In this document: positions 1 through 64,000 of the stretch, in pieces | Position numbering within the stretch: the stretch's first letter is position 1 | Layout: each line of letters opens with the position of its first letter | From: Neokomagataea tanensis | Lineage (GTDB): Bacteria > Pseudomonadota > Alphaproteobacteria > Acetobacterales > Acetobacteraceae | Assembly: GCF_006542335.1 (NCBI RefSeq) | Contig: NZ_CP032485.1 | Span: 2,091,001-2,155,000 of the forward strand | DNA: 64,000 nt | Direction: 5' to 3' | Position numbers and translations under genes: made by a program | The notes under the pieces: generated by a model | What the model was told of the DNA's origin: nothing | The model's database searches: none | The model's input: the letters and a program-made list of their open reading frames with translations, nothing else

Positions 1-29
1 GCACAGAGGGCAGTGCGGGTAGGATAGAG

Positions 30-56
30 TGTGGTTGGCTACATGAACCAACCACA
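30..56 (+). terminator. Probable intrinsic terminator of a gene left of the window
   Basis: A 9-bp stem (TGTGGTTGG at 30-38 with CCAACCACA at 48-56) and a 9-base loop is followed on the plus strand by a T-rich stretch at 58-66. It sits just beyond the stop of the minus-strand OsmC gene, so it most likely ends a plus-strand gene outside the window. Seen directly; activity is inference. Confidence 0.4.
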
Positions 57-65
57 TCTTTTGTT

Positions 66-497
66 TTAGCTGTTCAGCGCTGCATCCAGAGTGATTTCAG
101 CGTTGATCACCTTGGAAAGTGGGCAGCCGGCTTTTGCGGTGTTTGCCAACTCAAGAAACTTCTCTTCTGTTGCGCCGGGTACTGTGCCGCGGAGCTTGAG
201 GTGCACCTTGCTGATAGCAAAGCCGTCTTTTACCTGATCAAGCGAGACTGTGGCTTCCGTATCTAGGGCGGTTGCCGTTAAGCCAGCATTGCCCAGAATG
301 AGGGAGAGGGCCATGGTGAAGCAGCCCGCGTGTGCGGCTCCCAGCAGCTCTTCAGGGTTTGTTCCGGGCTTATCTTCAAAACGTGTGTTGAAGCCGTAAG
401 GCTGAGACGAGAGGGCACCGCTCTGGGTTGAGATGGTACCTTTGCCTTCTTTGATTGGGCCGCTCCAGTGAGCGGAAGCCGTCTTCAAAATGGTCAT
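66..497 (-). CDS. OsmC family peroxiredoxin-like protein
   Basis: The product is a 143-residue OsmC/Ohr-family protein, a family of thiol peroxidases that reduce organic hydroperoxides in the cytoplasm. The two family cysteines are visible in AHAGCF and AGCPLS near the middle and C-terminus. The reading frame is open to 722, but the sequence before the chosen ATG (497) is not family-like, and GGAG stands 9 bases upstream of this ATG. An alternative ATG lies 6 bases earlier at 503 but only 3 bases from the same GGAG. The gene stands alone, divergent from nrdA. The substrate cannot be told from sequence. Confidence 0.88.
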   Translation of the reverse strand: MTILKTASAHWSGPIKEGKGTISTQSGALSSQPYGFNTRFEDKPGTNPEELLGAAHAGCFTMALSLILGNAGLTATALDTEATVSLDQVKDGFAISKVHLKLRGTVPGATEEKFLELANTAKAGCPLSKVINAEITLDAALNS

Positions 498-663
498 ATG
501 CATAGACTCCAATGAGGCTAAGAGTGCGTTGTGACGGTCCTTCCAACGCATTGAAGTGGTCAGTGTTGCCTCATAAAAAAACATCTCTGTGTGATGTGAA
601 AAGAGCAGAGGTGGGTGGGGATGTGGATGGTCGTTGTTTCGTGGCGGTTTTCTGAGGAAACTA

Positions 664-709
664 CCACATCTAGTCCTGTGGATGATTTTGACCCCTAGAT
701 ATAGGGGGT
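664..709. promoter_or_regulatory. Candidate NrdR-type box(es) upstream of nrdA
   Basis: A palindrome CCCCTAGATATAGGGG (692-707) lies about 170 bp before the nrdA start and resembles the 16-bp NrdR box pattern, AT-rich core with C and G flanks. A second inverted repeat, CCACA...TGTGG, lies at 664-681. NrdR boxes usually occur in pairs before nrd genes. The centre-to-centre distance here is about 27 bp, a little short of the usual spacing, so this is a weak call. Confidence 0.3.
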
Positions 710-876
710 GGGTCAGACACACAATGAGCTTCTTTGCAAGCGAAGAGTTTGCTTGCGGTCCGCCCGCAAGGTGTGGAATTGGGGGGGTAGAAATTCAAAA
801 AAACATGACGGAGTTCGGAGTCAACGCGATGTTCGTTGGTCTGCTCTGTTGAGACGTTAAAGTGGTGGAGATACGC

Positions 877-2862
877 ATGAGCCTGCATGACGAGACCTTG
901 GAAGCATCAACGGATGTCCAGCGTTCAAGCGACAGTGTTCATAGTGTACGGCCACCTGTAGACCATCCCTTCGGTGAAGCATCTTCAGCTTCTCAGGAAG
1001 AGGGTGAATTGTTTGAGCACGTAGTGCAGTTGCCCGGTCATCATGCAGTGCGGGTAGATCACAGCCGCGACCGACTTTTGACGGATTTCGGTAAAGCGAC
1101 GCTGGATAATCGCTACCTTCTGCCGGGTGAGCGCTACCAAGATATTTTCGCGCGTGTTGCGTCTTACTACGGTGCTGACGCGGGGCATGCTCAGCGTCTG
1201 TACGACTACATCTCTCAGCATTGGTTCATGCCTGCGACACCCATTTTGTCGAATGGTGGTACCTCGCGCGGCCTGCCAATCTCTTGCTTTCTGAACGAAG
1301 CAGAAGACAGCCTTGAGGGTATCGTTGGGCTTTGGAACGAGAATGTCTGGCTTGCGTCCAAGGGGGGCGGGATCGGCTCTTACTGGGGCAATCTGCGTTC
1401 CATTGGCGAAAATATCGGTAAAAATGGTAAAACTTCAGGCGTTATTCCATTTATCCGAGTGATGGACAGCCTGACGCTGGCCATCTCGCAGGGGTCTCTC
1501 CGCCGTGGATCTGCTGCTGTTTATTTGCCGGTGTGGCATCCTGAAATCGAAGAATTCACGGAGATACGTCGCCCCACAGGTGGTGACCCGAATCGTAAGG
1601 CCCTTAACCTTCATCACGGTGTCTTGGTGACGGACGCTTTCATGCGTGCTGTCGAAAATGACGAAGAATGGGCTTTGCTCTCCCCGAAAGATCACAGCAT
1701 CATTCGGAAGATCTCTGCGCGTGGTTTGTGGATCCGTATCCTCACAGCGCGCATGGAGCAAGGCGAGCCTTACATCATCTACTCTGACCATGTGAACCGC
1801 GCTCGCCCGGAGCATCACAAACTGGCTGGGTTAGAAGTAAAAACATCTAACCTATGCGCGGAAATTACGCTGCCGACGGGCATTGACCAGCACGGCAAAA
1901 ACCGTACGGCAGTGTGCTGCTTGTCCTCGTTGAATCTGGAAACATGGGACGAGTGGAAAGATAATCCGCAGTTTATCGAAGACGTAATGCTGTTCCTTGA
2001 CAATGTGTTGCAGGACTTCATTGATCGCGCTCCTGATGACATGGAAAAAGCGCGTTACGCTGCGATGCGGGAGCGTTCAGTAGGGTTGGGGGTTATGGGC
2101 TTCCACTCATTCCTGCAGGCGCGGATGATCCCGTTTGAAAGCGTGATGGCTAAAGTCTGGAACCGTAAGATATTCCAGCACATCCGCGCTCAGGCCGACA
2201 CCGCTTCGCGTCATCTTGCTGAGGTGCGTGGCGCATGTCCGGATGCTGCAGAATACGGCATTCAGGAGCGTTTCTCGCATAAATTGGCGATTGCGCCCAC
2301 CGCATCAATCTCAATTATTACGGGCAATGCCAGCCCGGGAATTGAGCCTATTAGTGCGAATGTTTTCTTGCAAAAAACATTGTCCGGGTCTTTCTCTGTA
2401 CGCAACCGGCACCTAAATAAGCTGTTGGAAGAGCGTGGCCAGAACAATGAGAAGGTGTGGTCTGATATTACCTTGAGCAAAGGGTCTGTGCAGCACTTGG
2501 ACTTCTTAACGCAGGATGAGAAGGACGTGTTTAAAACGGCTTTCGAGTTGGATCAGCGTTGGGTCGTTGAGCATGCTGCGGACCGTGCTCAGTTTATCTG
2601 CCAGGCGCAGTCTGTGAATATTTTCCTTCCGGCGGATGTGCACAAACGTGACCTGCACCAAATTCATTATCAGGCGTGGAAGAAAGGTCTGAAGTCTCTG
2701 TATTACTGCCGTTCCTTGTCCATTCAACGCGCAGACGCCGTGTCTACTCTGGCGCTGAAAAAGGACATCATGGAAGAGGAAGACGACGCAGCGACACCGC
2801 AAGCCGCTCCGAAGGGGACGGCAAGTTCGGGTGACTACGAAGAATGCCTGTCCTGCCAGTAA
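877..2862 (+). CDS. nrdA: Ribonucleoside-diphosphate reductase, alpha subunit
   Basis: This is the large catalytic subunit of aerobic class I ribonucleotide reductase, which reduces ribonucleoside diphosphates to deoxy forms for DNA synthesis. Visible family landmarks are the substrate-site cysteine in GLPISCFLN, the catalytic stretch SNLCAEI with the N-x-C-x-E arrangement, the tyrosine pair in SLYYCRS that passes the radical, and the C-terminal redox pair ECLSCQ. At 661 residues it is shorter than the roughly 760 of E. coli NrdA. The extra length at the N-terminus has no obvious ATP-cone signature, so allosteric activity control may be absent. GGTGGAG 6 bases before ATG 877 supports this start. 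nrdB follows 122 bp downstream. An intact run of six G lies near 1362. Confidence 0.95.
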   Translation: MSLHDETLEASTDVQRSSDSVHSVRPPVDHPFGEASSASQEEGELFEHVVQLPGHHAVRVDHSRDRLLTDFGKATLDNRYLLPGERYQDIFARVASYYGADAGHAQRLYDYISQHWFMPATPILSNGGTSRGLPISCFLNEAEDSLEGIVGLWNENVWLASKGGGIGSYWGNLRSIGENIGKNGKTSGVIPFIRVMDSLTLAISQGSLRRGSAAVYLPVWHPEIEEFTEIRRPTGGDPNRKALNLHHGVLVTDAFMRAVENDEEWALLSPKDHSIIRKISARGLWIRILTARMEQGEPYIIYSDHVNRARPEHHKLAGLEVKTSNLCAEITLPTGIDQHGKNRTAVCCLSSLNLETWDEWKDNPQFIEDVMLFLDNVLQDFIDRAPDDMEKARYAAMRERSVGLGVMGFHSFLQARMIPFESVMAKVWNRKIFQHIRAQADTASRHLAEVRGACPDAAEYGIQERFSHKLAIAPTASISIITGNASPGIEPISANVFLQKTLSGSFSVRNRHLNKLLEERGQNNEKVWSDITLSKGSVQHLDFLTQDEKDVFKTAFELDQRWVVEHAADRAQFICQAQSVNIFLPADVHKRDLHQIHYQAWKKGLKSLYYCRSLSIQRADAVSTLALKKDIMEEEDDAATPQAAPKGTASSGDYEECLSCQ

Positions 2863-2984
2863 GGCAGGGCTTGCCGCGTGAGATTTGGTCAGTCGTGCTC
2901 GGCTGACCAGCAAAAATGAGTGTAACCCTCCGAGTGGCGCGAATGCGTTTGCACGAGAGGCTGTGTTTGTAGGGAGAGGCAGTC

Positions 2985-4004
2985 ATGACAACTCCGACTG
3001 ATAACAACCGGGACGTTCCAGAGCAGCATTTGGACCTGATGACGGCGAACCCCGTCTACAAGCCATTTCGCTATCCATGGGCATATGATGCTTGGCTAAC
3101 CCAGCAGCGCGTTCACTGGCTGCCAGAAGAAGTGCCGCTGGCAGATGACGTCAAGGACTGGCACCGGACGCTGACACCAAGCGAACAGCATCTGGTAACG
3201 CAGATTTTCCGCTTCTTTACGCAGGCCGATGTCGAGGTGAACTCGGCATACATGAAGTATTACAGTCAGGTTTTCAAACCGACTGAAGTGCTGATGATGC
3301 TGTCATCGTTCTCAAATATCGAGACCGTACACATCGCGGCATATTCTCATCTTCTTGATACTATTGGTATGCCTGAGACCGAGTACTCAGCATTCCTTAA
3401 GTATAAGGAGATGAAGGATAAGTATGACTTCATGCAGTCCTTCAACATTAACTCCAAGCGTGAGATTGCCAAGACCATGGCCGCGTTTGGTGCATTTATG
3501 GAAGGGCTTCAGCTTTTTGCGTCTTTCGCAATTTTGTTGAACTTCCCGCGTTTCAACAAACTGAAGGGCATGGGGCAGATTGTCACATGGTCTGTTCGTG
3601 ACGAGACGCTGCACTGTTTGTCCATGATTCGCCTTTTCCGTACATTCGTGCGCGAAAACCGTGAAATCTGGACGGAAGACTTCCGTGAGGAACTCGTGCA
3701 GATCTGCCGTACAACGGTTGAGCACGAGGACGCGTTTATTGACCTTGCCTTCGAAATGGGGGCTGTTGAGGGCCTCTCAGCTGACGATGTGAAGACGTAT
3801 ATTCGCTTCATTGCAGATCGTCGTCTGACTCAGCTGGGCCTCGAAACATTCTATGGCGTAGAAGAAAACCCACTGCCATGGATTGACCATATGCTTAATG
3901 CGGTTGAGCACGCGAACTTCTTTGAAAACCGCTCAACAGAATACTCGCGCGCATCAACGTCGGGTAGCTGGGAAGATGCTTTCGAAGATAACGTCTTCGA
4001 ATAA
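2985..4004 (+). CDS. nrdB: Ribonucleoside-diphosphate reductase, beta subunit
   Basis: The small subunit carries the diiron-tyrosyl radical cofactor that starts catalysis in NrdA. Iron ligands can be read as acidic residues around D82/E84, E113 and H116 in the helix NIETVHIAAY, then EGLQLF, and RDETLH. The radical tyrosine is Y120, spaced exactly as in class Ia proteins (E-x2-H-x3-Y). At 339 residues the length is normal. AGGGAGAGG precedes ATG 2985. The gene is co-directional with nrdA and probably co-transcribed. It converges on the methyltransferase gene at 4023 with only 18 bases between them. Confidence 0.95.
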   Translation: MTTPTDNNRDVPEQHLDLMTANPVYKPFRYPWAYDAWLTQQRVHWLPEEVPLADDVKDWHRTLTPSEQHLVTQIFRFFTQADVEVNSAYMKYYSQVFKPTEVLMMLSSFSNIETVHIAAYSHLLDTIGMPETEYSAFLKYKEMKDKYDFMQSFNINSKREIAKTMAAFGAFMEGLQLFASFAILLNFPRFNKLKGMGQIVTWSVRDETLHCLSMIRLFRTFVRENREIWTEDFREELVQICRTTVEHEDAFIDLAFEMGAVEGLSADDVKTYIRFIADRRLTQLGLETFYGVEENPLPWIDHMLNAVEHANFFENRSTEYSRASTSGSWEDAFEDNVFE

Positions 4005-4010
4005 GCCAAC

Positions 4011-4044
4011 TGGTGCGTCTCTTTAGAAAACGAGGGGCGCACCA
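4011..4044. terminator. Hairpin between convergent nrdB and methyltransferase genes
   Basis: TGGTGCG (4011-4017) pairs with CGCACCA (4038-4044) and is followed by TTTCT. The stem is short and its right arm lies inside the end of the minus-strand gene. It could act as a weak bidirectional terminator. Confidence 0.3.
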
Positions 4045-4796
4045 TTTCTAAGAATATTTTCCGTTTCCGGTGTAAATTTCTGCTCATCATCGTGCAGGAT
4101 CAAACCCGGGAGCATATGGAAAGCTCCTTTGCCTCCAAATGTTGTTTGGAGAAGCGAGAGCTTTGCCTCTTGTCCAGCACGTGGCCAAAGAGGCATTAGC
4201 CTCGTGGTGCCGCAACCGTTGTTTCTGAAAATACAGCAGGCTTGGTCGATTAATCCGCTATGCAGGATGGTTGTGATTGTACCGCCCGGTAAGACCCAGC
4301 GCGTCAAGCAACGTAACCATTCATCCAAAGTGACGGCCTCGCTTCGTAAGGCCATGTTGCGTTTACAGTTCGCAGAGGGCTGCCCTTCCGGGGAGTACCA
4401 TGGTGGATTAGAAATGACATGATGGAAACGTCCGTTTGCGTTGGGAGCCATTTTACGCAAGCGGGCAGGCAGCTGTGGCACATAACCGCGCAGAACGTGG
4501 CTGGTGGCGCGCTGTAAGTTATTGGTACGGAGGTTTTGACGTGCCAGGAGTGCTGTCTCAAAATCTGCTTCGACGCCAATACTGCGCAAATGCGGGAGAC
4601 GGGCTTGTAAGCACAGCAAACTCGCCCCTGCGCCACAGCCGATATCCAAAAGGCTTTCATGTTTGCGGGCGGACACCGCTGCAGCAAGCAAGATAGGCTC
4701 AATGCCCGAGCGATAGCCCTGTGCAAATTGCTGGTAATTTATGCGCCCGTTGAGGAGAGTTCCTGAGCGGCGCGGGATGGTCTTTAAGGAGAGCAT
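4023..4796 (-). CDS. TrmN6-like tRNA1(Val) adenine-N6 methyltransferase
   Basis: This 257-residue protein is a class I S-adenosylmethionine methyltransferase. The AdoMet-binding motif I is LLDIGCGAGASLLCLQAR and the N6-adenine catalytic motif IV is ISNPPWYSPEG (NPPW). The N-terminal GYRSGIEPILLAAAV segment is typical of YfiC/TrmN6, which methylates A37 of tRNA1(Val). No strong ribosome binding site is seen before ATG 4796. The gene is divergent from the polyprenyl synthase gene. A generic NPPY/W methyltransferase acting on another substrate is the main alternative. Confidence 0.8.
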   Translation of the reverse strand: MLSLKTIPRRSGTLLNGRINYQQFAQGYRSGIEPILLAAAVSARKHESLLDIGCGAGASLLCLQARLPHLRSIGVEADFETALLARQNLRTNNLQRATSHVLRGYVPQLPARLRKMAPNANGRFHHVISNPPWYSPEGQPSANCKRNMALRSEAVTLDEWLRCLTRWVLPGGTITTILHSGLIDQACCIFRNNGCGTTRLMPLWPRAGQEAKLSLLQTTFGGKGAFHMLPGLILHDDEQKFTPETENILRNGAPLVF

Positions 4797-4993
4797 AGCC
4801 GTGCTTATGGCCTGTTGCTAAGAATAGGCGTATGATTTCTGCTGTGATGTGTTGTTTGGAGCATTCTATCTCGTTCTGACGTTGCATGGGCGGTTGTCTA
4901 TGTCTAGACCAAGAAGACATCACAGAGGTTGCGCGGGCGATTATACAATTGCCTCGTAGCTTTATAGTTTTATGGTATCTGGAGTTACAACCT

Positions 4994-6100
4994 TTGGACA
5001 CTGCTTCCACGAATGCAGCGCACATTTCCGGCGATGCCGCCATGCGCAGTGAGGGAAATGTCGGGCAGTCGAGCACTGATATGCCTTCGGGGGGAAAGAC
5101 CTCTGGTGGTGAAAACGCGTTATCGGCTCTTCTGGCTTTTCTTAAAGATGACATGCACGCCTGCAATCGCGCGATTGTTGAGCGAATGCAGAGCCCTGTT
5201 CCACTCATTCCACAACTTGGTGCGCACTTAGTTGCTGCAGGTGGAAAGCGGCTTCGGCCTTTGTTGACGCTGGCTTCGGCCCGTCTGTGCGGTTATGAGC
5301 CCGGGCCTGACCGGCAACGCCATGTCGGACTAGCGGCCTGCGTAGAGTTCATTCATACGGCTACGCTGCTGCATGATGACGTCGTTGATGAAAGTGTGTT
5401 GCGGCGGGGTCTTGCTTCGGCCAATGCGGTGTTTGGCAACAAAGCTTCCGTCCTAGTTGGGGATTTTTTGTTCGCACGTTCGTTCCAGCTTATGACTGCC
5501 GACGGCAGTCTGCGTGTAATGGAAATTTTGTCGGGGGCCTCCGCTACAATCGCAGAAGGTGAAGTTCTGCAAATGGTTGTGCAGAACGATTTGTCCACGC
5601 CGATGGAGCGCTATCTAGAGGTTATTCACGGAAAGACAGCGGCACTCTTTGCTGCTGCGTGCCGCGTTGGTGCTGTGATTGCTGAGCGTTGTGAGGCGGA
5701 TGAACTCGCTCTTGACGCGTTTGGTACCAACCTTGGTATGGCGTTTCAGTTGGTAGATGACGCACTGGACTATGCTGCGGATCAAGCTGTCTTGGGCAAG
5801 ACAGTAGGTGATGATTTCCGTGAGGGTAAAATTACTCTCCCAGTCTTGGCGGCTTATAATGCCGGTAGCGCGGATGATCGTTCTTTCTGGGAGCGCGTTA
5901 TTGGGCGTGGGGAGCAAACTGATGAAGATTTGTCCCATGCTCTGGCGTTAATTGCCCAAACTGGCGCAATCCAGACAACAATTGACCGTGCACGGCAATA
6001 TGCTGATGCGGCAGTGGATGCTTTGAAGGTTTTCCCTGAAAGCGAAATTCGCCGATTAATGGCAGAAACAGTACAATTTACGGTTGATCGCGCCTGTTAG
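4994..6100 (+). CDS. Polyprenyl (octa-/decaprenyl) diphosphate synthase
   Basis: The product is a trans-isoprenyl diphosphate synthase that makes the long side chain of ubiquinone. Both aspartate-rich motifs are present: LLHDDVVDESVLRRG (first) and QLVDDALDYAAD (second), with GGKRLRP for substrate binding. The frame is open from 4886, but a TTG at 4994 has GGAG 9 bases upstream and gives 368 residues, a normal length. Upstream residues look non-coding, and no better ATG lies near the conserved body. A good terminator follows at 6141. Chain length (C40 to C50) cannot be read from the sequence. Confidence 0.88.
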   Translation: MDTASTNAAHISGDAAMRSEGNVGQSSTDMPSGGKTSGGENALSALLAFLKDDMHACNRAIVERMQSPVPLIPQLGAHLVAAGGKRLRPLLTLASARLCGYEPGPDRQRHVGLAACVEFIHTATLLHDDVVDESVLRRGLASANAVFGNKASVLVGDFLFARSFQLMTADGSLRVMEILSGASATIAEGEVLQMVVQNDLSTPMERYLEVIHGKTAALFAAACRVGAVIAERCEADELALDAFGTNLGMAFQLVDDALDYAADQAVLGKTVGDDFREGKITLPVLAAYNAGSADDRSFWERVIGRGEQTDEDLSHALALIAQTGAIQTTIDRARQYADAAVDALKVFPESEIRRLMAETVQFTVDRAC

Positions 6101-6140
6101 TCTTGGGCTTGAGCCTTTTATGAAGGGTATAGAGCTTTAA

Positions 6141-6176
6141 AAGAGCGCCCGGCTTGTAGGCCGGGCGCTCTTTTTT
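6141..6176 (+). terminator. Strong rho-independent terminator after polyprenyl synthase
   Basis: A perfect 13-bp GC-rich stem (6141-6153 with 6160-6172) and six-base loop runs into a T tract (6171-6177). It ends the polyprenyl synthase transcript and may also serve the convergent M61 gene. Confidence 0.85.
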
Positions 6177-6179
6177 ATT

Positions 6180-8129
6180 TCAGCGCGGAGCGTAAATGGC
6201 GCTAAGGCGGTCAGGTGTTCCCTCAAGCCGTTCGAGGTGAGGATAGCGTAAGCCATCATGATAAGGGATGGTTACGGTTGTGATGTGGTCTTCGGACTTT
6301 ATGACGAGGCGAATGTCTTGCTTGGTGTTGTGTGCGTCAGTCACCGCCTGCTTCAAGCGTTTAGGCGTAAAGCTAAGGTCATTGACAGCAAGAATGACAT
6401 TTCCGGAATTGATACCAGCCTTGAAAGCTGGACTGTTCCAATGGACGCGCATAGCCGTGCCATTGCCCCGGACGGAGAAGCCGAGAGAAAACGCTAAGTC
6501 AGCTGAGTGGCGGGCTGCTTCTGCGGCTTTGATATAGGATGTTGGCTGGTCGGTATAAACAAGTTTGTAGCCACCATTGGTCAGGCCACCGAGCGGAGCG
6601 TGCGGTTGGACCTTATCAAGACGGTCGTGCAGGAACTTGGCCCAGTCGTAGGGTTGTACTGCGTTTAGGGTGCTAACCACATCATCAAAATTGTACGGGC
6701 TTACGACAAAGCTACCGTTATTTGTGCTGAAGAACGCTTTGGCAAAGTCGTCCAGAGATTTGTGATCGTTGGAGAGCTTGCGGATCAGCGCATCTGCGTC
6801 CAGCCACACGAGTTGGCCTTCCACATAGTAATCTTCAGAACGCTGCCAGTCGCGCCATGAGAGGGGTGCGCGCTGGGCAATGACTGGGTCGTTCGTTGTG
6901 TCTTCCAGAGGGCGCCAGAGGCGTCCAGTTTGATTGTCGTACGTGGCGGCCATGTATGCGAGAGCCTCAAAGCCCTGATCCTTCGTTACAAGGCCGGAGC
7001 GTGCAGCTAAGACATTGCCCCAGTATTGAGTTTGCCCTTCATATACCCAAAGGAGAGAGCCTTGTTGGGGGTAGTTGAAGTTTGGTGCCCAAAGATCAGC
7101 TGGGCGGCGGTACTTACCATTCCAAGAATGTGTGTATTCGTGGGCGAGTAGGTCACGACCGGGGAAGGTTTGGTCCCATTCCGTGAAATAGCCGAGTTCT
7201 GCGCTATTTTCGCTGGATTGGTGGTGTTCCAGACCGATGCCGCCCAATTCATCCGTCAGTGCCAGCAGAAAATCGTAGTGGTCGTAGTGGTGGGAGCCGA
7301 AAACTGTCGTGGCTTGCTTGACAAGATTGCGATGCGCTTCGATTTGGGCTGGTGTTGCCTCTAGGGATGCGGCTTCGTCCGAGACGACGTTCAAGCTTAC
7401 GGGAACGTGATCTGGGCCAGTCAGGTCAAATTTGCGGAAATAACGACCCACATATAGCGGTGAATCGACGAGGGTGTTCAGTGTCGTCGGTTGGAAATGG
7501 GTGACGTCGCCATAGGTGTCAGCGCGTAGGGCTGTGCCAATTTTCCAGCCGTGAGGAATGTGGACGCTGGGGTTCACTACGATATCACGTGAGAAGTACC
7601 CAGCGGGGTAAAGCGATACCTGATTCCATTGTACGTTAATGATTGATGGCGTGACGGTTACACGGCCTTGGCCTTCTGCCACTGGTGTCAGAAGCTGAAA
7701 GTTCAAATCAAGTTTGGTGGTCGAGTGGTCGACGGGGATATGGAAGGCCGCAACATTAACGGGGTCACGCTTCCAACCTAGATCTTTGCCGCCGCTGTGA
7801 ACGCGTAGATCGCCCAATTGGCTCAAAACGCCTGTAGGGGAGTGGTCGCCGGGGATCCACATGGGGAAGAAGAGAACCATGTCGCCTTTGTTGGCGGCAT
7901 CTTTAGGCACAGGCACAGTTTCGTGCACATTAAAGACGCGGTGGGTGGTGTCCGTTGCGTCAACGTCTACAGTTAATGCGCCTTCGAACGGGTGGTCTAC
8001 CGGCGCGGGAATAGAGTTGGGGAGCGGAATTGGCTGGGGTTGAGGTTGTGAAGATTGTGCTTTTGCAAAGCCGGGAGCGGTTAGGGCGCTCGCCAGCGTG
8101 AGCGCCGTCAAGAAATGGCGTGAAATCAT
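6180..8129 (-). CDS. Secreted M61-family metallopeptidase with PDZ domain
   Basis: The 649-residue protein begins with a Sec signal peptide ending near FAKA-QS, so it acts in the periplasm or outside. The M61 (glycyl aminopeptidase) zinc motif is HEYTH at residues 330-334, followed by SWNGKYRRP, with GGIGLEHH just before it and a probable third ligand glutamate in YEGQTQYWG. The C-terminal part (about 530-620: GFSVRGNGTAMRVHW...GINSGNVILAVND) is a PDZ-like domain. Order and length match M61 peptidases of other proteobacteria. It is co-directional with the histidine phosphatase and prs genes but separated by about 100 bp. Confidence 0.88.
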   Translation of the reverse strand: MISRHFLTALTLASALTAPGFAKAQSSQPQPQPIPLPNSIPAPVDHPFEGALTVDVDATDTTHRVFNVHETVPVPKDAANKGDMVLFFPMWIPGDHSPTGVLSQLGDLRVHSGGKDLGWKRDPVNVAAFHIPVDHSTTKLDLNFQLLTPVAEGQGRVTVTPSIINVQWNQVSLYPAGYFSRDIVVNPSVHIPHGWKIGTALRADTYGDVTHFQPTTLNTLVDSPLYVGRYFRKFDLTGPDHVPVSLNVVSDEAASLEATPAQIEAHRNLVKQATTVFGSHHYDHYDFLLALTDELGGIGLEHHQSSENSAELGYFTEWDQTFPGRDLLAHEYTHSWNGKYRRPADLWAPNFNYPQQGSLLWVYEGQTQYWGNVLAARSGLVTKDQGFEALAYMAATYDNQTGRLWRPLEDTTNDPVIAQRAPLSWRDWQRSEDYYVEGQLVWLDADALIRKLSNDHKSLDDFAKAFFSTNNGSFVVSPYNFDDVVSTLNAVQPYDWAKFLHDRLDKVQPHAPLGGLTNGGYKLVYTDQPTSYIKAAEAARHSADLAFSLGFSVRGNGTAMRVHWNSPAFKAGINSGNVILAVNDLSFTPKRLKQAVTDAHNTKQDIRLVIKSEDHITTVTIPYHDGLRYPHLERLEGTPDRLSAIYAPR

Positions 8130-8233
8130 AATGATAGCAATCCTGCATTGGAACCGTACGGCTATAGTTCATAGCTGTAGGATGCCGGAGCGCCAATTAA
8201 TGATTCACCAACGAACTGAAAAAATATTTCCTG

Positions 8234-8845
8234 TTATGTTGGTGTTGTCGTTTCGTGGACGGGGAAAACGGTAATATCCCAAGTTCCGTCTTTGTGGTCC
8301 ATGCGCATAGGGGTGGCGTTTGGGATACGGACGTTAATATCCAATCCCATGCCAGCGCGTAAGCCACGATAGAGTGCGCCGTGAGCAACAATAAGAGGGG
8401 TGCCCCCATTAAATGCGCGGTTGGTGGCTGTGATTGAGCGCTCTGTTAGCTCGGAGAAGCCTTCGGCGCCTTCTGGTTTGTACCCTTCGTAGATCCAAGG
8501 TTCATACCAATTGCCCATTTCTTTCCCTTCAAGGATGCCGAAGCAGACTTCCTTGAAACCAACATCCGTATTGAGGGGAATAGTAATACCGTGGCGCTCA
8601 AAAATAGCTTTTTGAGCGTATTGGGCGGTTGTAAGAGCGCGGGATAATGGTGAGGCTACGATATGATCAAAGGGTTTTTGACCATTATCGAAGAGTGTGG
8701 CTAGGAAATCGCCGGCCTGTACCGCTTGTTCGAGGCCGTTGGCATTGAGCGGAATGTCCGTGTGCCCCTGCGCCAGAGCCTTTACGTTCCAGTCTGTTTG
8801 ACCGTGACGAAGATACCAAAAGGTGCGGGGGGTGATGGGGGACAT
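8234..8845 (-). CDS. Histidine phosphatase family protein
   Basis: The 203-residue protein carries the phosphohistidine motif YLRHGQTDWN near the N-terminus, then GHTDIPLNANG, and the second catalytic histidine in LIVAHGALYRG. This is the phosphoglycerate mutase-like superfamily. The substrate is unknown. It lies 39 bp downstream of prs on the same strand, so a shared transcript is likely, but no metabolic link is clear. Confidence 0.85.
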   Translation of the reverse strand: MSPITPRTFWYLRHGQTDWNVKALAQGHTDIPLNANGLEQAVQAGDFLATLFDNGQKPFDHIVASPLSRALTTAQYAQKAIFERHGITIPLNTDVGFKEVCFGILEGKEMGNWYEPWIYEGYKPEGAEGFSELTERSITATNRAFNGGTPLIVAHGALYRGLRAGMGLDINVRIPNATPMRMDHKDGTWDITVFPVHETTTPT

Positions 8846-8884
8846 AAAAGCAAAAACTTCCAGTGACGGAGAGGCCGGAGCAAT

Positions 8885-9817
8885 TTAGTCAAACAGTGAC
8901 GAAACGGAGCTTTCGTCAGCAACCGCGCTCATCGCACGTGCGAGCAGGTTGGCTGTTGTAATTTGACGGATGTTTGGTGTCTCTCTCAGGGTTTCGGTCG
9001 CGGGGATGCTGTCCGTTAAGGTTAGCATGTTCAGTGGGCTATTTTTGACTTTTTCGCATGCAGCGCCAGTCAAAACACCGTGCGTCACATAAGCTTCAAC
9101 GCCAGCGGCGCCACGCTTCATCAAAGCTTCAGCTGCGTTGCAAAGTGAACCGCCGCTATCAACAATGTCGTCAACGAGGACACAATAGCGACCGGAGACG
9201 TCGCCAATCACGTTCATGACCTCGGACACGCCTGCGCGTTCGCGGCGTTTGTCGATAATGGCGAGGTCAACATTGAGGCGCTGCGCCAACTGACGGGCGC
9301 GGACCACGCCGCCTACATCGGGGGAGACAATGATCAATTCGCGGTTGGGCAGGCGCGCGCGCAAATCTCTTACGAATAAGGGAGCTGCGTAGAGGTTGTC
9401 TGTTGGAATATCGAAGAAACCTTGGATCTGCATTGCGTGCAAGTCCATGGTCAAGATACGGTTTGCGCCAGCTTCAGTAAGAAGGTTTGCGACAAGTTTG
9501 GCACTGATAGGGGTGCGAGGGCCTGACTTACGATCCTGACGAGCATAGCCAAAATACGGCATTACAGCGGTAACGCGCTTTGCAGAGCCTCTACGCAGAG
9601 CGTCCAGCATAACCAATAATTCCATCAGATGGTCATTGGTCGGCATGCAGGTGCTTTGGATGACAAAGACATCCTCACCGCGCACGTTTTCTTGGATTTC
9701 TACGAAGACTTCCCCGTCAGCAAAGCGCCGTACGACGGTTTTGCACAGTGGGAGGCGGAGTTCATTCGCAACCGCGCGGGCAAGAGGCAGGTTACTGTTG
9801 CAGGCAACGATTTTCAT
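8885..9817 (-). CDS. prs: Ribose-phosphate pyrophosphokinase
   Basis: Makes PRPP from ribose 5-phosphate and ATP for nucleotide, histidine and tryptophan synthesis. The 310-residue sequence shows [20 protein letters not shown], the histidine-rich flexible loop region [41 protein letters not shown] and the PRPP loop [13 protein letters not shown]. Length and motif order match bacterial class I enzymes. ATG 9817 begins [13 protein letters not shown], the standard N-terminus. Confidence 0.96.
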
Positions 9818-10029
9818 TCACGGGTCTCGTCTGGGGGGCGACAGGAAGGAAGTGGGGCCTTTTAACAGTGCGTATCTCTTATGTCATCTTCTCTGTAAGG
9901 TAATCTGGTGCAAACGCATGAAAATTACGCGCAGCCTTAGCTTGTGGTTTCACGTTAAAGCAGATGTTATCGTTTGTTTTAGAATATGCGACAGGCTTTA
10001 GTTAGTATTTATAGGTGGGAAATAGCGGT

Positions 10030-11046
10030 ATGGCGCTCAAAAAATGTATTGGCAGGGTAGGGCGTGTGTTGTGTCTTGAGACGTTACCGTCACAGCGCCA
10101 AGCAGAGGATGCCGTTTTTATTCCGCCGGGCATTCACAATGAGTGGGGTTTATTTGAGCCTTCAGGTCGGTGTGTTCCCGAGTCTATGACCTATCATGGG
10201 GTTGGGCGGTTGCATACAGCATCTTCAGCGCTGTCATTGTCAGCCGAGGTCGAGGCGCCTGTCTGCTCTGCGGATTTCGAATATCTCTATATAGGGCCTA
10301 TCGAAGCCAATCATTCTTATTTCTTCAAGCGTAGTTTGGCACGTTTTTGGGCGGTACCACTCATAGAACGGCGCCGGTTACGTCTGGTCTTTAGCACCAC
10401 GGATTATGAAGCATTGCAGAGGTCCGTTTATTTTCGCGGGGTGTGTGACGCGCTGAACCTTGGTGAGGAAAACTTCTTGAGAGTAAGCGCACCTTTGCGT
10501 TTCAAACGGATACTGGTTCCAGCTCCGTCATTTGAGGAGTTGTCGCTCATACACAGAGTGCATGTCGATCTCATGCAAATGATTGGGCGCAGATGGATGG
10601 CTCGGGACAACGTATCGCAACCGGGTAGGGCCATTTATCTTTCAAAAGAAAAACTTCCCTCTGGTAATGTTCGAATTGGGAATGAATCGGAAATAACCGA
10701 TATTTTATCAGGAAAAGGGGTTGGTATTATCTATCCAGAGACTCTCTCGTTTAGAGAAAGAGTAGAGTTTTGGGCATCAAACCCGCTTGTTGTGGGGTTC
10801 AACACTTCTTTTATGTTCTATAGTGCGATGTTTCCGGAAAGAAATATTTTAAAAATTTCCTATGGCGATGATATGTGGACTAATCAATGCCTTATTGACC
10901 AGGCAAATAATAATGTGAGCGACTATTTGTGCCCGGAAAACGGGTGTGAAGCGCGGGGCGCGGGTGATGGGTTCAATATGAACTTTATTGTAAAAGATCC
11001 CCGCGCTGTTGCTGAGAGCTTACTTGATGCTATTGCCTCAAGGTGA
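10030..11046 (+). CDS. GT61-family (DUF563) glycosyltransferase-like protein
   Basis: A 338-residue cytoplasmic protein whose C-terminal half (about 205-290) follows the GT61 pattern: RAIYLSKEKLPSGNVRIGNE, ITDILSGKGVGIIYPETLSFRERVEFW, then VVGFNTSFMFYSAMFP. The family contains sugar transferases used in polysaccharide or glycoprotein assembly. GGTGGGA lies 9 bases before ATG 10030; the frame also opens at GTG 10015. It stands alone, converging on the phosphate transporter gene. The N-terminal third is not recognisable. Donor and acceptor are unknown. Confidence 0.7.
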   Translation: MALKKCIGRVGRVLCLETLPSQRQAEDAVFIPPGIHNEWGLFEPSGRCVPESMTYHGVGRLHTASSALSLSAEVEAPVCSADFEYLYIGPIEANHSYFFKRSLARFWAVPLIERRRLRLVFSTTDYEALQRSVYFRGVCDALNLGEENFLRVSAPLRFKRILVPAPSFEELSLIHRVHVDLMQMIGRRWMARDNVSQPGRAIYLSKEKLPSGNVRIGNESEITDILSGKGVGIIYPETLSFRERVEFWASNPLVVGFNTSFMFYSAMFPERNILKISYGDDMWTNQCLIDQANNNVSDYLCPENGCEARGAGDGFNMNFIVKDPRAVAESLLDAIASR

Positions 11047-11051
11047 GTTTT

Positions 11052-11079
11052 CTCTACCCGGCCTTGTGACCGGGTAGAG
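11052..11079. terminator. Hairpin between convergent GT61 and pit genes
   Basis: Perfect 10-bp stem (CTCTACCCGG at 11052-11061 with CCGGGTAGAG at 11070-11079) and 8-base loop between two convergent genes. No proper T tract on either side, so termination is inferred from position. Confidence 0.45.
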
Positions 11080-11087
11080 TTGCGGCT

Positions 11088-12455
11088 TCAGATAAATACG
11101 TAAAAAAGAAATGCTGCGAGGCTGATGGTGACGGGCAGGGTGATGATCCATGCGAGGGCTATTTTGAGCAGCATTTTTGGGTTTATGCCGGAGCCTGACG
11201 CGACCATAGTACCCGCGACGCCAGATGTGATGATGTGCGTCGTTGAGACGGCGAGGCCTGTGTAGCCTGCGGACATAATAAGGCCGGCACCAAAAACTTC
11301 AGACACAGCACCCTGCGCGGGTGTTAAATGTTTTTTGCCGATGCCTTCCCCCAAAGTTTGAACGATGCGGCGGTAGCCAATCATTGTTCCTAAGCCAAGG
11401 CAAAGGGCACTTAAGACACGAACCCAGACTGGCGCGTATTCTACAGCTGGACGTAAGTGGTTTGCGATTGATTTGGCTTGCTTGGCTTCGGAAGGATCAA
11501 TGGCTGGATTGTCAGCCACAGAGCGTAGTGCGGATAAAATCTCGTAGATATCACCGCGCACCAAGGATGGGGTTGCGTTTTGTTCCGTCGCTGAGGAGAG
11601 GCGGTCAACAGCTGCTAGTTGTTCCTGCCTGAAGGAGTGATTGCCGTAAATGGTGATTAAGGGGCGTGCCGATTGCACATCTTGGTGGAGTTGTTCGTAA
11701 TGGATGGGGGCGTCGGGGTTTAAAGCAAACGATGCTGGCATGATGCCAATAATCGTAAGCATGATAAGGCCAATGCTTTTTTGCCCGTCATTGCTACCAT
11801 GTGAAAAGCTAACCAAAGTACAGGTCGCGATGAGTAAAGCTTTAACAATAGAGTTTGGTTTTTCCCCTTGGGTCGGGGGAGTGTAGAGTTCAGGTTTGCG
11901 TATGACAGAGCGCATTAAGAGATAAAGAATGAAAGCGCCCAAGAAACCGATAGCTGGTGAAATGGCCAGTGTTTTGAGTACTTTAAAAATCTGCCCCCAT
12001 TCGACGCTTGGTCCTAAAGCGCGGGCATGTACAAAAGCATCTTCGATAGCGATGCCTATAAGTGCACCAATAACGCAATGCGATGATGAGTTTGGAATGC
12101 CGAGCCACCATGTGGCGATATTCCAAATTAGAGCGGTACCAAACAGCGCGACGAGCATTGGTATGGCAGGGGCGCCGTTGGGCGGGGACATAACATCGGC
12201 AGGGAGGAGTTCGACGAGTGTGTAAGCAACGGCAATGCCACCGAGTAGCACGCCGAGCAAATTCATCAATCCGGACCAGATTACGGCAGTACGCGGTTTG
12301 AGGGAGTTTGTGTAAATGACACTCGCGACAGCATTTGCCGTATCGTGGAAGCCATTAGCAAACTCGAAAACACAGACCAGTACAAAGCATAAAACTAACG
12401 CCATGATCGACCATGGAGAATCTGGCACGAAATGAAGCATTTTATGGGGGACCAT
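11088..12455 (-). CDS. PiT-family inorganic phosphate transporter
   Basis: A 455-residue polytopic membrane protein. The PiT signature appears in the N-terminal repeat (FEFANGFHDTANAVASVIYTNSL) and again in the C-terminal half (FSHGSNDGQKSIGLIML and GYTGLAVSTTHIITSGVAG). The family takes up phosphate, often as a metal-phosphate complex, using the proton gradient. A long soluble loop (about residues 240-330) lies between the halves, as in PitA. An internal ATG (12440) is an alternative start. It is divergent from a phospholipase C gene, which suggests a phosphate theme. Confidence 0.9.
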   Translation of the reverse strand: MVPHKMLHFVPDSPWSIMALVLCFVLVCVFEFANGFHDTANAVASVIYTNSLKPRTAVIWSGLMNLLGVLLGGIAVAYTLVELLPADVMSPPNGAPAIPMLVALFGTALIWNIATWWLGIPNSSSHCVIGALIGIAIEDAFVHARALGPSVEWGQIFKVLKTLAISPAIGFLGAFILYLLMRSVIRKPELYTPPTQGEKPNSIVKALLIATCTLVSFSHGSNDGQKSIGLIMLTIIGIMPASFALNPDAPIHYEQLHQDVQSARPLITIYGNHSFRQEQLAAVDRLSSATEQNATPSLVRGDIYEILSALRSVADNPAIDPSEAKQAKSIANHLRPAVEYAPVWVRVLSALCLGLGTMIGYRRIVQTLGEGIGKKHLTPAQGAVSEVFGAGLIMSAGYTGLAVSTTHIITSGVAGTMVASGSGINPKMLLKIALAWIITLPVTISLAAFLFYVFI

Positions 12456-12714
12456 CTCTCACGTTGACAGAGTGAGCAAGGTGTAAACATTTGACGGTGG
12501 AAATTCTATATTTTGTCATGATTGTTCATCGAAATTTCACCAAAGTTTATAGTTCCTCGGTGTCTTTAAAAAATCATATGCAAATGTGGGATTTATTTTT
12601 TAGTTCTCTGCCAACGGAAAGAACGCTCTGAATTGTGAAGCCTAGTAGGAGAATAAGCTTTTATTTTCCTGCGGGCTGAGATGGTGGACGTTCAAAAATG
12701 AAATTGGAAAGCTC

Positions 12715-14727
12715 GTGACGTCTCCGAACCGTCGTAATTTTTTGCGCATGACTGCGTCGCTTGCTGCGGCAGGTAGTCTTCCGGCTAATTTGAGAGCAGC
12801 GCTCGCGGTTGCACCTCATCGCAAGACCGGTACCATTCAGGACGTGGAACACGTCGTTATTCTCATGCAGGAGAACAGGTCGTTCGATCATTATTTCGGG
12901 TGTCTGCGTGGTGTGCGGGGTTATGGTGATCCACGCCCAGCGCGAATGCCAGATGGTGATAATGTTTTTGCTCAAAAGGCCGGCAGCGGCCAGACGGTTA
13001 TGCCTTTCAGGCTGAACACGGTGCATACATCAAGCGCCTGTATTGCAAGTTTGGATCATAGCTGGAAAGGTAGCCAAACAGCATGGAATGAGTGGGACTG
13101 CTGGGTTCCTCATAAAACTGAAATGACAATGGGGCATTTCACGCGTGAGGATATCCCATATTATTACGCGCTTGCTGAAGCTTTCACGATTTGTGATTCT
13201 TATCATTGCTCAATTTTTGGTCCGACTAATCCGAACCGTTTATATTTATTTTCTGGCACTAATGGTCTGACGCATCGTTACGATGGCTTGCAAGCTATCA
13301 CAAACGTAGATGACGGCAATGAAACGGCAGATATTCGGCTCGAAAATCCAAGTTTTACGCCTTTCCAATGGGTGAGCTACGCAGAAGACCTCCAGGAAGC
13401 AGGAGTTTCTTGGAAAGTCTATCAAGAGTACGATAATTTTGGCGACAATCCCTTGGCGAGTTTCAAGGCATTCAGGGGGGTAAAGCCGGGGAGTTGGCAA
13501 TATCAGCGCGGGCGAAGCATTGTTGAGGGCTCCAACAAGCATAATGCTGAAACGTCGGAAGGTCGTTTTCTTGTTGAGGCGTTTGAGCGTGATATTGCCC
13601 TCGGAAAATTACCTCAGGTCTCGTGGATTGTTCCTTCTGCGGCTTTGTCGGAGCATCCTAATGCCCCGCCGGGCTTTGGTGAGCACTTAATATCCCGACT
13701 GATGGATGTATTTAGCCGCCATCCTGACGTGTGGTCCAAAACGGTTTTCATCTTAAATTATGACGAAAATGACGGTTTTTTTGATCATATTCCTGCACCA
13801 GTGCCAGCTTTGCGGGCGAGTGAAGGGTTCTCAACTGTTTCAGTCGAGGGTGAGAGTTATCACGGCGTGCCAGTTGGGTTAGGGCCGCGTGTACCTGCCA
13901 TGATTATTTCGCCTTGGAGTAAGGGCGGCCGTGTTAATTCCGAGCTTTTTGACCATACATCGGTACTGCGTTTTTTAGAAAAGCGTTTTGGGGTACCTGC
14001 GCAAAACATAACACCATGGCGGCGTTCGGTTTGCGGCGATCTGACGTCCACACTGGATTTCTCTGTGCAGGACAAAGCGTGGGACGCTGCATTGCCTAAC
14101 ACAGACGATTATATGCCTCAGACGCGGCATTCCTGCGCGCTGCCGCACCCAGATGTTCCAGCAAATCCTGTGATGCCTCGTCAGGAAGCGGGTCAGAGGG
14201 TTGCTTGTGCGCTCCCTTACCGTTTTTCAGCGGACATAACAGTTCAAGGTAAGCGCGAATTCATTAATTTGGTGAATACGGGAAAAGTCGGAGCAGTTTT
14301 TCGTTTGTCAGGGCAAGGCGCATCGCGTGCCTATACGGTAGGGGCTGGCCATCAGGTCGAGATTGACCTCGTTGCTGGGCGCCCGTTCCATTTTGCTGGG
14401 CCTAACGGCTTTGTAAGGGAAAGAACGGGCATAGCGCAGTCGCTGTATAATGTAGCTTTGAAAGAACTTGATGAAGCAGTTGTCCTAGCGGTGCAGGGTG
14501 CCGAGGCGGGAACTATATCGGTTGTTTTAGAAGATGGTTACGGAGCTTTTCCGTCAGAACGTCTCCGATCTGATCAGGAAATAAAACGGACGGTTGCCGT
14601 GCGGGAAAGTGCAGGGTGGTACGCCCTTGCGATTGATGATGGCCGTGGCAGTGTCATGCGGTTGTGTGGCCATGTGGAGAATGGTAGGCCGAGCATGAGT
14701 GATCCCATGTTTGCGCGGCAGCATTAG
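12715..14727 (+). CDS. Phospholipase C, phosphocholine-specific type (Tat-exported)
   Basis: The 670-residue protein starts with a twin-arginine signal (NRRNFLRM followed by a short hydrophobic Ala-rich stretch), so it is exported folded. The phosphoesterase domain shows VILMQENRSFDHYFGCLRGVRGYGDPRP near residue 45 and NYDENDGFFDH near 345, both typical of acid phosphatase/PLC enzymes. The two C-terminal repeats (about 500-660) match the DUF756 repeats of this family. Start is GTG 12715, with GGAAAG 5 bases upstream; an ATG at 12698 is out of frame and stops at once. The enzyme could release phosphocholine and eventually phosphate from lipids. An intact six-G run lies at 13475-13480. Confidence 0.88.
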   Translation: MTSPNRRNFLRMTASLAAAGSLPANLRAALAVAPHRKTGTIQDVEHVVILMQENRSFDHYFGCLRGVRGYGDPRPARMPDGDNVFAQKAGSGQTVMPFRLNTVHTSSACIASLDHSWKGSQTAWNEWDCWVPHKTEMTMGHFTREDIPYYYALAEAFTICDSYHCSIFGPTNPNRLYLFSGTNGLTHRYDGLQAITNVDDGNETADIRLENPSFTPFQWVSYAEDLQEAGVSWKVYQEYDNFGDNPLASFKAFRGVKPGSWQYQRGRSIVEGSNKHNAETSEGRFLVEAFERDIALGKLPQVSWIVPSAALSEHPNAPPGFGEHLISRLMDVFSRHPDVWSKTVFILNYDENDGFFDHIPAPVPALRASEGFSTVSVEGESYHGVPVGLGPRVPAMIISPWSKGGRVNSELFDHTSVLRFLEKRFGVPAQNITPWRRSVCGDLTSTLDFSVQDKAWDAALPNTDDYMPQTRHSCALPHPDVPANPVMPRQEAGQRVACALPYRFSADITVQGKREFINLVNTGKVGAVFRLSGQGASRAYTVGAGHQVEIDLVAGRPFHFAGPNGFVRERTGIAQSLYNVALKELDEAVVLAVQGAEAGTISVVLEDGYGAFPSERLRSDQEIKRTVAVRESAGWYALAIDDGRGSVMRLCGHVENGRPSMSDPMFARQH

Positions 14728-14737
14728 CATTTAGGGA

Positions 14738-14765
14738 TAGGTGCAGAGAGAGAACTCTGCACCTA
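14738..14765. terminator. Bidirectional hairpin between phospholipase C and putA
   Basis: Perfect 11-bp stem TAGGTGCAGAG / CTCTGCACCTA with a 6-base loop between the two convergent stops. No long T tract is present. Confidence 0.5.
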
Positions 14766-14776
14766 GAGGGTTACTG

Positions 14777-17700
14777 TTACACGCGGGCCATCAGGGCTGC
14801 GTTTCCGCCTGCGGCAGTGGTGTCCGTACTGATGCTGCGCTCCAGAACAAGCCATTCTAACGGGTAGTGTCCGTCCTTATCAGGCACGTGCATGCTGATT
14901 ACGGCGTCCCCGAGGCTGGGAAGTTGAGCAGCAAATTCTCGGCGTTCTTCAATTGTACCATTGAACAAAGCGACATCCACTTCTGTTGCAGAGTGCGTAC
15001 ACACAATCTGCTTTGCCAGTGTGTGTGGCGGGGGTGGGAGGCGGCGCCACAACGTAGCCGGTAGGACGCAGATATTGCCTGTCGAAAGTGCGGCTTCGAT
15101 TTGGGTACGCAAATCCTCAGGCTGAGGGCCTGCACACAGCACGGTGCCCCGCGCTGAGAGGGTGTAGAGGTTGTTTTCACCGACGGGACCGGGAAGAGCA
15201 ATCTCCGTTCCGAGCGGCGAGTGGAGAGGGGCTGGAGTAATAGGAGTTGGGTTAATAACGTCCAACCATGGTTTGGCTTGGGCAAGAAGGGAGGGTACAG
15301 CGTTTTGGAAGCGTGTATCTAACGCTTGTGTATGGGCCAACATGCGTCGCAAATAGAGCGGTCCGCCGGCTTTTGGTCCTGTGCCAGACAGGCCATGCCC
15401 GCCAAACGGCTGGGAGCCGACAATTGCCCCGACGATATTGCGGTTCACATAAATATTGCCAGCACTTGAAGCGTTGGTGAGTTCTTGAATAGTACTGTCG
15501 ATACGCGAATGGAGGCCAAAAGTAAGTGCGTAGCCTGTGTTGCGTATCTTCTCCATTAATGAGGCGCGCTCGTTGGCCTTGTACCGTACGATGTGCAGAA
15601 CAGGCCCGAAAACTTCGCGTGTTAAAACATTTATATCGCTTATTTCGATCAGGGTCGGGGCAACGAACGTGCCTGCGCTACAAGCGGGGGGGAGTGAGGT
15701 TTGGTACACACGGAAGCCCTTAGAGCGCATCTCAGCAATATGTTGAAGGATGATGTTTTGAGCATCTGCGGAAATGACAGGGCCGACATCGGTTTCAATA
15801 TCGGCTGGATTTCCGATTTGTAGCTCGTCCATTGCGCCTTTGATCATCGCGAGAACGCGGTCTGCGCTGTCTTCTTGCAAACACAGGACGCGAAGAGCGC
15901 TACAGCGTTGGCCCGCACTGTCAAAGGCTGATGCGAGTACATCGCGCGTGATTTGTTCAGTTAGAGCAGAACTGTCCACGACCATAGCGTTTTGGCCGCC
16001 AGTTTCGGCAATTAGAGGCAGGGGCGTACCGTGTGCGGTCAAGCGGTTGGAAAGTTGCTTTTGGATAATATGTGCGACTTCCGTCGAGCCAGTGAAGACT
16101 ACGCCTGAAATGCGTTCATCGCTAACAAGTGCGGCTCCTGTTTCACCTGCTCCCGGTAGGAAATGTAGTGCATCATCCGGGATGCCGGCTTTATGCAAAA
16201 TTTGTATAGCCTTAAGGGCGATGACGGGTGTTTCCTCTGCGGGTTTGGCAAGAACGGTATTACCGGCAGCAAGAGCGGCTGAAATTTGGCCGAGGAAGAT
16301 TGCGAGAGGGAAATTCCAGGGGCTAATGCACACAATAGCTCCCAGCGGGGTTGTGCCGTTCAGTTCCCGCCGGGCTTGTGCTGCGTAGTAGCGAAGGAAA
16401 TCTACGGCCTCTCTTATTTCAGCCACGGCGTTAGCGAGTGTTTTGCCCGCTTCCCGCAAGACTATACCCATGAGTTGTGGTGTTTCAGCTTCTAAAAGGT
16501 CCGCAGCGCGTTCGAGAATGATAGCGCGGTGTTCTGCTGATGTGCGCCCCCAACTGTCAAAAGCTGTAATAGCTGATGCGACAGCGTCTTTTACGACTTC
16601 TGGAGTGGAGGTTGTGATGGTTGTCAGGGTATCTTTGTGATCCGCTGGGTTGATAACGGGCAGATCTCCACTCGTCTCGGGCAGGGTGGTGTTCAAGATG
16701 TCTTTTAACGAGCGAAGTGTATTCTCGTCATTTAAGTCAATACCGCGTGAGTTTGTACGCTCAGGCTGGAACAAATCATGCGGGGCCACAATGTTTGATG
16801 GTTTAAGGTCGTTCAGAAGGCTTACTGGGTCTGCCGTCAGGTCATCGAGCGACAGAGACTGGTCTTGGATGCGGTTTACGAAAGACGAGTTTGCACCGTT
16901 TTCAAGCAGGCGGCGTACGAGGTAGGCAAGAAGCGTCTCATGTGTGCCAACCGGGGCATAAATACGTACTGGTCGGTTGAGATTGTGTTGGCCAACGACT
17001 TGGTCGTAGAGGGCTTCTCCCATGCCATGCAGACACTGGAATTCATATGAATCGGGCGTGTAGTCTGTTCCAGCCATGCTGTAGATGGCGGCAAGGCTTT
17101 GCGCGTTATGCGTGGCAAATTGCGGGAAGACTGCGTCAAGCGCACCAAGGAGCTTACGTGCGCATGCTAGGTAAGAAATGTCTGTGTGATTTTTCTCGGT
17201 AAAGACTGGAAAGTCGCTCTGACCGTCAACTTGTGCTCGTTTTATCTCGCTGTCCCAGTATGCGCCTTTGACCAACCGGATCATGAGACGTCGGTTATGC
17301 TGGCGTGCAAGTTCGATGATGTAATCGAGTACAACAGCAGCGCGCTTTTGGTAGGCCTGTACCACAAAGCCGAGGCCGTTCCATGTGGCTAGGCTGGGTT
17401 CTGCGCACAGCATTTCCAGTAGATCGAGTGAAAGTTCTAACCGTTCCGTCTCTTCAGCATCAATGTTGAAGCCGATATTGTATTGGCTTGCCAGTTTGGC
17501 GAGCGCGATGAGACGGGGTGCTAACTCTGTCAGAGCTCTTTCGCGCTGTAGGCGGCTGTATCGGGGGTGGAGAGCCGAGAGTTTGACCGAAATACCGGGG
17601 CCAGCATACACGCCTTGCCCGTAAGCAGCTTGGCCTATGGCATGGATGGCGGTCTCATAGTCACGGTAGTAGCGGTCAGCATCTTCCATTGTCATGGCCG

Positions 17701-18325
17701 CTTCCCCGAGCATGTCGTAGGAATAACGATAGCCACGCGAAACTGGATTTTTGCTGTTTTTCAGAGCTTCATCGATGGTTTGCCCTGTAACAAACTGGCG
17801 CCCCATTAAACGAATGGCTTGATTAACACCTTGTCTGATTGTCGGAGCACCGCAGCGCGTTGTCAGAGATGCGAGCGTATTAGGCAGGCGTGCGAGTGTT
17901 TTAGCTGAAAGAGCCTTCCCTGATACAACGAGCCCCCAAGTGGCAGCATTAACGAACAGGGGCGACTTACGATCGATTTGACCAATCCAGTTACCATTCC
18001 CGATTTTATCACGGATGAGAGCATCGCGTGTGGCGTTATCGGGGATACGCAATAGGGCCTCTGCTAGACACATGAGAGCCACGCCCTCTTCTGTGGAGAG
18101 GTCGTATTTTTGGACGAGGTCTTGGACGATGCCACCGCTTTTTTGTGAACGCAGGCCTTGAACGAGGTTGCGTGCGGTATTTTTGCCAAGCGAGGACTCT
18201 GTTGGCTTTGGAGCGGCTTCTTGGCTGAGTTTTTTAACCAATGGCAGTTCCGGACTGCGCGTATAGTCTGTGATGGTCTGACGCAGCGGAGAGCGCTGGG
18301 GAACACAATGCGCAATAAGAGCCAT
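14777..18325 (-). CDS. putA: Bifunctional proline dehydrogenase / glutamate semialdehyde dehydrogenase PutA
   Basis: Oxidises proline to glutamate in two steps. The N-terminal half is a FAD-dependent PRODH barrel (RYSYDMLGEAAMT, GPGISVKLSALHPRY, LMIRLVKGAYWDSEIKRAQ). The second half is an aldehyde dehydrogenase with ISPWNFPLAIFLGQ, the glutamate in LIAETGGQNAMVVD and the catalytic cysteine in GQRCSALRVL. A degenerate ALDH-like tail follows. About 1182 residues from ATG 18325 (AGGA 10 bases upstream); ATG 18343 is an alternative. There is no N-terminal ribbon-helix-helix DNA-binding domain, so it cannot repress itself as E. coli PutA does. The divergent Lrp-type gene is the likely regulator. 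A seven-G run at 15686-15692 is in frame. Confidence 0.95.
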   Translation of the reverse strand: MALIAHCVPQRSPLRQTITDYTRSPELPLVKKLSQEAAPKPTESSLGKNTARNLVQGLRSQKSGGIVQDLVQKYDLSTEEGVALMCLAEALLRIPDNATRDALIRDKIGNGNWIGQIDRKSPLFVNAATWGLVVSGKALSAKTLARLPNTLASLTTRCGAPTIRQGVNQAIRLMGRQFVTGQTIDEALKNSKNPVSRGYRYSYDMLGEAAMTMEDADRYYRDYETAIHAIGQAAYGQGVYAGPGISVKLSALHPRYSRLQRERALTELAPRLIALAKLASQYNIGFNIDAEETERLELSLDLLEMLCAEPSLATWNGLGFVVQAYQKRAAVVLDYIIELARQHNRRLMIRLVKGAYWDSEIKRAQVDGQSDFPVFTEKNHTDISYLACARKLLGALDAVFPQFATHNAQSLAAIYSMAGTDYTPDSYEFQCLHGMGEALYDQVVGQHNLNRPVRIYAPVGTHETLLAYLVRRLLENGANSSFVNRIQDQSLSLDDLTADPVSLLNDLKPSNIVAPHDLFQPERTNSRGIDLNDENTLRSLKDILNTTLPETSGDLPVINPADHKDTLTTITTSTPEVVKDAVASAITAFDSWGRTSAEHRAIILERAADLLEAETPQLMGIVLREAGKTLANAVAEIREAVDFLRYYAAQARRELNGTTPLGAIVCISPWNFPLAIFLGQISAALAAGNTVLAKPAEETPVIALKAIQILHKAGIPDDALHFLPGAGETGAALVSDERISGVVFTGSTEVAHIIQKQLSNRLTAHGTPLPLIAETGGQNAMVVDSSALTEQITRDVLASAFDSAGQRCSALRVLCLQEDSADRVLAMIKGAMDELQIGNPADIETDVGPVISADAQNIILQHIAEMRSKGFRVYQTSLPPACSAGTFVAPTLIEISDINVLTREVFGPVLHIVRYKANERASLMEKIRNTGYALTFGLHSRIDSTIQELTNASSAGNIYVNRNIVGAIVGSQPFGGHGLSGTGPKAGGPLYLRRMLAHTQALDTRFQNAVPSLLAQAKPWLDVINPTPITPAPLHSPLGTEIALPGPVGENNLYTLSARGTVLCAGPQPEDLRTQIEAALSTGNICVLPATLWRRLPPPPHTLAKQIVCTHSATEVDVALFNGTIEERREFAAQLPSLGDAVISMHVPDKDGHYPLEWLVLERSISTDTTAAGGNAALMARV

Positions 18326-18343
18326 CGGCTGAGAGTCCTGCAT

Positions 18344-18470
18344 AAAGGAATTGATGGTTTCGACTGTAAAAAGAAATACGCTAAATGAGCGCTGGAAGTT
18401 TGCTCTGTTGACCAAATTAAATTTGTTATATTTTCATATGTAAGAATTTTATAAGGGTACTTGTAAAGCA
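18344..18470. promoter_or_regulatory. Divergent promoter region putA / Lrp-type regulator
   Basis: An AT-rich 127-bp gap separates the two divergent genes and contains TTGACC (18408) and TATATT/TTATAA-like hexamers (18428-18452). It must hold both promoters, and Lrp family regulators of putA typically bind such gaps. No clear operator could be delimited. Confidence 0.4.
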
Positions 18471-18923
18471 ATGGATGATACGGATCGCAGAATTCTGAGC
18501 TTTTTGCAGCGTGATGGTCGCATGACGAACCTTGAGCTTTCAAAGCATGTTCATCTGAGTCCTGCTGCGACGCTGGAAAGGGTAAAAAAGCTGGAGCAAC
18601 GCGGAGTTATTCGTGGGTATATGGCGCGGCTGGACCCAGATTCCCTTAATTTAGGCTTGGTTGTTTTTATCCAAGTTACGTTGGACCATAGTGGATCAGA
18701 TATATTCGAGGCTTTTTCAAAGGTGGTTCGGACTATTCCGCAAATAACCGAATGTTATATGGTGGCAGGAGGGTTTGATTACATGCTCAAAGCCCGCGTC
18801 AAAGACATGAACGGCTATCGTAATTTTTTAGGCAGAACCCTAAGCCGGTTGCCCGGAGTAAGGCAGACCCATACTTATGCCGTTATGGAAGAAGTAAAAA
18901 GTGATCCAACGCTTCCGGTTTAG
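18471..18923 (+). CDS. Lrp/AsnC-family regulator, probable PutR
   Basis: A 150-residue protein: N-terminal winged helix-turn-helix (DDTDRRILSFLQRDGRMTNLELSKHVHLSPAATLERVKKLEQRGVI) and a C-terminal RAM ligand-binding domain (about 70-145). The size is normal for Lrp/AsnC. It is divergent from putA by 127 bp, the arrangement known for PutR, which activates putA in response to proline in alphaproteobacteria. The proline link is inferred from context. Confidence 0.88.
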   Translation: MDDTDRRILSFLQRDGRMTNLELSKHVHLSPAATLERVKKLEQRGVIRGYMARLDPDSLNLGLVVFIQVTLDHSGSDIFEAFSKVVRTIPQITECYMVAGGFDYMLKARVKDMNGYRNFLGRTLSRLPGVRQTHTYAVMEEVKSDPTLPV

Positions 18924-18978
18924 AAACAACTATGTCTAAACTTTCCTGACTACTGATGGAAATAAGGTGACTCTGGAA

Positions 18979-21110
18979 ATGGCATTACGTTTTGGACAGC
19001 ATCCTCTCTTAGCGAAATGCCGTTATTTGTTTTTGAGCAGTGCAGCGCTGGGCATGTTCTATGTCGGGGAGTAAGCGGTGCATGCGCGGAAGATACGCGC
19101 AACCTCATGCCCGTGCCAGAGCATGTAACGTGGGGCAAAAAGCAAATAAATTTCAGCGCTATCCAAATCGCCTGGGATAAGCCGGCAACGCCGTTAATGC
19201 GTGAGGCTGGCATACGCTTTGAACGGCGCCTTACCCGTCTTATCGGCCGTACCGGTGGCCCAGTTTTTACTTTGCACATCCGCGCAGGGAGCGACCCGGA
19301 TTTTTTGACGCTCAAAGAAAGAGAGGCTTATCATTTGGAAGCCGGTGCCCAAGGGGGTATTCTGACGGCTGATGGCCCTGCTGGAATACTTCACGGCTTG
19401 GCAACCCTTTTGCAAATGGTGGAAAGAGGCCCCCGCGGCGCCTCCTTGCAAGAGGGAAAAATTGAGGACGGGCCGCGTTTCGCTTGGCGTGGTGTTTTGT
19501 TGGATGTCTCTCGGCATTTTGTAACGATCGAGACTCTTAAGCGCCAACTAGATGCCATGGAATTGGTAAAGTTAAACGTATTACATTGGCACTTGAGCGA
19601 TGGGACGGGCTTCAGGGTTGAGAGCCGCGTTTTCCCTGAGATTAATAGGATCGGCCCTTATTACACGCAGGATCAGGTCCGCGAGATTGTTGCTTACGCG
19701 GCTGCCCGGGGGATACGCGTCGTACCCGAGATTGATGTTCCAGGTCATGCTTATGCCATTCTGCGTGCTTATCCGAACTTGAGCGCGGAGCCTTTACCGA
19801 AAGTGGAATACGCAGGTGAAAAAGCAAATATTCCAGCGATGGACCCGACAAATCCCGCGACTTTGAAATTTGTTAAAGCGTTATATTCAGAGATGGAAAC
19901 GCTTTTTCCAGATGTGTATTTCCATGCCGGCGGGGACGAGGTCATGGAGAAGCAATGGACGGAAAATGCGCGTATCCAAGCATACATGAAGGCGCATGAT
20001 ATCCCTGATGCTGCGGCATTGCAGGGGGAATTTACGGCTGAAGTTGCGCGCTTGTTGCATGATCAGGGGCGCATCATGATTGGATGGGATGAGGTTAGTA
20101 CGGCACCTGTACCTAAAGATGTGGTTATTGAAGGGTGGCGTGGTTCGAAATGGACTGCCCGCGCTATACGCAGTGGTCACGATGTTTTGGTCTCTTCCGG
20201 GTATTATTTGGACCTTATGCGCCCCTCAGCGGCGCATTACACGATAGATCCTTATGACGTGCTGGCTGAGGGGCTGACGCCGTCGCAAATACAAGAAGCG
20301 CGACCAAAACCGAGCGCTCTGATTGATGCATTTAGTCAGAACCCTGCCGAGCAGCCACTGACGCAGGAGGGGCAAGCGCATGTTCTCGGCGTTGAAGAGG
20401 CATTGTGGACGGAATTAGTCTCTGACCAAATGATAGATGAACGTCTATGGCCGCGCAGCGCAGCTGTAGCGGAGCGCTTTTGGTCCTCTCCCACGCTCAT
20501 TGATGTATCAGACATGCATAGGCGCTTGAAAGCTACTCAGACGGAACTTGAAGAGACGGGTTTGCAGTCTGAGGCGCATGTTCGTGTCATGCGTTTGGCT
20601 TTGACAGGGGGACATCCAGATGCAGCCCTAAATTCAGTGCTTGATGCGCTGGTACCGGCTCAGAATTACGTGCTTAACCGCTTGCACGATAAGAAGGGTT
20701 TGGATGTGGAGCATAGCCCTGCCGGAGTGGTCGATCCTGATTCATGGGATGTTTTACAGTTCAATGAATTAGCGGCACGGTTTGCGAACGGGGACACGAC
20801 TGCTGCGCCCGAGTTAAAAAAAATAGCGGGCCAATGGTTCGAAGCTTCCAAGAATGTTCAGATTACGATCAACACCTACCCCGCGCTAAAAGATCTTAGT
20901 TCCACCGTGCAAGATTTATCATCACTGTCGGGCGCCGTACTGGCAAAGCTAGACGGATCTGCAAGACCTTCCGATACAGATGCTGCTTTGCAAAGACAGG
21001 AGACGTGGGCGCACAATACGTCCAACATGTTATTGTCTGTAAGGCGGCCACAAGCTCCGGGTGGAGTTTATGTGGGTGGTGTCTCTGGCTTTCAGGCCTT
21101 GCTGCATTAA
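18979..21110 (+). CDS. GH20 beta-N-acetylhexosaminidase, signal peptide out of frame
   Basis: The body (in frame from 19017) is a glycoside hydrolase family 20 enzyme: DGPRFAWRGVLLDVSRHF at about 150, the catalytic pair D307-E308 in FHAGGDEV, and VLGVEEALWTE further on. GH20 enzymes release terminal GlcNAc or GalNAc. In the ORF frame the N-terminus is unconvincing and has no ribosome binding site. In another frame, ATG 18979 with AAGGTGA 8 bases upstream encodes MALRFGQHPLLAKCRYLFL and more of a Sec signal, ending in a stop at 19072. Adding one G to the GGGG run at 19066-19069 joins them into a signal ending ...SGACA-ED. So a one-base deletion, real or from sequencing, separates export signal from enzyme. 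The serine hydrolase gene follows 12 bp later. Confidence 0.85.
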
Positions 21111-21122
21111 GGGGCAATAAAT

Positions 21123-22292
21123 ATGAACGATTTTAACGCAATGATACAGCGGCGTTCTTTCCTTACGCAGGTCGGGATGTGTGTCGGTCTGGGGGTAGTA
21201 CCAATTGCCGGATGTGCTGCGGATCGTCCCGAAAAATGGTCGGCAGTGGATGCCCGAGTACGCAAAGCGGTGGACGAGGGGCAATGCCCTGGAGCGGTGT
21301 TGGCGGTCGGGTCTAAGGGGCAGGTGGCGCATAGCTATGTTTATGGCCGTCGTGCTCTTGTCCCAGAGATCCAGCCTATGCTTTGGCAGACGGTGTTTGA
21401 CATGGCGTCATTAACCAAGCCGCTTATAACAGCCTTGGCGATAATGCAGTATGTCGAACGAGGAACTATAGGGATAGACGAGCTCGTAACGCATTATTTG
21501 CCCGAATTTGGCAGCATGGGCAAAGAATCAATAACGATACGACTCTTGTTGACCCATTATTCTGGATTACCTCCAGATGTTCCGCTTAAAGCGCCATGGA
21601 GCGGTAAGGAAGAGGCCGTACGTTTGGTGATGAATAGCCCGCTTGTGGCTAAACCGGGGGAACGCTTTCTATACAGCGATATCAATTATATCACGCTCGG
21701 TTTGATTATTGAAAAATTGAGTGGTCAGTCTCTGGCTGTATATGCGCACGAGAATATTCTTTCCCCAATGGGGCTGAAACATTCGCAATTTTTACCACCC
21801 GTTTCAGAGAGAGCTGTGATTGCGCCGACGCAGTTCGATGATGAGGGACATTTGTTACAAGGGGTGGTGCATGATCCAACTTCTCGTCGGATGGGCGGGG
21901 TTGCCGGGCATGCCGGTTTCTTTTCTACGGCAGATGATGTCTGCCTTTATGCTCAGGAATTGCTCAATCGTTTGAAGGGGCGGGAGAGTCGCTTCCCATT
22001 AAAACAAGAAACCTTGGCATCCATGGTGGTTCCTGAGCAGCCACAGGGCAAGACCGATCTGCGTGGCTTCGGGTGGGATTTGCATACTTCGTTTTCGACG
22101 CCACGGGGTGAGCTGTTCTCGTCCCAATCTTTTGGGCATACGGGCTTTACGGGAACATCGTTGTGGATTGATCCGGTAAGCGAGGCTTATGTAGTGTTAT
22201 TAACGAACCGTGTGCATCCGTATGGTGGGCATAGCGTCGTATCGTTGAGGCATGATGTAGCAACTCTTGTTGCGCAAGCTCTCGCTTCTTAG
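21123..22292 (+). CDS. Serine hydrolase, beta-lactamase/PBP-like, probable lipoprotein
   Basis: The 389-residue protein belongs to the class C beta-lactamase-like superfamily. The nucleophile motif SxxK is S96-L-T-K99 in DMASLTKPL, the second motif is YSD in FLYSDINYI, and the third is HTG in FGHTGFTG. The N-terminus has twin arginines (IQRRSFLTQ) and a lipobox-like PIAGC with Cys31, suggesting export and lipid anchoring. GGGG 8 bases before ATG 21123 supports the start. It is 12 bp after the GH20 gene, so one transcript is likely. Superfamily members include esterases, D-aminopeptidases and muramyl-peptide amidases; a cell-wall or amino-sugar role is inferred from the partner only. Confidence 0.8.
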   Translation: MNDFNAMIQRRSFLTQVGMCVGLGVVPIAGCAADRPEKWSAVDARVRKAVDEGQCPGAVLAVGSKGQVAHSYVYGRRALVPEIQPMLWQTVFDMASLTKPLITALAIMQYVERGTIGIDELVTHYLPEFGSMGKESITIRLLLTHYSGLPPDVPLKAPWSGKEEAVRLVMNSPLVAKPGERFLYSDINYITLGLIIEKLSGQSLAVYAHENILSPMGLKHSQFLPPVSERAVIAPTQFDDEGHLLQGVVHDPTSRRMGGVAGHAGFFSTADDVCLYAQELLNRLKGRESRFPLKQETLASMVVPEQPQGKTDLRGFGWDLHTSFSTPRGELFSSQSFGHTGFTGTSLWIDPVSEAYVVLLTNRVHPYGGHSVVSLRHDVATLVAQALAS

Positions 22293-22308
22293 TGTTAAAG
22301 GGGGCGCT

Positions 22309-22938
22309 TTAATGGTGCCACGCCGCGCCAGTATAGAAAAAGCGCCCCAGACCAGCAGTAAAGAGTAAGCATCCATAAAGTGCGTGCTCAATGCATGACA
22401 GTAGTAGAGAGTTATGTTTTGCGTAGTCGCGCGCGAAGAGAAGCCCACCTATTGTGCATAGGCCGATAGCGATAGCATTTAGAAAAAGAATATGCGCGAA
22501 GCCAAACGCAAGTGCACTAGCTAGAACTACAGCGTGATTTGAAGAGAATAAGGCTGAATAGCGTGTGAAAAGAAAGCGTCGATACAGCATCTCTTGCGGC
22601 CATACGGATAGGACCGGGTAAAGCAATAAAACGAGGCCCCATAATTTGGGATTCGTGCGAGGTAAAGACAAAAAATTATGCGGGAAGACCAACCATGTCA
22701 TTAATAAAATGCATGGGGCAAGGACGCAAAAGCGTTGTAAAAGGCTCTTAAGGTGCGGCCTTAGAGGGGGTTTTGTGAGTGCTTTTGGAGGGCGTGTTTT
22801 CAGCCAAGTGATGAATGCGGCGACCCAGAGGCTGCCAAACAGGACGAGGGCGTTGCGAAGCACGAGTAGAAGAATAGGGCCCAAGATAAAGATACAAATA
22901 AACTCAGTTGTAAGAGAATAGCGCGGGGCCTTGAACAT
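22309..22938 (-). CDS. CPBP-family intramembrane protease-like protein
   Basis: A 209-residue, strongly hydrophobic protein with about six membrane segments. The CPBP (Abi/RCE1-like) motifs can be traced: PQEMLYRRFLF for motif 1, FGFAHILFLNA for motif 2 and IEHALYGCL for motif 3. The first motif has QE instead of the usual double glutamate. AAGGA 8 bases before ATG 22938 sets the start although the frame opens at 23052. Function is unknown; family members process prenylated proteins or bacteriocin-related peptides. Confidence 0.65.
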   Translation of the reverse strand: MFKAPRYSLTTEFICIFILGPILLLVLRNALVLFGSLWVAAFITWLKTRPPKALTKPPLRPHLKSLLQRFCVLAPCILLMTWLVFPHNFLSLPRTNPKLWGLVLLLYPVLSVWPQEMLYRRFLFTRYSALFSSNHAVVLASALAFGFAHILFLNAIAIGLCTIGGLLFARDYAKHNSLLLSCIEHALYGCLLFTAGLGRFFYTGAAWHH

Positions 22939-23014
22939 ACTGAGTTTCCTTAAAATATATTCAGTCGTAGTTGGAACGTGGGCTAACCCCAGAGGTTCAC
23001 GGGACGTGTTAGGG

Positions 23015-23035
23015 GCACAGATCATTAATCTGTGC
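23015..23035. promoter_or_regulatory. Inverted repeat in the CPBP / aldolase divergent gap
   Basis: GCACAGAT (23015-23022) and ATCTGTGC (23028-23035) form a perfect 8-bp inverted repeat around five bases. It lies between divergent starts at 22938 and 23110 and may be an operator for either gene. Confidence 0.35.
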
Positions 23036-23109
23036 AGTGAAGACATAGGCATGCTGAGTAGTGGCGCACTGCCTGCTTGCCAGAAAAGAGCGAGTTAGGA
23101 GAGGTAGCT

Positions 23110-24024
23110 GTGCATACCGATATGAACAAACAAGATATGGCACTGCGCATAAGGGATGGAGCGGGTTACATAGCCGCTCTTGATCAAAGCGGGGGCTCTA
23201 CGCCTACAGCTCTGGCTACGTATGGAATTTCACCAACTGCGTATTCGTCGGATAGTGAGATGTTTGCGTTAATGCACGCCATGCGCAGCAGGATCATGAC
23301 TTCTCCGGCTTTTTCTAGCAATCAAGTGCTGGGAGCTATCCTTTTTGATCGGACGATGGACGCTGAGATAGCAGGCGTATCTGTGCCTACATATTTATGG
23401 CAGGAGCGCGGAATCGTTCCGTTTGTAAAAATTGATGAGGGCTTATCGCCTCTGGTGGATGGTGTGCAGTTAATGCGGCCTATGCCGAAACTGCCTGCAC
23501 TCTTGGCGCGGGCTGTTGAGAGAGGTGTGTATGGCACAAAAGCTCGATCTGTTATTCATTCAGCCAATGCAATTGGTATTTCATCAATCGTCGATCAACA
23601 AATATCCGTAGCTGAAAAAGTATTAAAATCAGGTCTTGTTCCGATACTGGAGCCTGAAGTCTCTGTGTCAAGTGATGATAAAAGTGAAGCGGAAATTATT
23701 TTAAGAGATAAACTTTTAGAAAGTCTTACAAGATATTTCGGAAGTGAAAATATTATATTGAAACTAACATTACCGGATACAGTAAATTTTTACAAAGACC
23801 TGAGTTCTATTGCATGTGTTGACCGGGTTGTGGCCTTATCTGGGGGGTATTCTTTGAAAGAGGCATGCCAAAAGCTTGCTCTCAATGACACCATGATTGC
23901 GAGTTTCTCTCGCGCGCTGCTCGACCGCTTGAGAGTGGATCAGAGCGACGAAGAGTTTGACGCTGCTTTGCAAGATGTGTCGGATCAGATTTACGCTGCA
24001 TCGGTGAAGAAAATTTACGCGTAA
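23110..24024 (+). CDS. Class I fructose-bisphosphate aldolase
   Basis: A Schiff-base (metal-independent) aldolase interconverting fructose 1,6-bisphosphate with two triose phosphates. Landmarks are IAALDQSGGSTPTAL, GAILFDRTMD, VPFVKIDEGL, VPILEPEVS and the lysine in IILKLTLPD. About 304 residues, like the FdaB-type enzymes of staphylococci and other bacteria. AGGAGAGG lies about 7 bases before GTG 23110; ATG 23122 is possible but too far from that site. The middle of the gene (23600-23800) is markedly AT-rich compared with its ends. Confidence 0.88.
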   Translation: MHTDMNKQDMALRIRDGAGYIAALDQSGGSTPTALATYGISPTAYSSDSEMFALMHAMRSRIMTSPAFSSNQVLGAILFDRTMDAEIAGVSVPTYLWQERGIVPFVKIDEGLSPLVDGVQLMRPMPKLPALLARAVERGVYGTKARSVIHSANAIGISSIVDQQISVAEKVLKSGLVPILEPEVSVSSDDKSEAEIILRDKLLESLTRYFGSENIILKLTLPDTVNFYKDLSSIACVDRVVALSGGYSLKEACQKLALNDTMIASFSRALLDRLRVDQSDEEFDAALQDVSDQIYAASVKKIYA

Positions 24025-24069
24025 GAAATTTTTCGTGTCTGTGTGCGTTCACTTAAGAGAGATTTCTGA

Positions 24070-24843
24070 GTGAACGGGGCAGCAGGCATGATGTTTTTTG
24101 TATGGGTAGTAATTAAAGTATTGGTAGGCGTAATTATGGTAATCGCCTATTTAAATATTACAGGACGCTCCCAAGTATCGCAAATGACTCCTATCGATTT
24201 GTTTGGTAATTTTATTATGGGTGGCGTTGTTGGGGGTATATTATACAACGATAAAGTTGATTTTTTTCGATATGTAATGTTGTTGTTCGTTTGTATTGTG
24301 GTTATGGCCTCGTTAAATTATTTGACACGGAGATGGGCGCTCCTGCGTAAGGCCAGTATTGGCCGTCCGATCCCGATTATTGAAAATGGCCGTTTTGTAG
24401 TGCAGGCGTTTGAGGATCACCGTAGTCGCCTTGATATTCACGACCTTGCCTCAAATTTACGGATGCAGGGCATTTTCGGATTTGATCGCATCCAATTTGC
24501 GCAAATAGAGCCGACAGGAAATATTAGCGTCATTCAAGGGGACAAAATGCACCCTACTCGTTTCGTGGTGTTTAGGGGGAAATTACTAAACGCGGAGTTG
24601 GAGGCGGGTGAGTTTGAGGAGGAGTGGGTGCGCCATGAACTCACGCTTGCAGGTGAGGGGGACCTTGAGCAAATTTTCCTCGCGGAGTGGTGTTATGAGC
24701 GCATGGTCATCATACGGCAGGACGGGCAGATCATTCGCGGCCCCTTGAGGCCAACGCGTTCAGTGAATGCTCAAAACCCCCTACCATTGAGTAGGGTGGA
24801 GCGGATGGCGGCGCATCCCTGGGGTATTGGCGCATCATCTTAA
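24070..24843 (+). CDS. DUF421 family membrane protein (YetF-like)
   Basis: A 257-residue protein with about three N-terminal membrane segments (residues 5-25, 45-60, 65-85) and a soluble C-terminal part. The sequence YLNITGRSQVSQMTPIDLFGNFIMGGVVGG is the DUF421/YetF signature (GKR/GRS-x-ELT...D). The C-terminal domain carries the RxxxPIIENG-like stretch RPIPIIENGRFV. Function is unknown in the family. Start is ambiguous between GTG 24070 and ATG 24088. A terminator-like hairpin follows. Confidence 0.8.
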   Translation: MNGAAGMMFFVWVVIKVLVGVIMVIAYLNITGRSQVSQMTPIDLFGNFIMGGVVGGILYNDKVDFFRYVMLLFVCIVVMASLNYLTRRWALLRKASIGRPIPIIENGRFVVQAFEDHRSRLDIHDLASNLRMQGIFGFDRIQFAQIEPTGNISVIQGDKMHPTRFVVFRGKLLNAELEAGEFEEEWVRHELTLAGEGDLEQIFLAEWCYERMVIIRQDGQIIRGPLRPTRSVNAQNPLPLSRVERMAAHPWGIGASS

Positions 24844-24851
24844 AGGTGAAA

Positions 24852-24885
24852 TTTACGCTGCCTTCAATATTTCAGGCAGCGTAAA
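24852..24885. terminator. Hairpin between convergent DUF421 and porin genes
   Basis: A perfect 12-bp stem, TTTACGCTGCCT (24852-24863) with AGGCAGCGTAAA (24874-24885), sits between the stops of two convergent genes. The tails are AT-rich but lack a clean T tract. Confidence 0.5.
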
Positions 24886-24890
24886 AAGAC

Positions 24891-26138
24891 CTAGAAACCA
24901 ATCGTGGCGTCACCGCCGAAGGTGAACATTCCGATGTTCCGCCCATTATTAAAGGGGCTCGTGCCGTTTAGGGAGCGGTCAAAGCGTATTTCTGGACGTA
25001 GGGCAAAAATACGTACACCGTGCCCAATATCTGGGCTGTAAGTTGCGCCTAGTGTGAGGCCGCCGTAAGTCGTGGGTGGGGCAGCTTCTACCGAGACATC
25101 ACTGGATAGGAATGCGTTCATATATGCTTGGTTTTTAAGGAAGCTTACGACAGAGAGGCCAGAATTATCTCGGAAAATTTCGCCACGGTAATTCAGTGTC
25201 CAATGGGGTGTTAGTTTGTAGCTTGCATATGTGACGAAGCTGTAGTTCTCCGCGCGCAACCCAACATCATGGAGGAAGTTAAATTCCCCGGTCAGCGTTA
25301 TTTTGCTGTTAAGAGTATAGTATGCTGCAATATCATTCCAGTATCTTTGAGCAGTATTGGCGCGCTTACCAAGAATTGCTACCGCATTTTCAGGGCCTAC
25401 GCGGGACAGTTCAACAATATTTAATTTCCCGTTAGCTAGTCCATTTAGATTGAAACCAAAATACCCTGCTGCAGCGTTATTATTATCATTTTTGCCAAAT
25501 GTTGTTTGGTTACCTGGGTCAACCCCAAAGTTAAAATCTAAATGGGGGGTGATATGCAGATGGAACATAGCCCCCAAATGCTCAAACGGTACGGAATATT
25601 GTGCAGTATAGGCCAATGTATAGAAGGGGCGTGCGGTAGGCTCCAGAACCTCAACGCCCATGGGGGCTTCTAAAATACCTGCCTGCATGTCTAGCCCGCC
25701 AGAGGTGAGCATATTTAAGTGTGCATCAACATGGGCTTGTATGGGTAATATTTGGTAGCGTTTTGATGTAATCTTGTTGGATATTCCCAATAACTCGTAA
25801 TAACGACCATCAGATCCGTAAAGGGCTTGAATGGTAAATCCAAATTGAGTTTCAGGTTTTGATGAATCTATATTTTTGGAAAGCGTTAGGGATAATTGGT
25901 TTAGTTGTAGTTGGTTCGCGTGGTCAGACAAAAAATTACCAAAGTTAATTCCATTATCTGGTCGTGCGGGGTTTGCCATAATGCCGCCTTCCGCCTCACC
26001 TTGTAGGGTAATACCTTGCAGCCAAGAGTTAGAGCTATCTTTGAAGACCGCTATCTGTGCGTGCGCCGATTGGCTGGGCATTGTCACTGCGAGGCCAGTG
26101 AAGCATGTCAGGATTACAAAGCGATTCCTTAGGGGCAT
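24891..26138 (-). CDS. Outer membrane beta-barrel porin (BBP2-type)
   Basis: The 415-residue protein has a Sec signal peptide (MPLRNRFVILTCFTGLAVTM..., cut near SAHA-QI) and then alternating beta-strand sequence rich in Tyr, Asn and Gly ending in aromatic Phe (...FTFGGDATIGF), as expected for a barrel inserted by BAM. Motifs such as LTLSKNID, QAGILEAPMGVEVLEPTARPFYTLAYTAQYSVPFEHLGA match the porin-2 group common in acetic acid bacteria. It lies about 200 bp downstream of amtB on the same strand, suggesting a link with nitrogen supply, but the solute is unknown. Confidence 0.75.
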   Translation of the reverse strand: MPLRNRFVILTCFTGLAVTMPSQSAHAQIAVFKDSSNSWLQGITLQGEAEGGIMANPARPDNGINFGNFLSDHANQLQLNQLSLTLSKNIDSSKPETQFGFTIQALYGSDGRYYELLGISNKITSKRYQILPIQAHVDAHLNMLTSGGLDMQAGILEAPMGVEVLEPTARPFYTLAYTAQYSVPFEHLGAMFHLHITPHLDFNFGVDPGNQTTFGKNDNNNAAAGYFGFNLNGLANGKLNIVELSRVGPENAVAILGKRANTAQRYWNDIAAYYTLNSKITLTGEFNFLHDVGLRAENYSFVTYASYKLTPHWTLNYRGEIFRDNSGLSVVSFLKNQAYMNAFLSSDVSVEAAPPTTYGGLTLGATYSPDIGHGVRIFALRPEIRFDRSLNGTSPFNNGRNIGMFTFGGDATIGF

Positions 26139-26299
26139 AAATGTCTCGCGATGCTTGAATTAGCAGGGGAGAATGGTTTTGGTCAAGGACACAAACCGTT
26201 CTTATCAAGAACAGTCTAATAAAATAATATATAATGGTATAAGTAAATTTTCTGTAGGTATAGTATACTATTTTGTGTGCTAAAAATAGCACGATTTAT

Positions 26300-26330
26300 T
26301 TTATCCCGCCCATTTACTGGGCGGGATAAA
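26300..26330. terminator. Hairpin downstream of amtB
   Basis: Perfect 13-bp stem TTTATCCCGCCCA (26300-26312) and its complement (26318-26330) with a 5-base loop, 5 bases past the amtB stop. It probably ends or attenuates the amtB transcript before the porin gene. Confidence 0.6.
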
Positions 26331-26334
26331 GAAA

Positions 26335-27669
26335 TTAGCCGATACGCTCGCCGTGAAGGGAAATATCGAGCCCTTCGATTTCTTCCTGTTGGCTGACGCG
26401 AAGTCCCATAACAAGATCAATAATTTTTAATAGAATGAATGTAACAACACTACACCAGATTACGGTCACTGCTACGGCTTCGGCTTGAATGAGGAACTGA
26501 TGCCAAGAACCGACGACGCCAGAGGGGTTAGCATCCGTTGCTGAAAGTGGGCCATAGGCCAAGAGGCCAGTAAGAAGTGCGCCGACAATGCCTCCAACGC
26601 CGTGAACGCCAAAAGCATCCAAGCTGTCGTCATATCCTAAAGCGTGTTTGAGGGCTGTGGCTGAGAAATAGCAGACAACGCCGGTAACAAGGCCGATGAT
26701 GAGCGCATTCCCTGGCAGGACAAACCCCGCAGCAGGAGTGATTGCAACCAAGCCGGCAACTGCGCCTGATACAATGCCGAGGACCGTTGGTTTGCCAGTT
26801 TTAATCCATTCAACAAGAAGCCATGCTACTCCGGCGCCAGCTGTGGCGATTTGAGTGGTAGCCATCGCCATGCCAGCACGCCCGTTGGCGCCAACGGCCG
26901 AGCCTGCGTTGAAGCCGAACCAACCAACCCACAGGAGTGATGCGCCGATTACGGCGTAGGTTAGGTTGTGTGGCGTCAGGTCGTCTTTACCAAAGCCGTG
27001 GCGTTTGCCGAGAACAAGAGCAGTTACCAACCCTGCGACACCCGCATTGATATGCACGACTGTACCGCCTGCAAAGTCAACCGCGCCTAGGCCTGACAGC
27101 CAGCCCAACGGACTCCATACCCAGTGAGCGATGGGTGTATAGACTAATAGTGACCAAAGAACTGTGAAAACGAACAAAGACGAGAACTTCATCCGTTCAG
27201 CAAAGCTGCCTGCAATCAGGGCAGGGGTAATGATGGCAAAGGTCATCTGGAACATCATGTAGACGCTCTCAGGGATTGTCATGACCGTTGCGTTCGCGCT
27301 TCCGGCGCCAAGGGTGAAGCCGATATCAGCGCCCTTGTTGATGTTTGCGCCAATGCCTTTCAGCATGAAGCGTGAAAAATCACCAATGTATGGCGTGCCT
27401 GTACCAAAGGTCAGGCTATAGCCTGCAACCATCCAAACGACGGTTACAACGCAGCAAATGGCAAAAGACTGCATGACCGTTGCAAGGATATTTTTCTTGC
27501 GGACCATCCCGGCGTAAAAAAGAGCAAGACCGGGAATGGTCATCAACAGGACGAGCGCTGTGCTGGTCAGCATCCAAGCTGTGTCGCCCGTGTCAATTGC
27601 AGGCGGAGCAGCGAGGGCAACACCCGGAGCAAATGCCCCTAAACAGAGCGCAACTTTTTTCAGGTTCAC
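26335..27669 (-). CDS. amtB: Ammonium transporter AmtB
   Basis: A 444-residue ammonium channel with an N-terminal signal peptide (MNLKKVALCLGAFAPGVALA-APPA) and 11 expected membrane helices. Conserved stretches include DTAWMLTSTALVLLMTIPGLALFYAGMVRKKN, the pore histidine regions YTPIAHWVWSPLGWL and DAFGVHGVGGIVG, and GFNAGSAVGANGRA. The frame opens at 27726, but GGGGAG 8 bases before GTG 27669 and the clean signal peptide fix the start. No glnK gene is adjacent, unlike many amtB loci, so PII control would have to come from elsewhere. Confidence 0.93.
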   Translation of the reverse strand: MNLKKVALCLGAFAPGVALAAPPAIDTGDTAWMLTSTALVLLMTIPGLALFYAGMVRKKNILATVMQSFAICCVVTVVWMVAGYSLTFGTGTPYIGDFSRFMLKGIGANINKGADIGFTLGAGSANATVMTIPESVYMMFQMTFAIITPALIAGSFAERMKFSSLFVFTVLWSLLVYTPIAHWVWSPLGWLSGLGAVDFAGGTVVHINAGVAGLVTALVLGKRHGFGKDDLTPHNLTYAVIGASLLWVGWFGFNAGSAVGANGRAGMAMATTQIATAGAGVAWLLVEWIKTGKPTVLGIVSGAVAGLVAITPAAGFVLPGNALIIGLVTGVVCYFSATALKHALGYDDSLDAFGVHGVGGIVGALLTGLLAYGPLSATDANPSGVVGSWHQFLIQAEAVAVTVIWCSVVTFILLKIIDLVMGLRVSQQEEIEGLDISLHGERIG

Positions 27670-27961
27670 ACTATAATCTCCCCGGAAAGTCGTTTTTGTG
27701 ACGTTGGTTTGAAATTTAGAGACCAAGAAAACCTCTCTCCAAGTTGGAGGTAAAGGTTTTTCATTTCTGTAGCATATTGAATAAAAGATTTGTGTGTCTA
27801 CGCTATAAGTTTCCCGAAAATCATTCAGAAGATGGATTTTCAGTAATATTCTGCCATTAGGCTACGAATTGTCTCTCATGGATGCTTCTTAGGAATTGAC
27901 CACAAGTTCACTTCGCGCCCAGAGTGTTGCCCTTATGCACGGTTGGGCTGAGGTTTGAAGG

Positions 27962-28519
27962 GTGAATATCCGTTTTCCGGTGGTGTTGTGTCGTCACGCA
28001 GAAGTGACAGGAATGGATGGTCGTTGCTACGGTCGTAGCGATGTTCCTTTGGCCAATGGATGGGAATGCTTCGCCGATGGTTTATCCGTTCTTATCAGGG
28101 GCTCCGGAGCAAAAATCATTCATGTTTCACCTCTGCTCAGATGTCGATTATTAGGTGAGTATGTTGCGCAGAAGACTGGTTTGCCCTTGGAGGAAGATGC
28201 GCGCCTTCAAGAGATGAATTTCGGCCTTTGGGAGGGAGAAGAATGGAGTAGTGTTTCTCGCTCATTGCTGAGGGAGTGGGCTAAAAATCCGGAAGCCTTT
28301 GTTCCGCCAGAAGGGGAAAGTGGGAAGGCACTTATCGAGAGGGTGCAGTCCTATTGGTTAGACATACGCAAAGCTGCTACCGGTGTATGTGCAATCACTC
28401 ATGGTGGGCCATTAAAAGTGCTTACGGCCCTGATCTGTGGGAACAGCCCAGATTTATCCGTTCCATTAATGCCTAAAGGCAGTGTGCGCATTATGCACGG
28501 CAATACCGAGGGACTATAG
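27962..28519 (+). CDS. Histidine phosphatase, CobC/alpha-ribazole phosphatase-like
   Basis: A 185-residue member of the histidine phosphatase superfamily. The N-terminus reads VVLCRHAEVTGMDGRCYGRSDVPLA, resembling alpha-ribazole-5-phosphate phosphatase (RHGE...G..YG..D.PL) but with RHAE rather than RHGE. The later motifs LQEMNFGLWEGEEW and ITHGGPLKVL supply the acid and second histidine. Start is GTG 27962. No cobalamin genes are adjacent, so the CobC role is a guess from similarity. Confidence 0.7.
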   Translation: MNIRFPVVLCRHAEVTGMDGRCYGRSDVPLANGWECFADGLSVLIRGSGAKIIHVSPLLRCRLLGEYVAQKTGLPLEEDARLQEMNFGLWEGEEWSSVSRSLLREWAKNPEAFVPPEGESGKALIERVQSYWLDIRKAATGVCAITHGGPLKVLTALICGNSPDLSVPLMPKGSVRIMHGNTEGL

Positions 28520-28584
28520 AGAAGTTTGCTAGTGGCTAACTTAGGTCGGCGCACTGCGAGCGAGTGCCCGTCTTTTTACTAGAA

Positions 28585-28638
28585 GGCCGTTCTTGCGGCC
28601 ATGAATTCAGCTGAATTCAAAGCTATTCTTGGAATAGC
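28585..28638. repeat. Cluster of three short palindromes/hairpins
   Basis: Within 54 bases are GGCCG-6-CGGCC (28585-28600), an 18-bp perfect palindrome TGAATTCAGCTGAATTCA (28602-28619), and GCTATTC-3-GAATAGC (28622-28638). They lie in a gene-poor gap of about 420 bases (28520-28942). No T tract follows. Function unknown. Confidence 0.45.
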
Positions 28639-28840
28639 CGGGGCTAAGAACAAAATGCGCATCATAGCGATGCTTTGATTCATGAGAGTTTGATCTCTGA
28701 AGCAAGTTTGGTGGAACTGTACGTTCCGCAATGCGCGATAAATATTCCTTAAAATCAGATGTGTTGAGTGTTTGGCGCACGGTAATACTGAGTGGTGTAA
28801 ATGCAGCAGTCTGCCCTCGCTGACGATGGGGCGTCCAATT
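28607..28840 (-). other. Unassigned 77-codon open frame, possible gene remnant
   Basis: The minus strand is open from just after a TAA (28843-28841) to TGA at 28609-28607, 77 codons with no ATG. A GTG at 28780 would give 57 residues but has no ribosome binding site. The translation (e.g. TSDFKEYLSRIAERTVPPNL, HRYDAHFVLSPGYSKNSFEF) has protein-like composition but I recognise no family. It may be the 3-prime remnant of a lost gene or chance. Confidence 0.2.
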
Positions 28841-28856
28841 TTATTATGAGAGAGTT

Positions 28857-28884
28857 TTCTCTTTACGTTGCAACGTAAAGAGAA
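28857..28884. repeat. 28-bp perfect palindrome upstream of DUF2142 gene
   Basis: TTCTCTTTACGTTG is followed immediately by its exact reverse complement, with no loop. It lies about 60 bp before the start of the DUF2142 gene. Lack of a loop favours a protein-binding site over a terminator, though this is inference. Confidence 0.5.
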
Positions 28885-28942
28885 GGATATTGTTGAATTA
28901 TATTATAAAATGTAACATAAAGCCCTCGAAAGAGGATATGTG

Positions 28943-30344
28943 ATGAATTTTATGAAAAAATATTTTCTTAATAACGATTTATATAATGCATTCATAAAAT
29001 ACTATTTTGTTCTCATATCCGTAATCGGTATTTTTTTCGTTTTTATGATTACACCTGTAAGTGGAATTGATGAGCAGTTTCATTTCGATAGAGCTCTTCA
29101 GGTTTCTCAAGGAGATCTCCTTCCTCAGCATAGGGGGCGATTTTTACTTGGTGGTGATTTAAATGCCCGTTTGATTCGATATGCTCAATATTTTGAAGGG
29201 CGTAGAGATCAGCGGCTTTCGTCTGATAGAACTGTGGCTGCGTCTTTGGCGCACGATCTGGGGCAGGGGCCAAGCGGTTCAACTTCGGTGGAGTTTTCGT
29301 CGACGGCGTCATACTCGCCTATAATGTACTTACCTGCCGGGTTTGGACTTTTGCTAGGGCGACTTGTGCACGCCCCTGTCGATACGCAGTTTTTTATGGG
29401 TAGGCTTGGTAATCTCCTAGGCTTTCTTGCAAGCCTTGCTGTCGTTTTGCGTGTTTTGCCCTGGGGCAGGTTGGGGGTATTGGCGTTGTTTTCAACGCCA
29501 ACGTGTTTACACTTGGCCGCAGCTTATAGCGCTGACCCTCTTACTAATACTCTAACCTTACTTTTCGTCGCGTGCTGCCTTCGTTTTGCGAGTATGGCCC
29601 AGCTAGGACGGCGCGAGCGAGTAACTCTAGTTTTTCTTGGCGCGACTTTAGGACTGCTGAAGCTCACCTGTTGTGTTTTTAGTTTGGCAGTTTTTTTGTT
29701 GCCACGCTCACTTTTTTCATCCTGGCGCCAGTGGGGGTATTTTGCGGAACGGTTGTTGGGGCGAGTTGCCTAACCACTGTTTTATGGAACGGTTCTTATC
29801 CCTTCGTTCCTTCTGTGTACTGGAATACAGGTGGTAATCCGCATGTCGCTGCGCATTTGGTTTTAACGCAGCCTTTGCATGTAGTCGGTTTGATCGCCGA
29901 GGCTTTTCATGAGGGAAGTCAGTGGTGGTGGTTGGATGTTTACGGCCGCTTTGGCGGAGGGCCGGAGCCACAGTTTTTCAAAGTCGGCGCTAATAGTGCG
30001 TTGCTAACATTGCTTTGTATTGCGCTGATCGGGTTGTGTGAACGTAAAGGACCGTCGCGGCCGCTTGTAGGGGTATGTTGGCCGCTATAGCTATCGCAAA
30101 TGTAGCCTTGATTCTTCTAGCTTTTTACGTGGGTTTCACTCCTGTTGGGTCGTCCATTATAACCGGTGTGCAAGGTAGGTATTTCCTGCTTGCAGCGGGT
30201 CTGACCTATTTGGGAGCAATATCACTGCTGCCAGCGTGGCGTGATCGGTCGCAAGTTGGGGTAGTTTTACTCGTGATGTGTGGTCTTTTGACGTTGCGTG
30301 TGTCTGTTGCTGCTTTGGGGATTTACTCAGCGAATTGGCACTGA
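28943..30344 (+). pseudogene. DUF2142 membrane protein, broken by two one-base frameshifts
   Basis: Three successive frames encode one polytopic membrane protein of the DUF2142 family, putative lipid-linked-sugar glycosyltransferases of the inner membrane. Frame 1 (28943-29773) has the N-terminal segment and GIDEQFHFDRALQVSQGD. Frame 2 (about 29731-30090) continues with SVYWNTGGNP and more helices. Frame 3 (30075-30344) has the family C-terminal motif FTPVGSSIITGVQGRYFL. Each switch is a -1 change: one G missing at the G5 run 29733-29737 and one at the G4 run 30070-30073. Restoring both gives about 467 residues. AGAGG precedes ATG 28943. The total is rather short, so the intact ancestor may already have been a short member. 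Confidence 0.75.
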
Positions 30345-30357
30345 AGTATGTGCGAGG

Positions 30358-30403
30358 CTCTGCCCTTATCCGGAGTAGTCAAGGGCAGAGAAAGTTTAGT
30401 TTT
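30358..30403 (+). terminator. Terminator after the DUF2142 gene
   Basis: CTCTGCCCTT (30358-30367) pairs with AAGGGCAGAG (30381-30390), followed by AAAGTTTAGTTTTTT. A ten-bp stem with T-rich tail, fitting a plus-strand terminator. Confidence 0.65.
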
Positions 30404-30443
30404 TTGCGGGATAAAGGTTAAAATCGGCCTTTAGGTAAATAAT

Positions 30444-31796
30444 TTAGGCAGAAAGTAAATTGGCTTTTGCGTTACCAGAACGCTCCAAGTCCTCACCAAT
30501 AGCCAAAAGCTGGTCTTCACGGCCGGGTTTGGCGATCAACTGGGCGCCTAGAGGTAATCCTTGTGTAGGTATTGGAACGGTGAGCACAGGAAAGCCAGCT
30601 AAGGTTAATGGCTGGGTGTAGATACCCAAATTTGCCCGGGCGGACACCATTTCACCGTTAATATTGATAAAGGGTTGATCAAACCGGGGTGCTGGGCCTA
30701 CGACGGCAGGGGCAATCAGTATGTCCACAGTTTCAAAAGCACTATGCATAGCGCGCCTAAACCAGCTTCGGAAGCGGTGCGCTTTTGCGATCGTTGTCGT
30801 GGGGATGAGGGCACCAGCGAAGAGGCGATCTCTTACTGCTGGATCAAAATCTACCGCGTGATATTTAAGGTGTTCAAAATGTAAGCTTGCCCCTTCTGAC
30901 GCGCTAATCAGGAAGGCTGCTGCGCGTGCGCGTTCAGTCTCAGGGACAGTGATGCTGTGCTCAGCTTTTAAGGTCTTGGCCAGTTGGGCGATGGCGGTCT
31001 CCATTTCTGGAGCCATGTTTTCTGTGAACCAACCGCCAAGCCGTGCAAATCTTAGGGTGGACGTGTCAATTTTTTGAAGCGGCGAAGCGGAAAGGGCTTC
31101 GAAGCATAATTTCAAACTGCTCGCGCTGTCAGCGAAAGGCCCAACAGTGTCCAAGCTGTGAACAAAGGGGTAACTTCCAGTCGTTGGTAGGCGTCCTTGT
31201 GTGGCACGTAAGCCCCAAACCCCACAAAGCGATGCGGGTACGCGTATTGAGCCATTTGTATCAGACCCCAAACTAAGCGGGAAAAAACGCGCGGCCACCC
31301 CTGCGGCGGACCCGCCAGAAGATCCGCCGGCTAAACATTGAGCATCGTGCGGATTGAGGGTTTGGCCATGATGTGCGTTATCCGTAGCAAAGCCGTAAGC
31401 AAACTCATCCATATTGGTCATGGCTACAGGAATAGCGCCTGCATTGATTAGGCGCTCAACTAAAGTAGCATCAGTTTTTGCTACAGTATCTTGAGCGAGT
31501 ATTTTAGAGCCTGCTGTTGTGATCTGGCCAGCAACGTCGAAAAGGTCTTTGATACCAAAAGGAATGCCCGCGAGAGGTCCGGGGTCTTTTCCTTGTGCAA
31601 TCAGGCTGTCTATTTTTCGGGCGATTTCAATGGCGCGCTGGTTAAGAGTGCGCGTTGCAATATTGTACTGCCTATTGCGTTGTTGAATATCTGATAAAAC
31701 ATGCTCAACGAAGCTTAGTGCAGAAAATTCCTTTTTTTTAAGGCGCTCAGGTATTTCATGCCCTAAAAAAGACGAGGTGTTCATCAAGTTATTCAT
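30444..31796 (-). CDS. hpxY: AtzE-family amidase of oxalurate catabolism (HpxY-type)
   Basis: A 450-residue amidase-signature hydrolase. The Ser-cisSer-Lys triad is visible: K83 in GIPFGIKDLFD, S159 in AGGSSGGSA and nucleophile S183 in GSDTNGSIRVPA. The closest group is AtzE, which works in complex with a small DUF4089 partner (AtzG), and exactly such a gene lies upstream with a 4-base ATGA overlap. In Klebsiella hpxXYZ are needed to use oxalurate, the product of ureidoglycine transamination. The third member of this operon is hpxZ. The precise reaction (amide hydrolysis of oxalurate or a derivative) is inferred. Confidence 0.82.
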   Translation of the reverse strand: MNNLMNTSSFLGHEIPERLKKKEFSALSFVEHVLSDIQQRNRQYNIATRTLNQRAIEIARKIDSLIAQGKDPGPLAGIPFGIKDLFDVAGQITTAGSKILAQDTVAKTDATLVERLINAGAIPVAMTNMDEFAYGFATDNAHHGQTLNPHDAQCLAGGSSGGSAAGVAARFFPLSLGSDTNGSIRVPASLCGVWGLRATQGRLPTTGSYPFVHSLDTVGPFADSASSLKLCFEALSASPLQKIDTSTLRFARLGGWFTENMAPEMETAIAQLAKTLKAEHSITVPETERARAAAFLISASEGASLHFEHLKYHAVDFDPAVRDRLFAGALIPTTTIAKAHRFRSWFRRAMHSAFETVDILIAPAVVGPAPRFDQPFININGEMVSARANLGIYTQPLTLAGFPVLTVPIPTQGLPLGAQLIAKPGREDQLLAIGEDLERSGNAKANLLSA

Positions 31797-31978
31797 GGCT
31801 GAGAAGGCTCGTAAACAGAAGCAGGCTCTTCATGATCGGACAAGTTGAAACTATCGATCAATGAAGCATAATTGCTGAGGACATGGACATTTTCCATTAT
31901 TCCTGAGTGATAAGTATCAGGTACTTTAAGGCCGATGTTTGAAAAAAATAACGGTAGATTTTTTTGTTCGATTTTCAT
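31793..31978 (-). CDS. hpxX: DUF4089 small subunit HpxX (AtzG-like)
   Basis: A 61-residue protein with the DUF4089 pattern: a helix around VHVLSNYASLIDSFNLSD then the short tail EEPASVYEP. AtzG, the characterised relative, wraps around the AtzE amidase and is needed for its stability. Here the gene overlaps the AtzE-type gene by 4 bases (ATGA) and follows hpxZ after only 3 bases, so the three are translated together. Identification rests on the tail motif, length and context. Confidence 0.7.
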   Translation of the reverse strand: MKIEQKNLPLFFSNIGLKVPDTYHSGIMENVHVLSNYASLIDSFNLSDHEEPASVYEPSQP

Positions 31979-31981
31979 GGT

Positions 31982-32365
31982 TCAGGATTTATCCGCCATA
32001 AGGGAGACGTGAGCTGATGCAATCTTCCAGCCTTTTTTCGTTTTGAGCCATGTTTGGCTTTGGCGACCAAGACGACTTTCTCCTGCGCGCTGAAATTCCA
32101 GATTAACGGTTGCTGTTTCAGGCGTGAGAATACAGATGGCGCGCTTAATGATGCGGCGTGGCGGTGAACCGCCAGTACGGGCTTTACGAAAATTTCTTAT
32201 CTCTGAGATGCCGTATAGGTTTTCACCGACGCCATAGCGTAGCGTGTGCTCACTTTCCAAGAATAGGGCGTCTAAAATATCTAAATGATTATTGTTGAGA
32301 GCTTTTTCGTACAGGTCTGAAAGCTCAGTAAGCTCTTGCGTGAGAGTTTCATCGTTTAGTGGCAT
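31982..32365 (-). CDS. hpxZ: Oxalurate catabolism protein HpxZ (DUF3225, NTF2-like)
   Basis: A 127-residue NTF2-fold protein of the AtzH/HpxZ group: LEHTLRYG-type core seen as LESEHTLRYGVGENLYGISEIRNFRKAR, then PPRRIIKRAICILTPETATVNLEF and WLKTKKGWKIASAHVSLM. Homologues occur beside AtzE-type amidases and in Klebsiella hpxWXYZ. It opens the minus-strand hpxZ-hpxX-hpxY operon, divergent from the allantoate amidohydrolase gene. Its biochemical role is not established. Confidence 0.8.
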   Translation of the reverse strand: MPLNDETLTQELTELSDLYEKALNNNHLDILDALFLESEHTLRYGVGENLYGISEIRNFRKARTGGSPPRRIIKRAICILTPETATVNLEFQRAGESRLGRQSQTWLKTKKGWKIASAHVSLMADKS

Positions 32366-32754
32366 AAGTGCAGCCTCGTATTCGTTTTTCTTTATACTGT
32401 ATGGGCTGCTTTCTCTGTCGGCTATTTGAAAGAATGCACTTGGGTGCGCTCATTTATGCATGCAAGTCATCCTGTTTATAGACTTATCATTCGTAGGATA
32501 TGTGTTCAGCGTTTGAAGGTCCTGATGGTAATGATGTGGAGTGTTCTCATTTTTAGGGCCGATAAGGCTAAAATTAGATATATCTAAGAACAACGTTTGC
32601 GTGGAATATGGGCGAGTAGCCTTCGTGACCACAAAGGGGTTAGGGGTGTGTGCTTTTTGCCGGTTCATTTTGGATTAAGCAGTGTGGATAGACAGGTGAT
32701 CACAGTATTTGAAGACGGGATGGTCCGGCACGTCTCTGCGCGGTGCATTAAATA
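32366..32754. promoter_or_regulatory. Divergent control region between hpxZXY and the allantoin genes
   Basis: A 389-bp gap with no convincing gene. It contains the palindromic motif described separately at 32571-32590. Both flanking operons belong to purine degradation, so promoters for both must lie here. Confidence 0.5.
32571..32590. promoter_or_regulatory. Palindromic operator motif, copy 1
   Basis: AAATTAGATATATCTAAGAA contains the perfect 14-bp palindrome TTAGATATATCTAA (32574-32587). Nineteen of the 20 bases are identical to 41394-41413, in the gap between the LysR gene and the Rieske oxygenase gene. The shared element is likely the binding site of the LysR regulator of this island or another common factor. 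Confidence 0.65.
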
Positions 32755-34008
32755 ATGACGATTGGTGAGCAGGTAGTAGAGCGGTGTCGTACGCTAGGCT
32801 CTGGTCGTTACTCCGAGCGTGAAGATCAACTGTTTCGTCCGTGGTTGTCACGTTCTTTTTTTGCTGTGCAGGCAACGCTGACAGAGTGGATGTTTGCTGC
32901 AGGTATGCAGGTGCGGACTGATGCGGCGGGTAACTTAATCGGCCGCTACGAAGGAACTGAGCCCAACCAGCCAGCTGTGGTCTTCGGCTCGCATATTGAT
33001 ACAGTTGCAAATGGTGGTTGTTTTGATGGAATGTTGGGCGTTGTTCTCGCCATTTCAGTTGTTGAACGGCTTGATTTAGACAAAAAACGTTACCCTTTTG
33101 CCATCGAAATTATCGCTTTTGGTGACGAGGAAGGATCTGCTTTCCCCGTCTCCATGATTACATCGCGCGCTGTTAGTGGTGAGGTCAATTCTGAAGATTT
33201 GGCCTTAATTGGGCCAACAGGAACAGTACAAAATACGCTTGCGGGATGTGGTCTAGACGGCGAGGAGCTTTCTGCGGCTGAGCGGCCTCAGGGCGATATT
33301 TTGGCATTTGTCGAAGCCCATATTGAGCAAGGGCCCGTCTTAGAGGCTTGCAACAAACCTTTGGCTGCAGTGCAATCAATCGCTGCGCAGAGGCGAGGGA
33401 CTGTAACGGTTAAGGGATGTGCTGGTCACGCTGGTACGCTTCCAATGGCTATGCGCAAAGATGCTCTTGCAGGTGCCGCCGAGGCAATTATAGGCTTGGA
33501 ACGTATTGTGAATGCTTTTCCCGGCGGTGCTGAAGGAGGGTTGGTGGGAACGGTAGGCCGACTTGTCGTGTCGCCCGGTGGCAGCAATGTAGTTGCGGAG
33601 CGCGTCGAGTTTTCACTTGATATTCGTGCTGGCAAAAAGTCTCTACGTGATGCGGCGGTTGAGGAGGTCGAAGCAGAGTTTGTTGCTTTGACAGCGCGTC
33701 GTGGGCTCGAATTAACTTGCGAGTGGCAGCAGGATTTAGAGGGTGCCCAATGCAGCCCTCCCTTGGTCGAATTGATGCAAGAAGCGGTTCGTGACGAGGG
33801 GGGATTGAACAAACCTCTCGTGAGCGGGGCTGGCCACGATACTATGGTAATGGCCCGCCGCTGGCCGTCCGTCATGTTATTTATACGCAGTCCTCGGGGC
33901 GGCATAAGCCATCATCCGGACGAGACGGTGATGAATGAAGATGTTGACGCAGCGTACCGGGCGCTATGCAGTTTTCTTGAACACTTAAACCTTAGTCAGA
34001 AGAATTAA
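32755..34008 (+). CDS. allC: Allantoate amidohydrolase (M20-family metalloenzyme)
   Basis: A 417-residue M20 peptidase-like amidohydrolase that hydrolyses allantoate toward (S)-ureidoglycine, releasing ammonia and CO2. Dinuclear metal ligands: H80 in GSHIDTV, D91 in CFDGMLG, E125/E126 in GDEEGSAF, H189 in EAHIEQGPVLE, and a C-terminal His in ISHHPDE. The family also contains N-carbamoyl-L-amino acid hydrolases, which is the main alternative; context favours allantoate. It is first of a tight plus-strand run with the aminotransferase (4-base gap), puuE and hpxW. Confidence 0.85.
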   Translation: MTIGEQVVERCRTLGSGRYSEREDQLFRPWLSRSFFAVQATLTEWMFAAGMQVRTDAAGNLIGRYEGTEPNQPAVVFGSHIDTVANGGCFDGMLGVVLAISVVERLDLDKKRYPFAIEIIAFGDEEGSAFPVSMITSRAVSGEVNSEDLALIGPTGTVQNTLAGCGLDGEELSAAERPQGDILAFVEAHIEQGPVLEACNKPLAAVQSIAAQRRGTVTVKGCAGHAGTLPMAMRKDALAGAAEAIIGLERIVNAFPGGAEGGLVGTVGRLVVSPGGSNVVAERVEFSLDIRAGKKSLRDAAVEEVEAEFVALTARRGLELTCEWQQDLEGAQCSPPLVELMQEAVRDEGGLNKPLVSGAGHDTMVMARRWPSVMLFIRSPRGGISHHPDETVMNEDVDAAYRALCSFLEHLNLSQKN

Positions 34009-34012
34009 AGCA

Positions 34013-35242
34013 ATGCCATCTATGTTTCCAGTTTTAGACATGCCGCAGCGCCTGCTGATGGGGGCAGGCCCATGTAATGTGCACCCGAGAGTGCTCCGGG
34101 CCATGGCATGTGACGTTATCGGGCAAATGGACCCTGAAATGACGGCCTGTATGGATGAAACTGCGGAGCTCTACAGACAGGTTTTCTGCACAAAAAATCG
34201 GCATACATTATTGGTCGATGGTACGGCGCGGGCAGCCATTGAGGCGGCTCTCGTATCGCTCGTAACGCCTGGAATGAAGGTGTTAGTCCTACGCATCGGG
34301 CGATTTGGTTTGCTGTTGACCGAAATTGTTGAGAGGGCTGGCGGAATTGTTTGCCCGGTCGACGTGCCGTGGGGAGAAGTCGTTCAGGTAGAAAATGTAA
34401 AAGCGGCTATAGAAGAGCATGAGCCTTCTCTTTTGGTTACGGTGCACGGAGATACGTCCACAACAACGGCTCAACCTTTGCAGGCGATTGGTGAGTTGTG
34501 CAAAGAGCACGGCATTCTTTTTTACGTCGATGCAACAGCTACTCTGGGCGGAATGCCGCTTTTGGTAGACGCATGGAATATTGACGTTGCGACCGGTGGG
34601 CTTCAAAAATGCCTTGGTGGACCACCCGGTAGCGCGCCGATTACAATGTCTGAACGCGCAGTGAAGGCCATTATGGCGCGCCGACATGATGAAGCAGGTA
34701 TTCGTGGTACTGCGCCGCAGGGGGATGGCCCTGTTATCCGCTCGAATTACTTTGATCTGGCAATGATCATTAACTACTGGTCTGCGGAGCGCATTAATCA
34801 TCATACTGAAGCCACGAGTATGCTTTATGCAGCACGTGAGGCTGCTCAAATTGCTTTGGAAGAAGGGCTAGATGCCCGGTTTTTGCGGCATAGAAAGGCG
34901 GGGGCGGCTGTCGCTGCTGGTATCCGTGCTATGGGGCTAGAGGTTTACGGTGATGACGCTTTGCGGATGAGCAACGTCACCGGCGTGTGGGTGCCCGAAG
35001 GTTGTGATGCAAACCGGGTCCGTACGTTGTTACGAACAGAGTTTGAAATCGAAATTGTTTCATCATTTGGGCCTTTGACGGGGAAAATCTGGCGTATTGG
35101 TGCCATGGGGGTCAATGCAGCGAAGCATAAGATCCTACTTACATTGGCAGCTTTTGAGGCTGTGCTGGCAGGTGAAAACGTACCTGTCGTTCGTGGTGCT
35201 GGTATTGATGCTGCGCGCGCTGCGTGGGAGGCACAGCAATAA
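34013..35242 (+). CDS. pucG: (S)-ureidoglycine-glyoxylate aminotransferase
   Basis: A 409-residue fold-type I PLP enzyme of the alanine-glyoxylate aminotransferase family. The PLP lysine is K199 in ATGGLQKCLGGPPG and the ring-nitrogen aspartate is D173 in FYVDATATLGG. In purine degradation PucG/HpxJ transfers the amino group of ureidoglycine to glyoxylate, giving oxalurate and glycine. This fits the hpxXYZ and hpxW genes nearby, which handle oxalurate and oxamate. It begins 4 bases after the amidohydrolase stop and its TAA overlaps the ATG of puuE. Confidence 0.88.
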   Translation: MPSMFPVLDMPQRLLMGAGPCNVHPRVLRAMACDVIGQMDPEMTACMDETAELYRQVFCTKNRHTLLVDGTARAAIEAALVSLVTPGMKVLVLRIGRFGLLLTEIVERAGGIVCPVDVPWGEVVQVENVKAAIEEHEPSLLVTVHGDTSTTTAQPLQAIGELCKEHGILFYVDATATLGGMPLLVDAWNIDVATGGLQKCLGGPPGSAPITMSERAVKAIMARRHDEAGIRGTAPQGDGPVIRSNYFDLAMIINYWSAERINHHTEATSMLYAAREAAQIALEEGLDARFLRHRKAGAAVAAGIRAMGLEVYGDDALRMSNVTGVWVPEGCDANRVRTLLRTEFEIEIVSSFGPLTGKIWRIGAMGVNAAKHKILLTLAAFEAVLAGENVPVVRGAGIDAARAAWEAQQ

Positions 35243-36132
35243 TGTCTTACCCGCGTGATCTCGTTGGTTACGGCGCAATACCGCCAGACCCTCAATGGCC
35301 CAATAAAGCGCGCATAGCGCTGCAATTCGTGGTGAATTACGAAGAAGGTGCTGAAAACAGTATTTTGCACGGTGATGCGGGGTCAGAGGCATTTTTGTCT
35401 GAAATGGTCGGAACCAAGCCCATTATAGGTGAGCGCTGTATGCAGATGGAAAGTCTGTATGAGTACGGTTCCAGGGCGGGATTTTGGCGCCTTTATCGCC
35501 TGTTTCAGAGTGCGGGTTTTAAAGTTACCGTTTTTGGTGTTGCACTCGCACTGGCGCGCAACCCCGATGTCGTTAAAGCGATGCAGGACGCAGAGTGGGA
35601 AATCGCCAGCCACGGTTTGCGTTGGATAGATTACCAGCACATACCAGAAGATATTGAGCGCCAGCATATAAGGGAAGCAATTGCCTTACACGAGCAAGTG
35701 ACAGGTGAACGACCGAAGGGTTGGTATCAGGGGCGGACAAGTCCGCAAACGGCACGACTGGCCATCGAAGAAGGCCCTTTTGTTTACGATGCAGACTCAT
35801 ATGCTGATGATTTGCCGTATTATGAAAATATTGGTGGCCACCAGCAATTGAGAGTGCCTTATACGCTTGATGCGAATGACATGAAATTTGCGGCCTTAAA
35901 CGGATTTACGGAAGGCGAGCAGTTTTATCGTTATTTGCGCGACAATTTCGACCAGCTTTACGCGGAAGGCGGGCGCATGATGTCCGTTGGTTTGCATTGC
36001 CGACTTGCTGGTAAGCCAGCTAGGGCCAGAGCTCTCGCCCGCTTCTTGGAGCATGTTCAAAAACATGAGCACGTATGGGTTGCAACCCGGTTGGATATTG
36101 CGAAGCATTGGTTAAAATCGTTTCCAGTATAA
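35242..36132 (+). CDS. puuE: Allantoinase PuuE (polysaccharide-deacetylase fold)
   Basis: A 296-residue hydrolase that opens allantoin to allantoate. The N-terminus YPRDLVGYGAIPPDPQWPNKARIALQFVVNYEEGAE and ENSILHGDAGSEAFLSE are the PuuE signature, distinct from the cyclic amidohydrolase AllB. The catalytic HGLRWIDYQ and the GWYQGRTSPQTARL, YDADSYADDLPY stretches follow the deacetylase-like motifs. The start ATG 35242 overlaps the preceding stop (TAATG), with GGGAGG upstream. Confidence 0.92.
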   Translation: MSYPRDLVGYGAIPPDPQWPNKARIALQFVVNYEEGAENSILHGDAGSEAFLSEMVGTKPIIGERCMQMESLYEYGSRAGFWRLYRLFQSAGFKVTVFGVALALARNPDVVKAMQDAEWEIASHGLRWIDYQHIPEDIERQHIREAIALHEQVTGERPKGWYQGRTSPQTARLAIEEGPFVYDADSYADDLPYYENIGGHQQLRVPYTLDANDMKFAALNGFTEGEQFYRYLRDNFDQLYAEGGRMMSVGLHCRLAGKPARARALARFLEHVQKHEHVWVATRLDIAKHWLKSFPV

Positions 36133-36170
36133 ATTCATTATTTAGAGTTTTCAGCCAAGGAATAAGTTAA

Positions 36171-37756
36171 ATGCGTACTCCTGCAGCACGTAGAGGGATG
36201 GTGACTTCTCCGCATCATCTGGCCAGTCAAGCAGGGTTAGACATTTTAAAAGATGGCGGCACAGCAATAGAAGCTGTCGTTACTATGGCAGCAACTCTTG
36301 CTACTGTTTATCCGCACATGACCGGGCTTGGTGGGGATGGCTTTTGGCTTATTGTGCAGCCAGACGGACGTACTATAGCTATTGATGCCTGTGGTGCTCT
36401 GGCCATGGGTGCAGATAGAGCGTTTTATCAAGGGCACACAACTATTCCATGGCGTGGTGGCCTAGCTGCCAATACTGCTGCTGGTACGATTGGTGGATGG
36501 GAAAAGGCTCTGCAAATAAGCGCAGATATAAAGTCTAACCTACCCTTAGAACGACTGTTTCGTGACGCAATTTACTATGCGGAGGAAGGGCGTGCCGTCT
36601 CAAGCAGTGAGGCGGCGTTACTGCGTGATAAGCAGGTTGAACTTTCCGGCAACGTTCATTTTGCCGAACAATTTTACCCCGGAGGGAAGCCATTGGCTGA
36701 AGGTAGCGTCCAGACGATGCCTCAGTTGGGCCAGACACTTCGAAGCTTAGCGCAGGAGGGGCTGCGCTCTTTCTACAAAGGAGACTTGGCGCGGTCGATT
36801 GTTGAAGATTTGATTGCGTGTGGAAGTCCGGTTCGCTCGTCTGACATGGAGGCGTATGAGGCGGTTGTAAAAGAGCCACTCACGGTTGAAACGCGCCATG
36901 GGAATTTCTTTAACGCGGCCCCCCGACACAGGGTGTGGCCTCTTTACTGATTTTGGCAATTAAAGACCGGCTACCCTTGACGCAATCTAGCGAAAGCGCG
37001 GCAGCTGTGCATGGGCTTGTCGAGGCAACAAAAAGGGCATTTCAGTATCGTAATCGTTTTGTAGATGGTCGTCCGGAGAGCGACGGAAATGCTCGTGCTG
37101 TTTTGCGGGATGATACGTTTTTGTCCGAACTAGCGGCCAAAATTGATATGAAAACTTCACTACCTTGGAATGAGAAAACACAATGGGGTGACACAACATG
37201 GATGGGCGCCGTTGACCGTAACGGCTTGGCTGTAAGTTTTATTCAAAGTGTTTATTTCGAATTTGGCTCAGGCGTCTTGCTGCCAAAAACAGGGCTAATT
37301 TGGCAGAATAGAGGGTGCTCTTTCCGATTGGTGGATCAAGGTTGGAACGCACTTACACCGGGTCAAAAGCCATTTCACACGCTTAACCCCGCAGCTGCGC
37401 GGTTAAGGGACGGGCGTGTTATGGTTTTTGGTACTATGGGGGGAGAGGGTCAGCCTCAGACACAGGCTGCTTTGATAAACAGATATCTCAGCCACGGAGT
37501 TGGGCTACAGGAGGCTGTGTCTCGTCCCCGCTGGTTGCTTGGCCGCACATGGGGTGAAGAAAGCACGTCTTTAAAAATTGAGCCTGGGTTCGAAGAAGAT
37601 GTGATCAGTGAGTTGCGCCAGCTCGGGCATGATGTGGAAGAATTAGGCTCTTATTCCGACATTATGGGGCATGCTGGCGCTGTTGTTTTGCACAAAAATG
37701 GAACTATGGAGGGCGCGACGGACCCTAGGAGTGATGGGGCCGTCGCAGGGTGGTGA
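36171..37756 (+). pseudogene. hpxW: Oxamate amidohydrolase HpxW (gamma-GT family), one-base frameshift
   Basis: A gamma-glutamyltranspeptidase-family Ntn hydrolase. In Klebsiella HpxW hydrolyses oxamate to oxalate and ammonia, the last step of the oxalurate branch. The first frame (36171-36950) carries RRGMVTSPHHLASQAGLDIL and TGLGGDGFWLI; the second (from 36935) carries the self-cleavage region WGDTTWMGAVDRNGLAVSF, where the Thr becomes the nucleophile, and SGVLLPKTGLIWQNRG. Adding one C to the C6 run 36919-36924 restores FNAAPPTQGVASLLILAIK and an enzyme of about 529 residues. As read, the nucleophile subunit is not translated in frame. Start supported by AAGGAAT 9 bases before ATG 36171. 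Confidence 0.85.
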
Positions 37757-37762
37757 AAAAAG

Positions 37763-38920
37763 TTAGAGAGATTCAACAAGAATCTTACGGCTTACATCGA
37801 GCGTAACGTCTTGTTTTTCTCCAAGGGCAACCATGTTGTGTTGTTCTAGTTGCGTGATGATAGCATCGACACCGGCCTCATCGATTTCATAAGAACGGAG
37901 GGAGGCGGGGATGCCCAAGGCCTCGAAGAATGCAGCTGTCTTTTCAATTGCAGCTTCGATGCGTTCGTCGTCAGTTCCCTCATGAATGCCCCAGACGCGC
38001 TCTGCGAACTGCAGAAGCTTGAGGCGCTTGCTTTCCTTGCGGACGCGCAGAACAGCTGGAAGGATAGAGACGAGTGTACGGGCGTGGTCGATATGATAAC
38101 GAGCGGTGAGTTCGTGGCCAATCATATGCGTTGACCAGTCTTGGGGCACCCCTGCGCCGATGAGGCCGTTTAGTGCCAGAGTTGCAATCCACATGAGGTT
38201 GGACTGTAGGTCATAATTTTCGCGGTCTTTGACAATGCGCGGGCCAATATCAATGAGGCTGACCAGCAGCCCCTCGGAGAAGCGGTCTTGAGCCAGCGCT
38301 TCAGAAGGGTAGGTCAAATATTGCTCAAGGATATGGACAAAAGAGTCAGCTACCCCGTTTGCGATCTGTTTTTCAGAGAGGGTGTAGGCTTTCGTTGGGT
38401 CCAAAACGGAAAATTTTGGGAATACGAGCGGGCTGGATAGGCCTAGTTTCTCGCTTGTGGACGCTTTGGTGATTACACTGAAACTGTTCATTTCTGAGCC
38501 AGTCGCAGGTACGGTCAGAACGACACCAATTGGGAGCGCGCTGGTAATGTTTTGACCGTGCGTTTTGAGGATGTCCCAAGCGTCGCCCTCGAAATCTGCT
38601 GCAGCAGCAACAAACTTCGTGCCGTCAACGACAGAACCACCGCCTACGGCAAGAAGGTAGTCAATGTTATTGCTTCTTACGACGTCAACTGCGCGCATCA
38701 GAGTTTCAAAAGTTGGGTTGGCTTCGATGCCACCAAATTCTTCAAACTGATGGTCCGTGAGAGCTGTGCGGACTTCTTTTAATGTACCTGTCTTTTCTGC
38801 GCTGGAGCCGCCATAGAGCACCAAGATTTTTGCTGTTTTGGGGATATTGTTGGCAATTTGGGGGACTGTGCCTTTGCCAAAAATAATTTTCGTTGGATTA
38901 TAAAATTCGAAGTTTAACAT
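37763..38920 (-). CDS. yqhD: YqhD-like NADPH-dependent aldehyde reductase (iron/zinc alcohol dehydrogenase)
   Basis: A 385-residue group III metal-dependent alcohol dehydrogenase closely resembling E. coli YqhD: FYNPTKIIFGKGTV, the NADPH site GGGSVVDGTKF, LTVPATGSEMNSFSV, and the metal ligands in GVADSFVHILEQY and GHELTARYHIDHARTL. YqhD reduces short-chain and peroxidation-derived aldehydes. AAGGAG precedes ATG 38920; the frame opens at 38947. It interrupts the purine genes on the opposite strand; a role in handling glyoxylate-type aldehydes is possible but unproven. A strong inverted repeat lies upstream. Confidence 0.9.
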   Translation of the reverse strand: MLNFEFYNPTKIIFGKGTVPQIANNIPKTAKILVLYGGSSAEKTGTLKEVRTALTDHQFEEFGGIEANPTFETLMRAVDVVRSNNIDYLLAVGGGSVVDGTKFVAAAADFEGDAWDILKTHGQNITSALPIGVVLTVPATGSEMNSFSVITKASTSEKLGLSSPLVFPKFSVLDPTKAYTLSEKQIANGVADSFVHILEQYLTYPSEALAQDRFSEGLLVSLIDIGPRIVKDRENYDLQSNLMWIATLALNGLIGAGVPQDWSTHMIGHELTARYHIDHARTLVSILPAVLRVRKESKRLKLLQFAERVWGIHEGTDDERIEAAIEKTAAFFEALGIPASLRSYEIDEAGVDAIITQLEQHNMVALGEKQDVTLDVSRKILVESL

Positions 38921-38974
38921 GTCAGCTCCTTGGGAGAAGGTTTGCACGGATGTGGGATTATTTCTGAGGAATTC

Positions 38975-39002
38975 AAGGGAATTATTTGAAAATAATTCCC
39001 TT
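38975..39002. promoter_or_regulatory. 28-base inverted repeat upstream of yqhD
   Basis: Perfect 12-bp arms AAGGGAATTATT and AATAATTCCCTT around TGAA, about 55-80 bases upstream of the yqhD start. Such a long perfect repeat is likely a repressor/activator operator or an RNA hairpin in the leader. The other flank is the end of guaD. Confidence 0.55.
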
Positions 39003-39064
39003 ATTGATGTTTTGAAATTACTTTATCAGTCAAATAATATACTATTATAAATTGATAATAATAT

Positions 39065-40387
39065 TCATTCGCATTTGTCTACTTGGTGGATTTTTTCTCC
39101 GCATACATACGTGGCATGAATACTACGATCATCGCCAAGCATCATTAGTGAAAATAGAAGATCAGAGAGAGTGTCAGCACTTGATGAGCGTATGCGTCCC
39201 AGAGGGGTTGCAAAAGGATCAAGAACGCAGAGATCGGCATAATGTCCGGGTTTTATATTACCGATTTGATTTTCGAGATTCAGTGCCTGTGCGCCCCCAA
39301 CTGTCGCCAGCCATAAGCCCTGAGCAGGATGAAGCGAGGTATTGATGCCTTGCGCAACTTTGTAACCGTCTGATAAAACTTGCAGCAAAGAGAGGGTCGG
39401 TCCGGCTCCAATGTCGCTTCCCAAGCCTACTTTGACCCGTCGTTTTGGGTCTAGGGCTTTAAATAGCGGGAAAGACCCTGAACCAAGGAATTGGTTGGAT
39501 GAAGGGCAATGAGCTATGGAGCAACCCGTATCATGGCAGCGCTGAAAATCTTCTTCTTGTGCGTGTACTGCATGCGCAAGAATAGAACGGGGGCGCAATA
39601 ATCCAGCCTTGTCGTATACATCTAGATAAGAGCGACGGTCGGGGAATAATTCATTTACCCAAGCTATCTCCGCCTTGTTTTCGAGGAGGTGGGTATGCAT
39701 GAAGACTGTTTCATGCTCGGTTAGTAGTGACCCTGCGGCTTCCAGCTGCTCTTGCGTGCTAGTTGGAGCAAAGCGGGGTGTTACTGCATAAAGCTGACGT
39801 TTTTTTCCGTGCCAGCGCTGAATAAGGCTTTTAGAGTCATCGTACGCTTGTTGGGCTGTGTCGCGCAGATTGGCCGGTGCGTTACGGTCCATCAAAACTT
39901 TACCCGCAATCATACAGGCGTTGAGTTTTGATGATTCTGTGAAAAAAGCATCAACCGATTCAGGATGCACTGTGCAAAAAACTGCGGCAGTTGTCGTCCC
40001 TGAGCGCAAAAGTTCAGATAGGAACGAGCGTGCGATGTTCTGCGCATATTCTGGAGAAGAAAAGCGGGCCTCTACTGGGAAAACATAAGTATTTAACCAG
40101 CTGAGAAGTTGCTCACCGTAAGATGCGACGACTGGAAGTTGAGGATAGTGAACATGTGTGTCTATCATCCCCGCCATGACGATTTTGTTTTTATACTGTT
40201 CAAGAGCTGTGCCCTCTGGAATATTTTGGCGTGATGTATCCCATGATGAGGCAGAGATGATGCGCCCATCTTTTATAAGTATAAGTCCATCTTCTTCATA
40301 ATGAAGCGCGGACATAGGGTCTTCTGAGGTGAAAGGGTCGGAGGTGAATGTAATGAATGCGGAGCGTATAGCGAAGTGTTTTGTCAT
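39065..40387 (-). CDS. guaD: Guanine deaminase
   Basis: A 440-residue amidohydrolase converting guanine to xanthine and ammonia. Zinc ligand motifs: IDTHVHYPQ near residue 75, HTHLLENKAEI, ILAHAVHAQEEDF and the aspartate in GLGSDIGAGPTLSLL. The GuaD-specific stretches SYGEQLLSWLNTYVFPVEARF and CPSSNQFLGSGSFPLF are present. Xanthine made here would enter the ring-oxidation steps encoded on the other strand. It lies just downstream of the LysR gene on the same strand. Confidence 0.93.
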   Translation of the reverse strand: MTKHFAIRSAFITFTSDPFTSEDPMSALHYEEDGLILIKDGRIISASSWDTSRQNIPEGTALEQYKNKIVMAGMIDTHVHYPQLPVVASYGEQLLSWLNTYVFPVEARFSSPEYAQNIARSFLSELLRSGTTTAAVFCTVHPESVDAFFTESSKLNACMIAGKVLMDRNAPANLRDTAQQAYDDSKSLIQRWHGKKRQLYAVTPRFAPTSTQEQLEAAGSLLTEHETVFMHTHLLENKAEIAWVNELFPDRRSYLDVYDKAGLLRPRSILAHAVHAQEEDFQRCHDTGCSIAHCPSSNQFLGSGSFPLFKALDPKRRVKVGLGSDIGAGPTLSLLQVLSDGYKVAQGINTSLHPAQGLWLATVGGAQALNLENQIGNIKPGHYADLCVLDPFATPLGRIRSSSADTLSDLLFSLMMLGDDRSIHATYVCGEKIHQVDKCE

Positions 40388-40426
40388 GGGATCAAATACC
40401 TGAAGGAGTAGAAGCGAATTATTCTG

Positions 40427-41359
40427 TCAAACGTCACGCATGAGTTTTTGCATGCTTTCATGAAGTTCAAGAAAATGAACTTCAATTTTTTGTAAAAGCA
40501 GACGAGCCGCACTGGATAGAGTTCTTGAGCGGTCGACGCATAATGCGGCTGTAAGAGGTGTTAGTTTTTCATTAGATATATGAGTGAAAGATATTTTGTT
40601 TTCTTCAACTTCTTCCATTACATCGGCATAACTCATGATACTTATACCATAATTTTTGGATATCATTGATTTTATCATATCTATACTATCTGAAGATAAA
40701 ACTTCATTCATTGTGATGCCGGTTTCTATTTCCAATACATCAATTTTGCGACGAAGTGCTAAGGGTAGCGCAGGGGCGATGATATCGTATTCCATACATG
40801 CGCTAAAGCGTGCGTGCTTTTTATCTGCCAAAGGGTGCTCAGGGGGGGTGATGAATCCCAACGGGAATTCGATGTAAGAGCGAACGATCAGGTCACGGAC
40901 GTTACCTGGGTCAAACAATATCGCTAAATCAGCCTCTCCGCGAGCAAGGGCAGGGCCGATGTCTTTGCTATTACGTACAAAGATGTTGACGACAATTCCC
41001 GGATGAGAAATGCGAAGATTGCGGATGAGCTTTGGCATGAAGCCTCGCGTCATCGCATTTGGTATCATGATGTTAACGGAGCCTCGACGCAGCCCTTTTA
41101 GGTCGTCGATTTGTATGAGGTAGCTGTCGAGTTCTTTGCTCCAGCGTTTGGCTTGGTCCAGAAGCATTTCACCCGCCGTTGTAAGGCGAAGCCCGGTGGG
41201 TAGCCGCTCAAATAACGGGGTGCCTAAAGTTTGTTCGCCTTGCAAAATTTGTCGATCTATCGCTGATGCTGAAATTCTCAGGCTTTCTGACGCTTTGCGA
41301 ATTGACTGGTGCTGCGCCACTGCAATGAAATAGCGCAAAAAGCGTGAAAAAGCAGGCAT
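40427..41359 (-). CDS. LysR-family transcriptional regulator of the purine island
   Basis: A 310-residue LysR protein: N-terminal winged helix (SRFLRYFIAVAQHQSIRKASESLRISASAIDRQILQGEQTLGTPLFERL) and a periplasmic-binding-like effector domain. It is divergent from the Rieske oxygenase gene by 124 bp, the usual arrangement for a LysR activator and its target, and the gap contains a palindromic motif shared with the allantoin gene region. A purine or its breakdown product is the likely effector (inference). guaD follows 39 bp downstream. Confidence 0.88.
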   Translation of the reverse strand: MPAFSRFLRYFIAVAQHQSIRKASESLRISASAIDRQILQGEQTLGTPLFERLPTGLRLTTAGEMLLDQAKRWSKELDSYLIQIDDLKGLRRGSVNIMIPNAMTRGFMPKLIRNLRISHPGIVVNIFVRNSKDIGPALARGEADLAILFDPGNVRDLIVRSYIEFPLGFITPPEHPLADKKHARFSACMEYDIIAPALPLALRRKIDVLEIETGITMNEVLSSDSIDMIKSMISKNYGISIMSYADVMEEVEENKISFTHISNEKLTPLTAALCVDRSRTLSSAARLLLQKIEVHFLELHESMQKLMRDV

Positions 41360-41393
41360 GAGCGCGTTCTCTTTTTTGGAATGGAAAAGACGA

Positions 41394-41413
41394 AAATTAG
41401 ATATATCTTAGAA
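41394..41413. promoter_or_regulatory. Palindromic operator motif, copy 2
   Basis: AAATTAGATATATCTTAGAA lies between the divergent LysR and Rieske genes, 35 bases from the LysR start. It matches copy 1 (32571-32590) at 19 of 20 positions. Position and symmetry fit a LysR box. Confidence 0.65.
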
Positions 41414-41483
41414 TGGTCAGGCCGTGAAATAGTTCTTTCCACAAACTTGTCATGTTTTTGCCGCGTGTAAATGAGAGCGCCTT

Positions 41484-42524
41484 ATGTCCGAATGCCTTAA
41501 AAATTCAGTGCAGCTACCAAGAAACTGCACTTTTGAGCCTGAGGACTGGGAAATTTTGTCCCATTTTTGGTACCCGGTTGCATTGGTGCGTGAAGTTGGG
41601 GACAAACCGTTAGGCGTTACTCTGCTCGATGAAACGCTGGTTGTTTATCGTGCGGGTGACGAAATTGTCATTGCTCAAGATTTGTGCCCGCATCGGGGCG
41701 TCCCGCTGAGCATGGGGAGTGGTGACGGCAAGACGATTGCTTGTGCTTACCATGGCTTCAGGTTTGGCGAGGGTGGGAAGTGTGTGCGCATTCCTGCTCA
41801 TCCATCGGCAAACATCCCCAAAAATATGCATCTACGTAACTACCCGGTGAGAGAGCAGTACGGTTTGGTGTGGACGTGCTTGTCAGATGACGGCAGCCGA
41901 GACGTCCCTGATATGCCGCATTGGGAGGAACAGGAGTTCCAACAAATCACTTGTCCATCAATCGACATTGCTGGCTTTGCTGGCAGGCAGGTTGAAGGGT
42001 TCTTGGATGTGGCGCACTTTGCTTTTGTCCACACGGAAACCTTTGCTGATCCAAACAATGCAGAAGTTCCGTCCTATATGCCTAAATTCACAAAAGATGG
42101 CTTTGAAGCACAATACAGAAGTTCAGTCGGAAACTATCCGATTGGTGTTGATGGCAGAGCACCAGAGGGCTTTGAGTGGCTGAGGCACTTCCGCTTGTCA
42201 GTGCCTTTTACCGCGACACTCGAAATCCATTTCCCCGATGATGCTCGTCTTGTCATCATGAATGCGGCATCACCAGTCTCCGCCCGGAAAACGCGGATGT
42301 TCGCCCCCATCTGTCGTAACTTCGATAAAGAGCTGCCGGTTCAGGATGTTTACGATTTTAACTTGCGTGTTTTTGAGGAGGATCGGTTGTTGGTGGAAGC
42401 TCAGAAACCTGAATGCTTGCCGCTGGATCCGACCTTGGAAGCGCATGTCATGGCTGATAGAAGTTCCATTGCCTACAGGCGCAGTCTGAGGGATCTGGGG
42501 CTGAGTAGATTTTTTATTGCCTGA
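41484..42524 (+). CDS. Rieske non-heme iron oxygenase, purine hydroxylase candidate (HpxD-like)
   Basis: A 346-residue oxygenase alpha subunit. The Rieske 2Fe-2S ligands are C68 and H70 (CPHRG) and C87 and H90 (CAYHGF). The mononuclear iron site shows D175, H178 and H183 in FLDVAHFAFVHTETF. It is the first gene of a plus-strand run into the flavoprotein, uraD, uraH and a permease. In Klebsiella HpxDE, a Rieske oxygenase and reductase, oxidise hypoxanthine. With no xanthine dehydrogenase here, this protein may hydroxylate hypoxanthine or xanthine. No ferredoxin-reductase partner (HpxE-like) is in the window, so the electron donor must be elsewhere. Confidence 0.8.
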   Translation: MSECLKNSVQLPRNCTFEPEDWEILSHFWYPVALVREVGDKPLGVTLLDETLVVYRAGDEIVIAQDLCPHRGVPLSMGSGDGKTIACAYHGFRFGEGGKCVRIPAHPSANIPKNMHLRNYPVREQYGLVWTCLSDDGSRDVPDMPHWEEQEFQQITCPSIDIAGFAGRQVEGFLDVAHFAFVHTETFADPNNAEVPSYMPKFTKDGFEAQYRSSVGNYPIGVDGRAPEGFEWLRHFRLSVPFTATLEIHFPDDARLVIMNAASPVSARKTRMFAPICRNFDKELPVQDVYDFNLRVFEEDRLLVEAQKPECLPLDPTLEAHVMADRSSIAYRRSLRDLGLSRFFIA

Positions 42525-42597
42525 CTTTCTGCTCCCGTAATTTGCGGGAGCGCGTAAATAAGGTTTAGGGCAAATTTGTGAGTTTTTGTAAGGCGTA

Positions 42598-44055
42598 ATG
42601 ATTGTGGATTGTGGTGCAGTAGAGCGTCTGGAAGCACTTTCGGCTAGAGCTTTGGCGGATCTCGAAAAGATAGCTTACGCGAGTGGTGAGTGGTCTTTTC
42701 CGTTAGAGTATGAAGGCCAGCCTGTGCTGGACGTGGCTATTATTGGTGCTGGACAAGGCGGGCTTGCTACTGCTTTTGCCTTGCGGCGTCTGGGCATTCG
42801 CAATGTGTGTATTTTTGAGCGGGCTTCAGAGGGGGGTGAAGGTCCTTGGACGACTTTCGCTCGTATGATTACTTTAAGAACCCCTAAGCATGTGACTGGC
42901 CCAGATTTGGGCGTGCCTTCGCTTACACCTCAGTCATGGTACGAAGCGCGCTATGGCCATGATGCGTGGCAGAGCCTAGGGAAAATATCACGCCAAGATT
43001 GGCAGTTTTATCTGGATTGGCTCCGCAAGACACTTACCTTGCCTGTCAAATACGAACATCGTTTAAGTGATGTATCTTGGGAAGAGGGGTTGCTTCATCT
43101 CACTTTTGAAAGTGCAGAAGGGCTCAAAAAAGTCATCGCGCGGAAGATGGTGCTGGCAACGGGCATAGATGGCGGCGGGGAATGGTTTGTCCCTAAATTC
43201 ATCAGTAGCCAGATTTCTCCAGCGCTGTACGCGCATACGCATCAGGAAATTGATTTTTCCACTCTAGTGGGGAAGCGCGTTGGAGTTTTAGGGGCTGGCG
43301 CGTCTGCTTTTGACAATGCAGCCACTGCCTTGGAAGAGGGGGCAGCGAGTGTTGAGTTGTCATTCCGGCGCAAAGAGCTTCCCAAAATCAACCCCTACAG
43401 ATGGATGGAAAATGCGGGTTTTCTGGCGCATTTCTCTGCATTGCCGGATGTCACACGTTGGCGCTTTATGCGCCATATTTACGAATCAAATCAGCCCCCA
43501 CCGCAGGATACTTTTTGGCGCTGCAGGAAACACGCTAATTTCTCTCTTTTGGCAGGGTCTCCGTGGCTGTCGGTGAAGAGCATTAATGGTGGGCAGTCTG
43601 TTGCTGTAGAAACGCCCCATGGTGTCCGCGAATATGATTTTCTTATTATCGGAACGGGCTTTACGGTGGACTTAGCTCTCCGCCCGGAGATGAGTGCAAT
43701 CGCTCCAAAAATAGCGCGCTGGGGAGATCGTTTTGTTCCGCCGCAGGGCGAAGAGAACGCGTTGTTGTCCAGCCACCCTTATCTGGGGAGCAAGTTTGAA
43801 TTTTTACCACTTTCAGGTGGTGAAGACAGTGAGATGCTTGCATCCATTCATAACTTCACATTTGCGGCTACTCCGAGCATGGGACTGGGAGGCTCTTCCA
43901 TCAGTGGTATGCGCTTTGGGGTCGACCGTTTAGCCCGTGGTATTGCTGAAGACTTGTTCGTCCAGGATGGTGAAATGCATCTGGAGGACTTGCTGCACTA
44001 TGACACGCCCGAATTGGTAAGCTTAGACGTTCCTGAAGAAAATTGGACAGTGTGA
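42598..44055 (+). CDS. FAD/NAD(P)H monooxygenase, HpyO-type urate hydroxylase candidate
   Basis: A 485-residue flavoprotein with two Rossmann motifs: FAD site GAGQGG at residues 50-55 (VAIIGAGQGGLATAF) and NAD(P)H site GAGAS at 232-236 (VGVLGAGASAFDNAA), then FLIIGTGFTVDL. This layout resembles flavin-containing and N-hydroxylating monooxygenases, not HpxO (a p-hydroxybenzoate hydroxylase relative). Its TGA overlaps the ATG of uraD, whose substrate lies two steps after urate. Since no uricase is present, it is the best candidate for urate to 5-hydroxyisourate, the role known for Xanthomonas HpyO. No ferredoxin domain is visible, so it is unlikely to be a classical Rieske reductase. Confidence 0.7.
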   Translation: MIVDCGAVERLEALSARALADLEKIAYASGEWSFPLEYEGQPVLDVAIIGAGQGGLATAFALRRLGIRNVCIFERASEGGEGPWTTFARMITLRTPKHVTGPDLGVPSLTPQSWYEARYGHDAWQSLGKISRQDWQFYLDWLRKTLTLPVKYEHRLSDVSWEEGLLHLTFESAEGLKKVIARKMVLATGIDGGGEWFVPKFISSQISPALYAHTHQEIDFSTLVGKRVGVLGAGASAFDNAATALEEGAASVELSFRRKELPKINPYRWMENAGFLAHFSALPDVTRWRFMRHIYESNQPPPQDTFWRCRKHANFSLLAGSPWLSVKSINGGQSVAVETPHGVREYDFLIIGTGFTVDLALRPEMSAIAPKIARWGDRFVPPQGEENALLSSHPYLGSKFEFLPLSGGEDSEMLASIHNFTFAATPSMGLGGSSISGMRFGVDRLARGIAEDLFVQDGEMHLEDLLHYDTPELVSLDVPEENWTV

Positions 44056-44570
44056 TGGGCAGACTTTCCCTTTCGCAAATTAACGGTTTGCCAGAAAAAG
44101 ACTTCGTTGAGTTTTTTGGCGGAATTTATGAGCACTCGCCATGGGTCGCAAAAGATGTCGTATCACTCCGCCCGTTTTCAAGTTTTGACTCTCTGAAGCA
44201 AGCATTTGCAGAAGCTGTTGGATCAATTAGTGAAGAGCGAAAACTCTTGTTAGTGCGGGAACATCCTGAACTAGGGCAAAAGGTAGGAGTGGTTTCTAAG
44301 CTCACACCTGAATCTGCCAAGGAACAAGGCGACGCAGGGCTGGATCGATTGTCAGAGGAAGAGTTCGCGCACTTCAACGCTTTAAACAATGCTTATGCAG
44401 ACAAATTCGAAATGCCGTTTGTTATTTGCGTGAGGCAGGCGAACAAAGACATTATTTTAGCTGAAATGAGTAAACGTCTAGAAAATTCGCCTGCTGATGA
44501 ATTAAAAACAGCCTTGGCGCATATTGATCAGATTGCTTCTCTCCGGTTGCAGGATAAATTTCTCACATGA
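44055..44570 (+). CDS. uraD: OHCU decarboxylase
   Basis: A 171-residue 2-oxo-4-hydroxy-4-carboxy-5-ureidoimidazoline decarboxylase, which yields (S)-allantoin. The catalytic histidine is H70 in VREHPELGQK, followed by LTPESAKEQGDAGLDRLSEEE and NNAYADKFEMPFVICVR, all family hallmarks. ATG 44055 overlaps the flavoprotein stop and the TGA overlaps the next ATG (ATGA), so translation is coupled on both sides. A TTG at 44043 is a less likely start. Confidence 0.93.
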   Translation: MGRLSLSQINGLPEKDFVEFFGGIYEHSPWVAKDVVSLRPFSSFDSLKQAFAEAVGSISEERKLLLVREHPELGQKVGVVSKLTPESAKEQGDAGLDRLSEEEFAHFNALNNAYADKFEMPFVICVRQANKDIILAEMSKRLENSPADELKTALAHIDQIASLRLQDKFLT

Positions 44571-44899
44571 GTTCAATATCAACCCACGTTTTGGATACTG
44601 TTAGTGGAAAACCGGCGGTGGCCGTGGCCTTACGTTTGTGGGCGGGGGAGAGGCTTGTTTTTTCAGGACACACAAATGAAGACGGGCGATGCCCAGCTAT
44701 TAGAGAGCTAGAACTGTCTGCCGGGAAGTATAAGATTGAGTTCGATGTGGGTGAGTATTTTCTTCAGAAACATTACTCAGTAAGCGAACCGCTTTTTCTG
44801 GATGTTATACCAATTGCTTTTGGTCTCTCGGCAGAGGGGCATGTCCATGTCCCTTTGCTGGTCGCACCGCACGGCTATTCAACGTATCGTGGAAGTTAG
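44567..44899 (+). CDS. uraH: 5-hydroxyisourate hydrolase (transthyretin-like)
   Basis: A 110-residue HIU hydrolase acting before UraD. Signatures are the N-terminal STHVLDTVSGKPA with H7, the internal GRC/ELSAGKYKIEF strand, and the C-terminal HVHVPLLVAPHGYSTYRGS with the invariant YRGS end. Overlaps uraD by 4 bases. Confidence 0.95.
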   Translation: MSSISTHVLDTVSGKPAVAVALRLWAGERLVFSGHTNEDGRCPAIRELELSAGKYKIEFDVGEYFLQKHYSVSEPLFLDVIPIAFGLSAEGHVHVPLLVAPHGYSTYRGS

Positions 44900-44905
44900 A
44901 AAATC

Positions 44906-46246
44906 ATGTCAAACGAAGCGGCCACGATGTCAGTGACAAAGCATCCGGTAGACCAACTTCCTTCTTGGTGGAAAACATTCGCTTTCGGACTGCAGCATGT
45001 CCTGACGTTCTACGCAGCAGCTGTCGCGGTGCCAATTTTATTAGCAAGCGCGCTCAAGTTGCCAAGGGACGTTTTAGAACACCTCATTAGTGCTGATCTT
45101 TTCACATGCGGAATAGCTTCGCTTATTCAGGCTGTGGGTATAGGCAAAATCGGGGTCAAACTTCCGTTGCTTCAAGGTGTCTCGTTTACAGCTCTGGCTC
45201 CGATGATAGCCATTGGCGCTGCAGGTCACGGCGGGGTTGAAGGGCTACGCGATGTTTACGGAGCTGTCATTGCGTCAGGTATAATTACGTTCTTTATCGC
45301 GCCGTGGTTTGCCAAGCTGGCACGGTTTTTACCGCCAGTCGTAACCGGTACGGTCATTTTAGTGATCGGGATAACGCTTTTACCGGTCGCCACGAACGAT
45401 ATTTTTGCAGATAGTGTTGTTGTTTCGGGGCATGGTTATTTAAAAGGCCTTTATTACGGTATTGGTACTTTATTGTTCATCTTATTAATACAGAAATTTG
45501 GAAAAGGGTTTATTGCTAGTATTGCCGTTTTGATAGGTCTTATTTGTGGAACATTATGTGCATGGTTGTTGGGGGATGCGCATTTTTCAGACGTATTGCA
45601 GGCTAATAACTTTTCTGTAACAACACCTTTCCACTTCGGGTTGCCGAGTTTTCACTTTTTGCCGATATTATCTATTACCATCGTAATGATGGTAAGCCTC
45701 ATGGAAACATGCGGAAACCTCTACGCTGTTGGTGAAATTGTTGATCGGCCAATAGAGCAAAAGGACATTGTCAGCGCTGTTCGCGCTGATGGTCTGGCAA
45801 CGTTTTTGGGAGGAATTTTTAACTCTTTTCCTTACACGTGTTTTGCAGAAAATGTTGGGTTGGTCCGTATTACCCAAGTTAAAAGCCGATGGGTTGTGGC
45901 TTGCGCGGCCTGTATTATGATCGTGCTCGGCTGTATACCCAAGCTTTCAGCAGTGGTCGCAGGCATTCCCCTTGCCGTTTTAGGCGGGGCTTCACTGGCT
46001 ATGTTCGCAGCAGTCGCAGTGGTAGGGGTCCAAATGCTTTCTAAGGCGCAGTTGGATAAGCCAAATAATGTGATCATTGTCGGGACTAGTCTTGCATTAT
46101 CATCCCTGATGACCACACAGCCGCACGTGATATCTGACTTTCCACAATGGGCGCAGGTTGTGTTTGGTAGTGGTATCCCCGTTGGAGCGTTTACAGCTTT
46201 GCTATTACATATCTTGTTTAACTGCTTTGGAAAAAAAGAGGCTTGA
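44906..46246 (+). CDS. NCS2-family purine (urate/xanthine) permease
   Basis: A 446-residue transporter of the nucleobase-cation symporter 2 family with about 12-14 membrane segments. Conserved features include FGLQHVLTFYAAAVAVPILL, LPLLQGVSFTALAPM, the acidic motif in VSLMETCGNLYAVGEIVDRPI and FPYTCFAENVGLVRITQV. Position at the end of the uraD-uraH run suggests uric acid or xanthine as substrate. A terminator follows. Confidence 0.9.
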   Translation: MSNEAATMSVTKHPVDQLPSWWKTFAFGLQHVLTFYAAAVAVPILLASALKLPRDVLEHLISADLFTCGIASLIQAVGIGKIGVKLPLLQGVSFTALAPMIAIGAAGHGGVEGLRDVYGAVIASGIITFFIAPWFAKLARFLPPVVTGTVILVIGITLLPVATNDIFADSVVVSGHGYLKGLYYGIGTLLFILLIQKFGKGFIASIAVLIGLICGTLCAWLLGDAHFSDVLQANNFSVTTPFHFGLPSFHFLPILSITIVMMVSLMETCGNLYAVGEIVDRPIEQKDIVSAVRADGLATFLGGIFNSFPYTCFAENVGLVRITQVKSRWVVACAACIMIVLGCIPKLSAVVAGIPLAVLGGASLAMFAAVAVVGVQMLSKAQLDKPNNVIIVGTSLALSSLMTTQPHVISDFPQWAQVVFGSGIPVGAFTALLLHILFNCFGKKEA

Positions 46247-46252
46247 TTTGAT

Positions 46253-46299
46253 ACGGCTTTGTTGTGATTTTCAATAATCGTCAGCAAAGCCGTTTAATT
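46253..46299 (+). terminator. Terminator after the purine permease gene
   Basis: ACGGCTTTG (46253-46261) pairs with CAAAGCCGT (46285-46293), followed by TTTAATTAT. The loop is long (23 bases) but the tail is T-rich. Confidence 0.5.
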
Positions 46300-47512
46300 A
46301 TAGAATTATTTCAAATATTGTTTTCCAATTACCTAAATTACTGCCTGATTTTACATTTATAGAGCCGCCATGCCCTAAAATTATCTGCCTTGATAAGGTT
46401 AGGCCTATTCCGTTCCCGCTGTTTTTAAATGTAATAAAAGGCTGAAATATTTTTTGAATATTGTTTTTGTCTATCCCAGATCCGTTATCTTTTATATAAA
46501 TGATAGCATGGCTCTTATTGGCTGTTATAGAGACTTCTACTTTTGGGTTTTCGTTGAATAGTGCAGCTTCAGCTGCATTATTAAGGATATTCATTAAGGC
46601 TTGTTCAAGTTGTGATTGGTCTGCTCTAAGATTTACACTCCTATCAGAGATCACGCTGCTCAACGAAACCTTATCTTCCCACCGGGCATTAAAGATTTTT
46701 TGTGCTTCGTTAACTAATTGGACCAAATCTAAAGGCTGCATGTTAGGGGCAGGTAGTTTTGCTAAATTGCGATAGCCTTGTACGAAGCAGTCTAACCCTT
46801 CGGCTCGACGTTTTATGGTCGAAACAGCTTCACTAATCATTTCTTGATTTTCGAGAGAATAGGGTTCGAGCAATAAATCTTCAGCGCTAGATGAAAGAGA
46901 CGTGATTGGGGTCAGAGAATTCATGATTTCATGACTCAAAATATGTAAAACGTCGCGCAGGGCTTGGGCTTCAGCAGCGTTTAGGCCAGCCTCGATGTCT
47001 GTCAATGCAAGGTAATGCGCGATGCCTCCTATTTGATTGCCCGTGCTCATTGATAAGGAATACAAACGTGATGTGCCATCATGTGCAGATTGAAGGCGCA
47101 GCATTTGGGAAGCCGTTTTCTGTGGGGAATTTAGGGCATTTACCAATGACGGGGGAGGGGCGATTATTTTTCCGTCAGTAGAAAACATTTGCCGGGCCGA
47201 ACGATTGGCAGCAAAAATATAACCCTCAACTGTTTTGAACAAGAGGGGTACGGGAACGTGGTCAAGAAGCGCCTTGTTTCGGGCGCTTTCTTTATTGATG
47301 GGATCTATTTTTGATGTTTCGTATCGCCTTTCAATTTTCTTTTGAAGAAGCAAACTATCGGAAACGATGGAGCATACCAGTCCCAAGGCCGTAAAAATTA
47401 AGATTATCTGAGAAGCGTATAAATGTAACCTTTCGGCGAAAACGAAAGCAATTGAGCACGATATTAAAAAAATTAATTTCAGTATTGTTATATAAATCAT
47501 ATTAAAGGCCAT
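46298..47512 (-). CDS. Sensor histidine kinase (NtrY/PAS type)
   Basis: A 404-residue kinase with two N-terminal membrane segments (about 5-25 and 30-50), a PAS-like region (about 75-180) and a kinase core. The phospho-acceptor is in LHILSHEIMNSLTPITSLS; ATP-binding boxes follow as LNILNNAAEAAL (N box), IKDNGSGIDKNN (G1) and NSGNGIGLTLSR (G2). The start overlaps the end of the regulator gene by 11 bases, so the pair is co-translated. The target is most likely the adjacent export operon. The short extracytoplasmic part leaves little room for a sensor domain. Confidence 0.88.
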   Translation of the reverse strand: MAFNMIYITILKLIFLISCSIAFVFAERLHLYASQIILIFTALGLVCSIVSDSLLLQKKIERRYETSKIDPINKESARNKALLDHVPVPLLFKTVEGYIFAANRSARQMFSTDGKIIAPPPSLVNALNSPQKTASQMLRLQSAHDGTSRLYSLSMSTGNQIGGIAHYLALTDIEAGLNAAEAQALRDVLHILSHEIMNSLTPITSLSSSAEDLLLEPYSLENQEMISEAVSTIKRRAEGLDCFVQGYRNLAKLPAPNMQPLDLVQLVNEAQKIFNARWEDKVSLSSVISDRSVNLRADQSQLEQALMNILNNAAEAALFNENPKVEVSITANKSHAIIYIKDNGSGIDKNNIQKIFQPFITFKNSGNGIGLTLSRQIILGHGGSINVKSGSNLGNWKTIFEIIL

Positions 47513-48722
47513 ACCGTGCCATTCTTCTGTAAAGAGCTGGCCGTGTTAAGCCAAGTTCTTGCGCAGCATGTGTAACATTAAAGCTATTTTTTTTAAGGGT
47601 TTCTTCTATCAGGAAACGCTCGTTATCTTTTAGTGTATTGATCCGCGGTGCATCAGTATTCTTTTTTGTATGTGGAGCTATCCAAGCTCCGTGCAACACA
47701 ATTTTTTCAATCGCGGCTTTAAGGGAATTTACACCATGAGGCCAGAGGGTCGTTTTTAGAATTAAAAAATGCTCTTGATCCAGTGCAGGCTCGGGGAGGC
47801 CGTGCCTATTTGCGTAATAATGTAAATAAAATTGTGTGAGTGATTCTATATCTTCAGATCTCTTTTCAAGACTGGGTATTTCAATGACAGCTGAATCCAA
47901 ACGAAGCATAAGTTTTGGTAATATATAGTTTGAAATTTCGTTATAACTTTTTGACGTTGTGGCTATTAACCTAATAAAATTATTTTCGTCTAATTTTTGC
48001 AATAACTTAGATTGTGTATTTTTATGGAGCAATTCTATATTCTCACACAAAAATGTATTTGTTTGCTGGGATAGGTCTTCGTCATAATTCAACAATAGAG
48101 CTGTTCCATTGTCTTTTGATAGTGTGTGGATACGCTTTGCTAAAGTCTTTTTGCCTGATCCAGCCGGTCCGCACAGAAGAACTGATGCAAGTGTTGGGGC
48201 GAGCTTATCAATTTTCGCAATTATTTCGTGGGTTGCCGGAGACGATGCGATGAAAATAGATTCATTTTCGTTTTTCTCCGGTTCAGAGGTCGAAGTAAGA
48301 ATTTTCTGGACTAAGGCAACAAGGCGATTGTTATTCCAAGGCTTCATGACAAAGTCTTTTGCGCCCGCCCGCATGGCTTCGACCGCAATCGTGATGCCGC
48401 TATGGCCTGTGACGACAACAACCGGCATAGTGGGTTTGCAGAGAAGTATTTCTTTTAAAAGTACGATCCCTTCGGTGCCTGATCTGGCGCCTAGGCTGTA
48501 GTTTAAATCCAAAAGAACTAAATCTATTTGGTGCGTAGAGAGATAAGTAAGCGCCGAAGTGGTGTCCCCAGCAACTAATAGTTTGATTCCCTCACGGCGG
48601 AAAAGAAGCCGGGCAGCGGTTTGAATGTCCGTATCATCATCCACAAAAAGCACTGTTTTTTCGTGAGAGGATGAAGATAAATTCGATTCGCTTTGCAAGA
48701 CGTTCATTCCGTGTGTTGACAT
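47502..48722 (-). CDS. Atypical NtrC-family response regulator without the GAFTGA loop
   Basis: A 406-residue protein: receiver domain (acidic pocket D28-D30, phospho-site D72, VMKPW lysine), AAA+ domain, and a Fis-type helix-turn-helix (VTHAAQELGLTRPALYRRMARYGL). Walker A is intact (GPAGSGKKT, 185-193) but Walker B is degenerate (FLCEN at 224-228 instead of the usual DE), and the stretch between them is about half the normal length, with no GAFTGA loop that contacts sigma-54. It should therefore act with another sigma factor or as a repressor. It lies divergent from the export operon by 142 bp. Confidence 0.85.
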   Translation of the reverse strand: MSTHGMNVLQSESNLSSSSHEKTVLFVDDDTDIQTAARLLFRREGIKLLVAGDTTSALTYLSTHQIDLVLLDLNYSLGARSGTEGIVLLKEILLCKPTMPVVVVTGHSGITIAVEAMRAGAKDFVMKPWNNNRLVALVQKILTSTSEPEKNENESIFIASSPATHEIIAKIDKLAPTLASVLLCGPAGSGKKTLAKRIHTLSKDNGTALLLNYDEDLSQQTNTFLCENIELLHKNTQSKLLQKLDENNFIRLIATTSKSYNEISNYILPKLMLRLDSAVIEIPSLEKRSEDIESLTQFYLHYYANRHGLPEPALDQEHFLILKTTLWPHGVNSLKAAIEKIVLHGAWIAPHTKKNTDAPRINTLKDNERFLIEETLKKNSFNVTHAAQELGLTRPALYRRMARYGL

Positions 48723-48781
48723 TCGGGTTTCTGGTGTCCGTTTTTGTACAGATCGTCCGCAAGCGAACGGTTGGATAGCTT

Positions 48782-48820
48782 CTTTCTAAAAATACTGTTT
48801 ATTTTCAGTTGGTTAGAAAG
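48782..48820. promoter_or_regulatory. Inverted repeat in the regulator/export divergent gap
   Basis: CTTTCTAA (48782-48789) and TTAGAAAG (48813-48820) form an 8-bp inverted repeat separated by 23 bases, with a smaller ACTG/CAGT symmetry inside. Two half-site spacing near three helical turns fits a dimeric regulator. No -24/-12 sigma-54 promoter is seen in the gap. Confidence 0.35.
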
Positions 48821-48833
48821 TTATGTTTTTATA

Positions 48834-48866
48834 ATACACTGTTTGCCATGAGGAGAAACAGTGTAT
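48834..48866 (+). promoter_or_regulatory. Hairpin enclosing the ribosome binding site of the adaptor gene
   Basis: ATACACTGTTT (48834-48844) pairs perfectly with AAACAGTGTAT (48856-48866). The 11-base loop is GCCATGAGGAG, which contains the Shine-Dalgarno sequence, and the right arm covers the first two bases of the start codon. It can act as an RNA structure gating translation or as an operator. Confidence 0.55.
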
Positions 48867-50187
48867 GAATCATCCTTCGGCTAACGACACGCACCCGCTT
48901 GGGCAGCCTGCTAGTATTTCTGGTGTAGGCATGGACCGTGCTGTTACTCCGTCCGGTCGTAAAAAGGTTTTGCGTCATGTGGTGCGTTATGGTGCGCCGG
49001 TAGCTTTAGTTCTTGTGGCAGTGGGGGCTTGGAGGGTTGTGCCTGCCTCAGGGACGCTATCAGTATCGCGTGACCAACTTCAGGTGGTGACGGTACGTTC
49101 TGCCCCTTTTCTTGACTATTTGCCTGTACGCGCAACGGTTGCGCCCCTCAACGTGACTTTTGTTGATGCAGTGCAAGGTGGAGAAGTTTTGCAACTGATT
49201 GCACGCGATGGTGCGTTGGTGAAAGAAGGAGATGTGCTGGCAAAGCTGACAAATCCTCAGCTTCAGCTTGATGTCACATCGCGTGAGGCACAGATCGCAA
49301 GTCAACTAGGTTCGGTCAGTGCGCAACAACTCGCCTTACAGCAAAGCCGCACTGCCGAAGAAACACAAATGGCTGAGGCACGCTACAATCTGCTGAAAGC
49401 ACAGCGTGAATTATCCATTCGTGAGCAATTGCACGGTCAAGGCTTTGAGTCCGACGCGAACGTGCAATCCTACCGCGACGAAAGCGATTACTACGAGCAG
49501 CGTTTGAAGCGTCTTAATAGTGCGCGCGCACAGGATATGGATGTTTTTGCCCGTCAAGAACAAGAAATTGTGCAGGAAGCTGAAAGACTGCGCTCAAATT
49601 TGTCCGTGGTGCGTGACAGCCTCAATTCGCTTGTCTTGCGAGCGCCAGTGGCAGGACGGGTGACAAATTTTGAACTCCAACCAGGGCAATCTCTAAAGGC
49701 GGGTGACAAAATTGCCCAGATCGATAGCGAAGGCCAATATCGACTTGATGCTGATATTGACGAGTTTTACCTAGGCCGAGTTGCGGTCGGTGAGCGCGCC
49801 ACAGCAAGTTTTGGTGATGTTTCTATCCCGATGACGGTCTCACGGGTCCATCCACAAGTGACGAATGGACAGTTCCGGGCAGAGCTTACATTTGACAAAC
49901 AACCATCCGGCGATTTGCGACGTGGTGAAAGCGTCGACGTGCGACTGACATTAGGTGAAACACATACTGCGCTCGTTTTACCAAACGGGGCGTGGATGGA
50001 AGCTACAGGCGGCACCTCTGTATTTGTCGAGAACGCTGGAAGCCGTGGTGCTGAACGGATCACTGTAACATCTGGCCGGCGGAACCCGGAACAAGTGGAA
50101 ATCACGAGCGGCGTGCATGAAGGTGATCGTGTAATCGTGTCTTCATATAACAGCTATAAAAACTTCAACCATCTCTCAATTCACTAA
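48865..50187 (+). CDS. Periplasmic adaptor (HlyD/MacA-type membrane fusion protein)
   Basis: A 440-residue protein with one N-terminal membrane segment (about 48-66, YGAPVALVLVAVGAWRVV), a lipoyl half (GGEVLQLIARDGALVKEGDVLAKL), a long coiled-coil hairpin (about 135-250), the second lipoyl half (LRAPVAGRVTNFELQPGQSLKAGDKIAQI) and a beta-barrel domain. It would link inner-membrane ABC permeases to a TolC-like channel. First gene of the export operon; ABC ATPase follows 16 bp later. Confidence 0.88.
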   Translation: MNHPSANDTHPLGQPASISGVGMDRAVTPSGRKKVLRHVVRYGAPVALVLVAVGAWRVVPASGTLSVSRDQLQVVTVRSAPFLDYLPVRATVAPLNVTFVDAVQGGEVLQLIARDGALVKEGDVLAKLTNPQLQLDVTSREAQIASQLGSVSAQQLALQQSRTAEETQMAEARYNLLKAQRELSIREQLHGQGFESDANVQSYRDESDYYEQRLKRLNSARAQDMDVFARQEQEIVQEAERLRSNLSVVRDSLNSLVLRAPVAGRVTNFELQPGQSLKAGDKIAQIDSEGQYRLDADIDEFYLGRVAVGERATASFGDVSIPMTVSRVHPQVTNGQFRAELTFDKQPSGDLRRGESVDVRLTLGETHTALVLPNGAWMEATGGTSVFVENAGSRGAERITVTSGRRNPEQVEITSGVHEGDRVIVSSYNSYKNFNHLSIH

Positions 50188-50203
50188 AATAGGAATATTA
50201 GCG

Positions 50204-50887
50204 ATGCTTATTCAACTTTCAAATATTCAGCGTTTGTATCGTTCGGACGAAGTAGAAACGACAGCTCTACACGAAATCAATTTGGGTATTGAGGCCGGTG
50301 AGTTTGTTGCCATTATGGGGCCATCCGGCTGTGGAAAATCGACTTTATTAAATATTCTGGGAACGATTGATCGACCGAGTGCAGGGCAGTACCGCTTTTC
50401 TGAACATGATTTGACAGCGATGAACGAAGTGGCGTTAGCGCAGTTTCGTCGTGAAAATTTAGGGTATGTCTTTCAGAGCTTTAATTTGATCGATGAGTTG
50501 ACCATTGAGGAAAATATTGATCTCGCCTTAGTTTACCGAAAAATACCTAAAGCAGAACGCAAGGATCGTGTAGCAGCGGCCATGGATCACGTTGGGATAG
50601 CTCACCGTGCGAGGCATTATCCGTCTCAGCTTTCAGGTGGTCAGCAGCAACGTGCTGCTATTGCTCGAGCCATTGTGGGCAAACCACGTTTGATCCTTGC
50701 TGACGAACCAACCGGGAATTTGGACACGGAAAACGGTGCGCAGGTCATGGATATGCTCCAGCGACTGAACGATGACGGCGCGACCATCGTAATGGTAACG
50801 CACTCTCCATCCCATGCAGATTTAGCAAAGCGCAGGATTGATATGCTGGATGGTCAGGTAGTGGTGTCCGTGCGTAATGCGCTCTAA
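50204..50887 (+). CDS. ABC transporter ATPase (MacB/LolD type)
   Basis: A 227-residue ATPase: Walker [10 protein letters not shown], signature [14 protein letters not shown], Walker [13 protein letters not shown], and the switch histidine in MVTHSPSHA. This subfamily powers MacB/LolCDE/FtsX-type permeases. It is the only ATPase in the operon although three permease genes are present, so it may serve all of them. Confidence 0.93.
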
Positions 50888-50902
50888 CAAAAGGGAACTA
50901 CC

Positions 50903-53359
50903 ATGTTGGGCACAATTACGCGCAATGTAGTGCGTCAAGCGCAGCGGCACCCACTTTATGTGGGATTGAACGTGTTTGGTTTGGCGCTCGGCATAGGTGT
51001 GTTTCTTACGCTCCTTTTGCTCGTGCGGTTCGAATACAGCTATAATTCCGGCCTCGCGGACGTGGATCGCCTGTTCAGGCTCGACGCTATTGCTAGCAAT
51101 CCCGGCACCGAAACACGCGAATATGCCAGTACGACATTTTATGCACTGCCATTTCTCAGGCAGGATTTTCCTAATATCGAAAACAGCGTTCGCATTGAAG
51201 AAGGCTCTTTTCAGGTACGTTTGAACGGTACCCTTGTCCCATTTTGGGGGGCCTTCGTTGATCCGTCCATTATGGACGTTTTTGGCCTTCGACTGACTCA
51301 TGGTTTGCCGAATGCGCTGGATCGTCCTGACGGGATCGTATTATCGGAAAATGCGGCAAAACGAATTTTCGGTACGTCAGATGTCGTAGGGCGTATCGTT
51401 ACGGTAGATATCGAAGGCCAGATGAGTCGTCATAGTATTACGGCCGTCACAGACGGCGTAGTAGGCCCGAACTTTCTAAGCAACTTCGAAATGATGATTC
51501 CCATTTCGACGGAACATGAAAAGAGCAGTAATTGCTATTCACGATGGGGCAGCGATTGCGGTAACATTTATTTAAAACTTAAAAATGTTCACGATCAAGC
51601 ATCTATCCAGACGCATCTGCGTGATTTCGTCATGCACCGAGCCGCGGGAGATAACGATATCGGGCTTGGACCGCATCCTGAGAAAACATATGCGTTGACT
51701 CTGGCCCCCCTGCGTAATGAGCGCTTCTATGACGCGCATGTCTTAGCGTCATATGACGGTGTGGAGCGCAGTGTCATTGACGGAATTGGCCTTGTCGGAC
51801 TGCTGGCATTGGCTCTAGCCTGCGCCAATGCCATAAACTTGGCCACTGCACGCTCCGTGCTGCGTGCAAGAGAAGTTGCAATCCGTAAGACCCTTGGTGG
51901 CACGCGTAAGGTGCTGTTGGTACAGTTCATTGGTGAGTCACTGGTCCTGACACTTGTTGCGGGTTTAGTGGGGATCGCTTTGTGCGAACTTCTGGTGCCC
52001 GTGATCGCCAGCCTAACGGGCGAAAACATCACAATGTCCTATGGCTTCGTATTTGTTGTTCTGCTTATCGTTATTCTCGGGTGCGGCCTGTCGAGTGGAC
52101 TTTATCCTGCCTTGATTTTGTCCGGGTATCGACCCGCTCGTGTGCTGGCCGCAGCTAGAATGCCATCCGGGGGGAGGATGGCTGCTCGCTTACGCGATGG
52201 TCTTATCATCGGGCAATTCGCAATCGCGATCACGATTATCATTGGTATGCTCGTCATCCATCAGCAGACCGAGTTTTTGAAACGCGCGGATCAAGGGTTT
52301 ATGCGGTCGGGTCTCCTGATCGGACCAGAAATTCCGTCGGAAGATGTCACAACGCAGCAGCGGATGCATGATCGCCTTGCTTCCGTTCCCGGTGTTTGGG
52401 CTGTGACCTATGGCATGCTCGCACCCCGTCCAGACAGTAAGAACCAGACCACATTTACCTATGATAGTTCCAGTGGACCGGTGCGGGTCCAACTGCTGCG
52501 TGATATAGGCGATGCCAATTATCTTCGGGTCTATCAGCCCCGCATGCTAGCAGGACGGTGGTTCGATGTGTCACGGGGGCAGGACAGTCGACCAGATTAT
52601 AAAAAGACACCCACGGCCACGACCCACATCATTCTTAATCAGACAGCGGCGACGCGTTTCGGTTTTGCAAGCCCTGCCGACGCCATCAGCAAGGTCATCA
52701 AAGACGGAGACCAGCCCTCGACCATCATTGGTGTCATGGCGAATATGCGTTTCGAATCCCCTCGTCAGTCTGTTTATCCTGAAATCATAACTTTTAATCC
52801 TTATCTGGCCACGCCGTTTTCACAGCCGATCCCGGCTGTCCGATTTTCTGGTGTGCCTACCCCGGAAATGGAACGCCGCCTGGAGCTAGCCTGGTCAAGT
52901 GTTCTGCCTGACGTTGCTGGCCACTTTCAGACAGCCGATGCACGGCTGGAAAAATTCTATCGCGGTGACGAGCAACGTGAACGCATCTTCACTCTCGGAG
53001 CTGTCGCTGCGGTCGCTATCGCAGCGCTTGGCCTTTATGGGCTCTCCGCCTTTGCCGCCGCACGACGTGTGCATGAAGTGGGCATCCGCAAGACGCTGGG
53101 TGCAACGAGTTTGCAGGTTATGGTGCTTTTGCTGCGGGACTTCCTTCGGCCCGTCATGATTGCATCCCTCATCGCCTGTCCAATTGCCTGGATCATCATG
53201 CGAGACTGGCTTTCAGCATTCGATGAACGGATTTCGCTTGGACCGATGTCCTTCATCATTGCTGTTGGCGGAGCGCTGATAATTGCGGGATTAACCGTGC
53301 TTGGACAGACGATCCATCTCGCACGTGCTGAACCAGCGCGTGCTTTGAGGGCGGAGTGA
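50903..53359 (+). CDS. MacB/FtsX-type ABC permease 1
   Basis: An 818-residue permease with a duplicated architecture: N-terminal membrane helix (about 20-40), periplasmic MacB_PCD domain, three-helix FtsX domain (about 290-430, including NLATARSVLRAREVAIRKTLGGTRK), a second helix and PCD domain, and a C-terminal FtsX domain (AARRVHEVGIRKTLGAT). Such proteins work by mechanotransmission: they push periplasmic substrate rather than pumping across the membrane. It begins 15 bp after the ATPase. Its stop overlaps the GTG of the TolC-like gene. It is the least similar of the three permeases here. Confidence 0.88.
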   Translation: MLGTITRNVVRQAQRHPLYVGLNVFGLALGIGVFLTLLLLVRFEYSYNSGLADVDRLFRLDAIASNPGTETREYASTTFYALPFLRQDFPNIENSVRIEEGSFQVRLNGTLVPFWGAFVDPSIMDVFGLRLTHGLPNALDRPDGIVLSENAAKRIFGTSDVVGRIVTVDIEGQMSRHSITAVTDGVVGPNFLSNFEMMIPISTEHEKSSNCYSRWGSDCGNIYLKLKNVHDQASIQTHLRDFVMHRAAGDNDIGLGPHPEKTYALTLAPLRNERFYDAHVLASYDGVERSVIDGIGLVGLLALALACANAINLATARSVLRAREVAIRKTLGGTRKVLLVQFIGESLVLTLVAGLVGIALCELLVPVIASLTGENITMSYGFVFVVLLIVILGCGLSSGLYPALILSGYRPARVLAAARMPSGGRMAARLRDGLIIGQFAIAITIIIGMLVIHQQTEFLKRADQGFMRSGLLIGPEIPSEDVTTQQRMHDRLASVPGVWAVTYGMLAPRPDSKNQTTFTYDSSSGPVRVQLLRDIGDANYLRVYQPRMLAGRWFDVSRGQDSRPDYKKTPTATTHIILNQTAATRFGFASPADAISKVIKDGDQPSTIIGVMANMRFESPRQSVYPEIITFNPYLATPFSQPIPAVRFSGVPTPEMERRLELAWSSVLPDVAGHFQTADARLEKFYRGDEQRERIFTLGAVAAVAIAALGLYGLSAFAAARRVHEVGIRKTLGATSLQVMVLLLRDFLRPVMIASLIACPIAWIIMRDWLSAFDERISLGPMSFIIAVGGALIIAGLTVLGQTIHLARAEPARALRAE

Positions 53360-54764
53360 ATATTATGCGCAGCGCATATTATATTTTTTCGTTGGCGCTT
53401 TTAAGTGCTGTGTCTTCTCTCCATGCTCAGACGCTGAATGAGGCACTTGAGATGGCGTATAAGAGCAACCCGACCCTACAAGGGGAGCGCGCGAACCAGC
53501 GTGCTGTAACGGAAAATTCGGCTCAAGCACGTTCTGGTTGGCGCCCAACGGTAACCATCAATATGGACGCGACTTACCAACAAAGCCCGTATACAGGCAC
53601 ATCCACGCTAAGGTCTTACACATCCAATAGCGCCGAGGGGTATATTCAGGCCAAGCAAACCCTTTATTCCTTCGGGCATGTGGCCAACCAAGTTAAAGCA
53701 GCAGACGCGCGGTCCCGTGCGGAAATTAAAGCCCTTCAGCAAACAGAAAATCAGGTTTTTACCAGCACTATTTCAGCTTACATGGATGTGTTGCGGGATC
53801 GGGCTATTCTTGATGTCCGTAAGGCTGATTTGGAGATGCTCAAACGGCAGGTTCAGCTGACGACATCACGTTATAATCTTGGCGGTATTCCGGCTGAGCA
53901 AGTGACGAAAACCGATGTGGAACAGGCGCAAGCGCGGCTACATTCGGCAGAAGTTGGCCTGAACCAAGCACGTGCAACGCTTGCATCTTCTGAAGCATTG
54001 TTTCGCACGGTTATTGGCGCAGAGCCGGAGGCTTTGACCATGCCCGACGGCCTGCCGGGGCTACCCGCAGATTTGGGTCATGCTCTAAAAGAGGCGCTGG
54101 CTCTTAGCCCGCAACTTGCGCAATCGCTGGAGAATAAAGCGGCGGCTGACGCGGATATTGACACGGCACGTTCCCAATGGGGCCCCAAATTCAAGCACAA
54201 GGCACTTTTGGCACCATTGGCCCCGCTTCTCCGTTCCGTGGGCAGCAATATGGGGAGCAGATGTCAGGAACAGTGGCGTTGGTGCAGCCGCTTTATAATG
54301 GGGATTTGTATAATTCGCAGATAAGGCAGGCGCGAGACAAGGACGAGCAGGCGCGCCATGCGGTGGAATTGGCGCGGCGTACGGTTTTGCAAAATGTCGC
54401 GTCGAGCTGGAGTGCTGTTGAAAACGGCCTGCAAGCGATTACGGCGGGTACGGCTGAGGTACATTCGGGTGAGACGACGCTGAAGGGTTATCAGCTTGAA
54501 TATGGATATGGTCTGCGTAGCACGACTGATGTGCTTTATGCGGATCAGAACTTGCGTGAGGCGCAGGTTGAGCTGGCGTCCAGTCAGCATGACACAATTG
54601 TTGCGGAAGCGAACCTTTTGGCATCTATGGGCCGCCTGCAAGCCCAACAGCTCTTTGCCAATAACCACGATACGCATGGTGAAGATGCGCTCCAGCACGC
54701 GCGGCGGCGCGGTTGGGAGCCTTTGCAGGCTCCTATTTCTGCCCTTGATCAAGCGGGTTGGTGA
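53356..54764 (+). pseudogene. TolC-like outer membrane efflux protein, one-base frameshift
   Basis: Two frames encode one TolC-family protein of about 469 residues. The first (53356-54324) holds the signal peptide (SAYYIFSLALLSAVSSLHA-QT) and first OEP repeat (LNEALEMAYKSNPTLQGERA). The second (open from 54177) continues with QIQAQGTFGTIGPASPF, GTVALVQPLYNGDLYNSQIRQA and the second repeat. Adding one base to GGGGCCCC (54179-54186) gives SQWGPQIQAQGTFGTIG, exactly the family pattern. If real, the exporter would lack its own outer channel. ATG 53365 may be the true start. Permease 2 follows 9 bases later. Confidence 0.85.
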
Positions 54765-54773
54765 GGAGCGCAC

Positions 54774-57215
54774 GTGGTGTTTACAGCAATTTTCGAGGGT
54801 GTTTACCGTACGCTGACCCATCAAAAGCGTTATGCCGCGATTAATATTGTAGGGTTAGCGCTGGGTGTGGCCGTGTTCGTCGTGATGGCGCTGATTGTGC
54901 GTTATCAGCTGTCTTATAACCAATATTACCCAGAAATGAGCGATGTCTATCGTGCTGATGAGGCTTTTCGCATGATGGGGAATGCACCGTTTGAAGCAAA
55001 GATGACTAGTTTTGTCGGTGCGCCGTTCCTGAAGCAGGATTTTGCCGGGATTTCGGATGTCGTGCGGGTCTGGGATGGGCGGGACATGACGCTGCGGCAG
55101 GGCGGAGATGTGCAGGGAGAAAATGGGGTTATAGCGGACCCGAATATATTCTCGTTTTTCAAGGTGCCGGTGATTGCAGGCGACCGGGCGCGTGCGCTGG
55201 AGCGGGCGGACGCGGTGGCTATACCTGCTTCGATTGCGCGTAAGTATTTCGGGACAGAGCAAGCACTGGGACGCGTTTTGACGGATGAGAAGACCGGGAC
55301 GGCGTATACGGTGACGCTTGTTTATGCTGACCCACCACCAAATACGGACGTCAAGTTTGGAATTATTCGTGCAGCGACTAGGTCGACTGGTGGCGATGAA
55401 ATGACGCAATGGGGAGTGATGTCTGGGGAGTTGTATGTCCGCATTCCAGATGCACAGGCCGTTGCAGAAATCCAGAGCGGGTTGGATGATTATCCATTGA
55501 GGCATCGGGGTGAGTTAACTGCCGAAATGATTAGGCTATACCTCGGGAAAACGGCACCAAAGCTTGTGCCGTTCGAGGGCCTGCATTTTTATGATGCGAC
55601 AATCGGGCAGGGCGGAGAGGACCAGCGGCTTGTCTATATTTTGGGGTTTATCGGCATCGCCGCGCTGGCGATTTCATACGTAAATTATATTAATCTGGCC
55701 ACGGCGCGGGTTGGAGAACGGGCGCGTGAAGTGGCGATGCGGAAGGTTCTCGGTGTTACGCGGGGGGCGTTGATCCGGCAGTTTATTGCTGAGGCTGTTG
55801 GGCTTTCGCTTGTGGCAGGCTTTTTAGGGTTGGCGCTGGCGGAAGTCTCGCTACGGTTCGTTAATGCGCAAGGCGGCTGGCAGATTGCGTTTGATCTTTG
55901 GTTCGTCGTGCCTGTTGCGTTCGGGGTTGCGGCGCTGGCTGGGATGTTGGCTGGGGTTTATCCGGCTTTTGTTCTTTCAGGTTATCGGGCAGCATCTGTT
56001 TTAGCGTCAAGCAAGATGCCTTCGGGCGGGCGGTTGGCTGGTCGGCTGCGCAATGGGCTTGTTGTGGCGCAATTTACATTCGCGACGGGGCTTGCGATTT
56101 GCGCACTCATCATGGGTCAGCAGGCAGCTTATGTGCAGTCGCTCGCGCAGAAGGCAAATCCGGACGAGATCGTGGTGGTGTATCAACCCAAAACCGGTGG
56201 AGAGGCTGCGTTACAGCAGGCTTTTGCGTCGGTTCCCGGGGCGGTGGCCGTAGGACGTAGTAACCTTTGGCCACATCATCGCAATATAAATCGGACGTAC
56301 GAACGTAAGGGCGTTTCGGGCCAAAAACTCTTGTCGGTTGGGTATGTCTCGCCGGAGTATCAGGCGATTTATGGCATCAAAATCTTGGCTGGACGTTGGT
56401 TCGATCCGGCACGGGCGATGGATTTTGTAGGGGCGAACAAAGAAGATACCGAGGAAGGCGATGCGCGCATGGGTGAGAATGTGGTCATCAGCGCGCAGGC
56501 GGCACGCATGCTTGGCTTTACACGGCCAGAAGAGGCGGTTGGGCAAGTGATTCATGAGAATGATGAAAATGCCGATTTATTAGTCAGTGGGGTGACGACC
56601 GACATACGGCTCAGTGGACCGTCCCAAGCGTTACAAGGGATCATTCTTTTCGGGTTGCACACAACGCATCCGCAGAGTGATGACATGGAATGGCAGGTGC
56701 GCGTTCATGGGGTGACGGCAGTGCAGGCTCGGGAGCGGGTTCAGGACGCCTGGCGCCATGTGCGGCCGAATGATGCGTTTAACCCGGTACTGGTGTCTGA
56801 TATCCAATCGAAAGAATATCGGGAGAGCGACAATCTGTCACGTATTTTTGGGGTAGGGGCCGGGGTGTCCATCCTGATCGCGTGCCTTGGGTTGTTTGGG
56901 CTTTCTGTCTTTACGCTGGCACGTCGTGCCCATGAGATTGGTATTCGCAAGGTTTTGGGTGCTGCGCAGAAGGATATTTTCGCGCTGCTTGGTCGGGAGT
57001 TTCTTGGCCCAGTTATTTTAGCGAGTGCCGTGGCTTGGCCTCTGTCGTTCGTCGTGATGTGGCGCTGGCTTGCGGGCTTTAACGAGAGGGTTGGGCTGGG
57101 GGCGATGCCATTTGTCCTTGTAACGGCGCTGGCACTCATCATCGCCGGGGGGACAGTTTTGGTACAGGCTAAACGGGCATCTCGGCAGCCTCCTGCGGCA
57201 GCTTTGCATCGGTAA
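54774..57215 (+). CDS. MacB/FtsX-type ABC permease 2
   Basis: An 813-residue duplicated MacB/FtsX permease. The N-terminus TLTHQKRYAAINIVGLALGVAVFVVMALIV is almost identical to permease 3, and the coupling helix motif is VGERAREVAMRKVLGVTRG, repeated as RRAHEIGIRKVLGAAQK near the C-terminus. Start GTG 54774 has GAGGAG upstream. It is separated by 44 bases from permease 3 and shares long exact DNA blocks with it. Codons are more GC-rich than in permease 3. Confidence 0.88.
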   Translation: MVFTAIFEGVYRTLTHQKRYAAINIVGLALGVAVFVVMALIVRYQLSYNQYYPEMSDVYRADEAFRMMGNAPFEAKMTSFVGAPFLKQDFAGISDVVRVWDGRDMTLRQGGDVQGENGVIADPNIFSFFKVPVIAGDRARALERADAVAIPASIARKYFGTEQALGRVLTDEKTGTAYTVTLVYADPPPNTDVKFGIIRAATRSTGGDEMTQWGVMSGELYVRIPDAQAVAEIQSGLDDYPLRHRGELTAEMIRLYLGKTAPKLVPFEGLHFYDATIGQGGEDQRLVYILGFIGIAALAISYVNYINLATARVGERAREVAMRKVLGVTRGALIRQFIAEAVGLSLVAGFLGLALAEVSLRFVNAQGGWQIAFDLWFVVPVAFGVAALAGMLAGVYPAFVLSGYRAASVLASSKMPSGGRLAGRLRNGLVVAQFTFATGLAICALIMGQQAAYVQSLAQKANPDEIVVVYQPKTGGEAALQQAFASVPGAVAVGRSNLWPHHRNINRTYERKGVSGQKLLSVGYVSPEYQAIYGIKILAGRWFDPARAMDFVGANKEDTEEGDARMGENVVISAQAARMLGFTRPEEAVGQVIHENDENADLLVSGVTTDIRLSGPSQALQGIILFGLHTTHPQSDDMEWQVRVHGVTAVQARERVQDAWRHVRPNDAFNPVLVSDIQSKEYRESDNLSRIFGVGAGVSILIACLGLFGLSVFTLARRAHEIGIRKVLGAAQKDIFALLGREFLGPVILASAVAWPLSFVVMWRWLAGFNERVGLGAMPFVLVTALALIIAGGTVLVQAKRASRQPPAAALHR

Positions 57216-57259
57216 TTTTGTGAAAAATTGGATTGGCCTGTTGGCAAAGGAAGAGAACG

Positions 57260-59701
57260 ATGTTGAGTGCCGTTTTTAAGAGTGTGTACCGCACATTAAT
57301 GCATCAAAAGCGTTATGCCGCGATTAATATTTTGGGCCTCGCTTTAGGTGTATCTGTATTCCTCGTGATGGCGCTGATTGTGCATTATGAGGGGAGTTAT
57401 GATGTCAGTTTGCCGCATGCGGAGCAGATTTATCAGGTCGATGAAATTTCTAACGTGCCGCAGCAAGCGGTCGAGGAATCTTCTTATGTGAGTTTTGTCC
57501 CGTTTCCCTTTTTGAAGCAGGATTTTCCTGAAATAAAAGCAGCAGTCTATGCAATGCAGATTCCTTTGACGGTACGTTCAGGGGAGGAGATTGGGCAAGA
57601 AAAAGTCACTTTGACGGATAAAGATTTCTTTTCCGTTTTTGACCTTAATTTGCTGGTGGGGGACAAGAATACTGCTTTGGACGGCCCCGGCAAGGTGGTG
57701 ATTTCTCAAGACATGGCGCGCAAATATTTTGGCACGACCAATGCGTTGGGCAAAACAGTGCGCATTGATAATGGAAAGACTGATGCCGTTGTGTCGGGAG
57801 TGTTGGCGACGCCGCCTGCCAACCGCACCATGAGTTTTGATTTTATTGAACTCACACCAACCGCATGGTTTTCACAAATGGCGTTTACAAATTGGGGTTC
57901 TGGTTGGGGAACACTGTGGGTGCGTCTTGTGCATCCGCAGGATCAAGCGCGGGTTGATGAAGGTTTAAAGCATTATGTCCCGCGCCATCCAGGAAACTGG
58001 ACGGCCGGAATGATCAAAGAATCATTTGGAGACGGTAATTTAGAGCTTATTCCGCTCCCAAAAGTTCATTTTCATAATGCGGCGATTGGTGAAGGCGGAA
58101 ATAGCCAATCTCTGGTTCATATTTTGGGGCTGATCGGTTGCGCGGCCTTAGCGACAGCGGTGATTAATTATGTGAATTTAGCGACATCCCGCTCGGTTTT
58201 GCGTGCGCGTGAAGTGGCGATGCGCAAGGTTCTGGGAGCCACGCGCGGGGCGTTAGTTCTGCAATTCATGTGTGAGGCACTGGTTTTGGTCTTAATTGCG
58301 GTGGCCATCAGTGCGGCCATGACCGAAATGGCGTTGCATTGGGTGAATGCGTGGGGTGGCTGGGCCTTGTGGATGGATTGGCCGTTTATTTTGCCGATGT
58401 TGGCAGTGGTTGTTTTGGTCACAACAATTATTGCAGGGTTTTATCCGGCGATTGTTTTGTCGGGTTACAGGCCGTCTTTGGTGTTAGCAAGCAGCAAGAC
58501 GCCGTCTGGCGGGCGGTTGGAAAGTGCTGTGCGCTCTGCGCTGGTGGTTGGGCAGTTTGGTTTTGCCTTGGTGCTGGGTATTTGCACGATGGTGATGCTC
58601 TCCCAAGCGTCTTACATAGAGCATATGGACCAAGGGTTACCGCGCGATGGGCTGATTGTCATTCATTCGTTGATTAATCAAGATCTTAAACCGAGACAAA
58701 AAGAAATCATAACGCGACTGGCGGCTGTGCCGGGGGTTACGGTTGCGACGCGCACTGACATTTATCCGCATAATCTTGTAAATAATATGGATTGGGTGCT
58801 GACGGGGCATGTTGATAAGCATAATATGGGATACGGTAGTGCGACTATTGGGTATTTTGAGGCTTTAAACGCGCATCTACTTGCGGGACGTTTTTTTGAT
58901 ACGCAACATGGGATGGATTATTCCGTTACGACGCCAGACTCTCAGGCTGCCGAATGGAATGTGATTATATCACGCCGTGCGGCTAAGGACTTTGGTTTTT
59001 CGACACCAGAACAAGCTATTGGAGCCAGTATTCACTCTGTCTTTAATGGCACGAATGGCCACATGCACCATATTATTGGTGTTGTAGAAGATATTCAGTT
59101 TCGTTCTGCACAAAGTCGTATGCCTGCAGTTGTGTACTTTGGAACGAATGATCCTTTGGACTATGCTGGGGCTATTATCCGGTATAATCACACGCCTCAA
59201 AACGTGATGATGGATCGTTTAAAAGCGGCATGGCGTGAGGTTGCGCCGGATGCAGGGTTTTCAGCGGAGAGTGTAGCCGATATTTTCGCGGCAGATGCTG
59301 CGCCAGATAGAAACCGCGGTAATCTCTTTGCTATTGGTGCGAGCGTGGCGATTGGTATTGCTTGTCTCGGACTTTACGGGCTCTCGTCTTTCTACGTTTT
59401 TCGTAGGCAGCAGGAGATTGGTATTCGTAAAGTGTTAGGTGCAAGCCAAAAAGATATTATTCATAAGTTAATGTTTGATTTTTTAAAGCCTATTTTCATA
59501 GCAACATTAATCGCGTGGCCTATATCATTGGTGTTAATGGGAGAGTGGCTATCGCTGTTTTCAAATAGAATAAATCTTAGTTTTAGACCCTTTGTTGAAA
59601 TAACGTTTTTGACTTTTTTGATTGCAATTTTGACTATCTTTGTACAAGTTTTTCGTGCGGCACGCCAAACTCCGAGCGAAATATTGTCGGTTGATCGATA
59701 A
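57260..59701 (+). CDS. MacB/FtsX-type ABC permease 3
   Basis: An 813-residue paralogue of permease 2 with the same layout: membrane helix, PCD, FtsX (LATSRSVLRAREVAMRKVLGATRG), then a second set ending FRRQQEIGIRKVLGASQK and a C-terminal membrane helix. AAGGAAG lies before ATG 57260 although the frame opens at 57233. Last gene of the export operon. The 3-prime 250 bases are notably AT-rich compared with the rest. Confidence 0.88.
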   Translation: MLSAVFKSVYRTLMHQKRYAAINILGLALGVSVFLVMALIVHYEGSYDVSLPHAEQIYQVDEISNVPQQAVEESSYVSFVPFPFLKQDFPEIKAAVYAMQIPLTVRSGEEIGQEKVTLTDKDFFSVFDLNLLVGDKNTALDGPGKVVISQDMARKYFGTTNALGKTVRIDNGKTDAVVSGVLATPPANRTMSFDFIELTPTAWFSQMAFTNWGSGWGTLWVRLVHPQDQARVDEGLKHYVPRHPGNWTAGMIKESFGDGNLELIPLPKVHFHNAAIGEGGNSQSLVHILGLIGCAALATAVINYVNLATSRSVLRAREVAMRKVLGATRGALVLQFMCEALVLVLIAVAISAAMTEMALHWVNAWGGWALWMDWPFILPMLAVVVLVTTIIAGFYPAIVLSGYRPSLVLASSKTPSGGRLESAVRSALVVGQFGFALVLGICTMVMLSQASYIEHMDQGLPRDGLIVIHSLINQDLKPRQKEIITRLAAVPGVTVATRTDIYPHNLVNNMDWVLTGHVDKHNMGYGSATIGYFEALNAHLLAGRFFDTQHGMDYSVTTPDSQAAEWNVIISRRAAKDFGFSTPEQAIGASIHSVFNGTNGHMHHIIGVVEDIQFRSAQSRMPAVVYFGTNDPLDYAGAIIRYNHTPQNVMMDRLKAAWREVAPDAGFSAESVADIFAADAAPDRNRGNLFAIGASVAIGIACLGLYGLSSFYVFRRQQEIGIRKVLGASQKDIIHKLMFDFLKPIFIATLIAWPISLVLMGEWLSLFSNRINLSFRPFVEITFLTFLIAILTIFVQVFRAARQTPSEILSVDR

Positions 59702-59712
59702 TTAAATGCGGA

Positions 59713-59751
59713 CTCTACCCTTTGTGTTTTCGGCGAGCGCAAAGGGCGGAG
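59713..59751 (+). terminator. Hairpin at the end of the export operon
   Basis: CCCTTTG (59718-59724) pairs with CAAAGGG (59740-59746), extended by CTC/GAG after a two-base mismatch. It lies 17 bases past the permease 3 stop. The tail is A-rich, so it is a weak terminator call. Confidence 0.4.
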
Positions 59752-59786
59752 TTGTAAAAATAAGTAGCTCCTCTTAAAATTTCTCT

Positions 59787-60212
59787 ATGACTTACCGTTC
59801 AGTTACACCTCATTTTGGCTTCTATGAAAACGAAACGTCCATCACTTACATTTTGTCTACTGGGGCAGGTGGACAGAATGTCAATAAAGTGGCGACAGCA
59901 GCCCAATTGCGGTTTAATGTTCACATGGCCAAGGGGTTATCAGACCGTGTGAAACAGCGGTTACTCGAAGTTGCAGGTAGTCGGGTTACGGTAAATGGTG
60001 AAATAGTTCTCACGGGCCGTCGTTTCCGCTCTCAAGTCCGGAATAAAGAAGATGTGTTGGAGCGCCTAGCCTCGTTAATTGTGGAAGCTGCACAGAAGAG
60101 GGAGTTTAGAGTGCCAACTCGCCCGACGAAAGGATCTCGGCAGAGGCGCTTAGAAGGAAAAACGCATCGCTCGGCAGTAAAAAAGAACAGGCGTTTTCGC
60201 TTCGATGAGTAG
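59787..60212 (+). CDS. arfB: Peptidyl-tRNA hydrolase ArfB (YaeJ)
   Basis: A 141-residue ribosome-rescue factor that frees ribosomes stalled on mRNAs lacking a stop codon. The catalytic GGQ is at residues 28-30 (STGAGGQNVNKVATAAQLRF), and the C-terminal tail is strongly basic (RPTKGSRQRRLEGKTHRSAVKKNRRFRF), as needed to enter the empty mRNA channel. Length fits ArfB rather than a full release factor. A strong hairpin follows at once. Confidence 0.92.
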   Translation: MTYRSVTPHFGFYENETSITYILSTGAGGQNVNKVATAAQLRFNVHMAKGLSDRVKQRLLEVAGSRVTVNGEIVLTGRRFRSQVRNKEDVLERLASLIVEAAQKREFRVPTRPTKGSRQRRLEGKTHRSAVKKNRRFRFDE

Positions 60213-60248
60213 GTGCATTTGCATGCTTAGAGGGGCATGCAAATGCAC
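60213..60248. terminator. Bidirectional hairpin between arfB and the SMP-30 gene
   Basis: A perfect 14-bp stem GTGCATTTGCATGC / GCATGCAAATGCAC with an 8-base loop lies between two convergent genes. No clear T tract; termination is inferred from position. Confidence 0.55.
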
Positions 60249-60261
60249 GATAAAATACTGC

Positions 60262-61491
60262 TCAGGAGGGGGCAAAGCCTTGTACGCCAAGCTGAAGTAC
60301 AAATAAGGAGCCTGCAGCACACATAAACAAGTGATCTCGTTTCGGGCCACCAAATGTTAGATTTGAGCAGCCCTGCGGCAGGCGGATACGCCCAATCAGT
60401 TTGCCGGAAGGGTTAAATACGAGTACTCCGCACATTCCGAGCGGGCCAGAAGCTCCACACCATAAATTGCCGAAAACGTCAGCGCGCAGGCCGTCAGGGT
60501 GTAGTTGTATGTTGCCGACCTTCATATCCGCAAAAATTCGGCCATTGCTGAGAGAGCCATCGTTCACGTCATAGACGTGTATGGCCTGATCGCCGCCGAT
60601 TTTTTGTCCAGGGCCCTTAGCAGTCGATGCAATATAAAGTTTCTTGTAATCTGTTGAAAAGCATAGGCCGTTTGGATCGAGTAAGTCTTTTTCAAACAAA
60701 ACGGCCTTTAATGTGCCGTCTGGGGCTATTCTAAATACGTGGTCCTGTTGCCGCTTGGTGCCGCCGATTTCGCCGGTTAATTCGCGGCCAATTTTCCAGC
60801 GGATAGTGCCGTCCGGATTGGTTGGGCCGCCAGGTTCATCGGCGTGACCTTCTGTGATGTTGGTGCCATAGCCGGGGTCAGTAAACCAAAGGCTGCCGTC
60901 AGGATGTGGGACGATGTCGTTAGGAGAGTTCAGGCCTTTGCCTTCAAAGCTATCGGCCAAGACTTTCGTACTGCCGTCATGTTCCCACCGTACGACGCGC
61001 CTGAAGAAATCTTCGCATCCGACTAATCGGCCGTCGAAATCAAAACAATTGCCGTTAACAGCGTAGCCGTCGGGTCTGAAATCGGTGATTTCCCCTGTTT
61101 CCCATGTATAGCGAAGAATGCGAGATTGTATGACGTCGCTAATGAGTAAAAAACGACCTTCGCTACTCCAAGCAGGCCCTTCTAGCCAGCCGCCTTTGTC
61201 CCAAACGCGTCGGATGGGAGCCGCGAAATAGGTTAAATCGCGGAATGACGGGTCAATAGCAATTACGTCAGGGTCAGGAAGGTAACTCGGCCCGGCTTTT
61301 GGCCCCCATTCACGCGGAGGAGAAGTTACTACGCTCGGTGGATCGACGATTTCATCATTTTTGGCAGCTTTTGCAGATGATGCCACAGCCAGACATGTCG
61401 CGCCCAAGGCTGTTGAAAATACAGAGCGTCTAGTAAGGAGGGCGGTAGGCTTATGAGAGTTGATTGGTGTATCTTGTTTTGAGCGTGCCAT
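60262..61491 (-). CDS. SMP-30/gluconolactonase family protein (Tat-exported)
   Basis: A 409-residue six-bladed propeller lactonase with a twin-arginine signal (TRRSVFSTALGATCLAVASSAKAA). Metal and active-site residues fit the family: Glu in WLEGPAWSSEGRFLLISDV, Asn/Asp in GLNSPNDIVPHPDGSLWFTDPGYG, and DPNGLCFSTDYKKLYIAST. Export fits the periplasmic sugar oxidation of acetic acid bacteria, where glucono-lactone is hydrolysed to gluconate. Substrate is inferred; family members act on other lactones too. Confidence 0.88.
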   Translation of the reverse strand: MARSKQDTPINSHKPTALLTRRSVFSTALGATCLAVASSAKAAKNDEIVDPPSVVTSPPREWGPKAGPSYLPDPDVIAIDPSFRDLTYFAAPIRRVWDKGGWLEGPAWSSEGRFLLISDVIQSRILRYTWETGEITDFRPDGYAVNGNCFDFDGRLVGCEDFFRRVVRWEHDGSTKVLADSFEGKGLNSPNDIVPHPDGSLWFTDPGYGTNITEGHADEPGGPTNPDGTIRWKIGRELTGEIGGTKRQQDHVFRIAPDGTLKAVLFEKDLLDPNGLCFSTDYKKLYIASTAKGPGQKIGGDQAIHVYDVNDGSLSNGRIFADMKVGNIQLHPDGLRADVFGNLWCGASGPLGMCGVLVFNPSGKLIGRIRLPQGCSNLTFGGPKRDHLFMCAAGSLFVLQLGVQGFAPS

Positions 61492-61639
61492 CGACGATCT
61501 CCAATTGAGGGAGGTATCTTTAAAAAAGATTATATCTTTTACAAATCAAATATTTGTGGAGATAGTTCCCGATAAATTGGAGTAGCTTGGCGAAATGTAT
61601 TTTTCAAAATTACAATAAAATGAACGTTACATAATAAAA

Positions 61640-61720
61640 CGCTCGGAACATGGGTGTTTCCGAGCGCAGAAATTTTGACAAATTAGCGATTGTGGCCCAG
61701 CCCTAATGAGGGATGGGCCA
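61640..61720 (-). terminator. Tandem hairpins downstream of the sedolisin gene
   Basis: On the minus strand, after the stop at 61727, a hairpin TGGCCCA/TGGGCCA with an inner CCCT/AGGG stem (61693-61720) is followed by CGCTCGGAA/TTCCGAGCG (61640-61666), which runs into TTTTATTAT on that strand. The second has the form of an intrinsic terminator. Confidence 0.7.
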
Positions 61721-61726
61721 TATATC

Positions 61727-63649
61727 TTACGGGTTGGTGGCGGATTGTGGTGCTCCAGCGGCTGGCGTGGTGTATGCGCCGATGAAGTTTTTCACAATCG
61801 GGGTTCCATTTCCTACGGTGTAGTTAAAGTAGGCATTACCTGATTGCTTGGGTTGGCTGTTCGTAACAACGCCATTGTATCCAGGGATGCTGCGATGGAA
61901 GGCTGCATTAGCACTGCTTGTGGCAAGTGATTGTTTGTGCCCAAGCTGGTAAATGTAGGAGTTCAGATTGCCTTGCCGACCAGACTTCTCGACTAAAAGC
62001 GCTACGACGGATGAGAATTCTGGAGATGCTACAGAAGTTCCAATCAAGCCAGATGGCTGGCCTTGAATATAGACAACGACTGAAGAGCGTTCAGAATTTC
62101 CATTACCTTCTGCTGCGGTGTTGCCACCGTTGCAAGGCGTCTCTGCTAGGCCCGGGCATCCGCCCACTTGCATGCCGATATCTGGCAAGGCGCGGTTGGA
62201 TGTCGATCCTGTGTTGATGCCAATACCGCTTTGATAGCTTGGTGCCGCGAAAATGGTGGATACGCCACCGCCTGCGCCCCAGTATCCGCCGGAAGCATTA
62301 GCGCCGACGCTATCAGGATCGTATGGGCTTTCTGGGTCTGCGTAAGCATTTTCGCGTAGGTAAGCAGAACTCAGCGAGCCTGTAGAGGAAGCCGTGACGA
62401 GGTTTGTACCACCCACGGCCGTGACATTTGGGTCAGCCGCGGGGGTAGAAACGCTTGGCACAAACTGACCGTTCTCACCGTTTAGGTAGGCAAGGTTGGG
62501 GCATTCCAAACCTGACTCATCACCTGACGATGCCAAAAAGGTTATTCCTTGTGCATTTCCTTGTAGGAAGAGCTCGTGCTCAAGGTTGAGCGTCTGTGTT
62601 TGGTCTACACCCTCGTTGTAAGCCGCTGTGTAGAACAGTTCGCAACCACCGAACGAAGAGGACACAACATCGGCTTTGTTGTCATTGATAATTTTGGTGT
62701 AACCGTCAATGATGTGTGTGTCAGATAAGTCAGGCACGGTGTAGAGTATTACGTTGGCTCCAGGGGCGCCGCCGAGTGCTTGTTGAACGTCGAGCGAGGC
62801 TTCATCAAGGGCTGAACTGCTGGTTGTTGCCCCGCCATCAACGGCAACGCGGCCAGCAAGTTTTGGGTTAGCTGAGAGGCCGGCTTTTTCTTTAAATTTT
62901 TCATGTGTGAACATTGCTTCGATGTCACTGTCCAACACGTCAGATGACATCAAAATAGCTATTGTTGCGCCTCGTCCGTCCAGCTTTTGTACGCCATTAC
63001 GCGTTTGCGCCGTTGCGTTATACGCAGGATAGCCATAGGCCTGCTTGAGGTCCGTAAACCAATAAGTACCGGTTGTGGAGTAACGATTGAGGGGATTATT
63101 TACACTCGCGGGTAATTTCACATGTTGCAGGAAAGGATGTGCAACATGTTCATGAGCGCTCAAACCTGTGAGAATTGCGCCATCTCCTAGGTCTGTAGGT
63201 AATGATGGCTTTTGGGCAGTGTAAAGGTGCGTTTGCCCGGAACTGAGTGTTTTCACCTTTAATGAGGTGGCCAAAGTTGAGCTAACGTGAGCGGCACGGC
63301 CTGTGATGTGGAAAGTACGTCCCTCTTGCTCAACGTTGAAACCACGCGCAAGCAAAGCGGCTTTTGCTTTTGCAAGACTATAAGGGGAGGGACCAAAGCG
63401 CTCTAAAACTTCAGATGGCTTGAGCCAGTGGTGATATTCAGGTGAGGATGGATCATGTAATTTTTGCACAAGTGCGGAGAGACCTGCAGAATCTCTAAGG
63501 GGGAGCGTAACATCGAAATGCACAGCAGCATTAGCTGGTGCAACCTCTGATGTTTTCAGGTCTGTTCCGACCGAAGCAGCGCAAGCACAATGCACACCCG
63601 CTCCGATTAGTCCAACATATGCGAGGAAGTTACGAAAGGCTTTTTGCAT
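61727..63649 (-). CDS. Sedolisin (S53) family secreted serine-carboxyl protease
   Basis: A 640-residue preproprotein. A signal peptide (MQKAFRNFLAYVGLIGAGVHCACA) precedes a pro-kumamolisin activation domain (about 30-170: PLRDSAGLSALVQKLHDPSSPEYHHWLKPSEVLERFGPS). The catalytic domain has E283 and D287 (DEASLDVQ) and the nucleophile S539 in GTSVASPEF; the oxyanion Asp lies in SSGDES near 377. Members work at acid pH, fitting an acid-producing host. GAGG 5 bases before ATG 63649 supports this start rather than 63691. The C-terminal calcium-site sequence typical of the family is not obvious. Confidence 0.9.
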   Translation of the reverse strand: MQKAFRNFLAYVGLIGAGVHCACAASVGTDLKTSEVAPANAAVHFDVTLPLRDSAGLSALVQKLHDPSSPEYHHWLKPSEVLERFGPSPYSLAKAKAALLARGFNVEQEGRTFHITGRAAHVSSTLATSLKVKTLSSGQTHLYTAQKPSLPTDLGDGAILTGLSAHEHVAHPFLQHVKLPASVNNPLNRYSTTGTYWFTDLKQAYGYPAYNATAQTRNGVQKLDGRGATIAILMSSDVLDSDIEAMFTHEKFKEKAGLSANPKLAGRVAVDGGATTSSSALDEASLDVQQALGGAPGANVILYTVPDLSDTHIIDGYTKIINDNKADVVSSSFGGCELFYTAAYNEGVDQTQTLNLEHELFLQGNAQGITFLASSGDESGLECPNLAYLNGENGQFVPSVSTPAADPNVTAVGGTNLVTASSTGSLSSAYLRENAYADPESPYDPDSVGANASGGYWGAGGGVSTIFAAPSYQSGIGINTGSTSNRALPDIGMQVGGCPGLAETPCNGGNTAAEGNGNSERSSVVVYIQGQPSGLIGTSVASPEFSSVVALLVEKSGRQGNLNSYIYQLGHKQSLATSSANAAFHRSIPGYNGVVTNSQPKQSGNAYFNYTVGNGTPIVKNFIGAYTTPAAGAPQSATNP

Positions 63650-63691
63650 TGGTGCCTCTTTCCGATTGGATTTTGACGAGTCAGTGTGCAC

Positions 63692-64000
63692 GTGACGAGA
63701 GTATTCTTTGTGTCAGGGCATATTTCAGTCAAGAAACATTTATACAAAAAGACGTCATTTTGATGCAAATTGTAATATATTTATATTTAATAACCTATTT
63801 TCGAATGTTATATATTTCTATAACGTATTGATTTAAATAAATTATTGATCTTTTTCCTTCTTGGTGGGTGTTAAAGAGTGTAAATATTTATCAATACAAT
63901 AGAATGCTATAACATATCTAAAATTTAGCGTTTTTGGAACGTAAATATTAGGCCCAGAACAATGAATGCTTTGCGAATCATATTGCGATATTGAAATGAT
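63692..64000. other. AT-rich non-coding region upstream of the sedolisin gene
   Basis: About 300 bases of strongly AT-rich sequence with no convincing open frame or RNA gene. It should hold the sedolisin promoter; nothing further can be supported up to the window edge. Confidence 0.4.

Follow-up and report, generated by a model that had tools for sequence, protein, structure and literature searches.

The closest described relatives of the locus considered here are found in Klebsiella, whose hpx cluster runs in the order uraH-uraD-NCS2-hpxO-hpxR-hpxD-hpxE and whose hpxDE genes are described as oxidising hypoxanthine and also xanthine (PMC7373994). A urate hydroxylase of a family other than HpxO, the FAD/NAD(P)H enzyme HpyO, is described for the same step in Xanthomonas (PMC4562309). 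HpxD also occurs in other company: on the P. putida plasmids pPp1290 and pKF715A, examined as plasmids alone, it is directly followed by a flavin urate hydroxylase gene (HpxO) with no adjacent HpxE, a 33% HpxE-like ORF lying about 7 kb off on pPp1290, and in Caballeronia/Paraburkholderia an hpxD-rubredoxin-FAD oxidoreductase arrangement encodes a likely HpxD partner alongside, which could supply electrons.

We describe here a related locus from the complete 2.58-Mb genome of Neokomagataea, an acetic acid bacterium, contained in an analysed stretch of 64 kb (the window; Table 1). As in Klebsiella, an HpxD-type Rieske oxygenase gene stands under a divergent HpxR-like LysR gene and beside genes for a candidate urate hydroxylase, UraD, UraH and an NCS2 permease; the departures from the Klebsiella route are two, namely an unrelated class B flavoprotein in place of HpxO and the lack of HpxE, for which both the window and the genome were searched. 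The P. putida plasmids share with Neokomagataea the flavin hydroxylase gene directly after hpxD but use HpxO, and Caballeronia/Paraburkholderia share the non-HpxE neighbours, whereas the Neokomagataea operon encodes no partner of that kind. Our main reading, to which we give a probability of roughly 80%, is that the locus encodes the hpx purine pathway of the Klebsiella type in a variant that does without Mo, every activity, substrate and electron donor in it being predicted. Purines would be taken up by the NCS2 permease and guanine converted to xanthine by GuaD; the Rieske oxygenase would use O2 to hydroxylate hypoxanthine and xanthine to urate; the flavoprotein would turn urate into 5-hydroxyisourate with NAD(P)H and O2; and UraH, UraD, PuuE, allantoate amidohydrolase and the aminotransferase would complete the downstream steps, with the LysR protein acting at the conserved divergent promoter to control the operon and with Neokomagataea dependent on HpxD after the loss of xanthine dehydrogenase. 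Against this stands the fact that the characterised enzyme is HpxD with HpxE, and a reductase-less HpxD might serve another role. A preliminary description of this DNA had suggested that this may be a distinct oxygen-dependent purine route; the route is a variant of the Klebsiella one and not a separate one.

Table 1. Features of the purine locus and its surroundings (positions in the window; bit scores are given against the model cut-off).
Feature	Position	Strand	Basis or remark
AtzE-family amidase (presumably HpxY-like)	30444..31796	-	TIGR02715, 538 bits vs 426
Allantoate amidohydrolase	32755..34008	+	NF006775, 514 bits vs 479
Class V aminotransferase (presumably ureidoglycine-glyoxylate type, HpxJ/PucG-like)	34013..35242	+	Pfam Aminotran_5; no NCBIfam model above cut-off
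PuuE allantoinase	35224..36132	+	TIGR03212, 514 bits vs 425
Gamma-glutamyltransferase-like gene, two frames (presumably HpxW-like)	36171..37756	+	PF01019 in each half
Iron alcohol dehydrogenase	37763..38947	-	Neighbour; gene end overlaps position 38920
Guanine deaminase GuaD (predicted to feed xanthine)	39065..40387	-	TIGR02967, 570 bits vs 375
HpxR-like LysR regulator, divergent	40427..41359	-	36.6% to K. pneumoniae HpxR
Divergent promoter region	41360..41483		Candidate LysR box TTAGATATATCTTAG at 41397-41411
HpxD-type Rieske non-heme iron oxygenase (346 aa), predicted to hydroxylate hypoxanthine/xanthine without Mo	41484..42524	+	Pfam Rieske and VanA_C
Class B (SidA/PvdA-like fold) flavoprotein monooxygenase, two-Rossmann, 485 aa; predicted FAD-/NAD(P)H-dependent urate hydroxylase	42598..44055	+	
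UraD, OHCU decarboxylase	44055..44570	+	TIGR03164, 176 bits vs 96; ATG at 44055, ORF opens with TTG at 44043
UraH, 5-hydroxyisourate hydrolase	44567..44899	+	TIGR02962, 105 bits vs 87
NCS2 purine permease (PbuX subfamily)	44906..46246	+	TIGR03173, 484 bits vs 414

The purine genes named in the preliminary description were all found and identified, and its layout of the operon needs some correction. The run of co-directional genes with overlapping starts is real at the flavoprotein/uraD (TGATG) and uraD/uraH joints, but the others are gapped, by 73 nt between the Rieske and flavoprotein genes and by 6 nt between uraH and the permease gene; the LysR gene, counted there as a member, is divergent and lies with guaD outside the operon; and a start at 38920 clips the end of the iron alcohol dehydrogenase gene. 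The allantoin-branch genes (32755-36132) lie directly upstream. The arrangement is identical in all three other Neokomagataea loci, in which the gamma-glutamyltransferase-like gene, split in the window, is a single frame. Between the window and these three, 4-fold sites are near saturation (24-39% identical over ten genes) while the Rieske and LysR proteins stay 91-93% identical, and the locus is therefore selected and not a product of chance; the same comparison argues strongly that HpxD and the LysR protein are under strong selection. No Rfam family, the xanthine (NMT1) riboswitch included, matched in 30-48 kb at E values up to 1.

The Rieske protein is, by sequence, an HpxD orthologue: it shares 61.6% identity with K. 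pneumoniae HpxD over 336 aa (E 1e-159) and falls inside a 39-row HpxD clade with support of 100/100 against six other Rieske proteins. The residues C68/H70/C87/H90, D175/H178/H183 and D300, which by their motif would be the Rieske and mononuclear iron ligands, are invariant across 23 aligned HpxD rows. Its AlphaFold model is mediocre (pLDDT 68.9) and the fold search only repeats the sequence result. The closest PDB relatives are SxtDIOX/SxtT and the methylxanthine demethylases NdmA/NdmB. The presence of the latter two among these relatives, together with a flower niche that is plausible for Neokomagataea, favours the alternative that its substrate is a methylated or other N-heterocycle, the protein being a demethylase of the NdmA/NdmB kind in an operon for plant methylxanthines. 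We consider this extremely unlikely, given that NdmA/NdmB reach 26-28% by fold alignment against 61.6% for HpxD, that the protein lies within the HpxD clade (in a tree without an NdmA row) and that every other gene of the operon has its assignment in ordinary purine metabolism. HpxD might also perform hypoxanthine to xanthine only, with xanthine to urate left to an unrecognised enzyme, for instance an alpha-ketoglutarate-dependent xanthine hydroxylase; Fe/alpha-ketoglutarate xanthine hydroxylases exist in fungi, and two P. putida plasmids encode 2-oxoglutarate dioxygenases close to their hpx genes. Such a division of labour is unlikely, no gene assigned between 30 and 46 kb being of the alpha-ketoglutarate type and both oxidations being ascribed to hpxDE (PMC7373994). 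Orthology and that description also largely settle the substrate, which had been called open: it is likely to be hypoxanthine/xanthine.

That the Rieske protein stands in for xanthine dehydrogenase, as the first account had it, is very probable from HpxD orthology and the absence of xanthine dehydrogenase from the genome. The searches proposed with that account for xanthine dehydrogenase, uricase/PuuD and an HpxE-type reductase found none of them in the genome. The xanthine dehydrogenase domain PF02738 (MoCoBD_1; positive control, 5 of 14 named genomes) is absent from the window's genome and its three congeners, as is MoaC, the sole molybdenum cofactor gene searched and our gauge of cofactor synthesis; the domain is present in 182 and MoaC in 174 of 200 Acetobacteraceae genomes. 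XdhABC is encoded in 7/8 other genomes of the GTDB-genus sample (chosen by a Fer2 match in a long frame), and neither uricase PF01014 nor PuuD PF06181 (positive controls, 2/14 and 1/14) matched in any of 11 GTDB-genus genomes, that of the window included. On these searches, xanthine dehydrogenase seems to have been lost from Neokomagataea, and, if MoaC is a fair gauge, molybdenum cofactor synthesis with it. Among the 18 PF02738-negative genomes, HpxD is present in each of the five that encode the flavoprotein (E 1e-60), and the remaining 13 lack both; some PF02738 protein is also present in 19 of the 24 HpxD-bearing genomes, and HpxD is therefore not simply a xanthine dehydrogenase substitute everywhere. 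As to how Neokomagataea came by HpxD, horizontal gain was weighed and rejected: vertical descent is simpler, because the tree places Neokomagataea HpxD among those of other acetic acid bacteria.

The flavoprotein had been put forward as a maker of 5-hydroxyisourate unrelated to HpxO, and a urate hydroxylase is indeed our best call from its fold, its urate gene context and a fusion to UraD in one relative. Its AlphaFold model (pLDDT 87.5) best matches PvdA/SidA (E 6e-20, TM about 0.6), and it scores 18.2 bits against a cut-off of 500 for the HpxO family (FAD_binding_3), with just 35 aa aligning to Klebsiella HpxO; the name FAD-dependent urate hydroxylase, carried by several homologues while others are named differently, cannot therefore derive from HpxO by similarity. 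The likeness to HpyO is one of description: an FAD/NAD(P)H-hydroxylase fold, with predicted cofactors, in a urate gene cluster. Xanthomonas was not among the best 120 matches of a protein search from a 54% relative. In acetic acid bacteria, uraD, uraH and puuE lie within 10 kb of the flavoprotein gene in 70/80 loci; eight of the other ten are cut by a contig end, and in two Acetobacter loci (L036, L040), whose flanks are complete, no uraD/uraH lies within 10 kb. XdhB lies within the same distance in 37/80 (two partial) and in none of the other Neokomagataea loci. Farther afield, 13/299 Pseudomonadota genomes match at 1e-30, the window's own included, and no uraD/uraH was found near the 38-48% homologues in 16 neighbourhoods with wider flanks (of 17 outside the window), one of which (L194) has a weak PuuE match. 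Matches occur in 335 plasmid records, of which three were inspected: one has the gene beside an XDH-family gene, one has PuuE-like and 8-oxoguanine deaminase genes, and one has no purine genes.

The flavoprotein gene stands directly after hpxD, and no HpxE was found, which invites an alternative: instead of hydroxylating urate, or besides doing so, the flavoprotein may serve as the NAD(P)H reductase that the Rieske oxygenase lacks, and would then account for the absence of HpxE. HpxD partners do vary (rubredoxin and FAD oxidoreductase genes come after hpxD on two Burkholderiaceae plasmids), and P0163, a close homologue, carries the name ferredoxin--NADP reductase in its source. The modelled fold, however, appears to be that of a SidA/PvdA-like hydroxylase, hpxD is missing from the fetched stretch in 77/80 flavoprotein loci, many of which have XDH genes instead, one relative (P0235) is the UraD fusion, and the genome otherwise lacks a urate oxidase of the families searched; a reductase role is very unlikely.

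A urate hydroxylase being the preferred role, the electron supply of HpxD has to be sought elsewhere. Klebsiella HpxE found no homologue in the 64-kb window, and an HpxE query that matches 57/200 Acetobacteraceae genomes at 1e-20 matched nothing in the window's genome at E 0.1. The combination without a Rieske reductase had been called unusual, but other operons lack an adjacent one too, HpxE being adjacent in just 11/39 HpxD rows and an HpxE-like protein (1e-20) being absent from 12 of the 24 HpxD-bearing Acetobacteraceae. Since no HpxE was found, HpxD is most likely fed by a housekeeping chain. The donor search covered PF00111, whose single match in the genome is the Isc ferredoxin, and PF00175, whose single match is a ferredoxin-NADP reductase-like protein, so called from its best match, which is under the model cut-off (161 vs 390 bits). 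This list is incomplete, because PF00175 misses Klebsiella HpxE at 1e-5 and because rubredoxins, glutathione-reductase-type ferredoxin reductases and small Rieske ferredoxins lie outside its scope. There are about even odds that electrons reach HpxD from this reductase and the Isc [2Fe-2S] ferredoxin. The full picture, in which a lineage unable to make molybdenum cofactor oxidises the purine ring with two oxygenases and nothing else, and in which HpxD lacks a dedicated reductase and draws on that housekeeping pair, is tentative and falls somewhat short of an even bet.

The regulators point to a wider connection between the two oxygenases. In the LysR tree, a 33-row clade (99/96) unites LysR proteins encoded beside hpxD with those that other acetic acid bacteria encode beside the flavoprotein gene; L125 (KSS8) and the rows from outside the acetic acid bacteria fall outside it, and L046 dropped out. 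The candidate LysR box, a 15-mer, is identical in 4/4 Neokomagataea, and a GATATAT core stands at offset 33-40 in nine of 15 other hpxD promoters. Of three approaches to the promoters, a whole-region comparison gave the sole clear result: all 24 flavoprotein promoters, which like the 17 flavoprotein-adjacent LysR loci of the tree were hand-picked from a larger divergent-LysR set, resemble hpxD promoters, with at most 3/100 shuffles as good (shuffles preserving base content only, the first 20 nt excluded, and the reference set lacking hpxD promoters L125, L152 and L157, the first two of which had shown no element in the matrix scan). Matches of the Neokomagataea box in the flavoprotein promoters were mostly not significant, and with a matrix from ten eye-picked hpxD sites, 7/24 of these promoters had at most 7/500 shuffles scoring as well. 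On these comparisons, the LysR/promoter units next to hpxD and next to the flavoprotein gene are akin in different genera, which suggests a single regulon.

Neokomagataea would be a natural case in which purine catabolism has been kept after the loss of xanthine dehydrogenase and, going by MoaC, of molybdenum cofactor synthesis; this would account for the strong selection that keeps an iron-only hydroxylase in place. The flavoprotein belongs to a widespread candidate urate hydroxylase family with a SidA-like fold, relevant to the study of urate-degrading enzymes. The locus also makes testable a neglected question, what reduces HpxD where HpxE is lacking, as is apparently so in 12 of the 24 sampled Acetobacteraceae genomes that bear HpxD; if the housekeeping supply is true, HpxD would be an oxygenase of a plug-in kind, its redox partner differing from one bacterium to another (HpxE, a rubredoxin pair or housekeeping ferredoxin).

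The purine genes of the window (Table) lie in a genome of 2,577,002 bases (2 contigs, 100% complete) whose nearest relatives are N. anthophila, N. thailandica, and a Neokomagataea MAG, and their arrangement is common to all. Upstream are genes for allantoate amidohydrolase, a class V aminotransferase, the PuuE allantoinase, and a GGT-like protein, presumably oxamate-amidohydrolase-like; the last occupies two frames in the window and one in the three other Neokomagataea loci, reflecting either a strain frameshift or a sequence error. An iron-containing alcohol dehydrogenase gene, with no counterpart found in the stretches of those loci (L001–L003), sits between this allantoin branch and guaD. 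The preliminary description had the genes run together as one operon, which holds for flavoprotein and uraD (overlapping in TGATG), for uraD and uraH (also overlapping), and for the permease, 6 nt beyond uraH, but not for the LysR gene, which like the neighboring guaD is divergent. The first gene of the actual operon is therefore that of the Rieske protein, separated from the flavoprotein gene by 73 nt.

Table. Purine catabolism genes and neighbors in the window
Feature	Position	Strand	Basis
GGT-like gene	36171-37756	+	
Iron-containing alcohol dehydrogenase	37763-38947	-	
guaD	39065-40387	-	ORF + family searches
HpxR-like LysR	40427-41359	-	ORF + family searches
Rieske oxygenase, 346 aa	41484-42524	+	ORF + family searches
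Two-Rossmann flavoprotein, 485 aa	42598-44055	+	ORF + family searches
uraD, uraH, NCS2 permease	after flavoprotein, ending 46246	+	ORF + family searches

On sequence grounds, the Rieske protein is HpxD. Its identity to hpxD-annotated matches reaches 61.6% (Klebsiella pneumoniae, 336 aa, E 1e-159, annotated plasmid records), and in a tree of 45 rows all 39 HpxD sequences, Klebsiella and the window included, form one group (100/100), with six further Rieske oxygenases from the family outside it. Inside this group the window protein joins Neokomagataea, and the next to join are three rows from a single other family genus (100/98). The residues that we take, by motif, to be its iron ligands are invariant across 23 rows. 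Among solved structures the closest are those of SxtDIOX/SxtT and of two methylxanthine demethylases, NdmA and NdmB. At two loci (L124 and L126, in genomes G100 and G157) a guanine-deaminase homologue (44%) adjoins the hpxD orthologue, with no LysR gene found alongside. Since the protein is an HpxD orthologue, and one paper ties K. pneumoniae hpxDE to oxidation of both hypoxanthine to xanthine and xanthine to urate (PMC7373994), its substrate is no longer as open as was first stated.

HpxD very probably stands in for xanthine dehydrogenase in Neokomagataea, as had been proposed. Among 200 Acetobacteraceae genomes, a profile search finds the xanthine dehydrogenase domain PF02738 in 182, and MoaC, of molybdenum cofactor synthesis, is present in 174; both are missing from the same four Neokomagataea genomes (0 of 4), that of the window included. 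Of the 18 genomes lacking PF02738, 13 have neither HpxD nor the flavoprotein (1e-60), whereas the four Neokomagataea and Acetobacteraceae bacterium KSS8 carry both. HpxD orthologues (at least 53%) occur in 24 of the 200 genomes, 19 of which also hold some PF02738 protein. The KSS8 hpxD and flavoprotein genes are on different contigs, so that the two genes occur together in two different layouts. The GTDB-genus sample comprised 11 genomes: the window's, two other Neokomagataea (G054, G131), and eight more, seven of which have a Fer2 match in a ~500-aa frame and, chosen by that match, all contain XdhA, XdhB, and XdhC (7/7); the eighth, G499, has no such Fer2 match.

The urate step is assigned to the flavoprotein, a predicted urate hydroxylase. 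An HpxO identity was ruled out, as had been claimed, by a score of 18 bits, where the cut-off is 500, just 35 aa aligning to Klebsiella HpxO; HpxO was sought in the window and the loci. The claimed lack of uricase likewise stands, with PF01014 and PuuD (PF06181) in none of the 11 GTDB-genus genomes, the window's included, while controls match. The AlphaFold model of the flavoprotein (pLDDT 87.5) has PvdA and SidA, both N-hydroxylating monooxygenases, as its best matches (E 6e-20, TM ~0.6). In the best 80 of 101 loci from acetic acid bacteria, uraD, uraH, and puuE each lie within 10 kb of its gene in 70, and XdhB does so in 37 (two partial, L039 and L050); eight of the ten loci without the uraD/uraH/puuE set are cut by contig ends. 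The two uncut ones, L036 and L040 of Acetobacter, have a LysR-flavoprotein-permease arrangement, with uraD, uraH, and puuE not found within 10 kb. No uraD or uraH was seen near the 38–48% homologues of other Pseudomonadota. One homologue (P0235) is a natural UraD-flavoprotein fusion; a 705-aa relative (P0207) looks partly doubled in its flavoprotein region. Among the matches listed, four JGI and some UniRef/NCBI entries are named "FAD-dependent urate hydroxylase", others SidA/IucD/PvdA monooxygenase, CzcO-like flavoprotein, and once ferredoxin--NADP reductase (P0163). Because HpxO similarity cannot explain the first name, we take it as derived from Xanthomonas HpyO, described as a urate hydroxylase of a family other than HpxO (PMC4562309); on this description and the homologue names, the flavoprotein may belong with HpyO.

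The LysR genes and promoters on the hpxD and flavoprotein sides suggest a single regulon. One 33-row LysR clade (99/96), its internal branching order unresolved, unites the window LysR with flavoprotein-adjacent LysR of Gluconobacter and Acetobacter and hpxD-adjacent LysR of other acetic acid bacteria; that of KSS8 joins outside it (91/73), with plasmid rows from other bacteria more distant still. The LysR-side promoter regions of the two genes look homologous: each of the 24 flavoprotein promoters selected resembles at least one hpxD promoter to a degree that no more than 3/100 shuffles equal, single-motif tests being weaker than this whole-region comparison. A 15-mer 37 nt from LysR is common to the four Neokomagataea, and a GATATAT core recurs at offset 33–40 in 9 of 15 other hpxD promoters. 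Against the three other Neokomagataea, 4-fold degenerate sites of ten genes are near saturation (24–39% identical); since protein identity is nevertheless highest for Rieske (92–93%) and LysR (91–92%), ahead of PuuE and the aminotransferase (85–89%), the flavoprotein (70–73%), and UraD (53–55%), HpxD and its regulator are under the strongest constraint among these genes.

The reported absence of an HpxE-type reductase was borne out: acetic-acid-bacterial HpxE, taken beside hpxD at four loci (L115, L116, L118, L119), has no match in the window's genome at E 0.1. The same query, ~42% identical to Klebsiella HpxE, matches 57 of 200 family genomes at 1e-20. The donor search in the window's genome comprised HpxE, PF00111, and PF00175; the sole PF00111 protein is the Isc ferredoxin, encoded next to genes for cysteine desulfurase, and the sole PF00175 protein best matches, below cut-off, an NCBIfam ferredoxin-NADP reductase. 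As PF00111 lists Klebsiella HpxE at 1e-5 and PF00175 misses it, the former result is the telling one.

We file the system as an hpx pathway variant combining a known oxygenase, a different urate hydroxylase, no HpxE found, and a MoaC-less lineage; it is not placed as the distinct purine route first suggested as possible. None of the papers listed in the literature search describes this combination, which is weak evidence of absence because most subscription journals lie outside that search.

HpxE is adjacent to hpxD in four of the 24 HpxD-bearing genomes, eight have only weaker kin (33–46%), and 12 have none at 1e-20. Adjacency is patchy over the HpxD tree, with HpxE beside 11 of 39 rows (L153 nearly duplicating L115), absent beside 26, and a rubredoxin plus FAD oxidoreductase in two, the rubredoxin visible just in annotated records; in row L151 a 33% HpxE-like ORF lies ~7 kb away. 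The two rows with rubredoxin are Caballeronia and Paraburkholderia plasmids (L199, L202), where the pair follows the hpxD homologue as a possible alternative redox chain. On P. putida plasmids, hpxD is followed by hpxO, with hpxE neither between nor beside them. HpxD thus appears to swap redox partners, and Neokomagataea offers a clean case for finding which partner serves it.
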